Shown here in pieces: positions 1 through 46,451 of a stretch of DNA of 46,451 nt. The stretch spans positions 1-46,451 of the forward strand of contig CALVAW010000012.1 of the NCBI GenBank assembly GCA_944325655.1, written 5' to 3'. The notes under the pieces are model-generated. The model saw nothing but the letters and a program-made list of their open reading frames with translations. It was not told the DNA's origin and ran no database searches. Source of the stretch: Candidatus Gastranaerophilales bacterium (GTDB lineage Bacteria > Cyanobacteriota > Vampirovibrionia > Gastranaerophilales > Gastranaerophilaceae). The stretch's first letter is position 1, and every line of letters starts with the position of its first letter. The translations under genes and the position numbers were made by a program.

Positions 1-60
1 GTAGCAGGGACCCCAAAGCGAAGCGGTGGGGGTGCGCAAATCCCGAGAGAATAAAAACAA
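1..60. other. GC-rich segment upstream of tRNA-Pro, unassigned
   Basis: Bases 1-50 are much richer in G and C than the rest of the window and contain a short possible hairpin (ACCCC at 10-14 against GGGGT at 29-33). One frame is open to a stop at 52-54, but the 17 residues are not recognisable as a protein end. The 10-mer at 16-25 (AAGCGAAGCG) recurs inverted at 226-235, on the other side of the tRNA. It may be the end of a feature cut by the window edge. Confidence 0.3.
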
Positions 61-88
61 AACAAAACTTGATAATTGAATATATTTT

Positions 89-162
89 CGGGATGTAGCG
101 CAGCTTGGTAGCGCACCTCGCTTGGGACGAGGGGGTCGCAGGTTCAAATCCTGTCATCCCGA
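89..162 (+). tRNA. tRNA-Pro (anticodon TGG)
   Basis: The 74-base sequence folds as a standard cloverleaf. The 7-bp acceptor stem is CGGGATG (89-95) with CATCCCG (155-161), and the discriminator A is at 162. The anticodon arm is CCTCG-CTTGGGA-CGAGG, giving anticodon TGG for proline. The T-arm contains GGTTCAAATCC. The 3' CCA is not encoded and must be added after transcription. The last 15 bases of the acceptor/T-arm region are repeated about 155 bases downstream (see repeat entry). Confidence 0.95.
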
Positions 163-316
163 TTTTTTGCAAAATCGGTCTTACAGGTTTGAACTAACGG
201 TTAGCTCGTTTGTTATTCGCAAACTCGCTTCGCTTGTTAGCGACTAACTAAACTCTGCATTCTAATCCGTAAAGGCTCATAAATTCGCCAACGGCTTAGC
301 AAAATCCTGTCATCCC
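145..316 (+). repeat. Direct repeat of the tRNA-Pro 3' end
   Basis: The 15-mer AAATCCTGTCATCCC occurs inside the tRNA at 146-160 and again at 302-316, where the rest of the tRNA is missing. Integrases that use tRNA genes leave this arrangement: an intact tRNA at one end and a copy of its 3' end at the other. Only about 140 bases separate the copies and no gene lies between them, so any element is gone or decayed. The intervening sequence is richer in G+C than the surroundings and contains self-complementary stretches around 209-245. No integrase was seen. Confidence 0.5.
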
Positions 317-366
317 AATGTCAGGATAATTAAAATATGTTGTTATATTGGTTGTGATTTTAATTT

Positions 367-1089
367 TTAATCTAAATTTGCAACAATCCTACCTGTAACA
401 GTAGATTTTTTAGAACCGGCTGTAACACCATTAAGTCCTACATACACATAAAATCTATCACCGGACAAGGTGTTTACGCCTTTTGTTGAATTTAAAGCAT
501 CTACCGAAGTAATTTGAGGGTCGACTCTGTTTGGCCCATTATTTAAACCATTAACATCAACAACTACAAGAACGCATGAATATTTAACAGCTTCATTATG
601 TGAACCGGCAGCATTTATATCTTCTTTTGTGCCGCAACCATCTCCTGCAACAACACAATAAGACATATTGTCTTCAGTAATTACCCAAGGAGAAACAGTT
701 TGCGTATTACTTGCATCTAATGTACTGTCATCAACACTTGATGAATCAAAAGTGAATTTACTGTAATATGAGGAGTTGTCATATAAAGCTTCCGAGGCAA
801 TATTCTCAGGCTGTGATGCAGTTGCGTAATCTTTTGTGTATAAATGTGCAGCCAATGCTTTAAACATTGTAACAATACTTTCTTTATCGGTTGATGAAGG
901 CACAGCGCCTGCAGTTTTTTCGGCAGTATATAAATTGGAAATTGCATTGTAAGCTTTTCTGTATGATGCTTTCCAATGTGCTTCAGTAACTCCTTTCATA
1001 AGCGAAGGTAAAGCCATTGCCGCTATTGCTCCGATAACAACTAAAACAATCAATATTTCAGCCAGTGTAAATGCATTGTTTTTTTTCAT
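367..1089 (-). CDS. Type IV pilin / type II secretion pseudopilin-like protein (copy A)
   Basis: A prepilin of about 240 residues. After a short basic leader it has the conserved stretch AFTLAEILIVLVVIGAIAA, the hydrophobic N-terminal helix that anchors the subunit in the membrane and packs the pilus core, with Glu at +5. The residue before the cleavage site is Ala, not the usual Gly, which prepilin peptidase can tolerate in some families. The C-terminal domain shares long blocks with the neighbouring pilin at 1143-1883 (for example NGPNRV and TAGSKK near the end), so the two are tandem duplicates. I prefer the ATG at 1089 (MKKNNAF); an in-frame GTG at 1101 would add four residues. No clear ribosome binding site precedes either, and a terminator hairpin sits just upstream. 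Confidence 0.9.
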   Translation of the reverse strand: MKKNNAFTLAEILIVLVVIGAIAAMALPSLMKGVTEAHWKASYRKAYNAISNLYTAEKTAGAVPSSTDKESIVTMFKALAAHLYTKDYATASQPENIASEALYDNSSYYSKFTFDSSSVDDSTLDASNTQTVSPWVITEDNMSYCVVAGDGCGTKEDINAAGSHNEAVKYSCVLVVVDVNGLNNGPNRVDPQITSVDALNSTKGVNTLSGDRFYVYVGLNGVTAGSKKSTVTGRIVANLD

Positions 1090-1103
1090 TGATACCCACA
1101 CAC

Positions 1104-1133
1104 AAAAAAGGCGCCATTATTAGGCGCCTTTTT
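1104..1133 (-). terminator. Rho-independent terminator between the two pilin genes
   Basis: A perfect GGCGCC/GGCGCC stem with a 7-base loop is flanked by A-run and T-run, so it can work in both directions. It lies 10 bases past the stop of the pilin at 1143-1883 and ends only about 15 bases before the ATG of the next pilin. That leaves no room for a promoter between terminator and gene. Confidence 0.85.
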
Positions 1134-1142
1134 AAATTAAAA

Positions 1143-1883
1143 CTATTTAATATCAGCAGCTATACGACCGGTAACGGTTGTTTTTTTAGAACCTGCCGTA
1201 GCGCCATCTAAACCAACATAGATATAATATCTGTCACCTGTCAAAGGATCCATTGCTTTGCTTGCTGTTAAACCGTCAACAGCAGTGATTTGAGGTTCAA
1301 CTCTATTCGGTCCGTTAGTTAAACCGTTAACATCAACTACAACTATTACACAAGATGCAGTTTCAGCATCGGCACTGGTTTTTGCAGCATTAATGTCTTG
1401 TTTTGTGCCACATGTAGCAGCATCTTTTTTAGTTACAATATATGCCAGATTATCTTCTGTTATAATCCAAGGGGAAAAATCATCAATTGTAGATGCATCT
1501 AATACATCATCTCCACCTGGGTCAAGTAAATTTCCAGCGGCATCGGTAAATTTTACAGCCGGGAAGAATGATGCAGTTGTAAGAGTTGTACCGTCTCCTA
1601 ATCCTGCTGCACCGGAAGCATAATCTTTTACAGATAAGTTGGAATTTAAAGATTGAAACATCTTTATTACACCTGTGCTATCAGCAGTTGAAGGCAACTG
1701 ACCGGAAATTCTCTCCATTGCGGTCAAGTTAACAACTGTGTTGTAAGCTTTTTTATACGCTGTTTTCCATTGAGATTCCGTAACACCACGCATAAGCGAA
1801 GGAATTGTCATTGTGGCAATGGCACCTATTACCATCAATACAATAAGGATTTCAGCTAATGTAAAACCTTTTTTAATTCTCAT
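1143..1883 (-). CDS. Type IV pilin / pseudopilin-like protein (copy B)
   Basis: A 246-residue prepilin with leader MRIKKG, the canonical Gly at -1, then FTLAEILIVLMVIGAIA, with Glu at +5, as the membrane-anchoring and assembly helix. A good ribosome binding site (AAGGAAG) precedes the ATG. The globular domain ends with the same GDRYYIYVG and TGRIA blocks as copy A. It is the upstream gene of the pair, so a promoter probably lies in the A+T-rich gap 1884-1985. Major pilin, minor pilin and secretion pseudopilin cannot be told apart from sequence alone, and no assembly ATPase or prepilin peptidase is in the window. Confidence 0.9.
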   Translation of the reverse strand: MRIKKGFTLAEILIVLMVIGAIATMTIPSLMRGVTESQWKTAYKKAYNTVVNLTAMERISGQLPSTADSTGVIKMFQSLNSNLSVKDYASGAAGLGDGTTLTTASFFPAVKFTDAAGNLLDPGGDDVLDASTIDDFSPWIITEDNLAYIVTKKDAATCGTKQDINAAKTSADAETASCVIVVVDVNGLTNGPNRVEPQITAVDGLTASKAMDPLTGDRYYIYVGLDGATAGSKKTTVTGRIAADIK

Positions 1884-1985
1884 AGATATACTTCCTTTAT
1901 AAACTCTAATTTACTCTTCTTATACCAATTATATGAATAGATATATTCATTGTCAAATAAAAATAATTTATATAGTATTTTTGTT

Positions 1986-2756
1986 TTATTTTGTAACAAT
2001 TTTTAATTTTTTATTTTTCACAGGTGTTTTATTTTTGTATATTTCATAAATTCTTCCCACTAAAGATTTGGTTGTATCCGAATGCGGTTTTAGTGTTATA
2101 TATTTTTTATAATATCTTACCGCAAGAGTATATTTTTTAATTTTATCAAAACATAAACCCAGTCCTAAATATGCACGATGGTAATTTTCATTTATTTTGA
2201 TAATTTTTTTGAATAATAATATCGCATCATCAAATTTTTCTTTTTCAATATAAACACCCGCCAAACTGCACATTGCAGGTATGTAGTTCGGATATTTTTC
2301 AATAATCGTATTGTAAACCAATATTGCCATATCCTCTTCGCCTGAGAGTTCATGAGTTAAAGCGAGTTTAATTTGAGCATTTTTATTATCCGGCTCCAGC
2401 TTAATTGTTCTTATAAAGTTTTTTTGCGCATTTTCATTATCAGAATTTAACAAATAATTTAATCCGAGTTCGTAATATATTTCAGAATCAAAACTATAGA
2501 CGTTTCTTGCATTTTTTAAATGTTTTATTGCTTTATCGTATTCTCTTAAATTTTTATAAGCCTTAGACGCACCTTTATATGCTCTGATATTTTCTTTATC
2601 CAACATTAAAGAAACTAAATATTCTTTAACTGCTTTTCGGTATTCGTTTTTAAGCATAAAAGAATCACCGAGTGAGCAAAAAAAGCTTTTATCTTTTTTT
2701 GTCGGATTTGATACGAACCTAACGTCCGATTTATCATTTGAATACCTAAAGCTCAA
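1986..2756 (-). CDS. Tetratricopeptide repeat (TPR) protein
   Basis: A 256-residue protein made mainly of consecutive 34-residue TPR units from about residue 25 to 245, with the usual pattern of small and aromatic positions (for example AYKGASKAYKNLREYDKAI and AYLGLGLCFDKIKKYTLAV). TPR stacks serve as protein-binding scaffolds. There is no signal peptide or membrane segment, so it is probably cytoplasmic. The start is a TTG at 2756: a strong AGGAGG lies 4 bases upstream and no ATG is available in the first residues. Its position beside the pilin genes might mean a role in pilus assembly, but this is only positional. Confidence 0.8.
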   Translation of the reverse strand: MSFRYSNDKSDVRFVSNPTKKDKSFFCSLGDSFMLKNEYRKAVKEYLVSLMLDKENIRAYKGASKAYKNLREYDKAIKHLKNARNVYSFDSEIYYELGLNYLLNSDNENAQKNFIRTIKLEPDNKNAQIKLALTHELSGEEDMAILVYNTIIEKYPNYIPAMCSLAGVYIEKEKFDDAILLFKKIIKINENYHRAYLGLGLCFDKIKKYTLAVRYYKKYITLKPHSDTTKSLVGRIYEIYKNKTPVKNKKLKIVTK

Positions 2757-2884
2757 ATTTCCTCCTAAACATTAATAAGTTTAACGAAAATTGATTAAAA
2801 ACAGATTAATCGATAGATGAATTTTAGTTTTGACCTTTAGATTTATTTTTTTTATAATTAAAATTTAAAAGGGGGGTTTTAAAT

Positions 2885-3742
2885 ATGGAAGAATTTTTAA
2901 ATTTGGAATTTTTTACTTTGAGACCCGAATATATAAAAATAATTGTCTTTGTGTGGAGTATAATAAAATGCACAATACTTCTTTTAATATCAATAAAGTT
3001 TTTAAGATGGATATTAAATAAGTTTTATTGCAAACTAATAAATAAAATTGAGCTTGAAGAAAGAAAACAGCAGCTCTTAACGCTTAAAACAATTATATGT
3101 CATGCAAGTGAATTTGTTATATTTGCCATTTATATAATGAGCATGTTGTTTTTATTTGGTATCGATGTAAGACCTTTGCTTGCAACAGCAGGAGTTTTGG
3201 GTGTTGCAATCGGTTTTGGAGCCAAAAGATTTGTAGAAGATATTATTTCAGGATTTATTATTTTAATAGAAGGGCAGATAAGAGTCGGAGATTATGTTGA
3301 AGTACAGGGGATGACAGGGACCGTTGAAAAAATCACATTACCTTTAATTACCGTACGTTCAGATAAAACCGGGGCAATTTGTTTTATAAGATGCGGCTAT
3401 ATAGATACAATAATTAATCATACAATGAATTATTCTTATGCATTTTTTGCATTTGACGTAGCATACAAAGAAAATATCGAACATGTTATAAATACGGTCA
3501 AAAAATGTTTTCAAAAATTAGTTGAAAATCCTGAATACAATAAATTGATAAAACAAGATATTGAAATATTCGGACTGGACGAATTCAAGGAAAGCTCTCT
3601 TTGCATTAAATGCAGAATAAAAACTCAACCAAAAGGTCAATGGATTATTAGACGAGCTTTTAATACAATAATTAAAGAGGAATTTGAAAAAGAAAATATA
3701 GAAATTCCGTTCAATCAAATTGTAGTGACAAATGCAAACTAA
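2885..3742 (+). CDS. MscS-family small-conductance mechanosensitive channel
   Basis: A 285-residue inner-membrane channel that opens under membrane tension to release solutes after osmotic downshock. Two hydrophobic segments (about residues 15-45 and 70-92) precede the family pore helix TM3, rich in Gly and Ala (GVLGVAIGFGAKRFVEDII, about residues 98-117). The following beta domain carries GDYVEVQGMTGTVEKI, the signature of the MscS middle domain, and the C-terminal alpha/beta domain follows. The length matches E. coli MscS (286). A G-rich ribosome binding site (GGGGGG) lies 7 bases before the ATG. The small lipoprotein at 3752 follows after 9 bases, so the two are likely cotranscribed. Confidence 0.9.
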   Translation: MEEFLNLEFFTLRPEYIKIIVFVWSIIKCTILLLISIKFLRWILNKFYCKLINKIELEERKQQLLTLKTIICHASEFVIFAIYIMSMLFLFGIDVRPLLATAGVLGVAIGFGAKRFVEDIISGFIILIEGQIRVGDYVEVQGMTGTVEKITLPLITVRSDKTGAICFIRCGYIDTIINHTMNYSYAFFAFDVAYKENIEHVINTVKKCFQKLVENPEYNKLIKQDIEIFGLDEFKESSLCIKCRIKTQPKGQWIIRRAFNTIIKEEFEKENIEIPFNQIVVTNAN

Positions 3743-3751
3743 AGGCGGCTA

Positions 3752-4024
3752 ATGGTTAAAAAAATTATTAGATTTTTATTTATATTTTTTTGTGTTCTAA
3801 TTAGTTGTGTCTTTTTTGGTTGCAAAAATGACGGAATTAAGTTTTATCGTGAAAGCAAAGTACAGGAACTTATGCACGATTTTCAAAAACCAAGTGAAAA
3901 AAAAGATGTAATAAAAAAATCATCAGGAATTATAATATATAAAGACAACTCGGGCGAAAGCTCCAAAAGTCAAGGTATAAATTTCGGTCCTAAAGATTTA
4001 AATTTTGATCTAAGAATTAAATAA
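3752..4024 (+). CDS. Small putative lipoprotein
   Basis: A 90-residue protein with a basic start, a hydrophobic stretch and a probable lipobox ending in Cys24 (VFFGC). The residue at -3 is Phe, so the box is imperfect. If processed, the mature 67-residue polar, Lys-rich chain would be lipid-anchored outside the inner membrane. No domain is recognised. It sits between the MscS channel and the BlaI-type regulator with small gaps and a ribosome binding site (AAGGCGG), so it belongs to the same plus-strand run. Confidence 0.6.
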   Translation: MVKKIIRFLFIFFCVLISCVFFGCKNDGIKFYRESKVQELMHDFQKPSEKKDVIKKSSGIIIYKDNSGESSKSQGINFGPKDLNFDLRIK

Positions 4025-4040
4025 AAGAAAGGAATATATA

Positions 4041-4394
4041 ATGTTATCTAAGCACGGTACATTGGAAAGTGCAATTTTGAGTGCTCTTTGGAAACTTGAA
4101 GAAAGCGGATTAATAACACATTCGGTTAAAGATGTTTATAATGCAATAAACCAAAGTCATGAAGATAAAAAAGCATATACCACAATCAAAACCGTTATGG
4201 ACAGATTATATGAAAAAAATATATTAATACGCGTAAAACAAGGTAAGAAATTTTATTATCGTACTTCTTATTCAAATAAAGAAGCGATAATAAATTCCTT
4301 AAATGAAATTGCTGCTCGTTATTGTGACGGAGATATTACAAAACTTTCACAAGTATTAAACTCGTTAAATGAAAATTATTTGGTTGGCGTATAA
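4041..4394 (+). CDS. BlaI/MecI/CopY-family winged-helix repressor
   Basis: A 117-residue protein matching the penicillinase-repressor family: the opening GTLESAILSALWKLEE aligns with the family's E-x-x-I-(M/L)-x-x-(L/V)-W start, and YTTIKTVMDRLYEKNIL is the recognition helix region, followed by a wing and a short dimerisation tail. Classical BlaI and MecI repress beta-lactamase or PBP2a genes and are cleaved by a BlaR1/MecR1 protease. No such sensor is present here. It lies upstream of the PBP and murE on the same strand with almost no gaps, so control of this cell-wall cluster is a reasonable inference. AAAGGA precedes the ATG. Confidence 0.85.
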   Translation: MLSKHGTLESAILSALWKLEESGLITHSVKDVYNAINQSHEDKKAYTTIKTVMDRLYEKNILIRVKQGKKFYYRTSYSNKEAIINSLNEIAARYCDGDITKLSQVLNSLNENYLVGV

Positions 4395-4775
4395 ATGGAG
4401 AGCATTAACTTAAAAATATATGAAAACAGATTGCTGACTGCTGATTTAATAAATGACGTACTTACAGGTAAAAAAACTGTACAGCAAGCGTTATCTCTTT
4501 TTCCGAAAGATAATAACGATATAAATATAAAGTGTGCTTTTGATGCTTTAATGCATAGGGAAGCAGATGAAGATTTAAGAGAAAAAGTATCAGGCTATAA
4601 AGAAACACAAGATGAATTTTTAGCCGATATTGCTCAAATATTAAAGGAAAATCAACGTTTGCCAAAAAATATAATAGAACAATATTTAAAATATCATAAT
4701 GAAAATCTTATTTCGAATGATAAAAGAACAATAAAAGATATTTTTAAAAAAATCAAAAGAATGATAAACTTTTAA
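4395..4775 (+). CDS. Hypothetical protein between the BlaI-type regulator and rsmH
   Basis: A 126-residue protein of no family I recognise. It is predicted to be almost entirely helical, charged and soluble, without signal peptide or cysteine-rich motifs apart from single Cys residues. Its ATG follows the regulator's stop codon with no gap, and its own stop is one base before the rsmH start, so it is certainly translated from the same mRNA. The tight coupling suggests a partner of the upstream regulator or an accessory of the division cluster, but nothing in the sequence decides this. Confidence 0.7.
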   Translation: MESINLKIYENRLLTADLINDVLTGKKTVQQALSLFPKDNNDINIKCAFDALMHREADEDLREKVSGYKETQDEFLADIAQILKENQRLPKNIIEQYLKYHNENLISNDKRTIKDIFKKIKRMINF

Positions 4776-4776
4776 A

Positions 4777-5721
4777 ATGACACCTAATCAAAACAATAAA
4801 AATATAGAATTTAAACACTACACGGTAATGAAAAACGAAGTAGTTGATTCTTTGCACTGTGAAAATTCGGATAAAATATTTGTGGACTGCACTCTTGGCG
4901 GAGGAGGACACAGCGAAGAAATTTTAAAAAGAATCTCTTCGAAAGGACGTCTAATTGCTTTTGATGTTGACGAAGATGCTATAGAACATGCCTCATCCAG
5001 ATTAAAAAGATTTAAAAATATTTCAATAATAAAAGGAAGCTATGCGCAAATCGACTCCCATTTAAAAAAACTTAATATTAATAAGATTACAGGCGGCGTA
5101 ATATTTGATTTAGGTGCTTCATATCACCAATTAACATCCGGTAACCGCGGATTTAGTTTCATGAAAGATGCACCTTTAGATATGCGTTTTGACCAAAACC
5201 AAGAATTTAGAGCTTGGGACATTGTAAATAAATATAATGAAAAAGATTTAGCAAATATATTTTTTATGTATGGAGAAGAAAGATTTTCAAAAAGAATTGC
5301 CCATGCAATAGTACAAAAACGTCCTATTAATACAACAAAGGAATTAAATGAAATTATTATAAAATCTATCCCTTATTCAAAATCAAAAATACATCCGGCG
5401 ACAAGAGTTTTTCAAGCTTTAAGGATAGAAGTAAACCATGAATTGTTAAATTTTGAAAATACATTATTAAAAGTTATTAATTTAACGGATGTTGATGCTA
5501 TAATAAGTGTGTTATCTTTTCATTCATTAGAAGACAGGATAGCAAAACAGATATTAAAAAAATATTCTTCTTGCAGATGTGATAAATATGCTCCTACTTG
5601 TACATGCGGCGGGAAGCTGTTGGAGATAATAAATAAAAAACCAATAGTAGCAAGTGAGGAAGAAATAAAAATCAATCCTCCTTCAAGAAGTGCAAAGCTT
5701 AGGATAGCAAAAAGAGTCTAG
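4777..5721 (+). CDS. rsmH: 16S rRNA (cytosine-1402-N4)-methyltransferase RsmH
   Basis: A 314-residue enzyme that uses S-adenosylmethionine to N4-methylate C1402 in the ribosomal P site. The SAM-binding stretch VDCTLGGGGHSEEIL is at about residues 36-50, GVIFDLGASYHQL and the DMRFD motif follow, and the C-terminal SFHSLEDRI and PSRSAKLRIA blocks are diagnostic. The length matches the family (about 310). It opens the division and cell-wall run, as in most bacteria, although no mraZ is found upstream. It overlaps the next gene by one base. Confidence 0.97.
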   Translation: MTPNQNNKNIEFKHYTVMKNEVVDSLHCENSDKIFVDCTLGGGGHSEEILKRISSKGRLIAFDVDEDAIEHASSRLKRFKNISIIKGSYAQIDSHLKKLNINKITGGVIFDLGASYHQLTSGNRGFSFMKDAPLDMRFDQNQEFRAWDIVNKYNEKDLANIFFMYGEERFSKRIAHAIVQKRPINTTKELNEIIIKSIPYSKSKIHPATRVFQALRIEVNHELLNFENTLLKVINLTDVDAIISVLSFHSLEDRIAKQILKKYSSCRCDKYAPTCTCGGKLLEIINKKPIVASEEEIKINPPSRSAKLRIAKRV

Positions 5722-6224
5722 TGAGGCAAAACTTGAAACCTTCATTTAATAAATACGGTAAATATAAAAAATCATATAAAAACAATTCGATAAAAAAGGA
5801 ACCTGAAAGACAAACTTCGATTTCAAATCCAATAAATAAAAATACGCAAAATAATCAAATTATTAGCGGTTATTTTTTAAATGAAAAACCTTACAAGGAG
5901 ATGATTATATCTCGAGTTAATAATTTTTTATACGGTCTTTTAGGTTTTTTGGTTTTATTTTGTTTGATTTGCTATTATTTTGTGTCTTGCAAGGAAGTTC
6001 AATTAAATCAAATCTCGAGAGCTACGCTTGAATTAAACTATGAAAACGAAGAGTTACAGAACAAAGTAGATTCGCTCCAATCGTATTACAATATTGATAA
6101 AGCTGTATCAAAAACAAATATTTTAGAAAGAGCAAAACAAGTGGTTGAAGTTGATGCAGCTAGTTTACCAAACCTAAATCTTAATAAGAAAAATAAAAAG
6201 CATGCACTCGTTGTGAGCTATTAA
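5721..6224 (+). CDS. FtsL/DivIC-like septum protein (divergent)
   Basis: A 167-residue bitopic protein. A long basic, Asn/Lys-rich cytoplasmic N-terminus (about 68 residues) is followed by one membrane segment (FLYGLLGFLVLFCLICYYF) and a short extracytoplasmic coiled coil with LELNYENEELQNKVDSL. This topology and the position between rsmH and the class-B PBP identify it as the FtsL slot; FtsL forms the FtsQLB complex that activates septal PBPs. Sequence identity to known FtsL is too weak to name it firmly. The start is either GTG at 5721, overlapping the rsmH stop by one base, or the TTG at 5733, which has GAGG seven bases upstream. Confidence 0.65.
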   Translation: MRQNLKPSFNKYGKYKKSYKNNSIKKEPERQTSISNPINKNTQNNQIISGYFLNEKPYKEMIISRVNNFLYGLLGFLVLFCLICYYFVSCKEVQLNQISRATLELNYENEELQNKVDSLQSYYNIDKAVSKTNILERAKQVVEVDAASLPNLNLNKKNKKHALVVSY

Positions 6225-6244
6225 TTAATATTGCTGAGGTTAAG

Positions 6245-7951
6245 TTGAAAGAGAAATTAAATAAAAATTTTGATAGACGCATTGGTTGTTTGCAGTCTGT
6301 TTTTTATATAACTTGTTTTTTACTCGTTGTTTATCTTTTTTTACTCCAAGTTTGCGACATAAGACATTGCAAAAATAAAGCAAAGTCACAAAGAACATCA
6401 AAAATGTATGTTTTAAGAGGCGAAATCGTAGATAGATACGGGTTCAAATTGGCAGCCGACAAAACCACATTTATCCTGTATGCACATCCCGATTATTATG
6501 ACCATACTCCTGAAGAATTAGCTGAAGTACTTGCTCCTTATGTCAAAATACCAGTTAAGGAATTAGCAAAAAAATTGTCTCAAACAAATAAAAAAATTAT
6601 AACCGTAAAAAAAGATATAGATAGAAAAACAATCAGAGAAATTAAGAAAAAGGGATTAAGAGAGCTTTCTTATGAGGTAAAAAATAAAAGAGTATATCCG
6701 CAAGGCACTTTAGCATCTCATATATTAGGTTTTTATAATCCGAATGCCGATACTGCAGGCGGGGTTGAATATAAAGCAAAAGACTATCTGGAATACGTTG
6801 ATAAAACAATAACGTACGAAAAATCACCAAACGGCGACATTATATATAATATTAGCGTTAATCCTGCCGATGTTTCAGCTCCGGTTAAAGGTAAAACTTT
6901 AACTCTCACAATCGACAGTGCTGTTCAACATGTTTGCGAAAAGTATTTATTAAGAGCAATTCAAAAATTCCATGCTCCGAGAGCTGCAGCTATTGTAATG
7001 GATCCAAAAACCGGTGAAATATTAGCGTTAGCAGTTGCACCCAATTATGATCCCAATGAATATGAAAAATATTCAATGCAGGAAATGAAAAACTGGGCAA
7101 TAACAGATGTTTATCCGCCGGGTTCTACTTTTAAAATAATAACTGTTGCTTGCGGATTTATGAACAAAAAAATAAATAAATATACAAAAATAAACGACAC
7201 CGGCAAAATGAAAATAGGCTGGTGGGATGTTGTGAATTATGATTATAAAGCAAAAGGAGCTCCGGGTCTTATTGATTTAGTGTATTTATTTGAACATTCA
7301 TCAAATATAGGTTCGATAAAAATTTCGCAAATGATGTCTGATAAAGAATTTTATGAAAGCTTGAAATTGTTTAATTTTGGTGAAAAAACCGGAATTGATC
7401 TTCCCGGAGAATCGGCCGGAATATTGCCTCAACCTAAGTTCTGGGATGTCGCAACCCATGGAGCTATGGGGTATGGATATGGTGCTTCGGTTACAGCAAT
7501 TCAGATGGTTTCAGCAGTTAGTGCGATAGCAAATAATGGAGTTTGGATAACTCCGCATGTAATTAAATATTCACCTGAAGAAGAAGAAACAAAAATAGTA
7601 AAAAGACGTATTTTAGAAGAGCAAGATGCTAAAGACATCACTCAACTTTTAGTTAAATCGGTTGAAAACGGAAGAAATCCTGCAAAGCTTGATGATTATT
7701 ACATTGCAGCAAAAACCGGTACTTCAAGAAAACCAAATGCAAGTGGAACAGGCTATTCTAACAAATTATACACATCAATGATAGGCTATTTTCCTGCAAC
7801 GGATCCAAAAGTTACGTTATATGTCGTAGTTGACTCTCCTTCAGGCGAAGGAATTTGGGGCTCGACCATTGCTGCACCGATTTTTAAAGAAATTTCTACA
7901 GAGCTGGTGAGAATTTTAAATATAAATCCGGACAAAAATTCTAAAAAATAA
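6245..7951 (+). CDS. ftsI: Class B penicillin-binding protein (FtsI/PBP2-like transpeptidase)
   Basis: A 568-residue D,D-transpeptidase anchored by one N-terminal membrane helix (about residues 17-36). It cross-links peptidoglycan outside the inner membrane. The dimerisation/pedestal region begins with RGEIVDRYG. The three active-site motifs are all present: S294-T-F-K297 (PPGSTFKI), S352-S-N354 and K490-T-G492. No PASTA domains follow. The start is TTG, with GAGG eight bases upstream. Position after rsmH and the ftsL-like gene and before murE supports the septal FtsI role, although an elongation-type class-B enzyme cannot be excluded. Confidence 0.9.
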   Translation: MKEKLNKNFDRRIGCLQSVFYITCFLLVVYLFLLQVCDIRHCKNKAKSQRTSKMYVLRGEIVDRYGFKLAADKTTFILYAHPDYYDHTPEELAEVLAPYVKIPVKELAKKLSQTNKKIITVKKDIDRKTIREIKKKGLRELSYEVKNKRVYPQGTLASHILGFYNPNADTAGGVEYKAKDYLEYVDKTITYEKSPNGDIIYNISVNPADVSAPVKGKTLTLTIDSAVQHVCEKYLLRAIQKFHAPRAAAIVMDPKTGEILALAVAPNYDPNEYEKYSMQEMKNWAITDVYPPGSTFKIITVACGFMNKKINKYTKINDTGKMKIGWWDVVNYDYKAKGAPGLIDLVYLFEHSSNIGSIKISQMMSDKEFYESLKLFNFGEKTGIDLPGESAGILPQPKFWDVATHGAMGYGYGASVTAIQMVSAVSAIANNGVWITPHVIKYSPEEEETKIVKRRILEEQDAKDITQLLVKSVENGRNPAKLDDYYIAAKTGTSRKPNASGTGYSNKLYTSMIGYFPATDPKVTLYVVVDSPSGEGIWGSTIAAPIFKEISTELVRILNINPDKNSKK

Positions 7952-7995
7952 AACTTTTTGATAAAATAATACTGTTACATACTGGGAAGAAAATT

Positions 7996-9453
7996 ATGGA
8001 TTTAAGCAAAATTATACAAAATATCAAAACAAAAGAAGTATTAAACTTTAAAGATATAGACATAAAAGGAATATCATATAACTCGAATACTATTAACTCG
8101 CATGAAATTTTTGTCTGCTTAAAAGGAGAACATGTAGACGGACACGATTTTGCACAAAGTGCTTTTGAAAAAGGCGCGGTGGCGCTAATGTGTGAACGAC
8201 CGTTAAATATTGAAATACCGCAATTAATTGTTAATTCCACCCAAGAAAGCATAGCTGATTTAGCTGCTGTTTTTTACAATAACCCAAGTTATGAGTTAAA
8301 TTTAATGGGTGTTACAGGTACTAACGGCAAAACAACGGTATGTCATCTTGTTCAAAAAATATTTGAAGAAGCAAGAAAAAAATGCGCTTTAATAGGAACT
8401 CTTGGTTATAAATTATCTTCTAAAGATGATTATTTGGAAGCAAAACATACAACACCTCAAGCTCCTCAAATGCAAGAAACTTTGCTAAAAATATTAAAAT
8501 CAGACGTTTTAAATGTTATAACCGAGGTTTCAAGCCATGCGCTGGAGCAATTCAGAGTAAAAAATTGCAATTTTTCAGGTGCTGTTTTTACTAATCTTAC
8601 TCAAGATCATTTAGATTACCACATTACAATGGAAAATTATTTTAATGCTAAATCTAAGCTTTTTAAAAATCTCAAAAAAGGCAACTTTGCAGTTATTAAT
8701 AATGACGATAAATATGCGAAGCGATTAATTGATTTAATTGATAAAGAAGTGAAAATTCTAACGTACGGCGTTAAAAATAAATCGGATTTAATGGCGAAAA
8801 ATATTGAATTTATGTCGGATGGTGTTGCATTTGACTGTATATATAATGAAAAATCTTTGCATTTTAAATTGCATTTAAACGGAATGTTCAGCGTTTATAA
8901 CTGTCTTGCTGCAATTGGCGTAGGTTTAATGAATGGAATTGACCTTGAAACAATCAAAAATGCCCTTGAAGACACAAGAAGCGTAGCAGGAAGATTTGAA
9001 ATCGTAAGAACTAACCCCATGGTTATTGTTGATTATGCGCACACACCTGACGGTTTAGAAAATATTTTAAGAGCTGCAAGAGAATTGACGCCAAAAAACG
9101 GCAATTTGATTTGTTTATTTGGCTGCGGCGGAAACAGAGACTGCACCAAAAGACCAAAAATGGGTAAAATTGCGCAGCAATTATGTGACAAAATAGTAAT
9201 AACATCTGATAATCCTCGCCAAGAAGACCCACAACAAATAATAACGGATATTTTAAGCGGACTTACATTAATTAACCCTAAAACGGTTTTTGTTGAATCA
9301 GATAGACACCTTGCAATCAAACTTTTAAAAGATATTGCCGGCGAAAATGATGTCTTGGTTTTGGCAGGCAAAGGACATGAAAATTATCAAATTTTAGCGG
9401 ATAAAACAATACATTTTGATGACAGAGAAGAAGTAAATAAAGTTTTTGATTAA
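7996..9453 (+). CDS. murE: UDP-MurNAc-tripeptide synthetase MurE (meso-DAP type)
   Basis: A 485-residue cytoplasmic ligase that adds the third stem-peptide amino acid to UDP-MurNAc-L-Ala-D-Glu, using ATP. The P-loop is GVTGTNGKTT (residues 105-114). The substrate-selecting motif reads D405-N-P-R408, the form found in meso-diaminopimelate-adding enzymes; Lys-adding enzymes differ at the last position. This agrees with the DAP pathway genes elsewhere in the window. The cluster stops here: no mraY, murF or ftsW follows. Start ATG, with GGGAAG upstream. Confidence 0.96.
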   Translation: MDLSKIIQNIKTKEVLNFKDIDIKGISYNSNTINSHEIFVCLKGEHVDGHDFAQSAFEKGAVALMCERPLNIEIPQLIVNSTQESIADLAAVFYNNPSYELNLMGVTGTNGKTTVCHLVQKIFEEARKKCALIGTLGYKLSSKDDYLEAKHTTPQAPQMQETLLKILKSDVLNVITEVSSHALEQFRVKNCNFSGAVFTNLTQDHLDYHITMENYFNAKSKLFKNLKKGNFAVINNDDKYAKRLIDLIDKEVKILTYGVKNKSDLMAKNIEFMSDGVAFDCIYNEKSLHFKLHLNGMFSVYNCLAAIGVGLMNGIDLETIKNALEDTRSVAGRFEIVRTNPMVIVDYAHTPDGLENILRAARELTPKNGNLICLFGCGGNRDCTKRPKMGKIAQQLCDKIVITSDNPRQEDPQQIITDILSGLTLINPKTVFVESDRHLAIKLLKDIAGENDVLVLAGKGHENYQILADKTIHFDDREEVNKVFD

Positions 9454-9517
9454 ATAGCAAAATTATTTTTTTTCAAGTTTTGTACGAGTACGCAAATATG
9501 CAAACAAGGAAAATGCT

Positions 9518-10351
9518 ATGAAAATATCAAAAATAAATCAAAATCAAATGTATACTTTTGCTTCCAAAATCAATAAAAGTTTGAAAAAAAATAATTCATA
9601 CCCGCAAACAAATCCAAGCAGCAAAATAGAATTACACAATTTACAAAATGATGGTTTTACGTCAAAAACTTTTGATAACGAGGAAGTACAAATTGCTGAC
9701 TTTGTTTTATCTTTATTAGAGATGACTGCAAAATCAAGAGAAAAAGAAATTTCAGATTATGATACAATACCCTCATTTTTTGAATTTAATATAAGTGATG
9801 AATTTAACGGCTATGAAATCACAAAACAAGTTAAGCCCGGCTTTTTCGATAAAATATCCGAGCTGCCTCGTTATAAAAAAATTAAACAATTTTTAGATGC
9901 AGGGTTAAACAGAGAATACTATGATATTGCCAAGTTAAATTATATAGTTCCTTCAAAACAAATTCCTCTTGTTGTTTTAGATGATATAGATTTATCTTTA
10001 TATAGACACGTTAAAACAACAAGAAGTGAAAACGGCCTTGGTTTGATACATACATTTAAGCATTCGAGTGAGCAAAAAAAATTATGTATAACGCAATATA
10101 ATTTCGGAATTGCTTCAATTATTCTAAGCAGCTTAACTCCAAAAGGCGAATATCAAAATCAGGGCTACTATTTTGCTGCAGACGGAAAAATCAATGCATA
10201 TCGAGATAATAGAAAAAATGCTTCTGGACATGAATTAAAGTTTAAAGATAAAAAAATAATTGCATCAGAATTTGATGCTAAATCAAAATTAAAATTAAGA
10301 AAAATATTCTTGTATGATAATGGCAAATTTGTTCAAGAAAGAAAATATTAA
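9518..10351 (+). CDS. Hypothetical protein, lineage-specific (first of a pair)
   Basis: A 277-residue protein without a recognisable domain. The N-terminus (MKISKINQNQMYTFASKIN) is polar and Asn/Lys/Ser-rich, apparently disordered, followed by a helical part and then a beta-rich C-terminal region that ends in YDNGKFVQE. The next gene ends with a comparable YSNGKF, so the two may be distant paralogues. No signal peptide is visible. The ATG has AAGGA upstream, and the stop overlaps the next gene's start (TAATG), which implies translational coupling. Confidence 0.7.
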   Translation: MKISKINQNQMYTFASKINKSLKKNNSYPQTNPSSKIELHNLQNDGFTSKTFDNEEVQIADFVLSLLEMTAKSREKEISDYDTIPSFFEFNISDEFNGYEITKQVKPGFFDKISELPRYKKIKQFLDAGLNREYYDIAKLNYIVPSKQIPLVVLDDIDLSLYRHVKTTRSENGLGLIHTFKHSSEQKKLCITQYNFGIASIILSSLTPKGEYQNQGYYFAADGKINAYRDNRKNASGHELKFKDKKIIASEFDAKSKLKLRKIFLYDNGKFVQERKY

Positions 10352-11346
10352 TGAAAATATTAAATGCAACAGTTAACAAAAATTCCGGTTATATGTTAAA
10401 TAAAAAAATGCAGCAAACAGGCAGAAAACCGGTATTTCTTTTTGAAAATTCTATAAATTTTAACGGCAAAAGAAATGAAGATAGGGATGTATTTAAAATT
10501 GCACAAAAGAAATCACAAACCGACACTGATTTTGATTTGCCTGATGAATCAGTTGACGAATACAGACAGCATTTTTTAAATATTTTAAATAACGATAGTG
10601 AAACAGCAGGTATTTTGCCTTTTATAAAATCTTGTTTAAGAAATAAAAAAAGTATTTTTCTGCAATCTTATTGTTATGGTATTGATACATACATAAGAGA
10701 ATATGCAAATAATGCTCAAATTCATTCACTTGATTTTGATTTACCTTTATTTAGCGAAGCATATTCATTAAAAAACACCTATGAACTTTTGAAAAAAAGT
10801 TATAGTGCAAAACGCGCAAAAGCAATTTTAAACGATAAAGATGCAAGAGAAAAAATAAAGATATTTAACAGCATAATCAACGCAATGATTGCAAAAATAT
10901 TAATTTCAGGCTTTAAAAATGATTATTCTTTGTTTATTAGAAGCATAAGCACTGATGAAACACCAAAATTAATAAATGAAGCAGATTACGGCAGCGCCGG
11001 AATGTTTAAAAAATATGCTATAGACGATCAAAGAAAACTATATATTTATTTTGACGGAAATAAAAGACCAAGAAAATACATAGAAACAAATTTTGATTAT
11101 TCTAATCCTGCACTGACAGAATATGGTCTTTCAAATAAATTTAAAATAATAGTTCGGACAATGGATATTGATTGCAGGGGCAATATAGAAAACTATTCCG
11201 TTTTTGATAATGATACAGGTAATATAGAACTAAGCATTGACTTTTTAAATGACAACACAGCGAGAATAAAATCATACAATGAAGGCGGAGAAAAAATTTC
11301 CGATAAAATGTTTGAATATTCAAACGGCAAGTTTAATGAAATTTAA
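10351..11346 (+). CDS. Hypothetical protein, lineage-specific (second of a pair)
   Basis: A 331-residue protein with no family I recognise. An N-terminal Asn/Lys-rich tail carries SINFNGK at about residues 34-40, a short F-x-G element that recurs near the N-termini of many proteins in this lineage by my recollection. A helical central region and a beta-rich C-terminus (about 230-331) with repeated short strands follow; the end YSNGKF resembles the preceding protein. It is coupled to that gene by a one-base overlap. Its stop shares the bases TTAA with the stop of the convergent corA, and no terminator separates them. Confidence 0.7.
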   Translation: MKILNATVNKNSGYMLNKKMQQTGRKPVFLFENSINFNGKRNEDRDVFKIAQKKSQTDTDFDLPDESVDEYRQHFLNILNNDSETAGILPFIKSCLRNKKSIFLQSYCYGIDTYIREYANNAQIHSLDFDLPLFSEAYSLKNTYELLKKSYSAKRAKAILNDKDAREKIKIFNSIINAMIAKILISGFKNDYSLFIRSISTDETPKLINEADYGSAGMFKKYAIDDQRKLYIYFDGNKRPRKYIETNFDYSNPALTEYGLSNKFKIIVRTMDIDCRGNIENYSVFDNDTGNIELSIDFLNDNTARIKSYNEGGEKISDKMFEYSNGKFNEI

Positions 11347-12296
11347 AACATTCCCTTTCTTGCAAAAAATACTGCAGCTGAAATTGCAGCAATTAATGAA
11401 ATTATGCTTACAATTAAAAATCCAAAATGGTTATTTGCAAAAGGAACCGCAACATTCATTCCCCAGAAACTTGAAAACATGGTTGGAATGGCAAAAATAA
11501 TTGCAATTGAGGTTAAGAATTTCATTACAATATTAAGATTGTTTGATATAATTGATGCGAAAGCATCCATCATATTTTCCAAAATGTTTCTGTGCATTTC
11601 AACCATCTCAAGTGCTTGTTTATTTTCAATTATAACATCTTCCAAAAGATCGATATCATCTTCACTAAACTTAAGCAAAGAATTTTGCTTGCCTGTTTGC
11701 GTAAGACGCATAATTTTTTGCAATACCATATAATTATCTCTTAGCGCAGTTGTGAAATATACAAGAGATTTTTGAACCTCAAAAAGTTGAAACAAGGCTT
11801 TGTTTTTCATTGTTTTTCTAAGCTCTTCTTCAATTTCTTCAGATTGTTTATATATGTAATTTAAGTATCTTAAATAATATTTTGTAGAGCGAAAAAGTAT
11901 ATCAAGTAAAAACTTGGTCTTATTTCTGGTATCAAAAGAATGCGACGTGTCTTTATTAAAAGAATTAATAACGTTATTCTTTTTTGAAGATACTGTTATA
12001 AAACCGCGCTCTGTAAAAATAATACCTAAAGGCAAAGTGTCATAAGCACCTTCATCTTCCATTAATGGAATATTTGTGATTATAAGCAAACAGTCATCTT
12101 CGATTTCAATACGAGAACGTTCATCTACGTCAAGAGAATTTCTTAAAAAACTTTCATCTAAATTTAAAATTAGTGAAACTTTTTGTATTTCATCGTAAGT
12201 AGGATCAATCAAATTGAACCAAGAACCGCTTTGTGCTTCATTTATTCCTAATTCAACAAGTTTATTATTATCAGTGGTTTTTAAAATCTCTATCAT
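11343..12296 (-). CDS. corA: CorA-family divalent cation transporter
   Basis: A roughly 317-residue Mg2+/Co2+ channel of the inner membrane that works as a pentamer. The long cytoplasmic N-terminal funnel has helical segments (about 130-240). Two C-terminal membrane helices flank the signature G-M-N (FWGMNV), which forms the selectivity filter loop. The acidic periplasmic loop E-x-N of classical CorA is here VPFANNHFG. I prefer the ATG at 12296, with GGTG six bases before it, over two in-frame GTG codons at 12308 and 12305. Confidence 0.9.
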   Translation of the reverse strand: MIEILKTTDNNKLVELGINEAQSGSWFNLIDPTYDEIQKVSLILNLDESFLRNSLDVDERSRIEIEDDCLLIITNIPLMEDEGAYDTLPLGIIFTERGFITVSSKKNNVINSFNKDTSHSFDTRNKTKFLLDILFRSTKYYLRYLNYIYKQSEEIEEELRKTMKNKALFQLFEVQKSLVYFTTALRDNYMVLQKIMRLTQTGKQNSLLKFSEDDIDLLEDVIIENKQALEMVEMHRNILENMMDAFASIISNNLNIVMKFLTSIAIIFAIPTMFSSFWGMNVAVPFANNHFGFLIVSIISLIAAISAAVFFARKGMF

Positions 12297-12371
12297 AAGT
12301 TTCACCACATTTATTCGGGGTCACATCTCTATTAAACTACACATTAAAAAATAAGTAAATACATAAAAAGA

Positions 12372-12392
12372 AACCTCTTTATTCAAGAGGTT
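12372..12392 (-). terminator. Rho-independent terminator after the basic small protein
   Basis: AACCTCTT and AAGAGGTT form an 8-bp stem with loop TATTC. On the minus strand it is followed by CTTTTT. It lies about 30 bases past the stop of the gene at 12424-12774, and separates it from corA on the same strand. Confidence 0.8.
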
Positions 12393-12423
12393 ATAAACAC
12401 ACACAAAACCTATTCATTCTTTT

Positions 12424-12774
12424 TTATGCAGTTGTAGGACGAGGCTCTTTTGCAAGCTTTCTTGTAAGCTCATTTTTCTTTGCCATTTGTGCTGCAACTA
12501 CTTTTCTTGCTGCTTCAGCAATTCTTTCTTTTTTAGATTTTACTGATTTCATTTTTGTATAATGAATATTCATTGAAATTGCTTTTGTACAAATATCACG
12601 CAATGCCTGATGTATGCGGTATGCTTCCATGTGTGCATTTGCATAATCATTCATGGTTTCCAACATTTTATTTGGATCAATCATCGAACTTTGTACAATT
12701 GCATTATCCACTTTTAAACTTTGATATTTTTTAACTAATGCTCTGTCTAATTTATCTCGAGCGCCAATTGCCAT
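12424..12774 (-). CDS. Small basic helical protein, unknown
   Basis: A 116-residue, Lys/Arg/Ala-rich protein with many Met residues, predicted to be helical, ending in a basic tail (RKLAKEPRPTTA). I do not recognise a family. It has its own ribosome binding site (TAGGAG, 9 bases before the ATG) and its own terminator, so it is a monocistronic unit. The charge pattern is compatible with binding nucleic acid or with a flagellar/secretion-export rod-type protein, but no motif supports either choice. Confidence 0.65.
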   Translation of the reverse strand: MAIGARDKLDRALVKKYQSLKVDNAIVQSSMIDPNKMLETMNDYANAHMEAYRIHQALRDICTKAISMNIHYTKMKSVKSKKERIAEAARKVVAAQMAKKNELTRKLAKEPRPTTA

Positions 12775-12950
12775 ATTGTAAGCTCCTAAAAATATATCAC
12801 TCGTATATTAATAAAGTATTTTTTATAAGAAAAATTGATAAATTAATTAATTTTCTTTTAACAAAAATTAATATTTAATCGAAAATAAATATTGTGCATG
12901 ATTAAAAAATAATTTAAAATATAAGAATAGTACTAATCCAAGGAGTTATT

Positions 12951-13202
12951 TTGAAAGAAAAAAAAGTAGTTTCTTTTGAAAAGAAACATTCTAAAACAGG
13001 AGAAAAACAACCTGAGGTTGAATATTGCAGTTTTTGCAAACGCCCGAATACACAAGTACCCAAGATGGTGAAAGGCCCCGGAGTTAATATTTGTTCTGAA
13101 TGTACTTTAATTGCCGTCCAATATTTAATTTTACAAGACGGATTGATGAGTGCCGAAGCACAAAAAATACTTGATTTATTGTGGGGTGTTTCAAGAAAAT
13201 AA
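12951..13202 (+). CDS. Stand-alone ClpX-type zinc finger protein
   Basis: An 83-residue protein whose centre matches the ClpX N-terminal zinc-binding domain: C27-x2-C30 (YCSFCKRPN) and, after GPGVNIC, C49-x2-C52 (ICSECTLIA). In ClpX this domain dimerises and recruits substrates and adaptors such as SspB. Here no AAA+ domain follows: the ORF ends 31 residues later. The start is TTG with AGGAG six bases upstream. It overlaps the next gene by one base. It may act as an adaptor or competitor for the protease, which is inference. Confidence 0.8.
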   Translation: MKEKKVVSFEKKHSKTGEKQPEVEYCSFCKRPNTQVPKMVKGPGVNICSECTLIAVQYLILQDGLMSAEAQKILDLLWGVSRK

Positions 13203-14824
13203 TGTCGGATACTTCAAATAAAATGCAAAACAGAGCACTTTTAATGACGGTTTTAAACAAATATTCTTCAAATCCGAATATTTCAAGTGCAAAAATAAAT
13301 TCTGATATTGTGCAACTTAAACAAATTCAAGATAAAGATTTGTTAACAAAAGTGCTGCTTAAAGAAATTACCGAACACAACGGAGAATATATTCATTTTT
13401 GCGCTATTTTTCTCATTGAATTGGTTGATAAAGATACATTTGAAAAACACTCTTTAGATATTTTAAAAAATAAAAAAGTATCGGATGAAAAAAAATTCTT
13501 TATTATTTCTCTTTTAAAACAAAAGGGGATAGATTTTGACTATGACAAGATAGATAATTATGTTAAATTTCCCGAAAAATTGGCTCAAGACGGAGTTAAA
13601 GAGTTTTTATCAAATGCGTTGGTTGACGCAGAAGTTCAGGTTGATTTACTGGATTTTTACTTAAATATACCTCAAGATGAAAAAATCTCTCTTTTATCCA
13701 ATTTGTCCGATGAATTTGATGGTGATGAGCTTGCTAATGCATTTTCGCTACTTGCACAATTAAATACCGAAGAAGAAGAATTGAACATTATAACTTCTGT
13801 TTTAATTGCTTCAACATCACCATTAGCAAAAGACGGATTGGAATATATTTTATTAAACAAAAATATAGATTTAAAAACAAGAGAAAAAAGCGAAAGAACG
13901 CTTAAGGAATTAATTTTTAAATATCCAAATTATAAAAATAATACATTGACTAAAAATTCTAAAATTTACAAATGCTATATCAGCTTTGTGGATGGAAATT
14001 CCAATTTTTCTTTGGTGTTTTCAAGAATTAAATCAGATGATACAATTGATTGCTCTTTAGTTACGATTAACTTATTAAATGGCATAATTGCCTGTATGGG
14101 ATTTGCATCATTGCAAAAAGAAAATTTTGAATCAATTATAAAAAGACTTTTTAGCGATTCCATACCTGTTGAAATCAATCCAATAGCTCTTAAAAGCATT
14201 CTTTCGTATTATTATCAGAAAAATTTGAAAAACAATACCGTTGTTCCTTATGAATTTATTGTATGGAAAAATTTATTAAATGATATAGAAAAAATTAATT
14301 ATGATGTATCTGAATTTATTAATTCAAAATTAGAAACAATTAACCTAAATCAGGCAAAAGTCAAAAAATTTGCAATGTCAAAGATTATTGAAAATTGGTT
14401 TTATACGCAAAATCAAAATAAATATTTCGACAATTTAATAGATGAAATTGAAAAAGAACACATATTGTCTCAAGATTTAATTGATGCCAAAATATCTAAA
14501 TTAATAGACGAACATTTTATAAATGATAAAACTTTTTTAATTGAACTTCAAAGCAAGCTTTTAATTCAAGCTTATGCTGCAAAATTAGCGGGTTTAAAAA
14601 TAACATCTGCCGCAGCATACAGTTTATGTTTCAAAAATCCTTATTTAAAATATTTAATAACATCTTTTATTGATAAAAGCTTGTATTTTTATTTTAAGCA
14701 AAATATGTTGTCAAAAAATGAAGATAATATATTTAAACGTGAAATAAAAACAAGTTATACATCGGATGAGTTAAAAATGTTATTATCAAAAATTGAGGAA
14801 AAATGGCAATCAAAAAAAGAATAG
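13202..14824 (+). CDS. Large helical-repeat protein, unknown
   Basis: A protein of about 540 residues, strongly helical and Lys/Leu/Ile/Asn-rich, with a HEAT-like feel in the first 230 residues (repeated amphipathic helix pairs such as EFDGDELANAFSLLAQLNTE). A small beta-rich part at about 255-300 (CYISFVDGNSNFSLVFSRI) interrupts the helices. No catalytic motif or membrane segment is evident. The ATG at 13202 overlaps the stop of the zinc-finger gene (TAATG), and its 3' end overlaps ruvX by 22 bases, so the genes form one translationally coupled operon. Confidence 0.75.
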   Translation: MSDTSNKMQNRALLMTVLNKYSSNPNISSAKINSDIVQLKQIQDKDLLTKVLLKEITEHNGEYIHFCAIFLIELVDKDTFEKHSLDILKNKKVSDEKKFFIISLLKQKGIDFDYDKIDNYVKFPEKLAQDGVKEFLSNALVDAEVQVDLLDFYLNIPQDEKISLLSNLSDEFDGDELANAFSLLAQLNTEEEELNIITSVLIASTSPLAKDGLEYILLNKNIDLKTREKSERTLKELIFKYPNYKNNTLTKNSKIYKCYISFVDGNSNFSLVFSRIKSDDTIDCSLVTINLLNGIIACMGFASLQKENFESIIKRLFSDSIPVEINPIALKSILSYYYQKNLKNNTVVPYEFIVWKNLLNDIEKINYDVSEFINSKLETINLNQAKVKKFAMSKIIENWFYTQNQNKYFDNLIDEIEKEHILSQDLIDAKISKLIDEHFINDKTFLIELQSKLLIQAYAAKLAGLKITSAAAYSLCFKNPYLKYLITSFIDKSLYFYFKQNMLSKNEDNIFKREIKTSYTSDELKMLLSKIEEKWQSKKE

Positions 14825-15219
14825 TAGCTTTGGATATAGGAACAAAACGTATAGGAGTAGCAGTATCAGACGGGCTTATGCTGGGGGCCGTTCCGGTCGG
14901 ATTAGTTAAGAGAGATAATGACAATAAAGCACTAAATGAGATTAAATTAATTTTAAGTGAATATAAAACCGACACAATTTTAATTGGTGTTCCTTATAAC
15001 ATGGATGGAACATTAGGATTTCAAGCAAAAAATTGTTTAGATTTTATTAAACCTCTTGAAAATGATTATATAATTTTGAAACAGGATGAAAGACTTTCTT
15101 CACAAGCAGCCGAGGAAATTTTGCGTTCCAAAGGGAAAAAATATACTAAAAATAAAGGCATGGTAGATGTAACTGCAGCTTGTATTATATTGCAAGAATA
15201 TATAGATAATAACAGATAG
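14803..15219 (+). CDS. ruvX: RuvX/YqgF family pre-16S rRNA nuclease / Holliday-junction resolvase-like
   Basis: A 138-residue RNase H-fold protein. The opening ALDIGTKRIGVAVSD holds the first catalytic Asp. ILIGVPYNMDGT and the DERLSSQAAEEIL stretch with the second acidic residue follow, and VDVTAACIILQEYI near the C-terminus supplies the third. In E. coli the family member YqgF trims the 5' end of pre-16S rRNA; a role in junction resolution has also been proposed. GAGG lies just before the ATG, inside the preceding gene. The yqgF-DUF1292 order that follows is also found in Firmicutes. Confidence 0.93.
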   Translation: MAIKKRIVALDIGTKRIGVAVSDGLMLGAVPVGLVKRDNDNKALNEIKLILSEYKTDTILIGVPYNMDGTLGFQAKNCLDFIKPLENDYIILKQDERLSSQAAEEILRSKGKKYTKNKGMVDVTAACIILQEYIDNNR

Positions 15220-15232
15220 CAAAGGAGCTAAA

Positions 15233-15523
15233 ATGCAAGAAGAAAACAATTCGCAAATAATTAAAACAATAGGTGAACATGGCGAAGAAATTTATATGAA
15301 ACTTCAAGAAGTTGTAAATGTCGGCGGAAAAGATTATGCGCTGCTATCGCTTGTCAAAGAAGATGTGTTACCGACAGATGACAACGACGATGATGAATTA
15401 ATTGTAATGAAAATGAACAAAACCGAAAATGAATGTACTTTCGAAATAATCGAAGATGATGATGAATTTAATTTCGTTGCTCAAGCAATATCAGACAGCG
15501 ACGAAATTGAAGACGAAGATTAA
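15233..15523 (+). CDS. DUF1292 family protein
   Basis: A 96-residue acidic protein matching DUF1292 (YrzB-like): a beta-hairpin start (TIGEHGEEIYMKLQEVV) leads to the conserved VGGKDYALLSLV and a Glu/Asp-rich C-terminus. Function is not established. In Bacillus and relatives this gene sits next to the YqgF gene, and the same order holds here (13-base gap, AAAGGAG site), which supports the call and links both to ribosome or RNA maintenance. Confidence 0.85.
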   Translation: MQEENNSQIIKTIGEHGEEIYMKLQEVVNVGGKDYALLSLVKEDVLPTDDNDDDELIVMKMNKTENECTFEIIEDDDEFNFVAQAISDSDEIEDED

Positions 15524-15537
15524 ATCAGCACCATGCA

Positions 15538-16569
15538 TTAAACATTCAGTTCTTGAAAGTTGTTTTTAGCTTTCATTTCTTTTGCTCTTTTATTTCGCAT
15601 AAGCATATCACAAAATGCTTCAATTCTTGTTATGAAACCGGCTTCGCCCGTATGTTCATCTATGGTTAAATTTAACAAGGGCTTTGAATAGTTTTTTGCT
15701 TTTCTTTTAATATCTTCAAGCATAAGACTGTCAGGACCGCAGCCAAAAGCAGTTATTGTAATTATGCCGTCTATTTTATTATCTGTAAAATAATGACCTG
15801 CGCATCCTGTCATTTCATATTGATTTGCCCAATACAAAGAACTATGCAACAAATTCATCCCGCCTTTAAGCTGCTCAATTGTTAATTGATATGCATTATA
15901 TACTCTTACATCCATATTATCCAATTTTTTGAATATATCCATACATACTCTTTTATCGTATATATTATAACCATGACCGATTAATGCAACGCTAATTGGT
16001 TTATTTGGTTTTTTAGGAGGAATAATAACTTTACCTTCTTTTGCGTTTTTAAGCGCTTCATCAAAATCAAGACCGTTTTGAACCATTACATTAAAATTAT
16101 TTTGTACTACAAATCCTGCCTGCAGTGCTTTTTTTATAAGGTTTGAATCTTTAATATCAAATTGATGTGCAATTTCAGTTAAAAAATCAATAAGATTATT
16201 ATTTTTTTCAGATTTATCCAAAGTTGCTTCAATTATATTAAAATCACCTTTTACAACATTTCTTATTAAATCGGGAAGCCCTCTGATTTTAGAGCAATTA
16301 TATACTTTTGGAGCAATAGATTGAATTGACGGAACAAATATATTTTTTACGTTTTTTTCGATTAAATTTATAACATGACCTACATAAACCTTAATTGGCA
16401 GGCATGTCTCCGTTACAACCAAAGATGCGCCGTCTGCAACGGTTTTTTTTGTAGTCGGATTTGAAAGTATTATTTCGAAATCTAAATTATTGAAAAAACC
16501 AAACCAAAAAGGAAAATAATTATAATAAGACATTGCCCTTGGTATACCGATAATTCTTTCTTTTTTCAT
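15538..16569 (-). CDS. 2-hydroxyacyl-CoA dehydratase / activase-related protein (DUF2229-like)
   Basis: A 343-residue protein resembling the DUF2229 portion of acyl-CoA dehydratase activase-related proteins. It opens with IGIPRAMSYYNYFPFW, and has TETCLPIKVYVGHV, IRGLPDLIR, GCAGHYFTDN and FGCGPDSLMLED, with Cys residues in positions typical for iron-sulfur binding. Family members reside near radical dehydratases of anaerobes, but many are uncharacterised; the activase ATPase domain (ASKHA) is absent here. The final blocks LTIDEHTGEAGFITRIEAF are highly typical of the family. It is convergent with the DUF1292 operon and monocistronic, with TAAGGT before the ATG. Confidence 0.75.
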   Translation of the reverse strand: MKKERIIGIPRAMSYYNYFPFWFGFFNNLDFEIILSNPTTKKTVADGASLVVTETCLPIKVYVGHVINLIEKNVKNIFVPSIQSIAPKVYNCSKIRGLPDLIRNVVKGDFNIIEATLDKSEKNNNLIDFLTEIAHQFDIKDSNLIKKALQAGFVVQNNFNVMVQNGLDFDEALKNAKEGKVIIPPKKPNKPISVALIGHGYNIYDKRVCMDIFKKLDNMDVRVYNAYQLTIEQLKGGMNLLHSSLYWANQYEMTGCAGHYFTDNKIDGIITITAFGCGPDSLMLEDIKRKAKNYSKPLLNLTIDEHTGEAGFITRIEAFCDMLMRNKRAKEMKAKNNFQELNV

Positions 16570-16729
16570 ATTAAACCTTACTAACTTTAAATATCAAGTG
16601 TATAATACATCAAAAAGGATTGAATTTCTAAGAATTTGATTTTATAATTAAATTTTTGTTACTTTTTATATAAAAAATAACAATATTTTTGTCCAACAAG
16701 TTTTAATTCATTATAAGGTAAAATCGTTT

Positions 16730-19612
16730 ATGTCTTTTATGAATATAAATCCAAACAAAACGAGCAGATTTTATTATTATCCGCAACTTCAGGCCGGAAT
16801 GCATCCGACCGAAAATGCATACGCACAAAATCCTTATACTGCAAGCTTTTATAATCAGAATTTTGTATATCCTTTTAATCCGTTGTATATGCCAAATACA
16901 CAAAAGTCTTATGTATTATTGGGGCAAATTAATACGCCTACCGGCGAACTTGTGCATCTTTTTCAGCTTAATAACGGACAAAAAGTTGCTATATTACCTC
17001 AGAAAAATAAAGCAACAATTGTAAAAACATTTTTAGACGGCGGATCAATGAATGAAACGGACAGAATAAGAGGCATAAGTCATTGTATAGAACATTGCCT
17101 TTTTAAAGGTTCTTCGCAATTAAAAGACGGCGATGTATTTAAGTTAACAAGCTTAATGGGGGCATCTACAAATGCTTCTACGGATTTTGCAAAAACAGAT
17201 TATTATATAACCGCACCTTATATGAGCGAAAACAATCTTAAAAGAACAATTGAAATACAAGGGGATATGATATCAAATCCTTTGTTCGACGAAACTGCTC
17301 TTCAATCCGAAAAGGGACCAATTTGTTCTGAAATTTCAATGATAAACGATGATCCTATAACAATTGCTTTTGATAGAGTAATAAGAAACTTATTTCAAAT
17401 TAAATCCGATTCACATAATCTGGTTGCAGGTTCCATAGATACTGTTTCGAATTTAACAAAAAAAGATGTTACAGACCACCATACCAGATATTATACACCT
17501 GAAAATTTATACACAGTAGTTGTCGGCGATGTCGATATAGATAAAACAATTGATTTAATTTCGAAAAATTTTACAATTAAACAAAATACCGTAAAGCAAG
17601 AACAAAAAAGAGAAATCTTAACTCCTATTAATAATAGTGTAAGAGAAGATATTAAAACACCAAAAACTAATTTTACAAGCGTTATAATGGGATTTGCAGG
17701 ACCAAAGCCGCAGGACAGCAAGGATTTTGTCATTTTCACAATGTTGAATTATTATTTAAGTCAATGTTCAAGTTCAGACCTTAAAAATAATCTGGAAAAA
17801 ATAAGCGGCGATTTTTCAGCCGATGTACAAAAAGTAGGATTAAAAGCATCTGACCCTTATGCACTTATTTGCGCAATGGGGTTAAATCCCGGCGAAGAAC
17901 AAAAAGGTATTGATATATTTTATGACGCAATTCAAAAATTACAAAATCAACCATTGACCGATGACGAAATGACTGCTTTGAAAAATTATATGGCTAAAGC
18001 AATTGAATTAATTTCAATAGATAGCGAAAGCACTTGCGATTTTTTAGGAAGTTGTTTTTTGGATAATTCACTGGATTTATTTGCAAATTATCAAGGATTG
18101 ACAAAAAATATCACAAAAGAAGACATAATGGAATTTGCAAAAAAATATTTTGATTTAAATAAAGTTTCAATGGTTGTTGTCCATCCTCAAAGCGTTTCAA
18201 CAAAAGACATTCAATCAAATTATAAAAATTCTAAATATTCTCTGAAAACAAGTATTCAAAACAAACCTAACAGTGTTGTTTCTTTTTGCGGAAATCCGAA
18301 AATAACAACACAAGGAGTAGAAGAATATAAACTTGCAAATAATACACATTTAATTTTAAATAATACGGATTCTGATTTATGTGTATTCAATTGGAGCGTA
18401 AATACTCCTCCTGTTAAACCGAAAAATCCAAATATACCGGCAGTGTTAAAGTATATGTTTCAAAAAGGTACTTCAGGCAAAAGACAAGATGAATTAGAAA
18501 AGTTTAAAGAACTAAACGGAATATATGCAGATGTATTTGTAAACGGAAGATTAATAGAAATAAATGCCGATTGCATGACAGAAAGCGTTGATAAAACGCT
18601 TGAGCTTATTTTGGAATTAATGTACAACCCTACTTTTTCAAAAAAAGACTTTGAAGCTGCTAAAACATATATAAAAGATAATTTAAAAAGCAGTCAAAAA
18701 GATGCGACATCAAATTTATTAGATAATTTATATCCGGGATATTTTCCCACAGTCAAAAAAATGCTTGAAACAATTGATCAGCTCCAATTGAGCGACGTAG
18801 AAGAATTCTATAATGATTTATTGAAAAATGCTTCATCCATTTTTACCGCAACAGTTCCTTTTAATCGTTTTCCTGACTTAAAAAATAAAATTATGAGCTC
18901 GCAAAATTCATCAGAAATTATTTTTAAAGATCCTACTCCAAAATTGTCACCATTCTTTAAAGCTAATCCTCAAACAAATGTAATTGTTGATACCGATGAC
19001 TTAAATCAAGCTCAAATATATAAATCGTATAAATTTCCTCTTTCAGGAAACATAAATGATGAAGCAACTTTTGAAATACTTAATATTATTCTTGGCGGAA
19101 GTCCTAATTCTCGTCTGTTTTCAGATTTACGCGAAAAAGAAAATCTGGCATACAGCGTTTCATCAACAATTCAATCATTTGAAAATACCGGAATATTAAC
19201 TTTAAAAATTCAAACAACAACCGACCACAAAGATCAAGGTGTTCAAAGTTATGAAAATGTAGAAAAATCACTTGAAGGATTTAAAAAACATACCACTGCA
19301 TTATGTAATGAATTGGTTAGTGATGAAGAGCTTGAAGCTGCTAAAATGAAATTAATACAAAATGTCATAGGTCAGATGCAAAATCCGCTATCTCAAAATA
19401 GCTTGTTGGCCTTGAATGCCTCGGAGCCGTTTGGATTAAAAAGAATTGATAAATACATCGATGCGATAAATAAAATTACCAAAGAAGACATTCAAAAAGC
19501 TGCAAATTTTATATTCTCATATAATCCTACAATTTCAATTTTAGCAAGCCAAGATACCATAAATTCGCAAATGGAATATTTAAAAAAACAAGGAAAAATT
19601 GAAACTTTATAA
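16730..19612 (+). CDS. M16 family zinc metallopeptidase (double-domain)
   Basis: A 960-residue pitrilysin-type peptidase. The inverted zinc motif H118-C-I-E-H122 (GISHCIEHCLFKGS) is intact, with the distal Glu ligand probably at Glu201. Two half-modules follow each other: active M16 domain to about residue 500, then a second half (about 540-960) that lacks HxxEH but holds the GGSPNSRLFSDLREKENLAY block needed for substrate enclosure. No signal peptide is present; the first 60 residues are a Tyr/Asn/Pro-rich extension without similarity I recognise, so it is likely cytoplasmic and degrades peptides. AAGG precedes the ATG. A promoter probably lies in the preceding 160-base gap. Confidence 0.92.
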   Translation: MSFMNINPNKTSRFYYYPQLQAGMHPTENAYAQNPYTASFYNQNFVYPFNPLYMPNTQKSYVLLGQINTPTGELVHLFQLNNGQKVAILPQKNKATIVKTFLDGGSMNETDRIRGISHCIEHCLFKGSSQLKDGDVFKLTSLMGASTNASTDFAKTDYYITAPYMSENNLKRTIEIQGDMISNPLFDETALQSEKGPICSEISMINDDPITIAFDRVIRNLFQIKSDSHNLVAGSIDTVSNLTKKDVTDHHTRYYTPENLYTVVVGDVDIDKTIDLISKNFTIKQNTVKQEQKREILTPINNSVREDIKTPKTNFTSVIMGFAGPKPQDSKDFVIFTMLNYYLSQCSSSDLKNNLEKISGDFSADVQKVGLKASDPYALICAMGLNPGEEQKGIDIFYDAIQKLQNQPLTDDEMTALKNYMAKAIELISIDSESTCDFLGSCFLDNSLDLFANYQGLTKNITKEDIMEFAKKYFDLNKVSMVVVHPQSVSTKDIQSNYKNSKYSLKTSIQNKPNSVVSFCGNPKITTQGVEEYKLANNTHLILNNTDSDLCVFNWSVNTPPVKPKNPNIPAVLKYMFQKGTSGKRQDELEKFKELNGIYADVFVNGRLIEINADCMTESVDKTLELILELMYNPTFSKKDFEAAKTYIKDNLKSSQKDATSNLLDNLYPGYFPTVKKMLETIDQLQLSDVEEFYNDLLKNASSIFTATVPFNRFPDLKNKIMSSQNSSEIIFKDPTPKLSPFFKANPQTNVIVDTDDLNQAQIYKSYKFPLSGNINDEATFEILNIILGGSPNSRLFSDLREKENLAYSVSSTIQSFENTGILTLKIQTTTDHKDQGVQSYENVEKSLEGFKKHTTALCNELVSDEELEAAKMKLIQNVIGQMQNPLSQNSLLALNASEPFGLKRIDKYIDAINKITKEDIQKAANFIFSYNPTISILASQDTINSQMEYLKKQGKIETL

Positions 19613-19667
19613 TTTTACAATTTTACTTTATTTTCATGACTAAATAAAATAGTTATGGAAGTTTATT

Positions 19668-20516
19668 ATGTCAAATAAAAATAAAAAAAAGATTGTTTTA
19701 ACGGGTGCAAGCGGTTTAATCGGTTATAACTGCATAATTCCTCTTGAAGCTGCAGGATATAAAATTATAATTTTAAATCGTAATAATTGTTTTTTGTTTG
19801 ACGAAAATTCGATAAAAGAATTTTTGCAACACCATAAACCGCAATATATGCTTCATTTTGCTTGGAATACCAAACAGGGCTACTTAAATTCTGAATTAAA
19901 TTATGAATATAAAAAAGCCGGAATTAATCTTTTAAAATATTTTGCAAAATTCGGCGGAAAAAAAGCAATTTTTGCAGGAACATGTCTTGAATACAAATTT
20001 AAAGATACACCGCTCAAAGAAACGGATGAAATATGCCCGCATTCCTTATATGCAAATACAAAAGCTGAATTAATGGATGCAGGTTTTAAATTAGCAAAAG
20101 ACTTGAATTTTGAATTTGGTTGGGGAAGGATTTTTAATGTATTCGGTAAAAATGAACATTCAACAAGACTAACTGCTGCTTTAATCGATAATTTAAACAA
20201 TAATAAAATTTTTAAACTTGAAAATTCAAATCTAATCAGAGATTATATGTATAATATAGATGTAGCAAACGCATTTGTAGCATTTTTGAATAGCAATATT
20301 ACCGGAATAGTTAATATTTCGACTTCAAAAGGAATAAGCCTTGGAGACTATGCAAAAATAATTGCAGAAAAATTAAATAAAAAAGATTTTTTAATTTTGA
20401 AAAATAAAACAACAAATGAACCGAGAATAATTATTGGAGATAATACAATATTATTAAATAAAATAGGCTATAAATTAAAATATGATATATCAAATGCAAT
20501 TAATGAAATTATTTAA
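19668..20516 (+). CDS. NAD-dependent epimerase/dehydratase (SDR family)
   Basis: A 282-residue extended short-chain dehydrogenase. The Rossmann motif is TGASGLIGYN at about residues 13-22, and the catalytic Tyr-x3-Lys is in LYANTKAELM. Substrates in this family are usually nucleotide sugars. The RDYMYNIDVANAFVAFL block is typical of sugar epimerases. The LdpA gene starts 25 bases after its stop, and an aldolase-like gene follows, so an operon for a cell-surface sugar or a related metabolite is plausible. The exact substrate cannot be read from the sequence. Confidence 0.85.
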   Translation: MSNKNKKKIVLTGASGLIGYNCIIPLEAAGYKIIILNRNNCFLFDENSIKEFLQHHKPQYMLHFAWNTKQGYLNSELNYEYKKAGINLLKYFAKFGGKKAIFAGTCLEYKFKDTPLKETDEICPHSLYANTKAELMDAGFKLAKDLNFEFGWGRIFNVFGKNEHSTRLTAALIDNLNNNKIFKLENSNLIRDYMYNIDVANAFVAFLNSNITGIVNISTSKGISLGDYAKIIAEKLNKKDFLILKNKTTNEPRIIIGDNTILLNKIGYKLKYDISNAINEII

Positions 20517-20541
20517 AAAAAATAATAAAAAGGAGAAATTT

Positions 20542-21501
20542 GTGCAGAAAAATAATTTAAAAAGTTATATTAAATCTAAAAAATGTTTTAAATTAATTTT
20601 AGGTGCAAATAATGAAAATTATTCGGAAATAGAAAAATTGGTGGCTCTCTATAGTGCGGCAGGATGTCGCTTTTTTGATATTAATGCAAGCATGAAATCA
20701 ATAAATGCGGCGCAAAGAGGACTAAAATATTCCCAAAAAAACAAAGATTGTTTTTTATGCGTTAGTGTGGGAGCAGATAACGATCCTCATTTAGCAAAAT
20801 GCAAAATAAATGAAAATATATGTAAAATATGCGAAAAATGTATTTCAGAATGTCTGCAATCGGCAATATATAAAGTTAACAATAAAATTTTAATTAATGA
20901 AAAAAATTGTATCGGATGTAGCCGCTGTTACGATATATGCCCCTTTAATGCAATTGAAAAATATCAAAAAATACAGGATTGGCAAAAAAATCTTCCCGAA
21001 TTAATGAAATTATGTGATTGTATAGAATTTCATATTATTTCTGACAACATAGAAGAAATTAATGAAAAATGGAATTATTTACTGCAAAATTATAATGGAA
21101 TATTAAGTATTTGCGCAGACAGATCTATTTTTTCCGACAATATTCTTATAAACCAACTTAAAAACATGATAAGTAAAAATCCTGACAACATTATGATTCA
21201 AGCAGACGGAGCACCGATGTCAGGCGGCAAAAACGATTATAAGACAACTTTGCAAGCGGTAGCAGCAGCGGATATTATCTTGAAATCCGGAATATCTGTG
21301 CCGGTAATTATTTCCGGAGGTACAAATTCAAAATCCGCAAAATTGGCAAAACTTTGCAAAGTTGACATTTCAGGAGTTGCAATCGGAAGTTATGCAAGAA
21401 AAATTGTTAAAAAATACATTGAAAAAGAAGATTTTTTATATAACAAAAAATATTTCAATGAAGCACTTAAAATTGCAAAAAAATTGGTGAATGAAATATA
21501 A
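20542..21501 (+). CDS. ldpA: LdpA-like iron-sulfur protein (cyanobacterial circadian input factor homologue)
   Basis: A 320-residue protein matching LdpA of cyanobacteria: an N-terminal part (FKLILGANNENYSEIEKLV) corresponding to the FKLICGAS start of LdpA, then two ferredoxin-type cysteine clusters, C94-x2-C97-x2-C100-x3-C104 and C123-x2-C126-x2-C129-x3-C133-P, and a C-terminal barrel-like domain with QADGAPMSGG and VIISGGTNSKS. In Synechococcus LdpA binds Fe-S clusters, senses redox and adjusts the KaiABC clock period. No kai gene is in this window. I chose the GTG at 20542 because AGGAG lies six bases upstream; an upstream in-frame ATG would overlap the epimerase. Confidence 0.85.
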   Translation: MQKNNLKSYIKSKKCFKLILGANNENYSEIEKLVALYSAAGCRFFDINASMKSINAAQRGLKYSQKNKDCFLCVSVGADNDPHLAKCKINENICKICEKCISECLQSAIYKVNNKILINEKNCIGCSRCYDICPFNAIEKYQKIQDWQKNLPELMKLCDCIEFHIISDNIEEINEKWNYLLQNYNGILSICADRSIFSDNILINQLKNMISKNPDNIMIQADGAPMSGGKNDYKTTLQAVAAADIILKSGISVPVIISGGTNSKSAKLAKLCKVDISGVAIGSYARKIVKKYIEKEDFLYNKKYFNEALKIAKKLVNEI

Positions 21502-21570
21502 AAAATATATTTTAAAATTTTTATGTGTTTAAATAATATTATAAAATAAGCATCTGTTTTTAGAGAAAAA

Positions 21571-22569
21571 ATGGTTAATATAAGCGTTTTAGACTGTACC
21601 CTTCGTGACGGAGGATACGTAAATAATTGGAATTTTGGCAAAAACGACATACAATCAATTATCGGTGAACTTCATAAATCGAAAATAGAATTTATTGAAT
21701 GCGGTTTTTTAGAAGACGGGTGTTGTGATAAAAATAAAAGTAAATTTGAAAGCATTGAAATTATAAATCAATATTTACCCTCCTGTGTCGATAAAAATAA
21801 AATAGTCGCTATGATAGCTTACGGCAAATTTTCAATCAATAAAATTCCGACAAGAAACGATGAATTGATTACAGCATTAAGATTAATATATAAAAAACAT
21901 CAAATAAAAGATGCGCTAAAATATGCAAAAGAAATAATTGCAAGAGGTTATAAATTATTCATCAATCCGACATTTATTAATTTTTATTCTTTAAATGAGT
22001 TTAAAAAAACAATTGAAGAAATAAACTTAATTAAACCTTATGCGTTTACCATTGTGGATTCAATGGGGGCGCTTAATGAAGAAAAACTTTTAGAATATAT
22101 AAATATTGCAAATACACACTTAGACAAAGATATTTCGCTTTGCGTACATTTGCATAATAATTTTCAACTTTGTTTTGCCAATATTCAAAAAATTTTACGA
22201 TTAAATTTCGAAAGAAAAATTATAATAGACGGCAGCATTCTTGGTATGGGACGAGGAGCCGGCAATTTACCGATTGAAATTTTAATTGACTATTTGAATA
22301 TAAATTATGAAAAAAAGTATGAAAAAAAATACATATTAAATATAGCGGATAAATACATTTTAAAGATTTTTAAAAACACTCCTTGGGGTTATTCAATACC
22401 TTATTACCTTTCTGCCGTTAACAATTGTCATCCGAATTATGCAACTTTTTTATTAAATAAAAAGGTTGAAATAAACATTATGGATAAAATATTCAAAAAT
22501 ATATCAGAAGAATATAAGTCTGAATATAATCAAGGATTAATTAATGAGCTATACAATAAATATTGTTAA
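21571..22569 (+). CDS. DRE-TIM metallolyase (HMGL-like / 4-hydroxy-2-oxovalerate aldolase-like)
   Basis: A 332-residue barrel protein of the HMG-CoA lyase-like superfamily. It starts with VLDCTLRDGGYVNNW, which holds the D-x-x-L-R-D-G core that gives the DRE catalytic element, and the metal-binding H-x-H-N is in CVHLHNNFQ; GMGRGAGNLPIE closes the active site. Such proteins occur as aldolases in catabolic routes and in surface-polysaccharide clusters. No acetaldehyde dehydrogenase partner is nearby. Located 69 bases after ldpA on the same strand. It meets the CDF gene tail to tail, with stops overlapping in TTAA. Confidence 0.85.
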   Translation: MVNISVLDCTLRDGGYVNNWNFGKNDIQSIIGELHKSKIEFIECGFLEDGCCDKNKSKFESIEIINQYLPSCVDKNKIVAMIAYGKFSINKIPTRNDELITALRLIYKKHQIKDALKYAKEIIARGYKLFINPTFINFYSLNEFKKTIEEINLIKPYAFTIVDSMGALNEEKLLEYINIANTHLDKDISLCVHLHNNFQLCFANIQKILRLNFERKIIIDGSILGMGRGAGNLPIEILIDYLNINYEKKYEKKYILNIADKYILKIFKNTPWGYSIPYYLSAVNNCHPNYATFLLNKKVEINIMDKIFKNISEEYKSEYNQGLINELYNKYC

Positions 22570-23237
22570 TCAGGTGTATTTTTTTTCGTTAAATCAATAT
22601 CAAGCAAGCTGATACTTGTTGATTTAATAAGTCCTATAGCCCATTTTATAATTATTATACCGCCAAGAATACCGATAATCGGGTCCAAAAGTATCCATCC
22701 GAAAAACTTTGCAAACAATAACGCAAAAAAAGCGCATATAGAAGTCAGTAAATCCGCTAAAATATGCAAATACGCTGATTTAAAATTATTATCTGTTTTT
22801 TTGTGCACATGGGGGTGGTTGTGAGCGTGATTATGAAAATGATCAAAATCCATTATTACTATACTAATGAAATTTATCACTAAACCTATAATAACAACCA
22901 ACATAGCTTGAGTAAAATTAATTTTTAAGGGGTGAAACAATCTTTCTATAGATTCAACAATAATCATTATACCGCTTATTCCGAGAAATAAAGAACTTGT
23001 ATATCCGGCTAAATCTTTTATTTTATCCGTACCCGAAGTAAATTCTTTAGAATTAAGAAATTTCTGACAAAAATAATAAGCTATATATGCAAGACCCAGT
23101 GCAAAAGCGTGAGTTCCCATGTGAAAGCCGTCTGCTAACAGAGCCATTGAATTTGTAATAAAACCAAAGAATATCTCGGCTCCCATTGTCAAAACAGTCA
23201 AAATAATAACAAATAAAATTTTATTTTTATTTTCCAT
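22566..23237 (-). CDS. Cation diffusion facilitator transporter, short form
   Basis: A 223-residue membrane protein of the CDF family (Zn/Co/Ni efflux by proton exchange). It has about six hydrophobic segments; the metal-site residues are visible in ALLADGFHMGTHAF (D-x-x-x-H) and in LHILADLLTSICAF (H-x-x-x-D). Between the two halves is a His-rich loop (HFHNHAHNHPHVH), as in DmeF-like members. Usual CDFs are about 300 residues; here the cytoplasmic C-terminal domain is missing and the chain stops shortly after the sixth segment. AGGAT precedes the ATG. Metal specificity is unknown. Confidence 0.85.
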   Translation of the reverse strand: MENKNKILFVIILTVLTMGAEIFFGFITNSMALLADGFHMGTHAFALGLAYIAYYFCQKFLNSKEFTSGTDKIKDLAGYTSSLFLGISGIMIIVESIERLFHPLKINFTQAMLVVIIGLVINFISIVIMDFDHFHNHAHNHPHVHKKTDNNFKSAYLHILADLLTSICAFFALLFAKFFGWILLDPIIGILGGIIIIKWAIGLIKSTSISLLDIDLTKKNTPD

Positions 23238-23366
23238 AATGTAATCCTATAAATATTTTAAACAAGTAGATTATAGCAATATAATAAAAAATGTAAAGAA
23301 AAATAAAAAATCTTGTTTTAATTGTTAAAAAAAATGTGCTAATATGGACTAAAAAAGGAGTATAGT

Positions 23367-24344
23367 ATGATTAAAATAGGAATTTTAGGTTACGGTAACC
23401 TCGGAAAAGGTGTCGAAAAGGCAATTTTAAAAAATAATGATATGGAATTGACAGCAATTTTTACAAGAAGGAACCCCGATTCTCTTAAAGTATCAACAAA
23501 AACGGCTAAAGTTGTAAATATAAATGAAATTGAACAATATAAAGATAAAATTGATGTACTTATAATTTGCGGAGGAAGTGCCACCGATTTACCTGTACAA
23601 ACTCCTAAATATGCAGAATTATTTAACGTTATTGACAGTTTTGATACGCACGCAAAAATTCCTGAACATTTCAATAACGTCGATAGATCGGCTCAAAAAT
23701 CGGGTAAAATTGCAATAATTTCAGTAGGATGGGATCCGGGATTATTTTCGCTAAATAGATTGTACGCAAATGCTATTTTACCTGATGGTTCTGATTATAC
23801 ATTCTGGGGAAAAGGTGTCAGCCAAGGACACAGTGATGCAGTAAGAAGAATTGAAGGCGTTGTGGATGCTAAGCAATATACAATACCGATAGAAAACGCT
23901 TTAGAAAAGGTTCGCAAAGGAGAAAACCCATTGCTTTCTACTCGTGAAAAACACACCAGAGAATGTTTTGTTGTGGCAAAAGATGGTGCAGACAAGGCAA
24001 AAATTGAACAAGAAATTAAAACAATGCCAAATTATTTTGCGGATTATGATACAACCGTTCATTTTATAAGCGAAGAAGAACTAAAGAAAAATCACTCTGC
24101 AATTCCACATGGAGGTTTTGTTTTAAGAAGCGGAAAAACAAGTGATGAAAATAGTCACATTATAGAATATTCACTAAAACTTGATTCTAATCCGGAATTC
24201 ACATCAAGCGTACTTGTAGCTTATGCAAGAGCTGCATACAGAATGAATAAAAAAGGTGAATATGGCTGCAAAACAGTTTTTGATATTGCTCCAAAATATT
24301 TAATATCTAAAACAGATGAAGAAATAAGAAAAACAATGTTATAA
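23367..24344 (+). CDS. ddh: meso-Diaminopimelate dehydrogenase (Ddh)
   Basis: A 325-residue NADPH-dependent enzyme that makes meso-DAP in one step from tetrahydrodipicolinate and ammonia. The Rossmann motif is GILGYGNLGKGV (residues 4-15). Substrate-binding blocks of the family include CGGSATDLP, VGWDPGLFSLNRLY and GKGVSQGHSDAVRRI, all conserved, and the length fits (about 326). It bypasses the succinylase, acetylase and aminotransferase branches of lysine synthesis. AAGGAG before the ATG shows a firm start; the unit is monocistronic and ends in a strong bidirectional terminator. Its partners dapA, dapB and asd lie at 41303-44025. Confidence 0.96.
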   Translation: MIKIGILGYGNLGKGVEKAILKNNDMELTAIFTRRNPDSLKVSTKTAKVVNINEIEQYKDKIDVLIICGGSATDLPVQTPKYAELFNVIDSFDTHAKIPEHFNNVDRSAQKSGKIAIISVGWDPGLFSLNRLYANAILPDGSDYTFWGKGVSQGHSDAVRRIEGVVDAKQYTIPIENALEKVRKGENPLLSTREKHTRECFVVAKDGADKAKIEQEIKTMPNYFADYDTTVHFISEEELKKNHSAIPHGGFVLRSGKTSDENSHIIEYSLKLDSNPEFTSSVLVAYARAAYRMNKKGEYGCKTVFDIAPKYLISKTDEEIRKTML

Positions 24345-24370
24345 TTAAAAGCCCATTAGGGCTTTTAATT
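24343..24370. terminator. Bidirectional terminator between ddh and the SGNH hydrolase
   Basis: AATTAAAAGCCC and GGGCTTTTAATT form a perfect 12-bp stem with loop ATTA. It sits in the 20-base gap between two convergent genes and overlaps both stop codons. Each side carries a T-run in its own direction. Confidence 0.85.
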
Positions 24371-24985
24371 ATATATCCATTTATCTATAATATTTTTCAC
24401 AAGCGAAAAAATTATTTTATGGTTATTAACATCATAGTGCAACCCGTCTATTGAACTGGTTTTTACAAAATCATTTAAATTAATATAATCTGTTTTATAT
24501 TTTTTTGCGATATTAGAATATATTTTTTCGACAGATTGAGATTTTGATATTGATTTTTTATCAAATAACAAAGAAAAAGGACCGCTCAAAATTCTATCAT
24601 CAAGCTTATTAGGACATAAAAGAAGAATTTTAATATCAGGAACAATTTTTCTTGATATTAAAATCAAATTTTCCAAACCCAAATATAAAGTCTCGTCACT
24701 AATTGTATAAATATTTTGAAAATCATTTATACCGATTAAAAAGACAATACCGAAATATTTCTTAAGAAGATATTCTTTTAAAATATCAATTCCGCTATAA
24801 TTTTTGCCGTTTGGATTTTCGAATATTGTTCTGTTGTTGCAGCCTGCTTCAACAATTTTTAATTTATTTTTAAAATATTCTTTAACGAGTCCGCTCCATC
24901 TGATATCAACAGGATATCTCGAACCATCAGACGGATTATATCCAAATACATTACTGTCGCCAAAACATAAAACTTCTTTTTGCAT
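24365..24985 (-). CDS. SGNH/GDSL-type hydrolase
   Basis: A 206-residue esterase-type hydrolase. Block I is CFGDSNVFGY with the catalytic Ser, block II Gly is in EAGCNNRT, block III Asn in LIGINDFQN, and block V Asp/His in SSIDGLHYD. No signal peptide is seen, so it is likely cytoplasmic; substrates in this family include acyl and acetyl esters. Its start overlaps the stop of the upstream small metalloprotease-like gene (TAATG), implying coupled translation. Confidence 0.88.
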   Translation of the reverse strand: MQKEVLCFGDSNVFGYNPSDGSRYPVDIRWSGLVKEYFKNKLKIVEAGCNNRTIFENPNGKNYSGIDILKEYLLKKYFGIVFLIGINDFQNIYTISDETLYLGLENLILISRKIVPDIKILLLCPNKLDDRILSGPFSLLFDKKSISKSQSVEKIYSNIAKKYKTDYINLNDFVKTSSIDGLHYDVNNHKIIFSLVKNIIDKWIYN

Positions 24986-25347
24986 TATGCAAAATAATCC
25001 AACTTATGATTTTCGAGCTTAAGCTTTTGAGCTTGTAATAAAACTTTTTTTGCTTCAGATGCGACCTTTAAATCTTGATTTGAAGGATCTGATGGTGCAA
25101 GAGCAGAATTTATAATTGTTTTTGCGTGTTCAATAGTTCCCTTAGGATCGCCTGGGTTAAGCGAAGGCATTTTTATATCTACATGTCCTCCGGTAGGCAT
25201 TCCGTCAGAATCCCTTTCTATAACCACAGGACCGGCGTACTTTCCGCCGGCTCTTTTGTGCGCCATCTCGTGAGTACGAATATCATTTTCGTGTTGTTTT
25301 ATAAAATTTCTTTTAGCGCTGTAAAAAGCAGAATTTAATTTTAACAT
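24985..25347 (-). CDS. SprA-related putative metalloprotease, short form
   Basis: A 120-residue protein resembling the SprA-related family (the CJM1_0395 putative metalloproteases). HEMAH at residues 26-30 fits the first two His and the Glu of a zinc site (THEMAHKRAGG). It is followed by the family's KYAGP block, VDIKMPSLNPGDPKGTIEHA and SALAPSDPSNQDLKVA. Full-length relatives have a long disordered N-terminal part that is lacking here. A good ribosome binding site (GGAGGG) precedes the ATG, so this short form is probably the true gene. Whether it is proteolytic is untested. Coupled to the SGNH hydrolase. Confidence 0.75.
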   Translation of the reverse strand: MLKLNSAFYSAKRNFIKQHENDIRTHEMAHKRAGGKYAGPVVIERDSDGMPTGGHVDIKMPSLNPGDPKGTIEHAKTIINSALAPSDPSNQDLKVASEAKKVLLQAQKLKLENHKLDYFA

Positions 25348-25463
25348 ACACCCTCCGACACACTAATTATAGCACTTTTATGTTGTTTTTTCAATAATAA
25401 GATATATGTCTATTATACAAATGAGTATTTAATTTTAAAAAACATTCATATATTATTTCAAAT

Positions 25464-26291
25464 ATGAAAAAATATTTTGTAATTTTAATAATAATTTTCT
25501 CGTTTTTTGCAATATTCTATGTATACAAAGAATTAAATTCTTTACATGTTATAGCAAAATTTCAAGAATTGAGACCATTTGAAAATAACATTCCCGTATA
25601 TTACAGAGGTATTGCAATTGGCAAAACAACAGGCAAGGAACATAGCAAAGACGGCTCACATACACTCATAAAAATGATTCTCTATAAAAAGAATCTGTTA
25701 TTTCCAAAAAACACTAAAGTATTTTTAAAAAAAGAGAAAAAAAATAATACAGAAAGAGATTTTTTAGAATTTATTTATCCTAAAAATCCATCTAATATAA
25801 TGATTTCAAATTATTCTATTTTGGATGGATTTGTAAGTAATGATATTGATACATTTTTAGCAGGACAAAATCCTGAAAGCATAGAAGCAATAAAAGAAAA
25901 TCTTTTAACAACCACAAAAAATCTTGCAATTGCAACCGAAAAACTTTCCGAGCTGCTGGATAATATTAATTCCGTGGTGACACTGGGTAAAGATAATGTT
26001 ATAAATACAACTAAAAATATTGAAAATATGACAGAAAAAATTGATAATTCTCTAAATCAAAATTCGCTCAATAATACAATTTCAAGTATGGAAGCAGCAA
26101 GTCAAAATATAAGCAGCATTATTGAAAGCACCAATGACAATTTAATGCCGACAATAAATTCAACAACAAGCAATGTTAATGGGATAAGTGAAAATATTAA
26201 TGCAATTACATGCGGCGTAAGAAAAACTTTAAGAAAAAGATGCGGAATGATTAGATTAATTTTTGGTCAAGTTATAGACGAATGTAATTAA
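25464..26291 (+). CDS. MCE (MlaD-like) domain protein
   Basis: A 275-residue protein with an N-terminal membrane helix (about residues 4-22) followed by one MCE domain (about 28-120, with IPVYYRGIAIGKTTG), then a long helical, coiled-coil C-terminal region rich in Asn, Ser and Thr (about 135-250). MCE proteins form hexameric rings or tunnels that move lipids across the envelope; TRP-like permease and ATPase partners (MlaE, MlaF) are not adjacent. No ribosome binding site is visible, and a TATTAT box lies 7 bases before the ATG, hinting at a leaderless transcript. A tRNA on the opposite strand follows. Confidence 0.8.
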   Translation: MKKYFVILIIIFSFFAIFYVYKELNSLHVIAKFQELRPFENNIPVYYRGIAIGKTTGKEHSKDGSHTLIKMILYKKNLLFPKNTKVFLKKEKKNNTERDFLEFIYPKNPSNIMISNYSILDGFVSNDIDTFLAGQNPESIEAIKENLLTTTKNLAIATEKLSELLDNINSVVTLGKDNVINTTKNIENMTEKIDNSLNQNSLNNTISSMEAASQNISSIIESTNDNLMPTINSTTSNVNGISENINAITCGVRKTLRKRCGMIRLIFGQVIDECN

Positions 26292-26319
26292 AATAATTTG
26301 CAATATAAAATTATATAAT

Positions 26320-26392
26320 CTGGGGCGGAAGGATTCGAACCTCCGAGATGCCTGGACCAAAACCAGGTGCCTTACCACTTGGCGACGCCCCA
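26320..26392 (-). tRNA. tRNA-Gln (anticodon TTG)
   Basis: On the minus strand 73 bases fold as a cloverleaf starting TGGGGCG and ending CGCCCCA plus discriminator G, with a U-A first pair, as is usual for tRNA-Gln. The anticodon arm is CCTGG-TTTTGGT-CCAGG, giving TTG. The T-arm holds GGTTCGAATCC. CCA is not encoded. A near-consensus promoter lies just upstream. Confidence 0.95.
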
Positions 26393-26405
26393 TCAGGCAA
26401 CTATT

Positions 26406-26433
26406 ATGATATTATATAAATAATATTTGTCAA
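26406..26433 (-). promoter_or_regulatory. Promoter of tRNA-Gln
   Basis: On the minus strand TTGACA (26428-26433) is separated by 16 bases from TATCAT (26406-26411), a near-perfect sigma-70-type pair. The mature tRNA begins 13 bases after the -10 box, leaving a leader of about 6 bases to be trimmed. Confidence 0.8.
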
Positions 26434-26448
26434 GAATAATAATACATT

Positions 26449-27291
26449 CTAACGATAATTTTTAGTTACATCAATAATAGCGCATATTAATTCTTGAATA
26501 AAATCTTCAATATATTCTTGACTCGTCATTCCGTTTATAACGACATCTGCAATATCCATAGTGGGTCTTATATGTCTGAAAGCTGTTTGATTTACATCAT
26601 GAAACTGCATTTGTGCCGCTAAACCTGTTTTTCCTCTGCTTGTGGCTCTGGCAAACCATCTGTCTTTTATTATTTCAAACGGTGTATAAACATATATTTT
26701 AACATCAATAATGTCACGCAAGCTTTCATGTAAAACATATAAACCTTCATTTAAAAGAAGTTTTGCAGGTTTCTTTAATACAGTATTCAATTTGCTTTCG
26801 CAAGTTACAAAATTGTAAAGCGGAGAATATATTTCCTCACCATTTTTTAATTTGATTAGATGCTCTTTCATTAATGCCAAATCAATTGCATCCGGTGTAT
26901 CAAAACTAAATCCTGTTTCAAATAATTTTTCATAGCTGCCTGCATCAGTAAGTTCTTTTGAAGCATCTTTATAGTAGTCATCGCAACAAATAACCGTATA
27001 TACATTATTTGTGTCTGATTTTACGCAAGCTTTTGCGGCATTTTTTACCAAAGTTGTTTTACCGGAAGCACTTTCACCTGCTATTGCCATTAAAAAAGTT
27101 GAATCTTTTTCAACAATTGCTTTTCTTGCAATATTAAAGATAAAACCTTCATTAATTCTCAAAATTAAAGGCTGTTTTTGTTTTCGGTCTCTTGCTATAA
27201 CGCCTCTGATATTTTCTAAAATTTCAGACACCATTTGCATTGATGCTAATTTTTTAGCTTGTTCTATTTCGCTTTTACTAAGTTGACTCAT
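26449..27291 (-). CDS. Uridine kinase / phosphoribulokinase-like P-loop kinase
   Basis: A 280-residue protein with a Walker A motif G72-ESASGKTT80 in AIAGESASGKTTLV, then CCDDYYKDASKEL, the DDYY element typical of uridine kinase and phosphoribulokinase, and a later RDIIDVKIYVYTPFE with RWFARATSRGKTG, the Arg-rich lid. The first 60 residues form a helical extension not usual for uridine kinase. The likely substrate is a small alcohol group such as a nucleoside, pantothenate or sugar. It is the last gene before tRNA-Gln on the minus strand. A weak ribosome binding site precedes the ATG. Confidence 0.8.
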   Translation of the reverse strand: MSQLSKSEIEQAKKLASMQMVSEILENIRGVIARDRKQKQPLILRINEGFIFNIARKAIVEKDSTFLMAIAGESASGKTTLVKNAAKACVKSDTNNVYTVICCDDYYKDASKELTDAGSYEKLFETGFSFDTPDAIDLALMKEHLIKLKNGEEIYSPLYNFVTCESKLNTVLKKPAKLLLNEGLYVLHESLRDIIDVKIYVYTPFEIIKDRWFARATSRGKTGLAAQMQFHDVNQTAFRHIRPTMDIADVVINGMTSQEYIEDFIQELICAIIDVTKNYR

Positions 27292-27330
27292 AATATAATT
27301 TTAACCTGTTTATTAATTGTATTAAAGTTT

Positions 27331-27582
27331 TTATTCTTCATCTATAACGAAATTTTCGTCACTTGTACCTTCATTTTCAAGCAGTTTGTATGTTACATAA
27401 GCACCTGTTGCCAATGCCTTTGGGTCAAGCCCGGTTTTTTGGGATAATTCGATAATGGCAGTATTGAGCTCAGGATTTTCATCCTTAATATAATGAATCA
27501 TCTCCTTGCGCCAAGCAGAAATATCAACAAGAACTTCATCAATAACTTTTTCAACATTTTCAACTGAAATGAGTGGTTGCAT
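27331..27582 (-). CDS. Small acidic protein with a leaderless start, unknown
   Basis: An 83-residue helical, acidic protein (MQPLISVENVEKVIDEVL... ending ENFVIDEE) without a family I recognise. The central LSQKTGLDPKALATGAYVTYKLL looks like a small helical, perhaps DNA- or protein-binding, bundle. I chose the ATG at 27582 and not the GTG at 27612 because the latter lies within the -35 box (TTGACG) of a near-consensus promoter. The -10 TATAAT ends 6 bases before this ATG, so the transcript should start on or very near the A of the start codon, with no room for a ribosome binding site. Confidence 0.75.
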   Translation of the reverse strand: MQPLISVENVEKVIDEVLVDISAWRKEMIHYIKDENPELNTAIIELSQKTGLDPKALATGAYVTYKLLENEGTSDENFVIDEE

Positions 27583-27588
27583 AAAGTA

Positions 27589-27617
27589 ATTATATTGTAA
27601 GTTTGCAACCACGTCAA
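27589..27617 (-). promoter_or_regulatory. Near-consensus promoter giving a leaderless mRNA
   Basis: Minus-strand TTGACG (27612-27617), a 17-base spacer and TATAAT (27589-27594). The ATG of the small acidic protein begins 7 bases after the last base of the -10 box, which is where transcription normally starts. Confidence 0.8.
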
Positions 27618-27638
27618 TTTTATTTTTTATTCTTAATA

Positions 27639-28916
27639 TTAATCCGAAAAATGTTTTCTAAATAATTTCATGGAGCAATATGAGCCGCACATAGTACAAG
27701 GTTTACCTTCTTTTGCCAAGCTTACTCCGTCAAACGCACTTTTATCCAGTGAATTTTTAATTTGTTCTTTCCAATTAAGCTCTACTCTTGCTTTTGACAT
27801 TTCATAATTGCGTTTGATTGCTTCTGAATTACCTCTTGCAAGGTCGGCGCAATGCGCAGCGATTTTTGCTGCTATTATACCTTCTTTTACTTGTGCTGAA
27901 TTAGGTAGACCTATATGTTCAGCAGGAGTTACATAACATAAGAAATCGGCGCCATGGTATGCAGCGAGCGTTCCACCGATTGCAGAAGTTATATGATCGT
28001 ATCCGGGCGCACAATCACATGCAAGCGGTCCAAGAACATATAAAGGGGCATAATCTGTCAATTCTTTTATGGTTTGTATCATTGAAGGAATTTTATTTAA
28101 AGGAACGTGTCCCGGGCCTTCTACCATAGTTTGAACACCTGCTTTTCTTGCACGTTTTACTAATTCTCCAAGAACAATGGTTTCAGCCACTTGAGCTCTG
28201 TCTCCTGCATCTGCAGTACATCCCGGTCTTAAACCATCACCTAAGGATAAAGTAACATCGTAAGTTTTGACTAAATCTAAAAGCTCATCATAAAATTCAT
28301 AAAGAGGATTTTCTTTTCCCGTTGCTTTAATCCAGCAAGCAAGCATAGCGCCGCCTCTTGAGACTATACCTGTAAGACGCTTTTGTTTTTCTAATTGATC
28401 AATTACAAATTTCGTTACTCCGCAATGTACGGTAATAAAATCGACGCCATCGATACATTGTTTTTCTATATCTGAAAATAATTTGTCTTTGCTTAATTTA
28501 GCAATGCTTTTATGTTCATCAAGAGCTTCTTTACCTGCCTGATACATTGGAACCGTTCCTACGGGAAGTTTTGTAGAACTTAAAATTGCCTGTCTGGTTT
28601 CATCAACATAGTTTCCTGTTGATAAATCCATTAGAACATCCGCCCCTGCTTGTTCAATTACTCTGACTTTATCTAATTCCTGATCGATTGATGATTTTTC
28701 ATTTGACGTACCGATATTAGCATTAATTTTTACTTTTAAGCCTTCACCGACAGCAACAGGTATCGAATCTGTTCTTTGATTATTTTTTAATATAACAATT
28801 CTGCCTTGTGCAACTTTTTCTCTTATATATTCAACATCAAGATTTTCTATTCTTGCAACTTGATACATTTCATCCGTAACAGCTCCTGATTGAGCTTCCA
28901 ATATTTGAGTTGTCAT
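27639..28916 (-). CDS. thiC: Phosphomethylpyrimidine synthase ThiC
   Basis: A 425-residue radical-SAM enzyme of thiamine synthesis that converts aminoimidazole ribotide to HMP-phosphate. It is the short form, without the N-terminal extension of the E. coli enzyme. The [4Fe-4S] cysteines lie near the C-terminus in CTMCGSYCSMK (C-x2-C-x3-C). Active-site blocks TVHCGVT, SRGGAMLACW, SLGDGLRPGC, EGPGHVPLNKIP and LGPLACDCAPGYDHITSAIGG are all intact. The TAGGAG site and an 8-base gap place it directly behind the class II aldolase. No TPP riboswitch was found upstream of either gene. Confidence 0.98.
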   Translation of the reverse strand: MTTQILEAQSGAVTDEMYQVARIENLDVEYIREKVAQGRIVILKNNQRTDSIPVAVGEGLKVKINANIGTSNEKSSIDQELDKVRVIEQAGADVLMDLSTGNYVDETRQAILSSTKLPVGTVPMYQAGKEALDEHKSIAKLSKDKLFSDIEKQCIDGVDFITVHCGVTKFVIDQLEKQKRLTGIVSRGGAMLACWIKATGKENPLYEFYDELLDLVKTYDVTLSLGDGLRPGCTADAGDRAQVAETIVLGELVKRARKAGVQTMVEGPGHVPLNKIPSMIQTIKELTDYAPLYVLGPLACDCAPGYDHITSAIGGTLAAYHGADFLCYVTPAEHIGLPNSAQVKEGIIAAKIAAHCADLARGNSEAIKRNYEMSKARVELNWKEQIKNSLDKSAFDGVSLAKEGKPCTMCGSYCSMKLFRKHFSD

Positions 28917-28924
28917 TTTTTCTC

Positions 28925-29560
28925 CTATTTATTTTTATAAAGTTGATTTATTTCCGCAATATCTTTTTTTGATAATGTTTTAATACCACCTAAGACTTCC
29001 GCTCCAAAATATGTTTCTGCATAACTTCTTAAAAGTTCAAGTTGATAAAAAGCGTTTTGCAGAGAATCTGCGCCAATAACTACCCCATGATTTTTTAAGA
29101 GGAGCGCAGAATATTTATCAAAATATTCTCCGACATAAGTTGCTAATTCAATACTTGAAGGACAATAATAAGGCATAATCGGAACATATCCGAATACAAG
29201 CGAAAAATCCGGAAGTATAGGTTTATCCATGGGCTTGCCTGCAACGGCAAACGCAGTAATCAAGGGACAATGACAGTGAATTACAGCATTGATATCATCT
29301 CTTCTTGTATATATTTCAGAATGCATGATTTTTTCACTGGAAGGTTTTTTATTTCCGCCTATAAGATTACCGTTGTAATCCATTAAAACAATATCATTCT
29401 CATCCATATCATTCAAACAAACACCGCTTGCTGAAATCAATATACCTTCTTTTGTTTTAACAGAAACATTACCGCTGGTAGAAGGTGACATACCTTTTTG
29501 ATAGAGCCTTTTTGACCAATATAAAATCTCCTCTTTTGTACCTTGTTGTGAAAATTCCAT
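28925..29560 (-). CDS. Class II aldolase/adducin family protein (fuculose-phosphate-aldolase-like)
   Basis: A 211-residue Zn-dependent aldolase or related lyase. The metal ligands H95-x-H97 (IHCHCPL) and a third His in LLKNHGVV are present, with the catalytic Glu at 76 in PSSEKIMHSEIY. Relatives are L-fuculose-1-phosphate aldolase, L-ribulose-5-phosphate epimerase and methylthioribulose-phosphate dehydratase; the protein is closest in pattern to FucA. It is the first gene of a two-gene unit with thiC. Recently described pathways use this family to recycle 5-deoxyribose products of radical-SAM enzymes, which would make sense next to ThiC, but that is inference. Confidence 0.85.
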   Translation of the reverse strand: MEFSQQGTKEEILYWSKRLYQKGMSPSTSGNVSVKTKEGILISASGVCLNDMDENDIVLMDYNGNLIGGNKKPSSEKIMHSEIYTRRDDINAVIHCHCPLITAFAVAGKPMDKPILPDFSLVFGYVPIMPYYCPSSIELATYVGEYFDKYSALLLKNHGVVIGADSLQNAFYQLELLRSYAETYFGAEVLGGIKTLSKKDIAEINQLYKNK

Positions 29561-29648
29561 AAATACTCCATAAATTTTACAAAAATATTGTACTAAAAAA
29601 ATATTTATGTTTAAATAGTTACAGCAATATTTAACAATATTGACTCTT

Positions 29649-29675
29649 ATGAAAAGGATGGTTCAAAACCATTAA
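29649..29675 (+). CDS. Possible 8-codon upstream ORF overlapping the ispH start
   Basis: ATG at 29649 (with a second in-frame ATG at 29658) reads eight residues, ending in TAA at 29673-29675. The stop overlaps the ATT at 29671 where ispH must begin. It may be a leader whose termination couples to ispH, or it is the true ispH N-terminus cut off by one extra base: removing one C from the CC at 29669-29670 fuses MVQN to the IKKNIKLA of IspH. Confidence 0.35.
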   Translation: MKRMVQNH

Positions 29676-30546
29676 GAAGAATATCAAACTGGCTAAAAAT
29701 GCGGGTTTTTGCTATGGCGTTAAAAGAGCTGTAGACACCACAATTAAATTAAAACGTGAAAATCCGAATAAAAAAGTATCGGTTTTAGGTGAGCTAATTC
29801 ATAATTCGCATGTTATCTCCGAGCTTGAAGGTTTGGGTATAAAAACAATTAATATTTTACCCGAAAAAGGTGAGGGGATTTGCATAATAAGAAGTCACGG
29901 CGAGAGTGATGATGTTTTTAAACAAGTTCAAAAAAAAGGATTTGAGCTTGTTGATTTAACGTGTTTTGATGTAAAAAAAGTACAAAACAAAGCTATAGAA
30001 CTTGTGCAAGATGGCTATTTTGTTATTATTTTGGGAAAAAAAGAACATCCTGAAGTTAAAGCTATTTGTGCAAATGCACAAATGCACGCAAAAAATGCAA
30101 GCGATGTATATGTTGCTCAAAGCGTAGAAGCTCTAAAAGCCATTGAAGACATTATTAAATCCGTTAAAAAGGTGGGGATTGTTCTTCAAACAACACAAAC
30201 AAAAGAATATCTTTTTGAAGTAATAAATTATTTATCTTCAATTTGTAAAATTTTAAAAGTAGAAAATACAATTTGTCCTTCTACTTCGCTAAGACAAAAT
30301 GAAGCAAAAAAATTAGCTCAAGAATCTGAATTAATGGTGGTGGTAGGTTCTAAAAAAAGCGCCAATACAACACATTTAGCGGAAATTTTAAAAAAAATTA
30401 CAAAAACAATACATATAGAACATCAAGATGAATTAGAAAATTATAAAAAAGAAATAAATTCAGTACAAAATATTGGTGTAACCGCAGGAGCAAGCACGCC
30501 TGATACAATTATCAATGAAGTTATAAATAAACTTAATACAATATAG
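29671..30546 (+). CDS. ispH: 4-Hydroxy-3-methylbut-2-enyl diphosphate reductase IspH, with an ATT start
   Basis: The terminal enzyme of the MEP isoprenoid pathway, which reduces HMBPP to IPP and DMAPP on a [4Fe-4S] cluster. Counting from 29671 it has 291 residues. The three cluster cysteines are C14 (AGFCYGVKRAV), C98 (DLTCFDVKK) and C202 (TICPSTSLRQ); the SHG and HPEV motifs are present. The conserved N-terminus requires the reading frame to run through 29671-29832, where there is no ATG, GTG or TTG before the Cys14 block. The only plausible start is ATT at 29671, with AAGGATGGT ending 8 bases upstream. A 1-base indel that hides an ATG at 29658 is the alternative. The S1 gene follows after 12 bases. 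Confidence 0.85.
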   Translation: MKKNIKLAKNAGFCYGVKRAVDTTIKLKRENPNKKVSVLGELIHNSHVISELEGLGIKTINILPEKGEGICIIRSHGESDDVFKQVQKKGFELVDLTCFDVKKVQNKAIELVQDGYFVIILGKKEHPEVKAICANAQMHAKNASDVYVAQSVEALKAIEDIIKSVKKVGIVLQTTQTKEYLFEVINYLSSICKILKVENTICPSTSLRQNEAKKLAQESELMVVVGSKKSANTTHLAEILKKITKTIHIEHQDELENYKKEINSVQNIGVTAGASTPDTIINEVINKLNTI

Positions 30547-30558
30547 AAAGGATAAAAA

Positions 30559-31626
30559 ATGACAAAAGAAACTATGTCAAATCAAGAATTTGAGCAGTTA
30601 CTAGCAAATTCTTACACTTACAAAATTAATGTTGCCGACGTTGTAAAAGGCGTTGTGGTAAAAAAAGAAAAAGACGGCTTTTTGGTAGATATAGGTGCTA
30701 AAACCGAAGCTTTCTTACCTAATCGCGAAATTTCAAATTTTGCTGACAAAAATGTAGATGATATAGTAAAACTTTGGGATGAAAAAGAATTCTACATTAT
30801 TAAAGATGAAGAAGATGACGAAGTTGCAGTATTATCATTAAAAAAAGTTTCTTGTGCTCAAGCTTGGCAAAAATTGTCAGAGCTTAAAGCAGCTAATGAA
30901 AATGTTATGGCAAAAGTTGTTTCATCTGTTAAAGGCGGCTTGATTGCTGAAATTGAAGGATTAAGAGGTTTTATTCCTTCCAGTCAATTAAGAACGGGGG
31001 CTCCTTCTGAAATGCAAGTAGGTCAAGAAATTGAAGTAAAAATTCTTGAAGCTGATCCTAAGAAGAATAAACTTATACTTTCGCAAAGACAAGTATATAG
31101 TCAACAAAGAGAAATGGTTGCAGATGAAATAATATCTCGTCTGGCAGTTGATCAAGTTGTTGAAGGTGAAGTTGTAAGAATAGCTGATTTCGGTGCTTTT
31201 GTTGATATTGAAGGCATAGACGGTTTATTACCAATTTCTGAAATTTCTTGGGAAAGAATTAAACACCCAAGCGATGTTATCCAATTAGGACAAAAAATCG
31301 AAGTTAAAATCATAAAAATCGACGAAGATTTAAAACGTATTTCTCTTTCATTAAAAAGAATGGGCGCAAATCCTTGGGAAGAAATTGTCGATAAGTTTAA
31401 AGAAGGAGATGTGATTAAAGGTACCATAAATAAAATAACTTCATTTGGTGCATTTATCAATATTTATCCGGGAGTTGAAGCTCTTCTTCCTTCATCTGAA
31501 ATTGGAGACGGACAAGTTAACATTAATTCAATGTTCAATCTTGGAGATGAAATTGAAGTATTAATTAAAAAATTCACTCCGCAAGAGCATAGAATCGGAC
31601 TTTCGATGAAAGATATCCAAAAATAA
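30559..31626 (+). CDS. rpsA: Ribosomal protein S1-like, four S1 domains
   Basis: A 355-residue protein with four OB-fold S1 repeats at about residues 20-95, 105-175, 195-265 and 280-352. The last two are the most canonical, each with FGAF, then GLLPISEIS or ALLPSSEIG, and LSLKRM or LSMKDI. S1 binds mRNA at the ribosome; E. coli S1 has six repeats, while four are common in cyanobacteria and Gram-positives. Its place after ispH is typical: in some lineages the two are fused. AAAGGA precedes the ATG, and a strong terminator follows. Confidence 0.92.
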   Translation: MTKETMSNQEFEQLLANSYTYKINVADVVKGVVVKKEKDGFLVDIGAKTEAFLPNREISNFADKNVDDIVKLWDEKEFYIIKDEEDDEVAVLSLKKVSCAQAWQKLSELKAANENVMAKVVSSVKGGLIAEIEGLRGFIPSSQLRTGAPSEMQVGQEIEVKILEADPKKNKLILSQRQVYSQQREMVADEIISRLAVDQVVEGEVVRIADFGAFVDIEGIDGLLPISEISWERIKHPSDVIQLGQKIEVKIIKIDEDLKRISLSLKRMGANPWEEIVDKFKEGDVIKGTINKITSFGAFINIYPGVEALLPSSEIGDGQVNINSMFNLGDEIEVLIKKFTPQEHRIGLSMKDIQK

Positions 31627-31633
31627 ACAGATT

Positions 31634-31661
31634 AAAAAAGCTCCCTTTTGGGAGCTTTTTT
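31634..31661 (+). terminator. Terminator after the S1 gene
   Basis: AAAAAAGCTCCC and GGGAGCTTTTTT form a perfect stem with loop TTTT, 8 bases past the S1 stop. The flanking A and T runs let it also serve the small convergent gene on the other strand. Confidence 0.9.
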
Positions 31662-31662
31662 A

Positions 31663-31860
31663 TTATCCTCTTTTTACAACATTAGTCAAAGGTTCACCAT
31701 AACTATCAAAATGACCCGTTGTTTCTTCTATGGTATATGAAATTGAAGAATCTTTTTCTTTCAAATCATTTGCGAATTTTACCGCATCATTTATATTTGA
31801 ATATTCTCCCATTAAATCAGGATTATAAGAACCTTGTTTTTTAACATAAACATTATACAT
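31663..31860 (-). CDS. Small conserved-looking protein, unknown
   Basis: A 65-residue polar protein with no recognised family. The pattern YNVYVKKQGSYN then DAVKFANDLKEKD, then SYTIEETTG suggests a beta-alpha-beta fold with a short helix, as in small stress or phage-like proteins. AAGGAGAAG lies just before the ATG, showing a real start. It is convergent with the S1 gene, sharing its terminator. Confidence 0.6.
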   Translation of the reverse strand: MYNVYVKKQGSYNPDLMGEYSNINDAVKFANDLKEKDSSISYTIEETTGHFDSYGEPLTNVVKRG

Positions 31861-31895
31861 AATCTTCTCCTTATATTTACTAAACTAATACTTAT

Positions 31896-32237
31896 TTATT
31901 CTACAACAACAAAAGCAATAGCTTTATCTTTTTCATGTGAGAGCGATAGGTAATAATTATACTTTTTAAATTCGGACGCAAGCATATTCACATAAGGAGC
32001 GCCGTTTGTTTTTTTTATTATTTCTATATCCAAAAAAGCAGGTTTTTTTTCGTTCAATGTTGATAGAGCTTTAATTACCGCTTCTTTTGCACAAAATCTT
32101 GCGCATAAATTTTCTTGATATTTTTTTTGACTTAAACAATATTCAAGTTCGTTTTTTGTAAAAATTTTTTCTAAAAACGCATTACTTTTATTTTCAAATC
32201 TGGAAATATCTTCTATATCAACGCCGACCGATTTCAT
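31896..32237 (-). CDS. acpS: Holo-[acyl-carrier-protein] synthase AcpS
   Basis: A 113-residue phosphopantetheinyl transferase that moves the 4'-phosphopantetheine of CoA onto acyl carrier protein. The Mg-binding Asp is in GVDIEDISRF near the start, and the second motif is FCAKEAVIKAL; LSLSHEKDKAIAFVV ends the fold. The length is typical (about 115-125). There is no ribosome binding site, and TAATAT lies 6 bases before the ATG, the same spacing as the leaderless genes at 27582 and 38414, though no good -35 box is seen. A terminator hairpin sits 25 bases upstream on the same strand. Confidence 0.95.
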   Translation of the reverse strand: MKSVGVDIEDISRFENKSNAFLEKIFTKNELEYCLSQKKYQENLCARFCAKEAVIKALSTLNEKKPAFLDIEIIKKTNGAPYVNMLASEFKKYNYYLSLSHEKDKAIAFVVVE

Positions 32238-32261
32238 ATATTCATATTAACACAAACTCAA

Positions 32262-32285
32262 AAAAAAGCCCTCATTTCTGAGGGT
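32262..32285 (-). terminator. Terminator directly upstream of acpS
   Basis: On the minus strand CCCTCA and TGAGGG form a 6-bp stem with a 4-base loop, followed by GCTTTTTTTT. The T-run on the plus strand is weaker. It marks the end of whatever is transcribed between the rpsR terminator and acpS. Confidence 0.8.
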
Positions 32286-32385
32286 TTTGAAAATCTTTTT
32301 GCTTGATTCTCGTGTAGAAAAGGTTAGTGTGTTAGTAGTGTGTTTTGTGTGTTAAAGCTTAATTGCTTGTAGGGGGGAGGTATTT

Positions 32386-32421
32386 ATGTCTTACATATAT
32401 ATAAAGTATATATCAAATTAA
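32386..32421 (+). CDS. Possible 11-codon ORF behind a very strong ribosome binding site
   Basis: AGGGGGGAGG (32371-32380) lies 5 bases before an ATG that reads MSYIYIKYISN and stops at 32419-32421. This is the best Shine-Dalgarno match in the window, but the peptide is tiny. It could be a leader peptide or a small membrane peptide, or the signal may belong to the antisense small RNA candidate on the minus strand. Confidence 0.3.
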   Translation: MSYIYIKYISN

Positions 32422-32471
32422 AAATTGCTTATTTTAAGATTATATTTACATTTCTTAATAAATAACATATA

Positions 32472-32497
32472 AAAAAACGGTCATAAGACCGTTTTTT
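32472..32497 (-). terminator. Terminator of the rpsF-ssb-rpsR operon
   Basis: AAAAAACGGTC and GACCGTTTTTT form an 11-bp stem with loop ATAA, about 20 bases beyond the rpsR stop. Confidence 0.88.
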
Positions 32498-32517
32498 CAA
32501 AAAATGTATCTTAAATA

Positions 32518-32751
32518 TTAATTTTCAAATACATAAGCCATCAATGATGCTTCTCTTGCTTTTTTCACAGCATTAGAGAGCATTCTTTGATGTTTTGCAC
32601 ATGTTCCTGTTATTCTTCTTGGAAGAATTTTACCGGATTCCGATAAAAATCTTTTTAATTTAGAAACATCTTTGTAATCTAAACAATCGATTTTATCATT
32701 ACAGAAAGCGCAATTTTTTTTCTTTTTAACATCTTTTAAATCTTTTGCCAT
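32518..32751 (-). CDS. rpsR: 30S ribosomal protein S18
   Basis: A 77-residue ribosomal protein that pairs with S6 on the platform of the small subunit. [27 protein letters not shown] is its signature region. The N-terminal CAFC, a third Cys in DKIDCLD and a fourth in TGTCAKHQ form the zinc-binding (C+) version. It is the last gene of the rpsF-ssb-rpsR operon, an order conserved across bacteria. Confidence 0.97.
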
Positions 32752-32798
32752 TTTAAATTATTTTCCTTTTCTAGTTTTTTATTCGACCAATGAATTCC

Positions 32799-33206
32799 TT
32801 AGAAAGGAATTTCATCTTCATCAATTAAATCTTGAGCAACTTCATCTTGATTGAAAGACACAAGGCTGTCATTGCTTTGGGCTTTTGAAGCGCTTTCAAT
32901 GGCTTCATTTGTATTTGTCATTTTTTCAACAAAATTAGCACTGATTTCATATACTCTTTTATCTTTTCCGTCAGGAAGTTTATATGAATTAACTTGCAAT
33001 TTGCCTTCAACAGCAACAAAATCTCCAACTGCAAGTGTAGAAGTTACAGTGTCCGCCAGCTGCCCGAAAGCAACAACTCTCAACAAGGTTTCATTAGCTT
33101 TATCAATATTAATTGTAAAACCTGCAATTGCCATATCGTTTTGTGTGAATCTTTTTTCCGGTGCTTTTACAACTGAACCGGTAACAAAAGCTTTAGCAAG
33201 AGTCAT
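32799..33206 (-). CDS. ssb: Single-stranded DNA-binding protein
   Basis: A 135-residue SSB with one OB fold (about residues 1-105) and an acidic C-terminal tip DEDEIPF that recruits replication and repair partners. The linker (about 100-128) is short and Ser/Asn-rich. It starts directly after the rpsF stop with no gap, and sits between S6 and S18 as in many bacteria. The N-terminus lacks the usual N-x-V-x-L-I-G form but keeps AFVTGSVVKAPEKRFT. Confidence 0.95.
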   Translation of the reverse strand: MTLAKAFVTGSVVKAPEKRFTQNDMAIAGFTINIDKANETLLRVVAFGQLADTVTSTLAVGDFVAVEGKLQVNSYKLPDGKDKRVYEISANFVEKMTNTNEAIESASKAQSNDSLVSFNQDEVAQDLIDEDEIPF

Positions 33207-33497
33207 TTATGCACATTCCTTCATAGTAAACATAACACGAATAATAGAGTCGTTTAATCTTAATTGGCGTTTTAATTCGTCAACTTTATCAGCAGGGACT
33301 TCAACAACTTGATTTACCATAAAACCGTCGGTAAATCCTGCTACTTCGTAAGCAAGTTTCTTTCTTCCCATTTTATCTGCTTCAATGACATTACCGCCAA
33401 GATTTTTAACAATTTCTTCAATTCTGGCAACAACTTTATCTGCATCATCATTATCCAGATTTGGTTTTATAATTGTGAATAAATCGTATTTTTTCAT
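33207..33497 (-). CDS. rpsF: 30S ribosomal protein S6
   Basis: A 96-residue ferredoxin-fold ribosomal protein: KKYDLFTIIKPNLD at the start, KMGRKKLAYEVAGFTDGFMV in the centre and RQLRLNDSIIRVMFTM at the end are typical blocks. The ATG at 33497 has AAGGAG six bases upstream; a longer reading from 33557 would add 20 hydrophobic residues that are not part of S6. It heads the operon with ssb and rpsR. Confidence 0.97.
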   Translation of the reverse strand: MKKYDLFTIIKPNLDNDDADKVVARIEEIVKNLGGNVIEADKMGRKKLAYEVAGFTDGFMVNQVVEVPADKVDELKRQLRLNDSIIRVMFTMKECA

Positions 33498-33592
33498 TAT
33501 TTCTCCTTTGGTGACTATATATAAAGGGATGTTAGCATAAAAATATTTTACAAACAAGAAAAAAATTGTTTTAGTAAAGTTTAATTAATTTT

Positions 33593-34387
33593 TTAAATTT
33601 CATACTCACCATAAAATACTTTTTTAGCGGGACCCGACATAAATACGTGACCCGAGTCTTTATATTCGATATTTAAAACTCCCCCGGGCAACACTACATC
33701 GCATATATTGCTGATTAAACCTCTTTTAACACCTGCAACAACACTTGCACAGGCTCCTGTTCCACAAGCAAGAGTTATTCCGCAGCCTCTCTCCCAAACA
33801 TTCATTTTAATCCTGTTTTGAGAAATTATATTAACAAATTCCACATTTGTTTTTTGCGGAAAAAGAGTATTGATTTCAATTTTTTCTCCCAAGGTTTTTG
33901 CAAGCATTTCGCTGTCTTCTTCTGTATATATGACGCAATGAGGATTGCCCATTGAAATAGCAGTTGCTTTGTAGCCTTCAATTTCAAAATCTAAGGGGTT
34001 ATCTGTACATACGGGAATTTTAGCCGGATCAAAAACAGCTTCGCCCATATCAACTAAAACATTGCCGTTTTCAAGTATTTCCGGAGTTATTATTCCTGCC
34101 AGGGTTTCTACGGTAAACTTATCAGATTTTACAAGATTATTTTCTTTTGCAAATTTTGCAAAACATCTTATGCCGTTACCGCACATTTGAGCGATAGTGC
34201 CGTCCGAATTAAAAAATTTCCAACCTATATCGGCAGACGCGGATTTTGTCGGACAAAATAATCCGTCGGCACCAATGCCAAAATTTCTGTCACACATTTT
34301 AATTGCCAAATCAGAAGTTGCTATATCATCATTTAATATAACAAAATCATTTCCCAATCCTTGCCATTTTTCAAATTTTATTCCCAT
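33593..34387 (-). CDS. dapF: Diaminopimelate epimerase DapF
   Basis: A 264-residue cofactor-free racemase that interconverts LL- and meso-diaminopimelate with two cysteines. These are C69 in QMCGNGIRC and C208 in LACGTGACAS, both intact, with the start GNDFVILND typical. Since Ddh, present at 23367-24344, makes meso-DAP directly, DapF would only be essential if an LL-DAP route (DapL) also runs. It is 8 bases downstream of the PepT-like gene and forms an operon with it and probably with trpS and the TPR gene. Confidence 0.97.
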   Translation of the reverse strand: MGIKFEKWQGLGNDFVILNDDIATSDLAIKMCDRNFGIGADGLFCPTKSASADIGWKFFNSDGTIAQMCGNGIRCFAKFAKENNLVKSDKFTVETLAGIITPEILENGNVLVDMGEAVFDPAKIPVCTDNPLDFEIEGYKATAISMGNPHCVIYTEEDSEMLAKTLGEKIEINTLFPQKTNVEFVNIISQNRIKMNVWERGCGITLACGTGACASVVAGVKRGLISNICDVVLPGGVLNIEYKDSGHVFMSGPAKKVFYGEYEI

Positions 34388-34395
34388 AATAATCC

Positions 34396-35613
34396 TTATT
34401 TATTGTATAACGTATAAATTTCTTTTATAAAATTATAACCTTTTTCCAAGCTTTCAATTTCAATCGATTCATTCGGAGAATGCATTGAAAAGATATTTGC
34501 AACCCCAACTAAAACCGGTTTAAATTTTAAACCATATTTATTTGTTTTGTTTGCATATATATGAGTTTCTGCCCCTGCATGAAAAGATTGTATTTTTACA
34601 GGTATAGCGATATTTTTTCCTGCAATTTTTGCAATTTGTGCCATTTCTTGATTTGGAGATTTTTCAAATGGCAACATATGAATTTTAATATTCAATTTAG
34701 CAAATGCATAATTTTTGTATTTAGAATTAAATTTATCAATTATTTTTTGAAATTTACCAATAAGCTTTTCTTCATATTTTTTATTTGAACTTCTTAAGGA
34801 ATAATGCGCATAAGCTTTTGTATTTATGACATTATCGGCACAAAGCGCAATAAGTGATTTTGAATACGGTTTTTCTATTTCATTTTTTTCAAGCAATCTT
34901 TCTATACCTATATCGGTTGCTCCTGCGACAATTGAACCTAAATTGCAAGATGTAATGGTAAAACCGTTTTCTTTTTTATATACTCCGTTCGGAAGTTTTG
35001 ATACTAAATCAGCTATTAATTTTGCCGCATTATATCTTTTTTTATCCTGAATATCATTTCCGCTATGACCGCCGAGTTTTGTTGTTACTTCAATATCCAG
35101 TTTTGTATATCCTGCTCCTGCAATTTCAAAATTTCCTAATTTGTCAGAATCCAAAACCAGTACATTTTCGCTTTCCAAATCGTTAAATCTGACATGATTT
35201 ATTCCTGTCATATTTGTTTCTTCATCACGAGTAAAAACAATTTCAAGTCCACCGTGTTTAAAATCAGGATTTTTTGCAAGAAATATTGCTAAATTAAGCG
35301 CAACAGCAACTCCTGCTTTATCGTCCGCTCCAAGTGTTCTTGAACCGTCAGTCATATAAAACTTTTCATCATCGGACGTTTTAATTATAACTTCCGAATT
35401 GTTGCCTACAACATCCATATGCGCAGAAAGCAGCATTGGTTTTTTATTTGTGTCGTTTGCCGGCACTTTTAATATCAGGTTGTTATAGTCATCATAATAA
35501 GCATTTATTCCGTTGTTGTAGGTAATTTCAAGTATTTTATTTGAAACATTAATTTCACCTAAACTTGGAGAAGGAATTTTTGCAAGCTCCAAAAATAATT
35601 CTTTAACATCCAT
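34396..35613 (-). CDS. M20-family peptidase, peptidase T-like
   Basis: A 405-residue cytoplasmic di-zinc aminopeptidase. SAHMDVVG carries the first metal His and Asp, TLGADDKAGVA the bridging Asp, and TRDEETNMTG the catalytic Glu pair; a metal His near the C-terminus is in SFHAGAETHIY. The central dimerisation insert (about 185-300) is present. Peptidase T removes N-terminal residues from tripeptides; a carboxypeptidase-like specificity cannot be excluded. It lies 10 bases downstream of trpS. Confidence 0.88.
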   Translation of the reverse strand: MDVKELFLELAKIPSPSLGEINVSNKILEITYNNGINAYYDDYNNLILKVPANDTNKKPMLLSAHMDVVGNNSEVIIKTSDDEKFYMTDGSRTLGADDKAGVAVALNLAIFLAKNPDFKHGGLEIVFTRDEETNMTGINHVRFNDLESENVLVLDSDKLGNFEIAGAGYTKLDIEVTTKLGGHSGNDIQDKKRYNAAKLIADLVSKLPNGVYKKENGFTITSCNLGSIVAGATDIGIERLLEKNEIEKPYSKSLIALCADNVINTKAYAHYSLRSSNKKYEEKLIGKFQKIIDKFNSKYKNYAFAKLNIKIHMLPFEKSPNQEMAQIAKIAGKNIAIPVKIQSFHAGAETHIYANKTNKYGLKFKPVLVGVANIFSMHSPNESIEIESLEKGYNFIKEIYTLYNK

Positions 35614-35623
35614 CGTTTTACTC

Positions 35624-36637
35624 CTATTTATACATTTTTACAGCTTTTTCAACTCCGTCAAGAACTTCTTGTGCTTTTATTTGAGCTTTTTTTGAACCGT
35701 CATAAATTATATCTTTTAATAAAGAGGGCTGTTTTTGCAATTCTGCTCTTTTTTGTCTTATGGGAGCCATATATTCGTTAATTTTTGAGGTTAATCTTTT
35801 TTTGCACTCAGCGCAGCCTATTGAAGCAGAAGTGCAACCCATGCAAATTTCTTCTTGTTCATCTTTGGTACCAAAAATTTTCCAATAATCATATACAACT
35901 TCACAATTATCCGGATTGCCTTTGTCATCTCGTCTTATTCTGTTTCTGTCTGTAATTGCGGTTTTGAATTTTTTTTCTGTTATTTCATCAGTATCCGATA
36001 TTTTTATATCATTATTGAAAGATTTACCCATTTTATTTCCGTCAAGCCCCTTTAAAAGTGGGATTTGAGTTAATTTTGGTTCCGGTTCATTAAAAAAGTT
36101 GACATTATATATGTTATTAAATCTGCGTGCAATATCTCTTGTAAGTTCCACATGGGCAACTTGATCAATGCCGACGGGAACATAATTTGAATTAAACAAC
36201 ATAATATCAGCAGACATTAATACAGGATAACCGAATAATCCGTATGAAAGATTTGATATATTTTCTTGTTTATCTTTCATAATTTTTGCTAAATCTTTTA
36301 ATGTAGGATCACGCTCAACCCAATTTTGAGGAGTAATCATAGATAAATATATATGAAGTTGAGCCGTCTGAGGCACTAATGATTGAAGGTAAACCGTTGA
36401 TTTTTCAGGATTTATACCTGATGCAAGCCAATCTAATAGAACATCTTCAACATTTTGTTTCATGTCATCGGTTTGATTGTATTTTGTCGTAAGAGCGTGC
36501 CAATCTGCAATAAAAAAGAAACTTTCAAATTCTTCCTGAAGTTTTACCCAATTTTTTAAAACACCAAAATAATGTCCTAAATGAAGTTTCCCTGTAGGAC
36601 GCATACCTGATACTATTCTGCTTGGTTTATTTGTCAT
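35624..36637 (-). CDS. trpS: Tryptophanyl-tRNA synthetase with a probable [4Fe-4S] site
   Basis: A 337-residue class I synthetase that charges tRNA-Trp. The HIGH equivalent is HLGH (residues 19-22), and the KMSKS loop is K202-MGKS206. Four cysteines in the anticodon-binding region are spaced C245-x22-C268-x6-C275-x2-C278. This is the exact spacing of the [4Fe-4S]-binding TrpRS of Thermotoga maritima; an extra Cys265 is nearby. The start overlaps the end of the TPR gene by 11 bases, with GGAGC as ribosome binding site. Confidence 0.95.
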   Translation of the reverse strand: MTNKPSRIVSGMRPTGKLHLGHYFGVLKNWVKLQEEFESFFFIADWHALTTKYNQTDDMKQNVEDVLLDWLASGINPEKSTVYLQSLVPQTAQLHIYLSMITPQNWVERDPTLKDLAKIMKDKQENISNLSYGLFGYPVLMSADIMLFNSNYVPVGIDQVAHVELTRDIARRFNNIYNVNFFNEPEPKLTQIPLLKGLDGNKMGKSFNNDIKISDTDEITEKKFKTAITDRNRIRRDDKGNPDNCEVVYDYWKIFGTKDEQEEICMGCTSASIGCAECKKRLTSKINEYMAPIRQKRAELQKQPSLLKDIIYDGSKKAQIKAQEVLDGVEKAVKMYK

Positions 36638-38414
36638 TGTTTAGCTCCTCAAGCAATGATAATGCTTCTTCATAATCATCGAAAATCATTAGCGCTTGTC
36701 TTAAATGTTCTTTTGCTTCTTGCTTTTTATTACATTTTATCTCGCATTTTGCCAAATTAACAAGCAAAATATGATTATTAGGATAATTTTGCGCTAATTT
36801 GTAAAATATTCCCATAGCGCTCTCATAATCACCTGTTTCCATATAACAGATAGCAAGCATATTTAAAGTTTCGTCATCTTTGACTATAGATGTCGCATCC
36901 AATAAAAATTGCTTAGCAATTTCATATTTTTTATCTGTAAAATAATATTTAGCCATAAATGTTTTTGCAAGAAAATTGTCCGGAGTTTTATTTATGACTT
37001 TTTCAAGCATTTCGAAAGCTTCTTTTCTTTTATTTTCCAATAAATACACATATCCTAAATATGCACCGGCATCGGCATCGTGAGGTTCTAATTCAAGGGC
37101 TTTAATGAAAGCATCTTTTGCATCTGAAATTTTAGATAACATCATATATGAAACACCGAGTGAATAATAAAATTCTGCTACATCACTTTCTAAATCTATT
37201 GCTTTTTTAATTTCATCAATTGCCCAATCATAACAATTCATTTTTAGATACAATACACCTAAATCTTTATGAGCGTATGGATTATTTGCTTCCAGCGTAA
37301 TGCATTTTTTAAACATTTCCGCAGCTTTATCATAGTCATTCAATTCAACATAGTTAAAAGCAAGATTATAATAAACCTCTACATCTATCTTTCCTCTTTT
37401 TAATAGTTGTTCAAAAGTTGCAATTGATTCTTCGTATAATTTTAATTTTCTTAATAAGGTACCTTTCTTTTTAATTAAAATAATATTTTTTTCATCAATA
37501 TTTAATAATTGATTTACATTTTCCAAAGCTTCTTTATATTGAGCAGTATTTTCCAGTGCTTCTACGTATGCAAGTCTGTACGAAGAATTATTAGGATATG
37601 CCATTACCAAGTTTTGATACAAGGTTGCACTTAATGAATATTCTCCTGCAGCAAAAGCACAAGAAGCCAAACTTGCAAGCATAGTAATCGAAGGTTCCAA
37701 TTGATATGAAATTTGAAAATATTTTAGTGCATTTTTAAAATCACCCTTCGTTTGATAACAAACCCCAAGATTATATGAAGTAAGAGAATTTTTGTTGTCC
37801 GTTTCAAAGGTTTTGTTTAATATTTTTAAAGCGTCGTCATGTTTTGATAAATTCATATATGAGACGGCTAAACTGTTTGCAATTGAGATGTGTTTAGGGT
37901 TTAATTCCAAAGCTTTTTCAAGAAACTTGGCAGAATTTTCATAATCTTTTTTTAACATATATGCAGTAGAAATTATGTAATATATGGAATAGTCAGGTTG
38001 AATTTCCGGATTATTCAGCGCCTGCAATGCAATATCAAGAGCGCTTTCTATTTGATTAAATTCAATATATATCATTGCAAGGTTTTTATACACTTCAAGA
38101 TAATCGGGTCGAAGTTCTAAAACTTTTTTAAAATACTTTATCGCTTCTTCTTTTTCTCCTGTTTTTGCTTTACAGCTTGCAATGTAAAAAAGACTTATTG
38201 TATCGTCATTGCATATATTTAATACTTTTTCAAAAACCTCAATCGCACCAATGGGGTTGTCTAAATTCACTTCACACAGTCCCAAATTTTTTAAAATTTC
38301 CGTATCATCAGGCTTTTCTCTTAAACAATCCTCAAGAAGAATTTTAGCTTGCGCAAAATCCTGGTTATTAATACATTCTAATGCTTCATTTAACATATTT
38401 TCGGTATTTTCCAT
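36627..38414 (-). CDS. Long TPR-repeat protein
   Basis: A 595-residue protein built almost entirely of about 16 TPR units (for example AIEVFEKVLNICNDD, ALKYFQISYQLEPS, AKDAFIKALELEPHDAD), with no enzymatic domain, signal peptide or membrane helix. It is a scaffold of unknown partners. The ATG has no ribosome binding site, but TATAAT ends 6 bases before it, with TTGTTT 17 bases further upstream, so the mRNA is probably leaderless. The 11-base overlap with trpS shows cotranscription with trpS, the peptidase and dapF. Confidence 0.88.
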   Translation of the reverse strand: MENTENMLNEALECINNQDFAQAKILLEDCLREKPDDTEILKNLGLCEVNLDNPIGAIEVFEKVLNICNDDTISLFYIASCKAKTGEKEEAIKYFKKVLELRPDYLEVYKNLAMIYIEFNQIESALDIALQALNNPEIQPDYSIYYIISTAYMLKKDYENSAKFLEKALELNPKHISIANSLAVSYMNLSKHDDALKILNKTFETDNKNSLTSYNLGVCYQTKGDFKNALKYFQISYQLEPSITMLASLASCAFAAGEYSLSATLYQNLVMAYPNNSSYRLAYVEALENTAQYKEALENVNQLLNIDEKNIILIKKKGTLLRKLKLYEESIATFEQLLKRGKIDVEVYYNLAFNYVELNDYDKAAEMFKKCITLEANNPYAHKDLGVLYLKMNCYDWAIDEIKKAIDLESDVAEFYYSLGVSYMMLSKISDAKDAFIKALELEPHDADAGAYLGYVYLLENKRKEAFEMLEKVINKTPDNFLAKTFMAKYYFTDKKYEIAKQFLLDATSIVKDDETLNMLAICYMETGDYESAMGIFYKLAQNYPNNHILLVNLAKCEIKCNKKQEAKEHLRQALMIFDDYEEALSLLEELNNDK

Positions 38415-38420
38415 AAGATA

Positions 38421-38449
38421 ATTATAAATAAAAACAAAAAAATAAACAA
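38421..38449 (-). promoter_or_regulatory. Promoter giving a leaderless mRNA for the TPR gene
   Basis: Minus-strand TTGTTT (38444-38449), a 17-base spacer and a consensus TATAAT (38421-38426). Six bases later comes the ATG. This repeats the geometry seen at 27589-27617. Confidence 0.7.
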
Positions 38450-38454
38450 ATAAA

Positions 38455-38487
38455 AAATACCCTCTTGAATAACAAAGAGGGTATTTT
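38455..38487 (-). terminator. Terminator after ppdK
   Basis: AAATACCCTCTT pairs with AAGAGGGTATTT around an 8-base loop about 20 bases past the ppdK stop. It ends just before the promoter of the TPR gene on the same strand. Confidence 0.85.
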
Positions 38488-38502
38488 AATATCTGATTTT
38501 AT

Positions 38503-41148
38503 TTATTTTTTAGCTTCAATTACAGCTTGAGCTGCAGCAAGAGCTGCTTGCGGTATTCTGAATGGTGAACATGAAACATAGTTCAAACCTATTCTATATG
38601 CAAATTTAACACTGTCAGGATCGCCGCCATGTTCTCCGCATATACCGCCGATTAAGGAAGAATTAACGGATTTACCTTTTTGCATAGCCATTTTAATAAG
38701 CTCACCCACTCCGTTGAAATCAAGAGTATCGAACGGATTGTACGGAAGGATTTTTTGTTCAACATAGCGTTTTAAAAATTTGCCTTCAGCATCATCTCTG
38801 GAATATCCGAATGTCATTTGCGTTAAGTCATTTGTGCCGAATGAGAAAAATTCCGCATAAGGAGCTATTTCATCAGCCGTGAGAGCTGCACGAGGAATTT
38901 CAATCATTGTACCAAATTTATATTCCAGTTCGACTCCTTTTTCTTTCATAACGTCTTTAGCAACTTTTACAAGAATTTCCTTAGCTGTTTTAAGTTCGTT
39001 AACGTGTCCGATTAAAGGAATCATTACGTATGGCATAACATTTATGCCTTCTTTTTTAACGTCACATGCAGCTTCAAATATAGCTCTTACCTGCATTTCA
39101 TTTATTTCAGGATAAGTTAAGCCCAAGCGGCATCCTCTCAGTCCCATCATAGGATTAGCTTCCGATAAACCTTCAACTATTGTTAAAAGAGCTTGTTCTT
39201 CAGTGTAATCCTGTTTCAAAACTTTTTTTGCTGCAACTTGTGCAATCAACTCTTCTTTTGAAGGCAGAAACTCATGCAATGGAGGATCTAAAAGACGAAT
39301 GGTTAGTGGTCTTTCGCCAAGAGCTTTAAACATACCGTAAAAATCATTGTATTGCATCGGCAATAATTGGCTAAGAGCCTCTGCACGAGCTTCTTTTGTT
39401 CCGGCAATAATCATTTTTTGAACCCAAGGCAATCTGTCAGGATCCATGAACATGTGTTCAGTTCTGCAGAGACCTACACCTTCTGCATGGAACATAAGAG
39501 CATTCTCGACATCCTTAACGGTATCAGCGTTAGCTTCAATAGTCATTGTTTTAATTTCATTAACCCAAGAGAAGAATGTTTTAAAATTATCATCAATTTT
39601 AGCATCCGCCAATTTAACGGCGCCATCCATTACAAGACCTTTTCCACCGTCAAGAGAAATGATATCGTCTTTATGATATATCGTTCCGTCTGCTCCAATT
39701 AACGTTTCTTTTTCTAAATCTATTTTCATATCTTCGCATCCTGCGACACAAGGTTTTCCCATTCCCTTTGCAACAACTGCAGCATGAGAAGTTGCACCGC
39801 CTCTAAGTGTTAATACACCTTGAGCAACTGCCATACCGTGTATATCATCAGGACAAGTTTCAATTCTGACGAGTATTACTTTTTCGCCTTTTTCACCGCG
39901 TTCAGCCGCTTCATCCGTATTAAATACAATTTTTCCAACTGCAGCACCGGGGGAAGCATTTACACCATGTGCAACAATATGTGCGTTTTTCATTGCGGAT
40001 TCATCAAAACAAGGAAGCAGAATTTGATTGACGGCATAAGGATCTACAAGTTGAATTGCACGTTCTTTTGTTATTATGCCTTCTTTTTCCATTTCAACCG
40101 CAATTCTTACCGCTGCAGTTGCAGTTCTTTTACCGCTTCTTGTTTGAAGGATATATAATTTACCCTTTTCAATTGTAAATTCCATATCCTGAACATCTTT
40201 ATATCCGTTTTCAAGTTTTTTTGCTATATCGACATATTGTTTATATAAATCAGGCATCTCTACTTCAAGTTCTGAAATCGGTTTTGGAGTTCTGATTCCC
40301 GCAACAACATCTTCGCCTTGAGCATTTGTTAAATATTCGCCATAGAATTTATTTTCTCCCGTAGCAGGGTTTCTGGTAAATGAAACACCGGTAGCGCAAT
40401 CATCACCCATATTTCCAAATACCATTGTTTGCACATTAACTGCAGTACCAAAATTATGATCAATTTTATTCATGGTTCTATATGCTACTGCACGAGGAAT
40501 ATTCCAAGAACGAAAAACTGCTTCAATTGCTTCTTGAAGTTGAATAAAAGGATCTTGCGGAAATTCTTTGCCTGTTACTTGTTTTATTACATTTTTATAT
40601 ATAGGAATTAATGATCTCCACCCTTGAGCGGAAACTTGCGTATCTTCTTTTACACCTTCACGCTCTTTAACTTTTTCAACTTCCGATTCGAAATATTTTT
40701 GCCTGTCCATATCCCAAGCAACCGAACCAAACATTGTTAAAAATCTTCTGTAACTGTCATAACAAAATCTGGGGTTATTTGTGAGCTTAATCATTGCTTC
40801 AACAGTTTCGTCATTTAAACCTAAATTTAAAATAGTCTCCATCATGCCCGGCATTGAAACTCTTGCGCCGGAACGAACAGAAACTAAAAGAGGATTTTGC
40901 GTATCGCCGAATTTTTTTCCTGTTTGTTTTTCGACGTCGGCAAGTGCGGCTTTTACTTCATCCATTAAGCCGGATGGCATTTTGTTGCCGTTATTTATAT
41001 AATCCATACAAACTTCTGTTGTAATTGTTAATCCCGGGGGGACAGGTAATCCTAAATTTGTCATTTCAGCAAGATTTGCACCTTTTCCGCCGAGGAGATT
41101 TCTCATATCTGCATTGCCTTCCCTAAAAAGCCATACACGTTTTTGCAT
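38503..41148 (-). CDS. ppdK: Pyruvate, phosphate dikinase
   Basis: An 881-residue enzyme that interconverts pyruvate, ATP and Pi with PEP, AMP and PPi. The ATP-grasp domain begins with NLLGGKGANLAEM. The swivelling phosphohistidine is in RGGATSHAAVVAKGMG, and the C-terminal PEP barrel has LRTEHMF-type GLCRTEHMF and GGICGEHGGDP. In anaerobes it often replaces pyruvate kinase, giving PPi-saving glycolysis. I chose the ATG at 41148 (MQKRVWLF) because GGAGG lies 7 bases upstream; a 12-residue longer reading has no such site. Confidence 0.98.
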   Translation of the reverse strand: MQKRVWLFREGNADMRNLLGGKGANLAEMTNLGLPVPPGLTITTEVCMDYINNGNKMPSGLMDEVKAALADVEKQTGKKFGDTQNPLLVSVRSGARVSMPGMMETILNLGLNDETVEAMIKLTNNPRFCYDSYRRFLTMFGSVAWDMDRQKYFESEVEKVKEREGVKEDTQVSAQGWRSLIPIYKNVIKQVTGKEFPQDPFIQLQEAIEAVFRSWNIPRAVAYRTMNKIDHNFGTAVNVQTMVFGNMGDDCATGVSFTRNPATGENKFYGEYLTNAQGEDVVAGIRTPKPISELEVEMPDLYKQYVDIAKKLENGYKDVQDMEFTIEKGKLYILQTRSGKRTATAAVRIAVEMEKEGIITKERAIQLVDPYAVNQILLPCFDESAMKNAHIVAHGVNASPGAAVGKIVFNTDEAAERGEKGEKVILVRIETCPDDIHGMAVAQGVLTLRGGATSHAAVVAKGMGKPCVAGCEDMKIDLEKETLIGADGTIYHKDDIISLDGGKGLVMDGAVKLADAKIDDNFKTFFSWVNEIKTMTIEANADTVKDVENALMFHAEGVGLCRTEHMFMDPDRLPWVQKMIIAGTKEARAEALSQLLPMQYNDFYGMFKALGERPLTIRLLDPPLHEFLPSKEELIAQVAAKKVLKQDYTEEQALLTIVEGLSEANPMMGLRGCRLGLTYPEINEMQVRAIFEAACDVKKEGINVMPYVMIPLIGHVNELKTAKEILVKVAKDVMKEKGVELEYKFGTMIEIPRAALTADEIAPYAEFFSFGTNDLTQMTFGYSRDDAEGKFLKRYVEQKILPYNPFDTLDFNGVGELIKMAMQKGKSVNSSLIGGICGEHGGDPDSVKFAYRIGLNYVSCSPFRIPQAALAAAQAVIEAKK

Positions 41149-41271
41149 TAATTTCCTCCAATTTTCTATTATTTCTAATAACACAATTTATGATGATGTT
41201 ATCAAAAACATGCTCTAATGACAAATAGAATTTGAATTTTATAAATAAATTTATGTAAATTTTTGTTAATT

Positions 41272-41299
41272 AAAAAAACCCTCAAAAGAGGGTTTTTTT
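41272..41299 (-). terminator. Terminator of the dapB-asd-dapA operon
   Basis: AAAAAAACCCTC and GAGGGTTTTTTT form a 12-bp stem with loop AAAA, directly after the dapA stop. Confidence 0.9.
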
Positions 41300-41302
41300 A
41301 AG

Positions 41303-42208
41303 TTATATATTTTCGGTTTTTGATAAAACTTTATTTAAACACTCTAAAAGCTCAAGTCTTGCTTGTTCGTCCAATTCAACAAGAGGTCGTCTCACATTAT
41401 TTTCCAAAATACCTAATTTAGACAACAGTGCTTTTATGGGAGTCGGATTTGGAGCCATAAAAATCTTTTTAAATAGGGGATATAGTATTTTGTGCATATT
41501 TGATGCCGCTACTATTTGTCCTGATTTAAAATTATGTATCATAGATTTTATTTCATTTCCTGCAACATGTGAAGCAACAGAAACAACCCCATGTGCTCCT
41601 AAAGAAAGCATAGGTAATGTTAAGCTGTCATCACCCGAATATATTGCAAAATCATCAGGAGCCAACATTCTTATTTCTGATATTAAATCTAAATTCGGAT
41701 TTGATTGCTTAACGGCAACTATATTTGAATATTCTTTTGCAAGAAAAGCAATTGTTTCCGGCGCCATATCTACCCCTGTTCTACCGGGTATATTATATAA
41801 AATCACAGGTATATCCACGCTTTTTGCAATTGCACCAAAATGCTCTTTCATTCCTTGTTGAGAAGGCTTATTGTAATATGGAACAACCGATAAAATAGCA
41901 TCTGCTCCCAGTTCTTGAGCTTTTTTTGAAGACGCAACCGCAGTATCTGTTGAATTGGACCCCGCACCCATAATTACTCTACATTGACCGGAGACGGTTG
42001 ATTTAACACAATATAATATTTCATATTCTTCTTCATGTGTAAGAGTCGGACTTTCGCCCGTTGTTCCGGCAACCACAACTGCATCGGTGTTTTGTTCTAA
42101 TAAGTGTTTAGAAACTTTTTCAACTGACTCGTAATCAACTGATTTATTTTTATCAAAAGGTGTAACCATTGCCGTAATTACTTCACCCAAATCACATCTT
42201 AATGCCAT
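41303..42208 (-). CDS. dapA: 4-Hydroxy-tetrahydrodipicolinate synthase DapA
   Basis: A 301-residue barrel aldolase that condenses pyruvate with aspartate semialdehyde. The Schiff-base Lys is in VAVKQSNPN, and GTTGESPTLTHEE plus YNIPGRTGVD are typical active-site blocks. It is the third gene of dapB-asd-dapA, with an AAGGAG site 13 bases after asd. Lysine feedback cannot be read from sequence with certainty. Confidence 0.97.
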   Translation of the reverse strand: MALRCDLGEVITAMVTPFDKNKSVDYESVEKVSKHLLEQNTDAVVVAGTTGESPTLTHEEEYEILYCVKSTVSGQCRVIMGAGSNSTDTAVASSKKAQELGADAILSVVPYYNKPSQQGMKEHFGAIAKSVDIPVILYNIPGRTGVDMAPETIAFLAKEYSNIVAVKQSNPNLDLISEIRMLAPDDFAIYSGDDSLTLPMLSLGAHGVVSVASHVAGNEIKSMIHNFKSGQIVAASNMHKILYPLFKKIFMAPNPTPIKALLSKLGILENNVRRPLVELDEQARLELLECLNKVLSKTENI

Positions 42209-42220
42209 AAAAGTTTCTCC

Positions 42221-43243
42221 TTAGTATAAATTCATTTCAATTACTTTTTTTGCTATTCGCACAGTATTTAGAGCTGCGCCTATGCGTAGATTATCAGCAA
42301 CACAGAAGAAATCCAAGCCGTTATCAAAAGCGATAGATTTTCTCATTCTGCCGACGTAAACAGGATTTTTACCTGCAGCATCCTTTGGAGTAGGATATGT
42401 GTATGTGGAGATGTCATCTCTTAATTCCACACCCCAAGTATTTTTTAACAATTCACGAGCTTCATCTAAATTGACATCTTTTTCAAACTCAACACTTACA
42501 GCTTCGCTATGACCAATATAAACAGGTACTCTTACTGCTGTACAAGAAATCTTGACTTCTTGCGGCAAATGGAGTATTTTTCTTGTTTCGTTTGTAACCT
42601 TCATTTCTTCTTTTGTATAGCCATTTTCAACAAATGAATCTATTTGAGGTATTACATTAAAAGCAATTTCATATTTAAAAGCACTTGGTTCAAAAGGCAT
42701 ACCGACAAGATTAGTTTTTGTGTTATCAGTTAATTCGTTTATTGCCTTTAATCCGGCTCCGGAGACAGCTTGGTATGTTGAAACTATCATTCTTTTTACT
42801 TTATATTTATCGTGTAAAGCCTTTAAGGGCAGCATTAACTGAGACGTAGAACAATTCGGATTTGCAATTATTCCTTTGTGCATTTTTAAATCATCATCAT
42901 TAACGCCGGCAATTACCAGCGGAACATTGTCATCCATTCTAAAAGCACTGGAATTATCTATATATACACAATGCTTTTTTGCAGCAATAGGTGCATATTT
43001 TTTGCTTGTTTCTCCACCCGCAGAAGCAAGACAAATATCTATATCATCAAAAACATTTTCATTTGCTTCAATTACGGTATGTTTTTCACCGTTAAATTCT
43101 ATGGTTGTGCCTGCAGAACGAGATGAGGCCAGAAATTTAATTGAATTATATTTAATTTTTTCTTCTTCCAAAATATTTAAAATTTCTCTTCCGACGACAC
43201 CCGTTGCACCTAAAACTGCAATATCGGGTAATTTATTTGTCAT
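42221..43243 (-). CDS. asd: Aspartate-semialdehyde dehydrogenase
   Basis: A 340-residue NADPH-dependent enzyme that reduces aspartyl phosphate to aspartate semialdehyde. The Rossmann motif is LGATGVVGREIL near the start, and the catalytic Cys is in NPNCSTSQLMLPL. It is of the Gram-positive/cyanobacterial type by length and C-terminal blocks. Its ATG overlaps the dapB stop in ATGA, so translation is coupled, and it has GGAGAA as ribosome binding site. Confidence 0.97.
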   Translation of the reverse strand: MTNKLPDIAVLGATGVVGREILNILEEEKIKYNSIKFLASSRSAGTTIEFNGEKHTVIEANENVFDDIDICLASAGGETSKKYAPIAAKKHCVYIDNSSAFRMDDNVPLVIAGVNDDDLKMHKGIIANPNCSTSQLMLPLKALHDKYKVKRMIVSTYQAVSGAGLKAINELTDNTKTNLVGMPFEPSAFKYEIAFNVIPQIDSFVENGYTKEEMKVTNETRKILHLPQEVKISCTAVRVPVYIGHSEAVSVEFEKDVNLDEARELLKNTWGVELRDDISTYTYPTPKDAAGKNPVYVGRMRKSIAFDNGLDFFCVADNLRIGAALNTVRIAKKVIEMNLY

Positions 43244-44025
43244 AAAATATTCTCCAATCCATATATAAAGCTATTATTGTTATACACATATTCAACAGCC
43301 AATTTAACACCGGGCATATAACATTCGCGATTAATTGTATCATGATGTATTTTTAATATTTGACCATCTGATCCGAAAATTACTTGCTGCGAAGCTACAA
43401 ATCCAGGCATGCGAACAGAATGAATTTGTATATTTCCTTTACCGTTATCATTATAATTGCCGCCTCTTGCACCTTGAATTGTTTCAGTTTCTGCACAATT
43501 TCCAAGTTTAAAATTGTCATTATTTTTCATCATTAATTGAGCAGTTTTAATCGAAGTGCCTGATGGGGCATCTTTCTTTTGGTTATGATGAAATTCAATA
43601 ATTTCGGCATTTGAAAAATATTTAGCTGCTTGTGAGGCAAAATTCATCATTAAAATGGCGCCAATTGAAAAATTAGGAGCGATTATACAACCGGTATTTG
43701 AATTTTTAGACATTTCTTCAATTTGCTTAATTTGTTCGTCGCTTAATCCCGTCGTTCCAATAACTGATTTAATATTATTTTTCATATATATTTTTATATT
43801 TTCAAAAACTACGGACGGTTGAGTAAAGTCAACAACCACATCTACATCATGAATTTTAAGCGCAGCTTCTATATCGCCTTCTATATATACATCATTGTAA
43901 ACATTATCGCCTATATTTAATTTGTCAACAGCACAAACCAATTCTAAATCTTTTGCGGCAATTGTCATCTTGACAACTTCTTGCCCCATTTTTCCGTTTG
44001 CTCCGACCACACCAACTTTTATCAA
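43240..44025 (-). CDS. dapB: 4-Hydroxy-tetrahydrodipicolinate reductase DapB
   Basis: A 261-residue NAD(P)H-dependent reductase. The cofactor motif is GVVGANGKMGQEVV (residues 4-17), TTGLSD and the catalytic EFHHNQKKDAPSGT are present. The start is TTG, with GGGAGG six bases upstream. It is the first gene of the operon; its product is tetrahydrodipicolinate, the substrate that Ddh converts to meso-DAP. Confidence 0.97.
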   Translation of the reverse strand: MIKVGVVGANGKMGQEVVKMTIAAKDLELVCAVDKLNIGDNVYNDVYIEGDIEAALKIHDVDVVVDFTQPSVVFENIKIYMKNNIKSVIGTTGLSDEQIKQIEEMSKNSNTGCIIAPNFSIGAILMMNFASQAAKYFSNAEIIEFHHNQKKDAPSGTSIKTAQLMMKNNDNFKLGNCAETETIQGARGGNYNDNGKGNIQIHSVRMPGFVASQQVIFGSDGQILKIHHDTINRECYMPGVKLAVEYVYNNNSFIYGLENIL

Positions 44026-44190
44026 AATAACCTCCCTTATAAAATAATTTTTGTCAGTATATCACAATTTATAAGAAAATTTCAATACTCGAAAAATTCA
44101 AAGCCTTTGATTTTCTTTAATATAGGCATGATTTAATACTGCTTTTGAAAATTATAATAAGATAAGTAAAAAACGACTACAAAACAATTA

Positions 44191-44232
44191 ATAATTTTAA
44201 AAGCCCTCATTATTGAGGGCTTTTAAAATTAT
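44191..44232 (-). terminator. Strong terminator after ycf23
   Basis: A perfect 19-bp stem (left arm 44191-44209 including AAAAGCCCTCA, right arm 44214-44232) with loop TTAT; the core is GCCCTCA/TGAGGGC with A and T runs on either side. It closes ycf23 on the minus strand. The 160 bases beyond it, up to dapB, hold no gene I can support. Confidence 0.9.
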
Positions 44233-44245
44233 TAAATATATCAAA

Positions 44246-45025
44246 CTAAACATATAATTCACGTTCAGTTCTGACAATTTCTCTATTAATTGAATTTCTG
44301 TGAGAAATAGTGCTTACAATAGACATTACGGTAGCTGTCATAGCGATTTGTGAATCTAGTTTATTGACTGCAGAACCGACCCCTACAGCACTTGCACCTG
44401 ATGCAAATGCTAATGGAGCAGTCTTTGCCGTAATTCCTGAAGCGCTCATAATAGGTAAAGCTGTATGTTGAGTTAATTCAAGAGTATTTGCTATAGTTGC
44501 TTCCGCATAATTAATCAAATGCATTGAAGGGTTAGAAGAATCCACGCTTGCTTTAAGACCTTCTGTTTGAATTAAATCTACACCTAAAATTTCAAGTTTT
44601 TTAGCTAAATCTATTTGTTCCGATATATCTATATTGCCGGGAATAGTAACGCAAGTGAAAATATCGTATTTACCGATTAAACTTAAAGTTTCAAGAACTA
44701 TATCATAGACTTGTTGAGCGGTGAAGCCTTGACCTTTTTTATATAAAGCATCAAAGTTTCCGATTTCAATAGCATCTGCTCCCCATTGAGCAGCTTTTAA
44801 CAATTCAAAAGGATGGATTGAAGAAACGAAAATCGGTAATTTTGTATTTTTTCTTGCAATCTCGTAAATTTCTTTATCGCAAGCTATATCAACCGCGCTT
44901 GCATGACCTGCTTGAGCTGCAGCGCAAACTTTTGCAACGTTTTCTTTGTTGTAATTATCTATGCCTGCAATAATTTTAACAGCTCTTTTTTCTCTTAAAT
45001 GTTTTCTAAAAACTTCGATTCCCAT
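44246..45025 (-). CDS. ycf23: Ycf23 / DUF561 family protein
   Basis: A 259-residue predicted TIM-barrel protein of the DUF561 family, found in cyanobacteria and encoded in algal plastid genomes as ycf23. Family blocks seen here are AVKIIAGIDNYNKENVAKV, AAQAGHASAVDIACD, WGADAIEIGNFDALYKKG and the C-terminal IMSASGITAKTAPLAFASGA, a phosphate-binding-loop-like element. Its biochemical function is unknown. AAGGAAAA precedes the ATG, and its own terminator follows, so it is a monocistronic gene. Confidence 0.9.
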   Translation of the reverse strand: MGIEVFRKHLREKRAVKIIAGIDNYNKENVAKVCAAAQAGHASAVDIACDKEIYEIARKNTKLPIFVSSIHPFELLKAAQWGADAIEIGNFDALYKKGQGFTAQQVYDIVLETLSLIGKYDIFTCVTIPGNIDISEQIDLAKKLEILGVDLIQTEGLKASVDSSNPSMHLINYAEATIANTLELTQHTALPIMSASGITAKTAPLAFASGASAVGVGSAVNKLDSQIAMTATVMSIVSTISHRNSINREIVRTERELYV

Positions 45026-45137
45026 TATAATTTTCCTTTTTTCTATTACAGTTGAATTTTATCACAACTAAACATTATGTGCAATGTGAGCTTAATTTTA
45101 ATATGTTAACATCTCTTTCGTAATTAAGGATAAAATC

Positions 45138-45833
45138 ATGACTATATATTTAAAAACAAAAATTTATACATTATTGCTATTATTATTTTTAAGTTTTAAC
45201 TCTTTTGCATTTTCATACGAATATTCATCGGGTGAAGAAAAAAATTTTATAGAAATTTATGAAAAAACACTTCCTTCAATTGTATCCATTGAAGCAGATA
45301 TTGACCATGGAACATCGGGCGGAACAGGTTGTATCATTTCAAAATCCGGAGTGATATTAACGAGCTCGCATGTAATTGAAAAAGCCAGAAATATAACAGT
45401 TACAACGCATAGCGGCAGAAATTATACGGCAAAAATACTTGCTGTATTGAAAAATAAAAACGATTTAGCACTTATTAAAATTGATACAAATGAAAACCTG
45501 CCTTTGGCAAAATTCGGTAATTCTGATGAAATTAAAGTCGGACAACGAGTTTTAACAATAGGTTGTCCGTTTGGTTTTAGAGATACATTGACAACAGGCA
45601 TAATCTCAAGAATTGATTATGAAAGAAACAAAATTCAAACAGATGCGGCAATTAATCCGGGTTGTTCTGGCGGACCTCTTTTAAATTTAAAAGGTGAAAT
45701 AATCGGTATTAATCAATCAATTTATAATCCCGACAATAATAGATCAAATATTGGGATAGGTTTTGCGCTGCCTTCAAATTATGCAATAGATTTTATTACC
45801 AAGGCAAATAAAAAAATGGCAAATTTAAAATAA
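45138..45833 (+). CDS. Trypsin-like serine protease, HtrA-type without PDZ
   Basis: A 231-residue secreted or periplasmic protease with a signal peptide (about residues 1-25). The catalytic triad is H78 (TSSHVI), D109 (KNDLALIKI) and S177 (GCSGGPLLNL, where the usual Asn before Ser is Cys). It has the S1C chymotrypsin core only; the PDZ domains of DegP/DegS are absent and the protein ends at about the end of the protease fold. AAGGA precedes the ATG. It is convergent with the XRE gene, one base apart. Confidence 0.9.
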   Translation: MTIYLKTKIYTLLLLLFLSFNSFAFSYEYSSGEEKNFIEIYEKTLPSIVSIEADIDHGTSGGTGCIISKSGVILTSSHVIEKARNITVTTHSGRNYTAKILAVLKNKNDLALIKIDTNENLPLAKFGNSDEIKVGQRVLTIGCPFGFRDTLTTGIISRIDYERNKIQTDAAINPGCSGGPLLNLKGEIIGINQSIYNPDNNRSNIGIGFALPSNYAIDFITKANKKMANLK

Positions 45834-46157
45834 TTATTTCAAAATAAATGTTCGTACATATTTATACGTAAGTTCAAGTTCATAATTTGAAAGTGACGAA
45901 ATCATTTCTATAATACCTTTTTTTAAGTTTGTATTCTCTTTTAAATGATAAAATTCAAATAAATCCTTTGGTTCAACCAAAAAAGCATTCGCCAAACGAG
46001 AAATTAAATCGGGGGAAGGAAAATTTTTTCCGCTTTCAATACAGCTAATATGTTTATTATCAACACCGACTTTTTCTGCTAACTGCGCCTGGGTATAATT
46101 TTGTTTTTTTCTTAGTTCTCTTATTTTTCTGCCAAATAAAATTTTTATATTATCCAT
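45834..46157 (-). CDS. XRE-family helix-turn-helix regulator
   Basis: A 107-residue protein with a Cro/C1-type HTH in residues 6-62: FGRKIRELRKKQNYTQAQLAEKV, then GVDNKHISCIESGKNFPSPDLISRLANAF. A short helical C-terminus follows. I chose the ATG at 46157 (MDNIKILFG), with GGGGA upstream, over a longer start at 46193. It is divergent from the last pilin gene, and an inverted repeat that straddles the pilin's -35 box is a good candidate for its operator. Confidence 0.85.
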   Translation of the reverse strand: MDNIKILFGRKIRELRKKQNYTQAQLAEKVGVDNKHISCIESGKNFPSPDLISRLANAFLVEPKDLFEFYHLKENTNLKKGIIEMISSLSNYELELTYKYVRTFILK

Positions 46158-46212
46158 ACAATCCCCGTTTTTTTTAATATTAAAGTCAATCAAAAAAACT
46201 TTAAATGGTTAA

Positions 46213-46243
46213 TTAAGTAAATTATTGACATATATTTACTTAA
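46213..46243. promoter_or_regulatory. Perfect inverted repeat, likely operator
   Basis: TTAAGTAAAT (46213-46222) and ATTTACTTAA (46234-46243) are exact inverted copies with 11 bases between. The -35 hexamer TTGACA (46225-46230) lies in the spacer. It is located between the divergent XRE regulator and pilin genes, so binding would block the pilin promoter. Confidence 0.65.
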
Positions 46244-46253
46244 TATGTTAAAT
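46225..46253 (+). promoter_or_regulatory. Probable promoter of the last pilin gene
   Basis: A consensus -35 TTGACA (46225-46230), 17 bases, then TTAAAT (46248-46253, 4 of 6 matches to TATAAT). The expected start is near 46260, leaving a leader of about 70 bases before the ATG at 46330. Confidence 0.55.
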
Positions 46254-46329
46254 TAATGGCAAATGAGGTAAATTTTAATCAAAAAATAACCTTATATACA
46301 GAAAATCTAAACTAAAACACCAAAACACG

Positions 46330-46451
46330 ATGAAAAAAAATATAGAATTAAACGCCTTCTCTCTAATCGAACTCATGATTAGCTTGATTACAATAAGTTG
46401 TATAGCAGCAGCTTTCACTCCCGTTGTTACAAAAAGATTAACAAAATCTAA
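46330..46451 (+). CDS. Type IV pilin-like protein, N-terminal part (cut by the window end)
   Basis: The first 40 codons of a prepilin: leader MKKNIELNA, then FSLIELMISLITISCIAAAF, the hydrophobic pilin helix, with Glu at +5. As in the pilin at 367-1089, the residue before the predicted cleavage is Ala and not Gly. It differs in sequence from the two pilins at the other end of the window and is closer to a T2SS/T4P minor subunit type. No ribosome binding site is visible upstream. The remainder lies beyond the window. Confidence 0.85.
   Translation, partial: MKKNIELNAFSLIELMISLITISCIAAAFTPVVTKRLTKS

Follow-up and report, generated by a model that had tools for sequence, protein, structure and literature searches.

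To our knowledge, very few bacterial genes rely on non-canonical start codons, examples being infC, pcnB and sigR. The pcnB gene of E. coli, which encodes poly(A) polymerase, starts at AUU and is expressed at a low level; as far as we know it does not adjoin a ribosomal protein gene and has no leader comparable to the one described here. The autoregulation of infC via its AUU codon is established in E. coli, and IF3 destabilises initiation complexes on codons besides AUG, GUG and UUG (PMC5472188). In Streptomyces, the regulatory gene sigR heads a gene pair and has a conserved GTC start, and its repression by IF3 has been proven experimentally (PMC5472188). A precedent for control by ribosomal protein S1 is the gamma-proteobacterial rpsA gene, which has an S1-regulated folded initiation region without a canonical Shine-Dalgarno (SD) sequence (PMC10931766). 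In some bacteria, IspH and S1 sequences adjoin in fusion proteins (NF000907).

Candidatus Gastranaerophilales are uncultured gut bacteria related to cyanobacteria. The stretch analysed here (46,451 nucleotides, hereafter the window) comes from a genome of 1.69 Mb that is 98.8% complete. On its forward strand, the window encodes ispH (4-hydroxy-3-methylbut-2-enyl diphosphate reductase, 29671..30546, 291 aa), an essential gene of isoprenoid biosynthesis. The reading frame opens after a TGA at 29650-29652 and closes at a TAA at 30544-30546. The protein matches TIGR00216 with 241.5 bits (cut-off 187.85), residues 4-290 corresponding to model positions 1-281 of 282. As model position 1 falls on residue 4 counted from the ATT at 29671, a start at this codon gives an N-terminus of normal length. 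Upstream, on the opposite strand, are a thiC-like gene (27639-28916) and a class II aldolase-like gene (28925-29560), both named from the appearance of their sequences. An rpsA-like gene (ribosomal protein S1, 30559..31626, +) follows 12 nt after ispH. Its best match among the NCBIfam S1 models is NF005208 (1.2e-97, though under the curated cut-off). The two genes are adjacent at every locus in the order with enough downstream sequence, usually with a gap of 15-60 nt from the last aligned ispH codon, and are likely cotranscribed. Because the rpsA-like gene is equipped with an ATG and SD of its own, it does not require coupling to ispH translation. The arrangement is akin to the IspH-S1 fusions, but here the two genes are separate.

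Judging from the comparison of related genomes, ispH is almost certainly translated from the AUU at 29671..29673 (+), as the preliminary description had proposed. An ispH match was found in 25 of 28 genomes of the genus, which represent separately assembled species. The start position is occupied by ATT in 23 of these and by ATA in two (L006, L016), mostly in the form ACC-ATT-A, and there is no conventional start near the AUN codon in any of the 25. The only conventional codons noticed before the cluster motif in the genus are TTGs within the conserved core of one genome (L024). The AUN codon is found in the same place throughout, 27-29 nt from a leader hairpin (P1, described below), whereas its distance to the GFC core varies from 9 to 20 codons. 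This constancy on one side and variability on the other indicate that the position of the start follows the leader rather than the protein. An in-frame TAA lies three codons before the ATT in two congeneric genomes (L004, L017) and directly before the ATA in genus g36, which confines the possible start to a few codons.

A true start elsewhere, for example at the Ile codon ATC at 29680 or at the downstream TTG at 29833, is very improbable. The ATC is also near-cognate and is close to the usual IspH N-terminus, but only the codon at 29671 combines a fixed distance to the leader with a near-cognate codon in all relatives. The TTG is indeed the first conventional in-frame start, as noted earlier; it lies 54 codons past the ATT and beyond the first cluster cysteine, so that its use would remove Cys14. 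A sequencing or assembly error (the preliminary description had considered an extra C at 29669-29670 hiding an ATG), or a programmed frameshift from a mini-ORF at 29649, is hardly credible: removal of one base at 29669-29670 would join an ATG to the ispH frame, but the frame and the missing start are common to 25 separately assembled species, the mini-ORF is not conserved, and the common frame together with the upstream in-frame stops (L004, L017, g36) effectively excludes both. The mini-ORF (MKRMVQNH*, 29649..29675, +, with its ATG at 29649 and TAA at 29673-29675) does overlap the ATT by one base, as had been reported. Its lack of conservation across the genus led us to reject stop-start coupling through a conserved upstream mini-ORF, and we do not consider it part of the mechanism.

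We extended the reading to 40 further loci, which cover most genera of the family that have a match; relatives bearing names are metagenome assemblies. One genome (G187) has two ispH matches with equal scores on two contigs (C26:14098-14964, C27:4240-5106), which may represent a duplication or mixed strains. Over 84 genomes from 36 genus groups, the codon in frame 25-30 nt after P1 is TTG (41), ATT (24), ATA (11), CTG (5) or ATC (3), although the genomes counted do not amount to as many independent events. Neither ATG nor GTG, both of which were included in the search, occurs at this position in any of the 84 genomes. An in-frame ATG in close relatives was an outcome that the preliminary description had named as refuting its reading; no relative in the family has one there, and the idea of a hidden ATG is rejected. 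The AUN start is conserved in genera g1, g36, g39, g3 and g26, and UUG is used in most of the remaining family. Genus g37 is irregular: one of its genomes has TTG, the other ATT. The automatic CTG call in g34 is doubtful because of a longer insert in this genus. In both g34 loci (L075, L089), P1 is present and a longer stretch with extra hairpins separates it from ispH.

In the other families of the order (f2-f7; L128-L146), the likely ispH start, read by eye, is CTG in 15 of 19 genomes and ATG in 4 (three f6 genomes and one f3 genome). Some of these CTG codons are inside small hairpins over the SD and start, e.g., AGCTGATTTCAGCTG in L136. In the sister families f9 and f14 of the class, also read by eye, ATG or GTG is present in frame. 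An IspH tree of 106 rows implies at least 13 changes of start codon, none of them to ATG among the 87 family rows, and ATG is confined to outgroup rows. In the best tree the AUN genera group together as one clade, although support is weak (74). NTG codons apparently gave way to AUN codons only once, and the SD and leader helix changed along with them. Of the 61,358 ancestral AUG starts in a published survey, one had switched to AUU, and the survey put UUG to AUG switches between close relatives at 1.7% (PMC5622118). Compared informally with this background, the complete lack of AUG at the ispH start of the family points to selection.

The preliminary description had likened ispH to infC, and the comparison is apt. 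Like infC, ispH of the window has a start other than AUG, GUG or UUG. The infC gene of the same genome (G000:C31:6966-7496; L148, L149) likewise starts at ATT, in the same ACC-ATT context as ispH, behind AAAAGGAG; it begins AAAAGGAGATAAAACC-ATT-AGT. Among the 29 genomes in which infC was read, its start is ATT, ATA or ATC, and none has an ATG at the start position. In a scan of the window's genome for ORFs without a conventional start (366 gene-like ORFs, 446 kb), only infC (41 codons) and ispH (60 codons) stand out for a long coding stretch before the first conventional start. Thus, this genome carries the classic AUU gene, infC, plus one more, ispH. The AUU of infC, in E. coli and in the window's genome, also resembles that of ispH in lying behind a good SD and in being conserved in relatives. 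The two differ in that infC encodes the regulator itself, whereas ispH encodes a metabolic enzyme, has a covarying 5' hairpin and is only putatively regulated by IF3. The pcnB gene shares with ispH the AUU start in a gene other than infC. Similarly, sigR is a non-infC gene that leads a gene pair and whose non-canonical start is conserved; it differs in its GTC codon, its regulatory product and the experimental proof of repression by IF3 (PMC5472188).

The predicted promoter of ispH (29588..29616, +) consists of a -35 element TTGTAC (29588-29593), a 17-nt spacer and an extended -10 element TGTTTAAAT (29608-29616). It was missed by a simple consensus scan. The promoter block hardly varies within genus g1, and a similar one is present in g36, g37 and g26. 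A near-invariant block of about 30 nt, TTGTACTAAAAAAATGTTTATGTTTAAATA, was seen upstream of ispH in the window (29588-29616) and in L002-L024, L036-L042, L045 and L088. Its conservation goes beyond the needs of a promoter, and a regulator site may overlap it.

Hairpin P1 (AG-CAATATT...AATATTG-A-CU, 29623..29645, +) lies where the mRNA is predicted to begin and has the general form A-X-N-stem...stem-N'-A-X'-U-Y. Covariation across genera supports it: when 28 sequences from other genera were aligned with MAFFT, pairing held in 90% of cells and 7 of 8 pairs were changed on both sides. The covariation score is 0.719; shuffles gave 0.204 and slid controls no more than 0.193. At the second pair, most genera have C-G and the AUN clade has G-C; this pair belonged to the search rule, and the independent evidence for covariation is the 28-sequence alignment. 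By itself, the window leader folds with a z of -0.97, which is not significant.

A covariance model of P1 matched the ispH leader in each of 15 high-scoring genomes, once per genome, and there were no other copies below E 0.1 in these genomes. The model performs poorly in the genus of the window, where additional copies are possible. A P1 regulon was considered and rejected: an extra match in one genome (G028, E 0.28) appears fortuitous, as do the many with E values of 0.05-5 in 39 relatives. The model had no significant match in the order's remaining families, no leader was recognised in sister families f9 and f14, and Rfam 15 gave no match at E <= 1 to the leader of either the window or L055.

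The SD of ispH, AAGGA(U)GGU (29654..29662, +), is predicted to form a duplex of -9.2 kcal/mol with the anti-SD, stronger than that of 95% of 275 genes of the window's genome. The corresponding values are -8.9 for infC and -5.7 for rpsA. The assembly of the window's genome is without the 16S end; the canonical anti-SD was found in one relative from the family (G058). The SD is strong in genera with AUN starts and weak in most UUG genera (-2.1), a large difference (Mann-Whitney P 1e-4, a test that ignores kinship). The AUN genera are perhaps one clade, so the difference may reflect a single event. A strong SD in the AUN genera is the pattern expected if the SD compensates for a poor start codon.

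We suggest, with a probability of about 60%, that ispH synthesis from the AUU is held down by control tuned by IF3. The action of IF3 on non-canonical codons and the precedent of infC make this the plainest mechanism (PMC5472188). The host IF3 was identified (TIGR00168, 209.9 bits) and its own start is non-canonical (ATT). In the proposed mechanism, ispH would be the first gene of an ispH-rpsA unit, with the AUU at 29671 read as fMet by initiator tRNA. The mRNA would present hairpin P1, then the SD and then, in this genus, a second hairpin (P2) that partly covers the SD and AUU. The AUU would make ispH initiation depend on the strictness of start-codon proofreading by IF3, as for infC. The output of ispH would be kept low and would rise whenever IF3 becomes scarce compared with ribosomes or P2 opens. 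The sequences themselves show the start site, the lack of AUG in the family, P1 and its confinement to ispH, the neighbouring rpsA and the AUU of infC; we infer the discrimination by IF3, the effect of P2, cotranscription and coupling with rpsA, and a role for P1.

P2 (GAUGGUU-CAA-AACCAUU, 29657..29673, +) was found by folding and covers the SD and start codon. It is present in most of the 25 congeneric genomes, and each of three g1 genomes tested gave a z between -2.3 and -2.7. As a family-wide hairpin it was rejected, the support being lineage-wise only (mean z -0.6, Stouffer -3.7, 36 genus groups). Its weakness in L004 and L005 and its absence from several genera, such as g36, count against control by IF3 as proposed. 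Most genera in the family use UUG, which is not non-canonical to IF3 (PMC5472188), and thus IF3 is not the common reason for the avoidance of AUG. Also, given the strong SD in the window, the net rate of initiation may be ordinary.

Alternatively, the weak codon and leader may only set a constant low synthesis of IspH per mRNA, with no dynamic control by IF3 or any other factor. A fixed low dose would be needed because the promoter also serves rpsA. Consistent with this, UUG, simply a weak start, is the prevailing codon in the family, the strengths of SD and codon seem to be mutually compensating, and rpsA has a separate ATG and SD. A fixed dose does not need P1, however, which is conserved by covariation, and the codon in the AUN clade is of the IF3-sensitive kind that it has in common with infC. 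We regard this explanation as possible but unlikely.

It is doubtful that the leader is an autogenous site where 30S subunits face competition from free S1, the product of rpsA, and are bound weakly enough, owing to the poor start codon, for S1 to win. In favour of such an operator, ispH and rpsA are adjacent throughout the order, but this adjacency also occurs in sister family f9, where conventional starts are present. The control region of gamma-proteobacterial rpsA offers a parallel in its folded initiation region, its unusual initiation signals and its location at a locus carrying rpsA (PMC10931766). The initiation region is folded here as well (P1 by covariation, P2 in the window's genus), and the SD is degenerate in many genera. 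In the window, however, the SD is in the top 5% of the genome, and degeneracy is limited to other genera. Furthermore, the leader precedes ispH rather than rpsA, the hairpin differs from the gamma-proteobacterial one, and binding of S1 is hypothetical.

In the literature searched, we found no report of a non-AUG start of ispH or of an ispH leader. The novelty lies in a metabolic gene with a conserved start other than AUG, which is coupled to a leader RNA not described before. Automatic annotation accepts only ATG, GTG and TTG, and thus likely truncates or loses ispH in AUN genomes. We suggest very tentatively that P1 and the obligatory non-AUG start represent an undescribed class of regulatory leader in the ispH-rpsA unit of Gastranaerophilales, which would sense S1, IspH or an isoprenoid intermediate as its signal and act on start-codon selection. 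If so, a single leader would link the synthesis of isoprenoids to the supply of ribosomes. This leader offers a tangible candidate for a novel element of translational control, and the family-wide avoidance of AUG in an essential metabolic gene is a natural experiment on start-codon choice and proofreading by IF3. Read from sequence, the locus suggests that production of IspH, and perhaps that of the adjoining ribosomal protein, is throttled deliberately at the start of translation in these bacteria.
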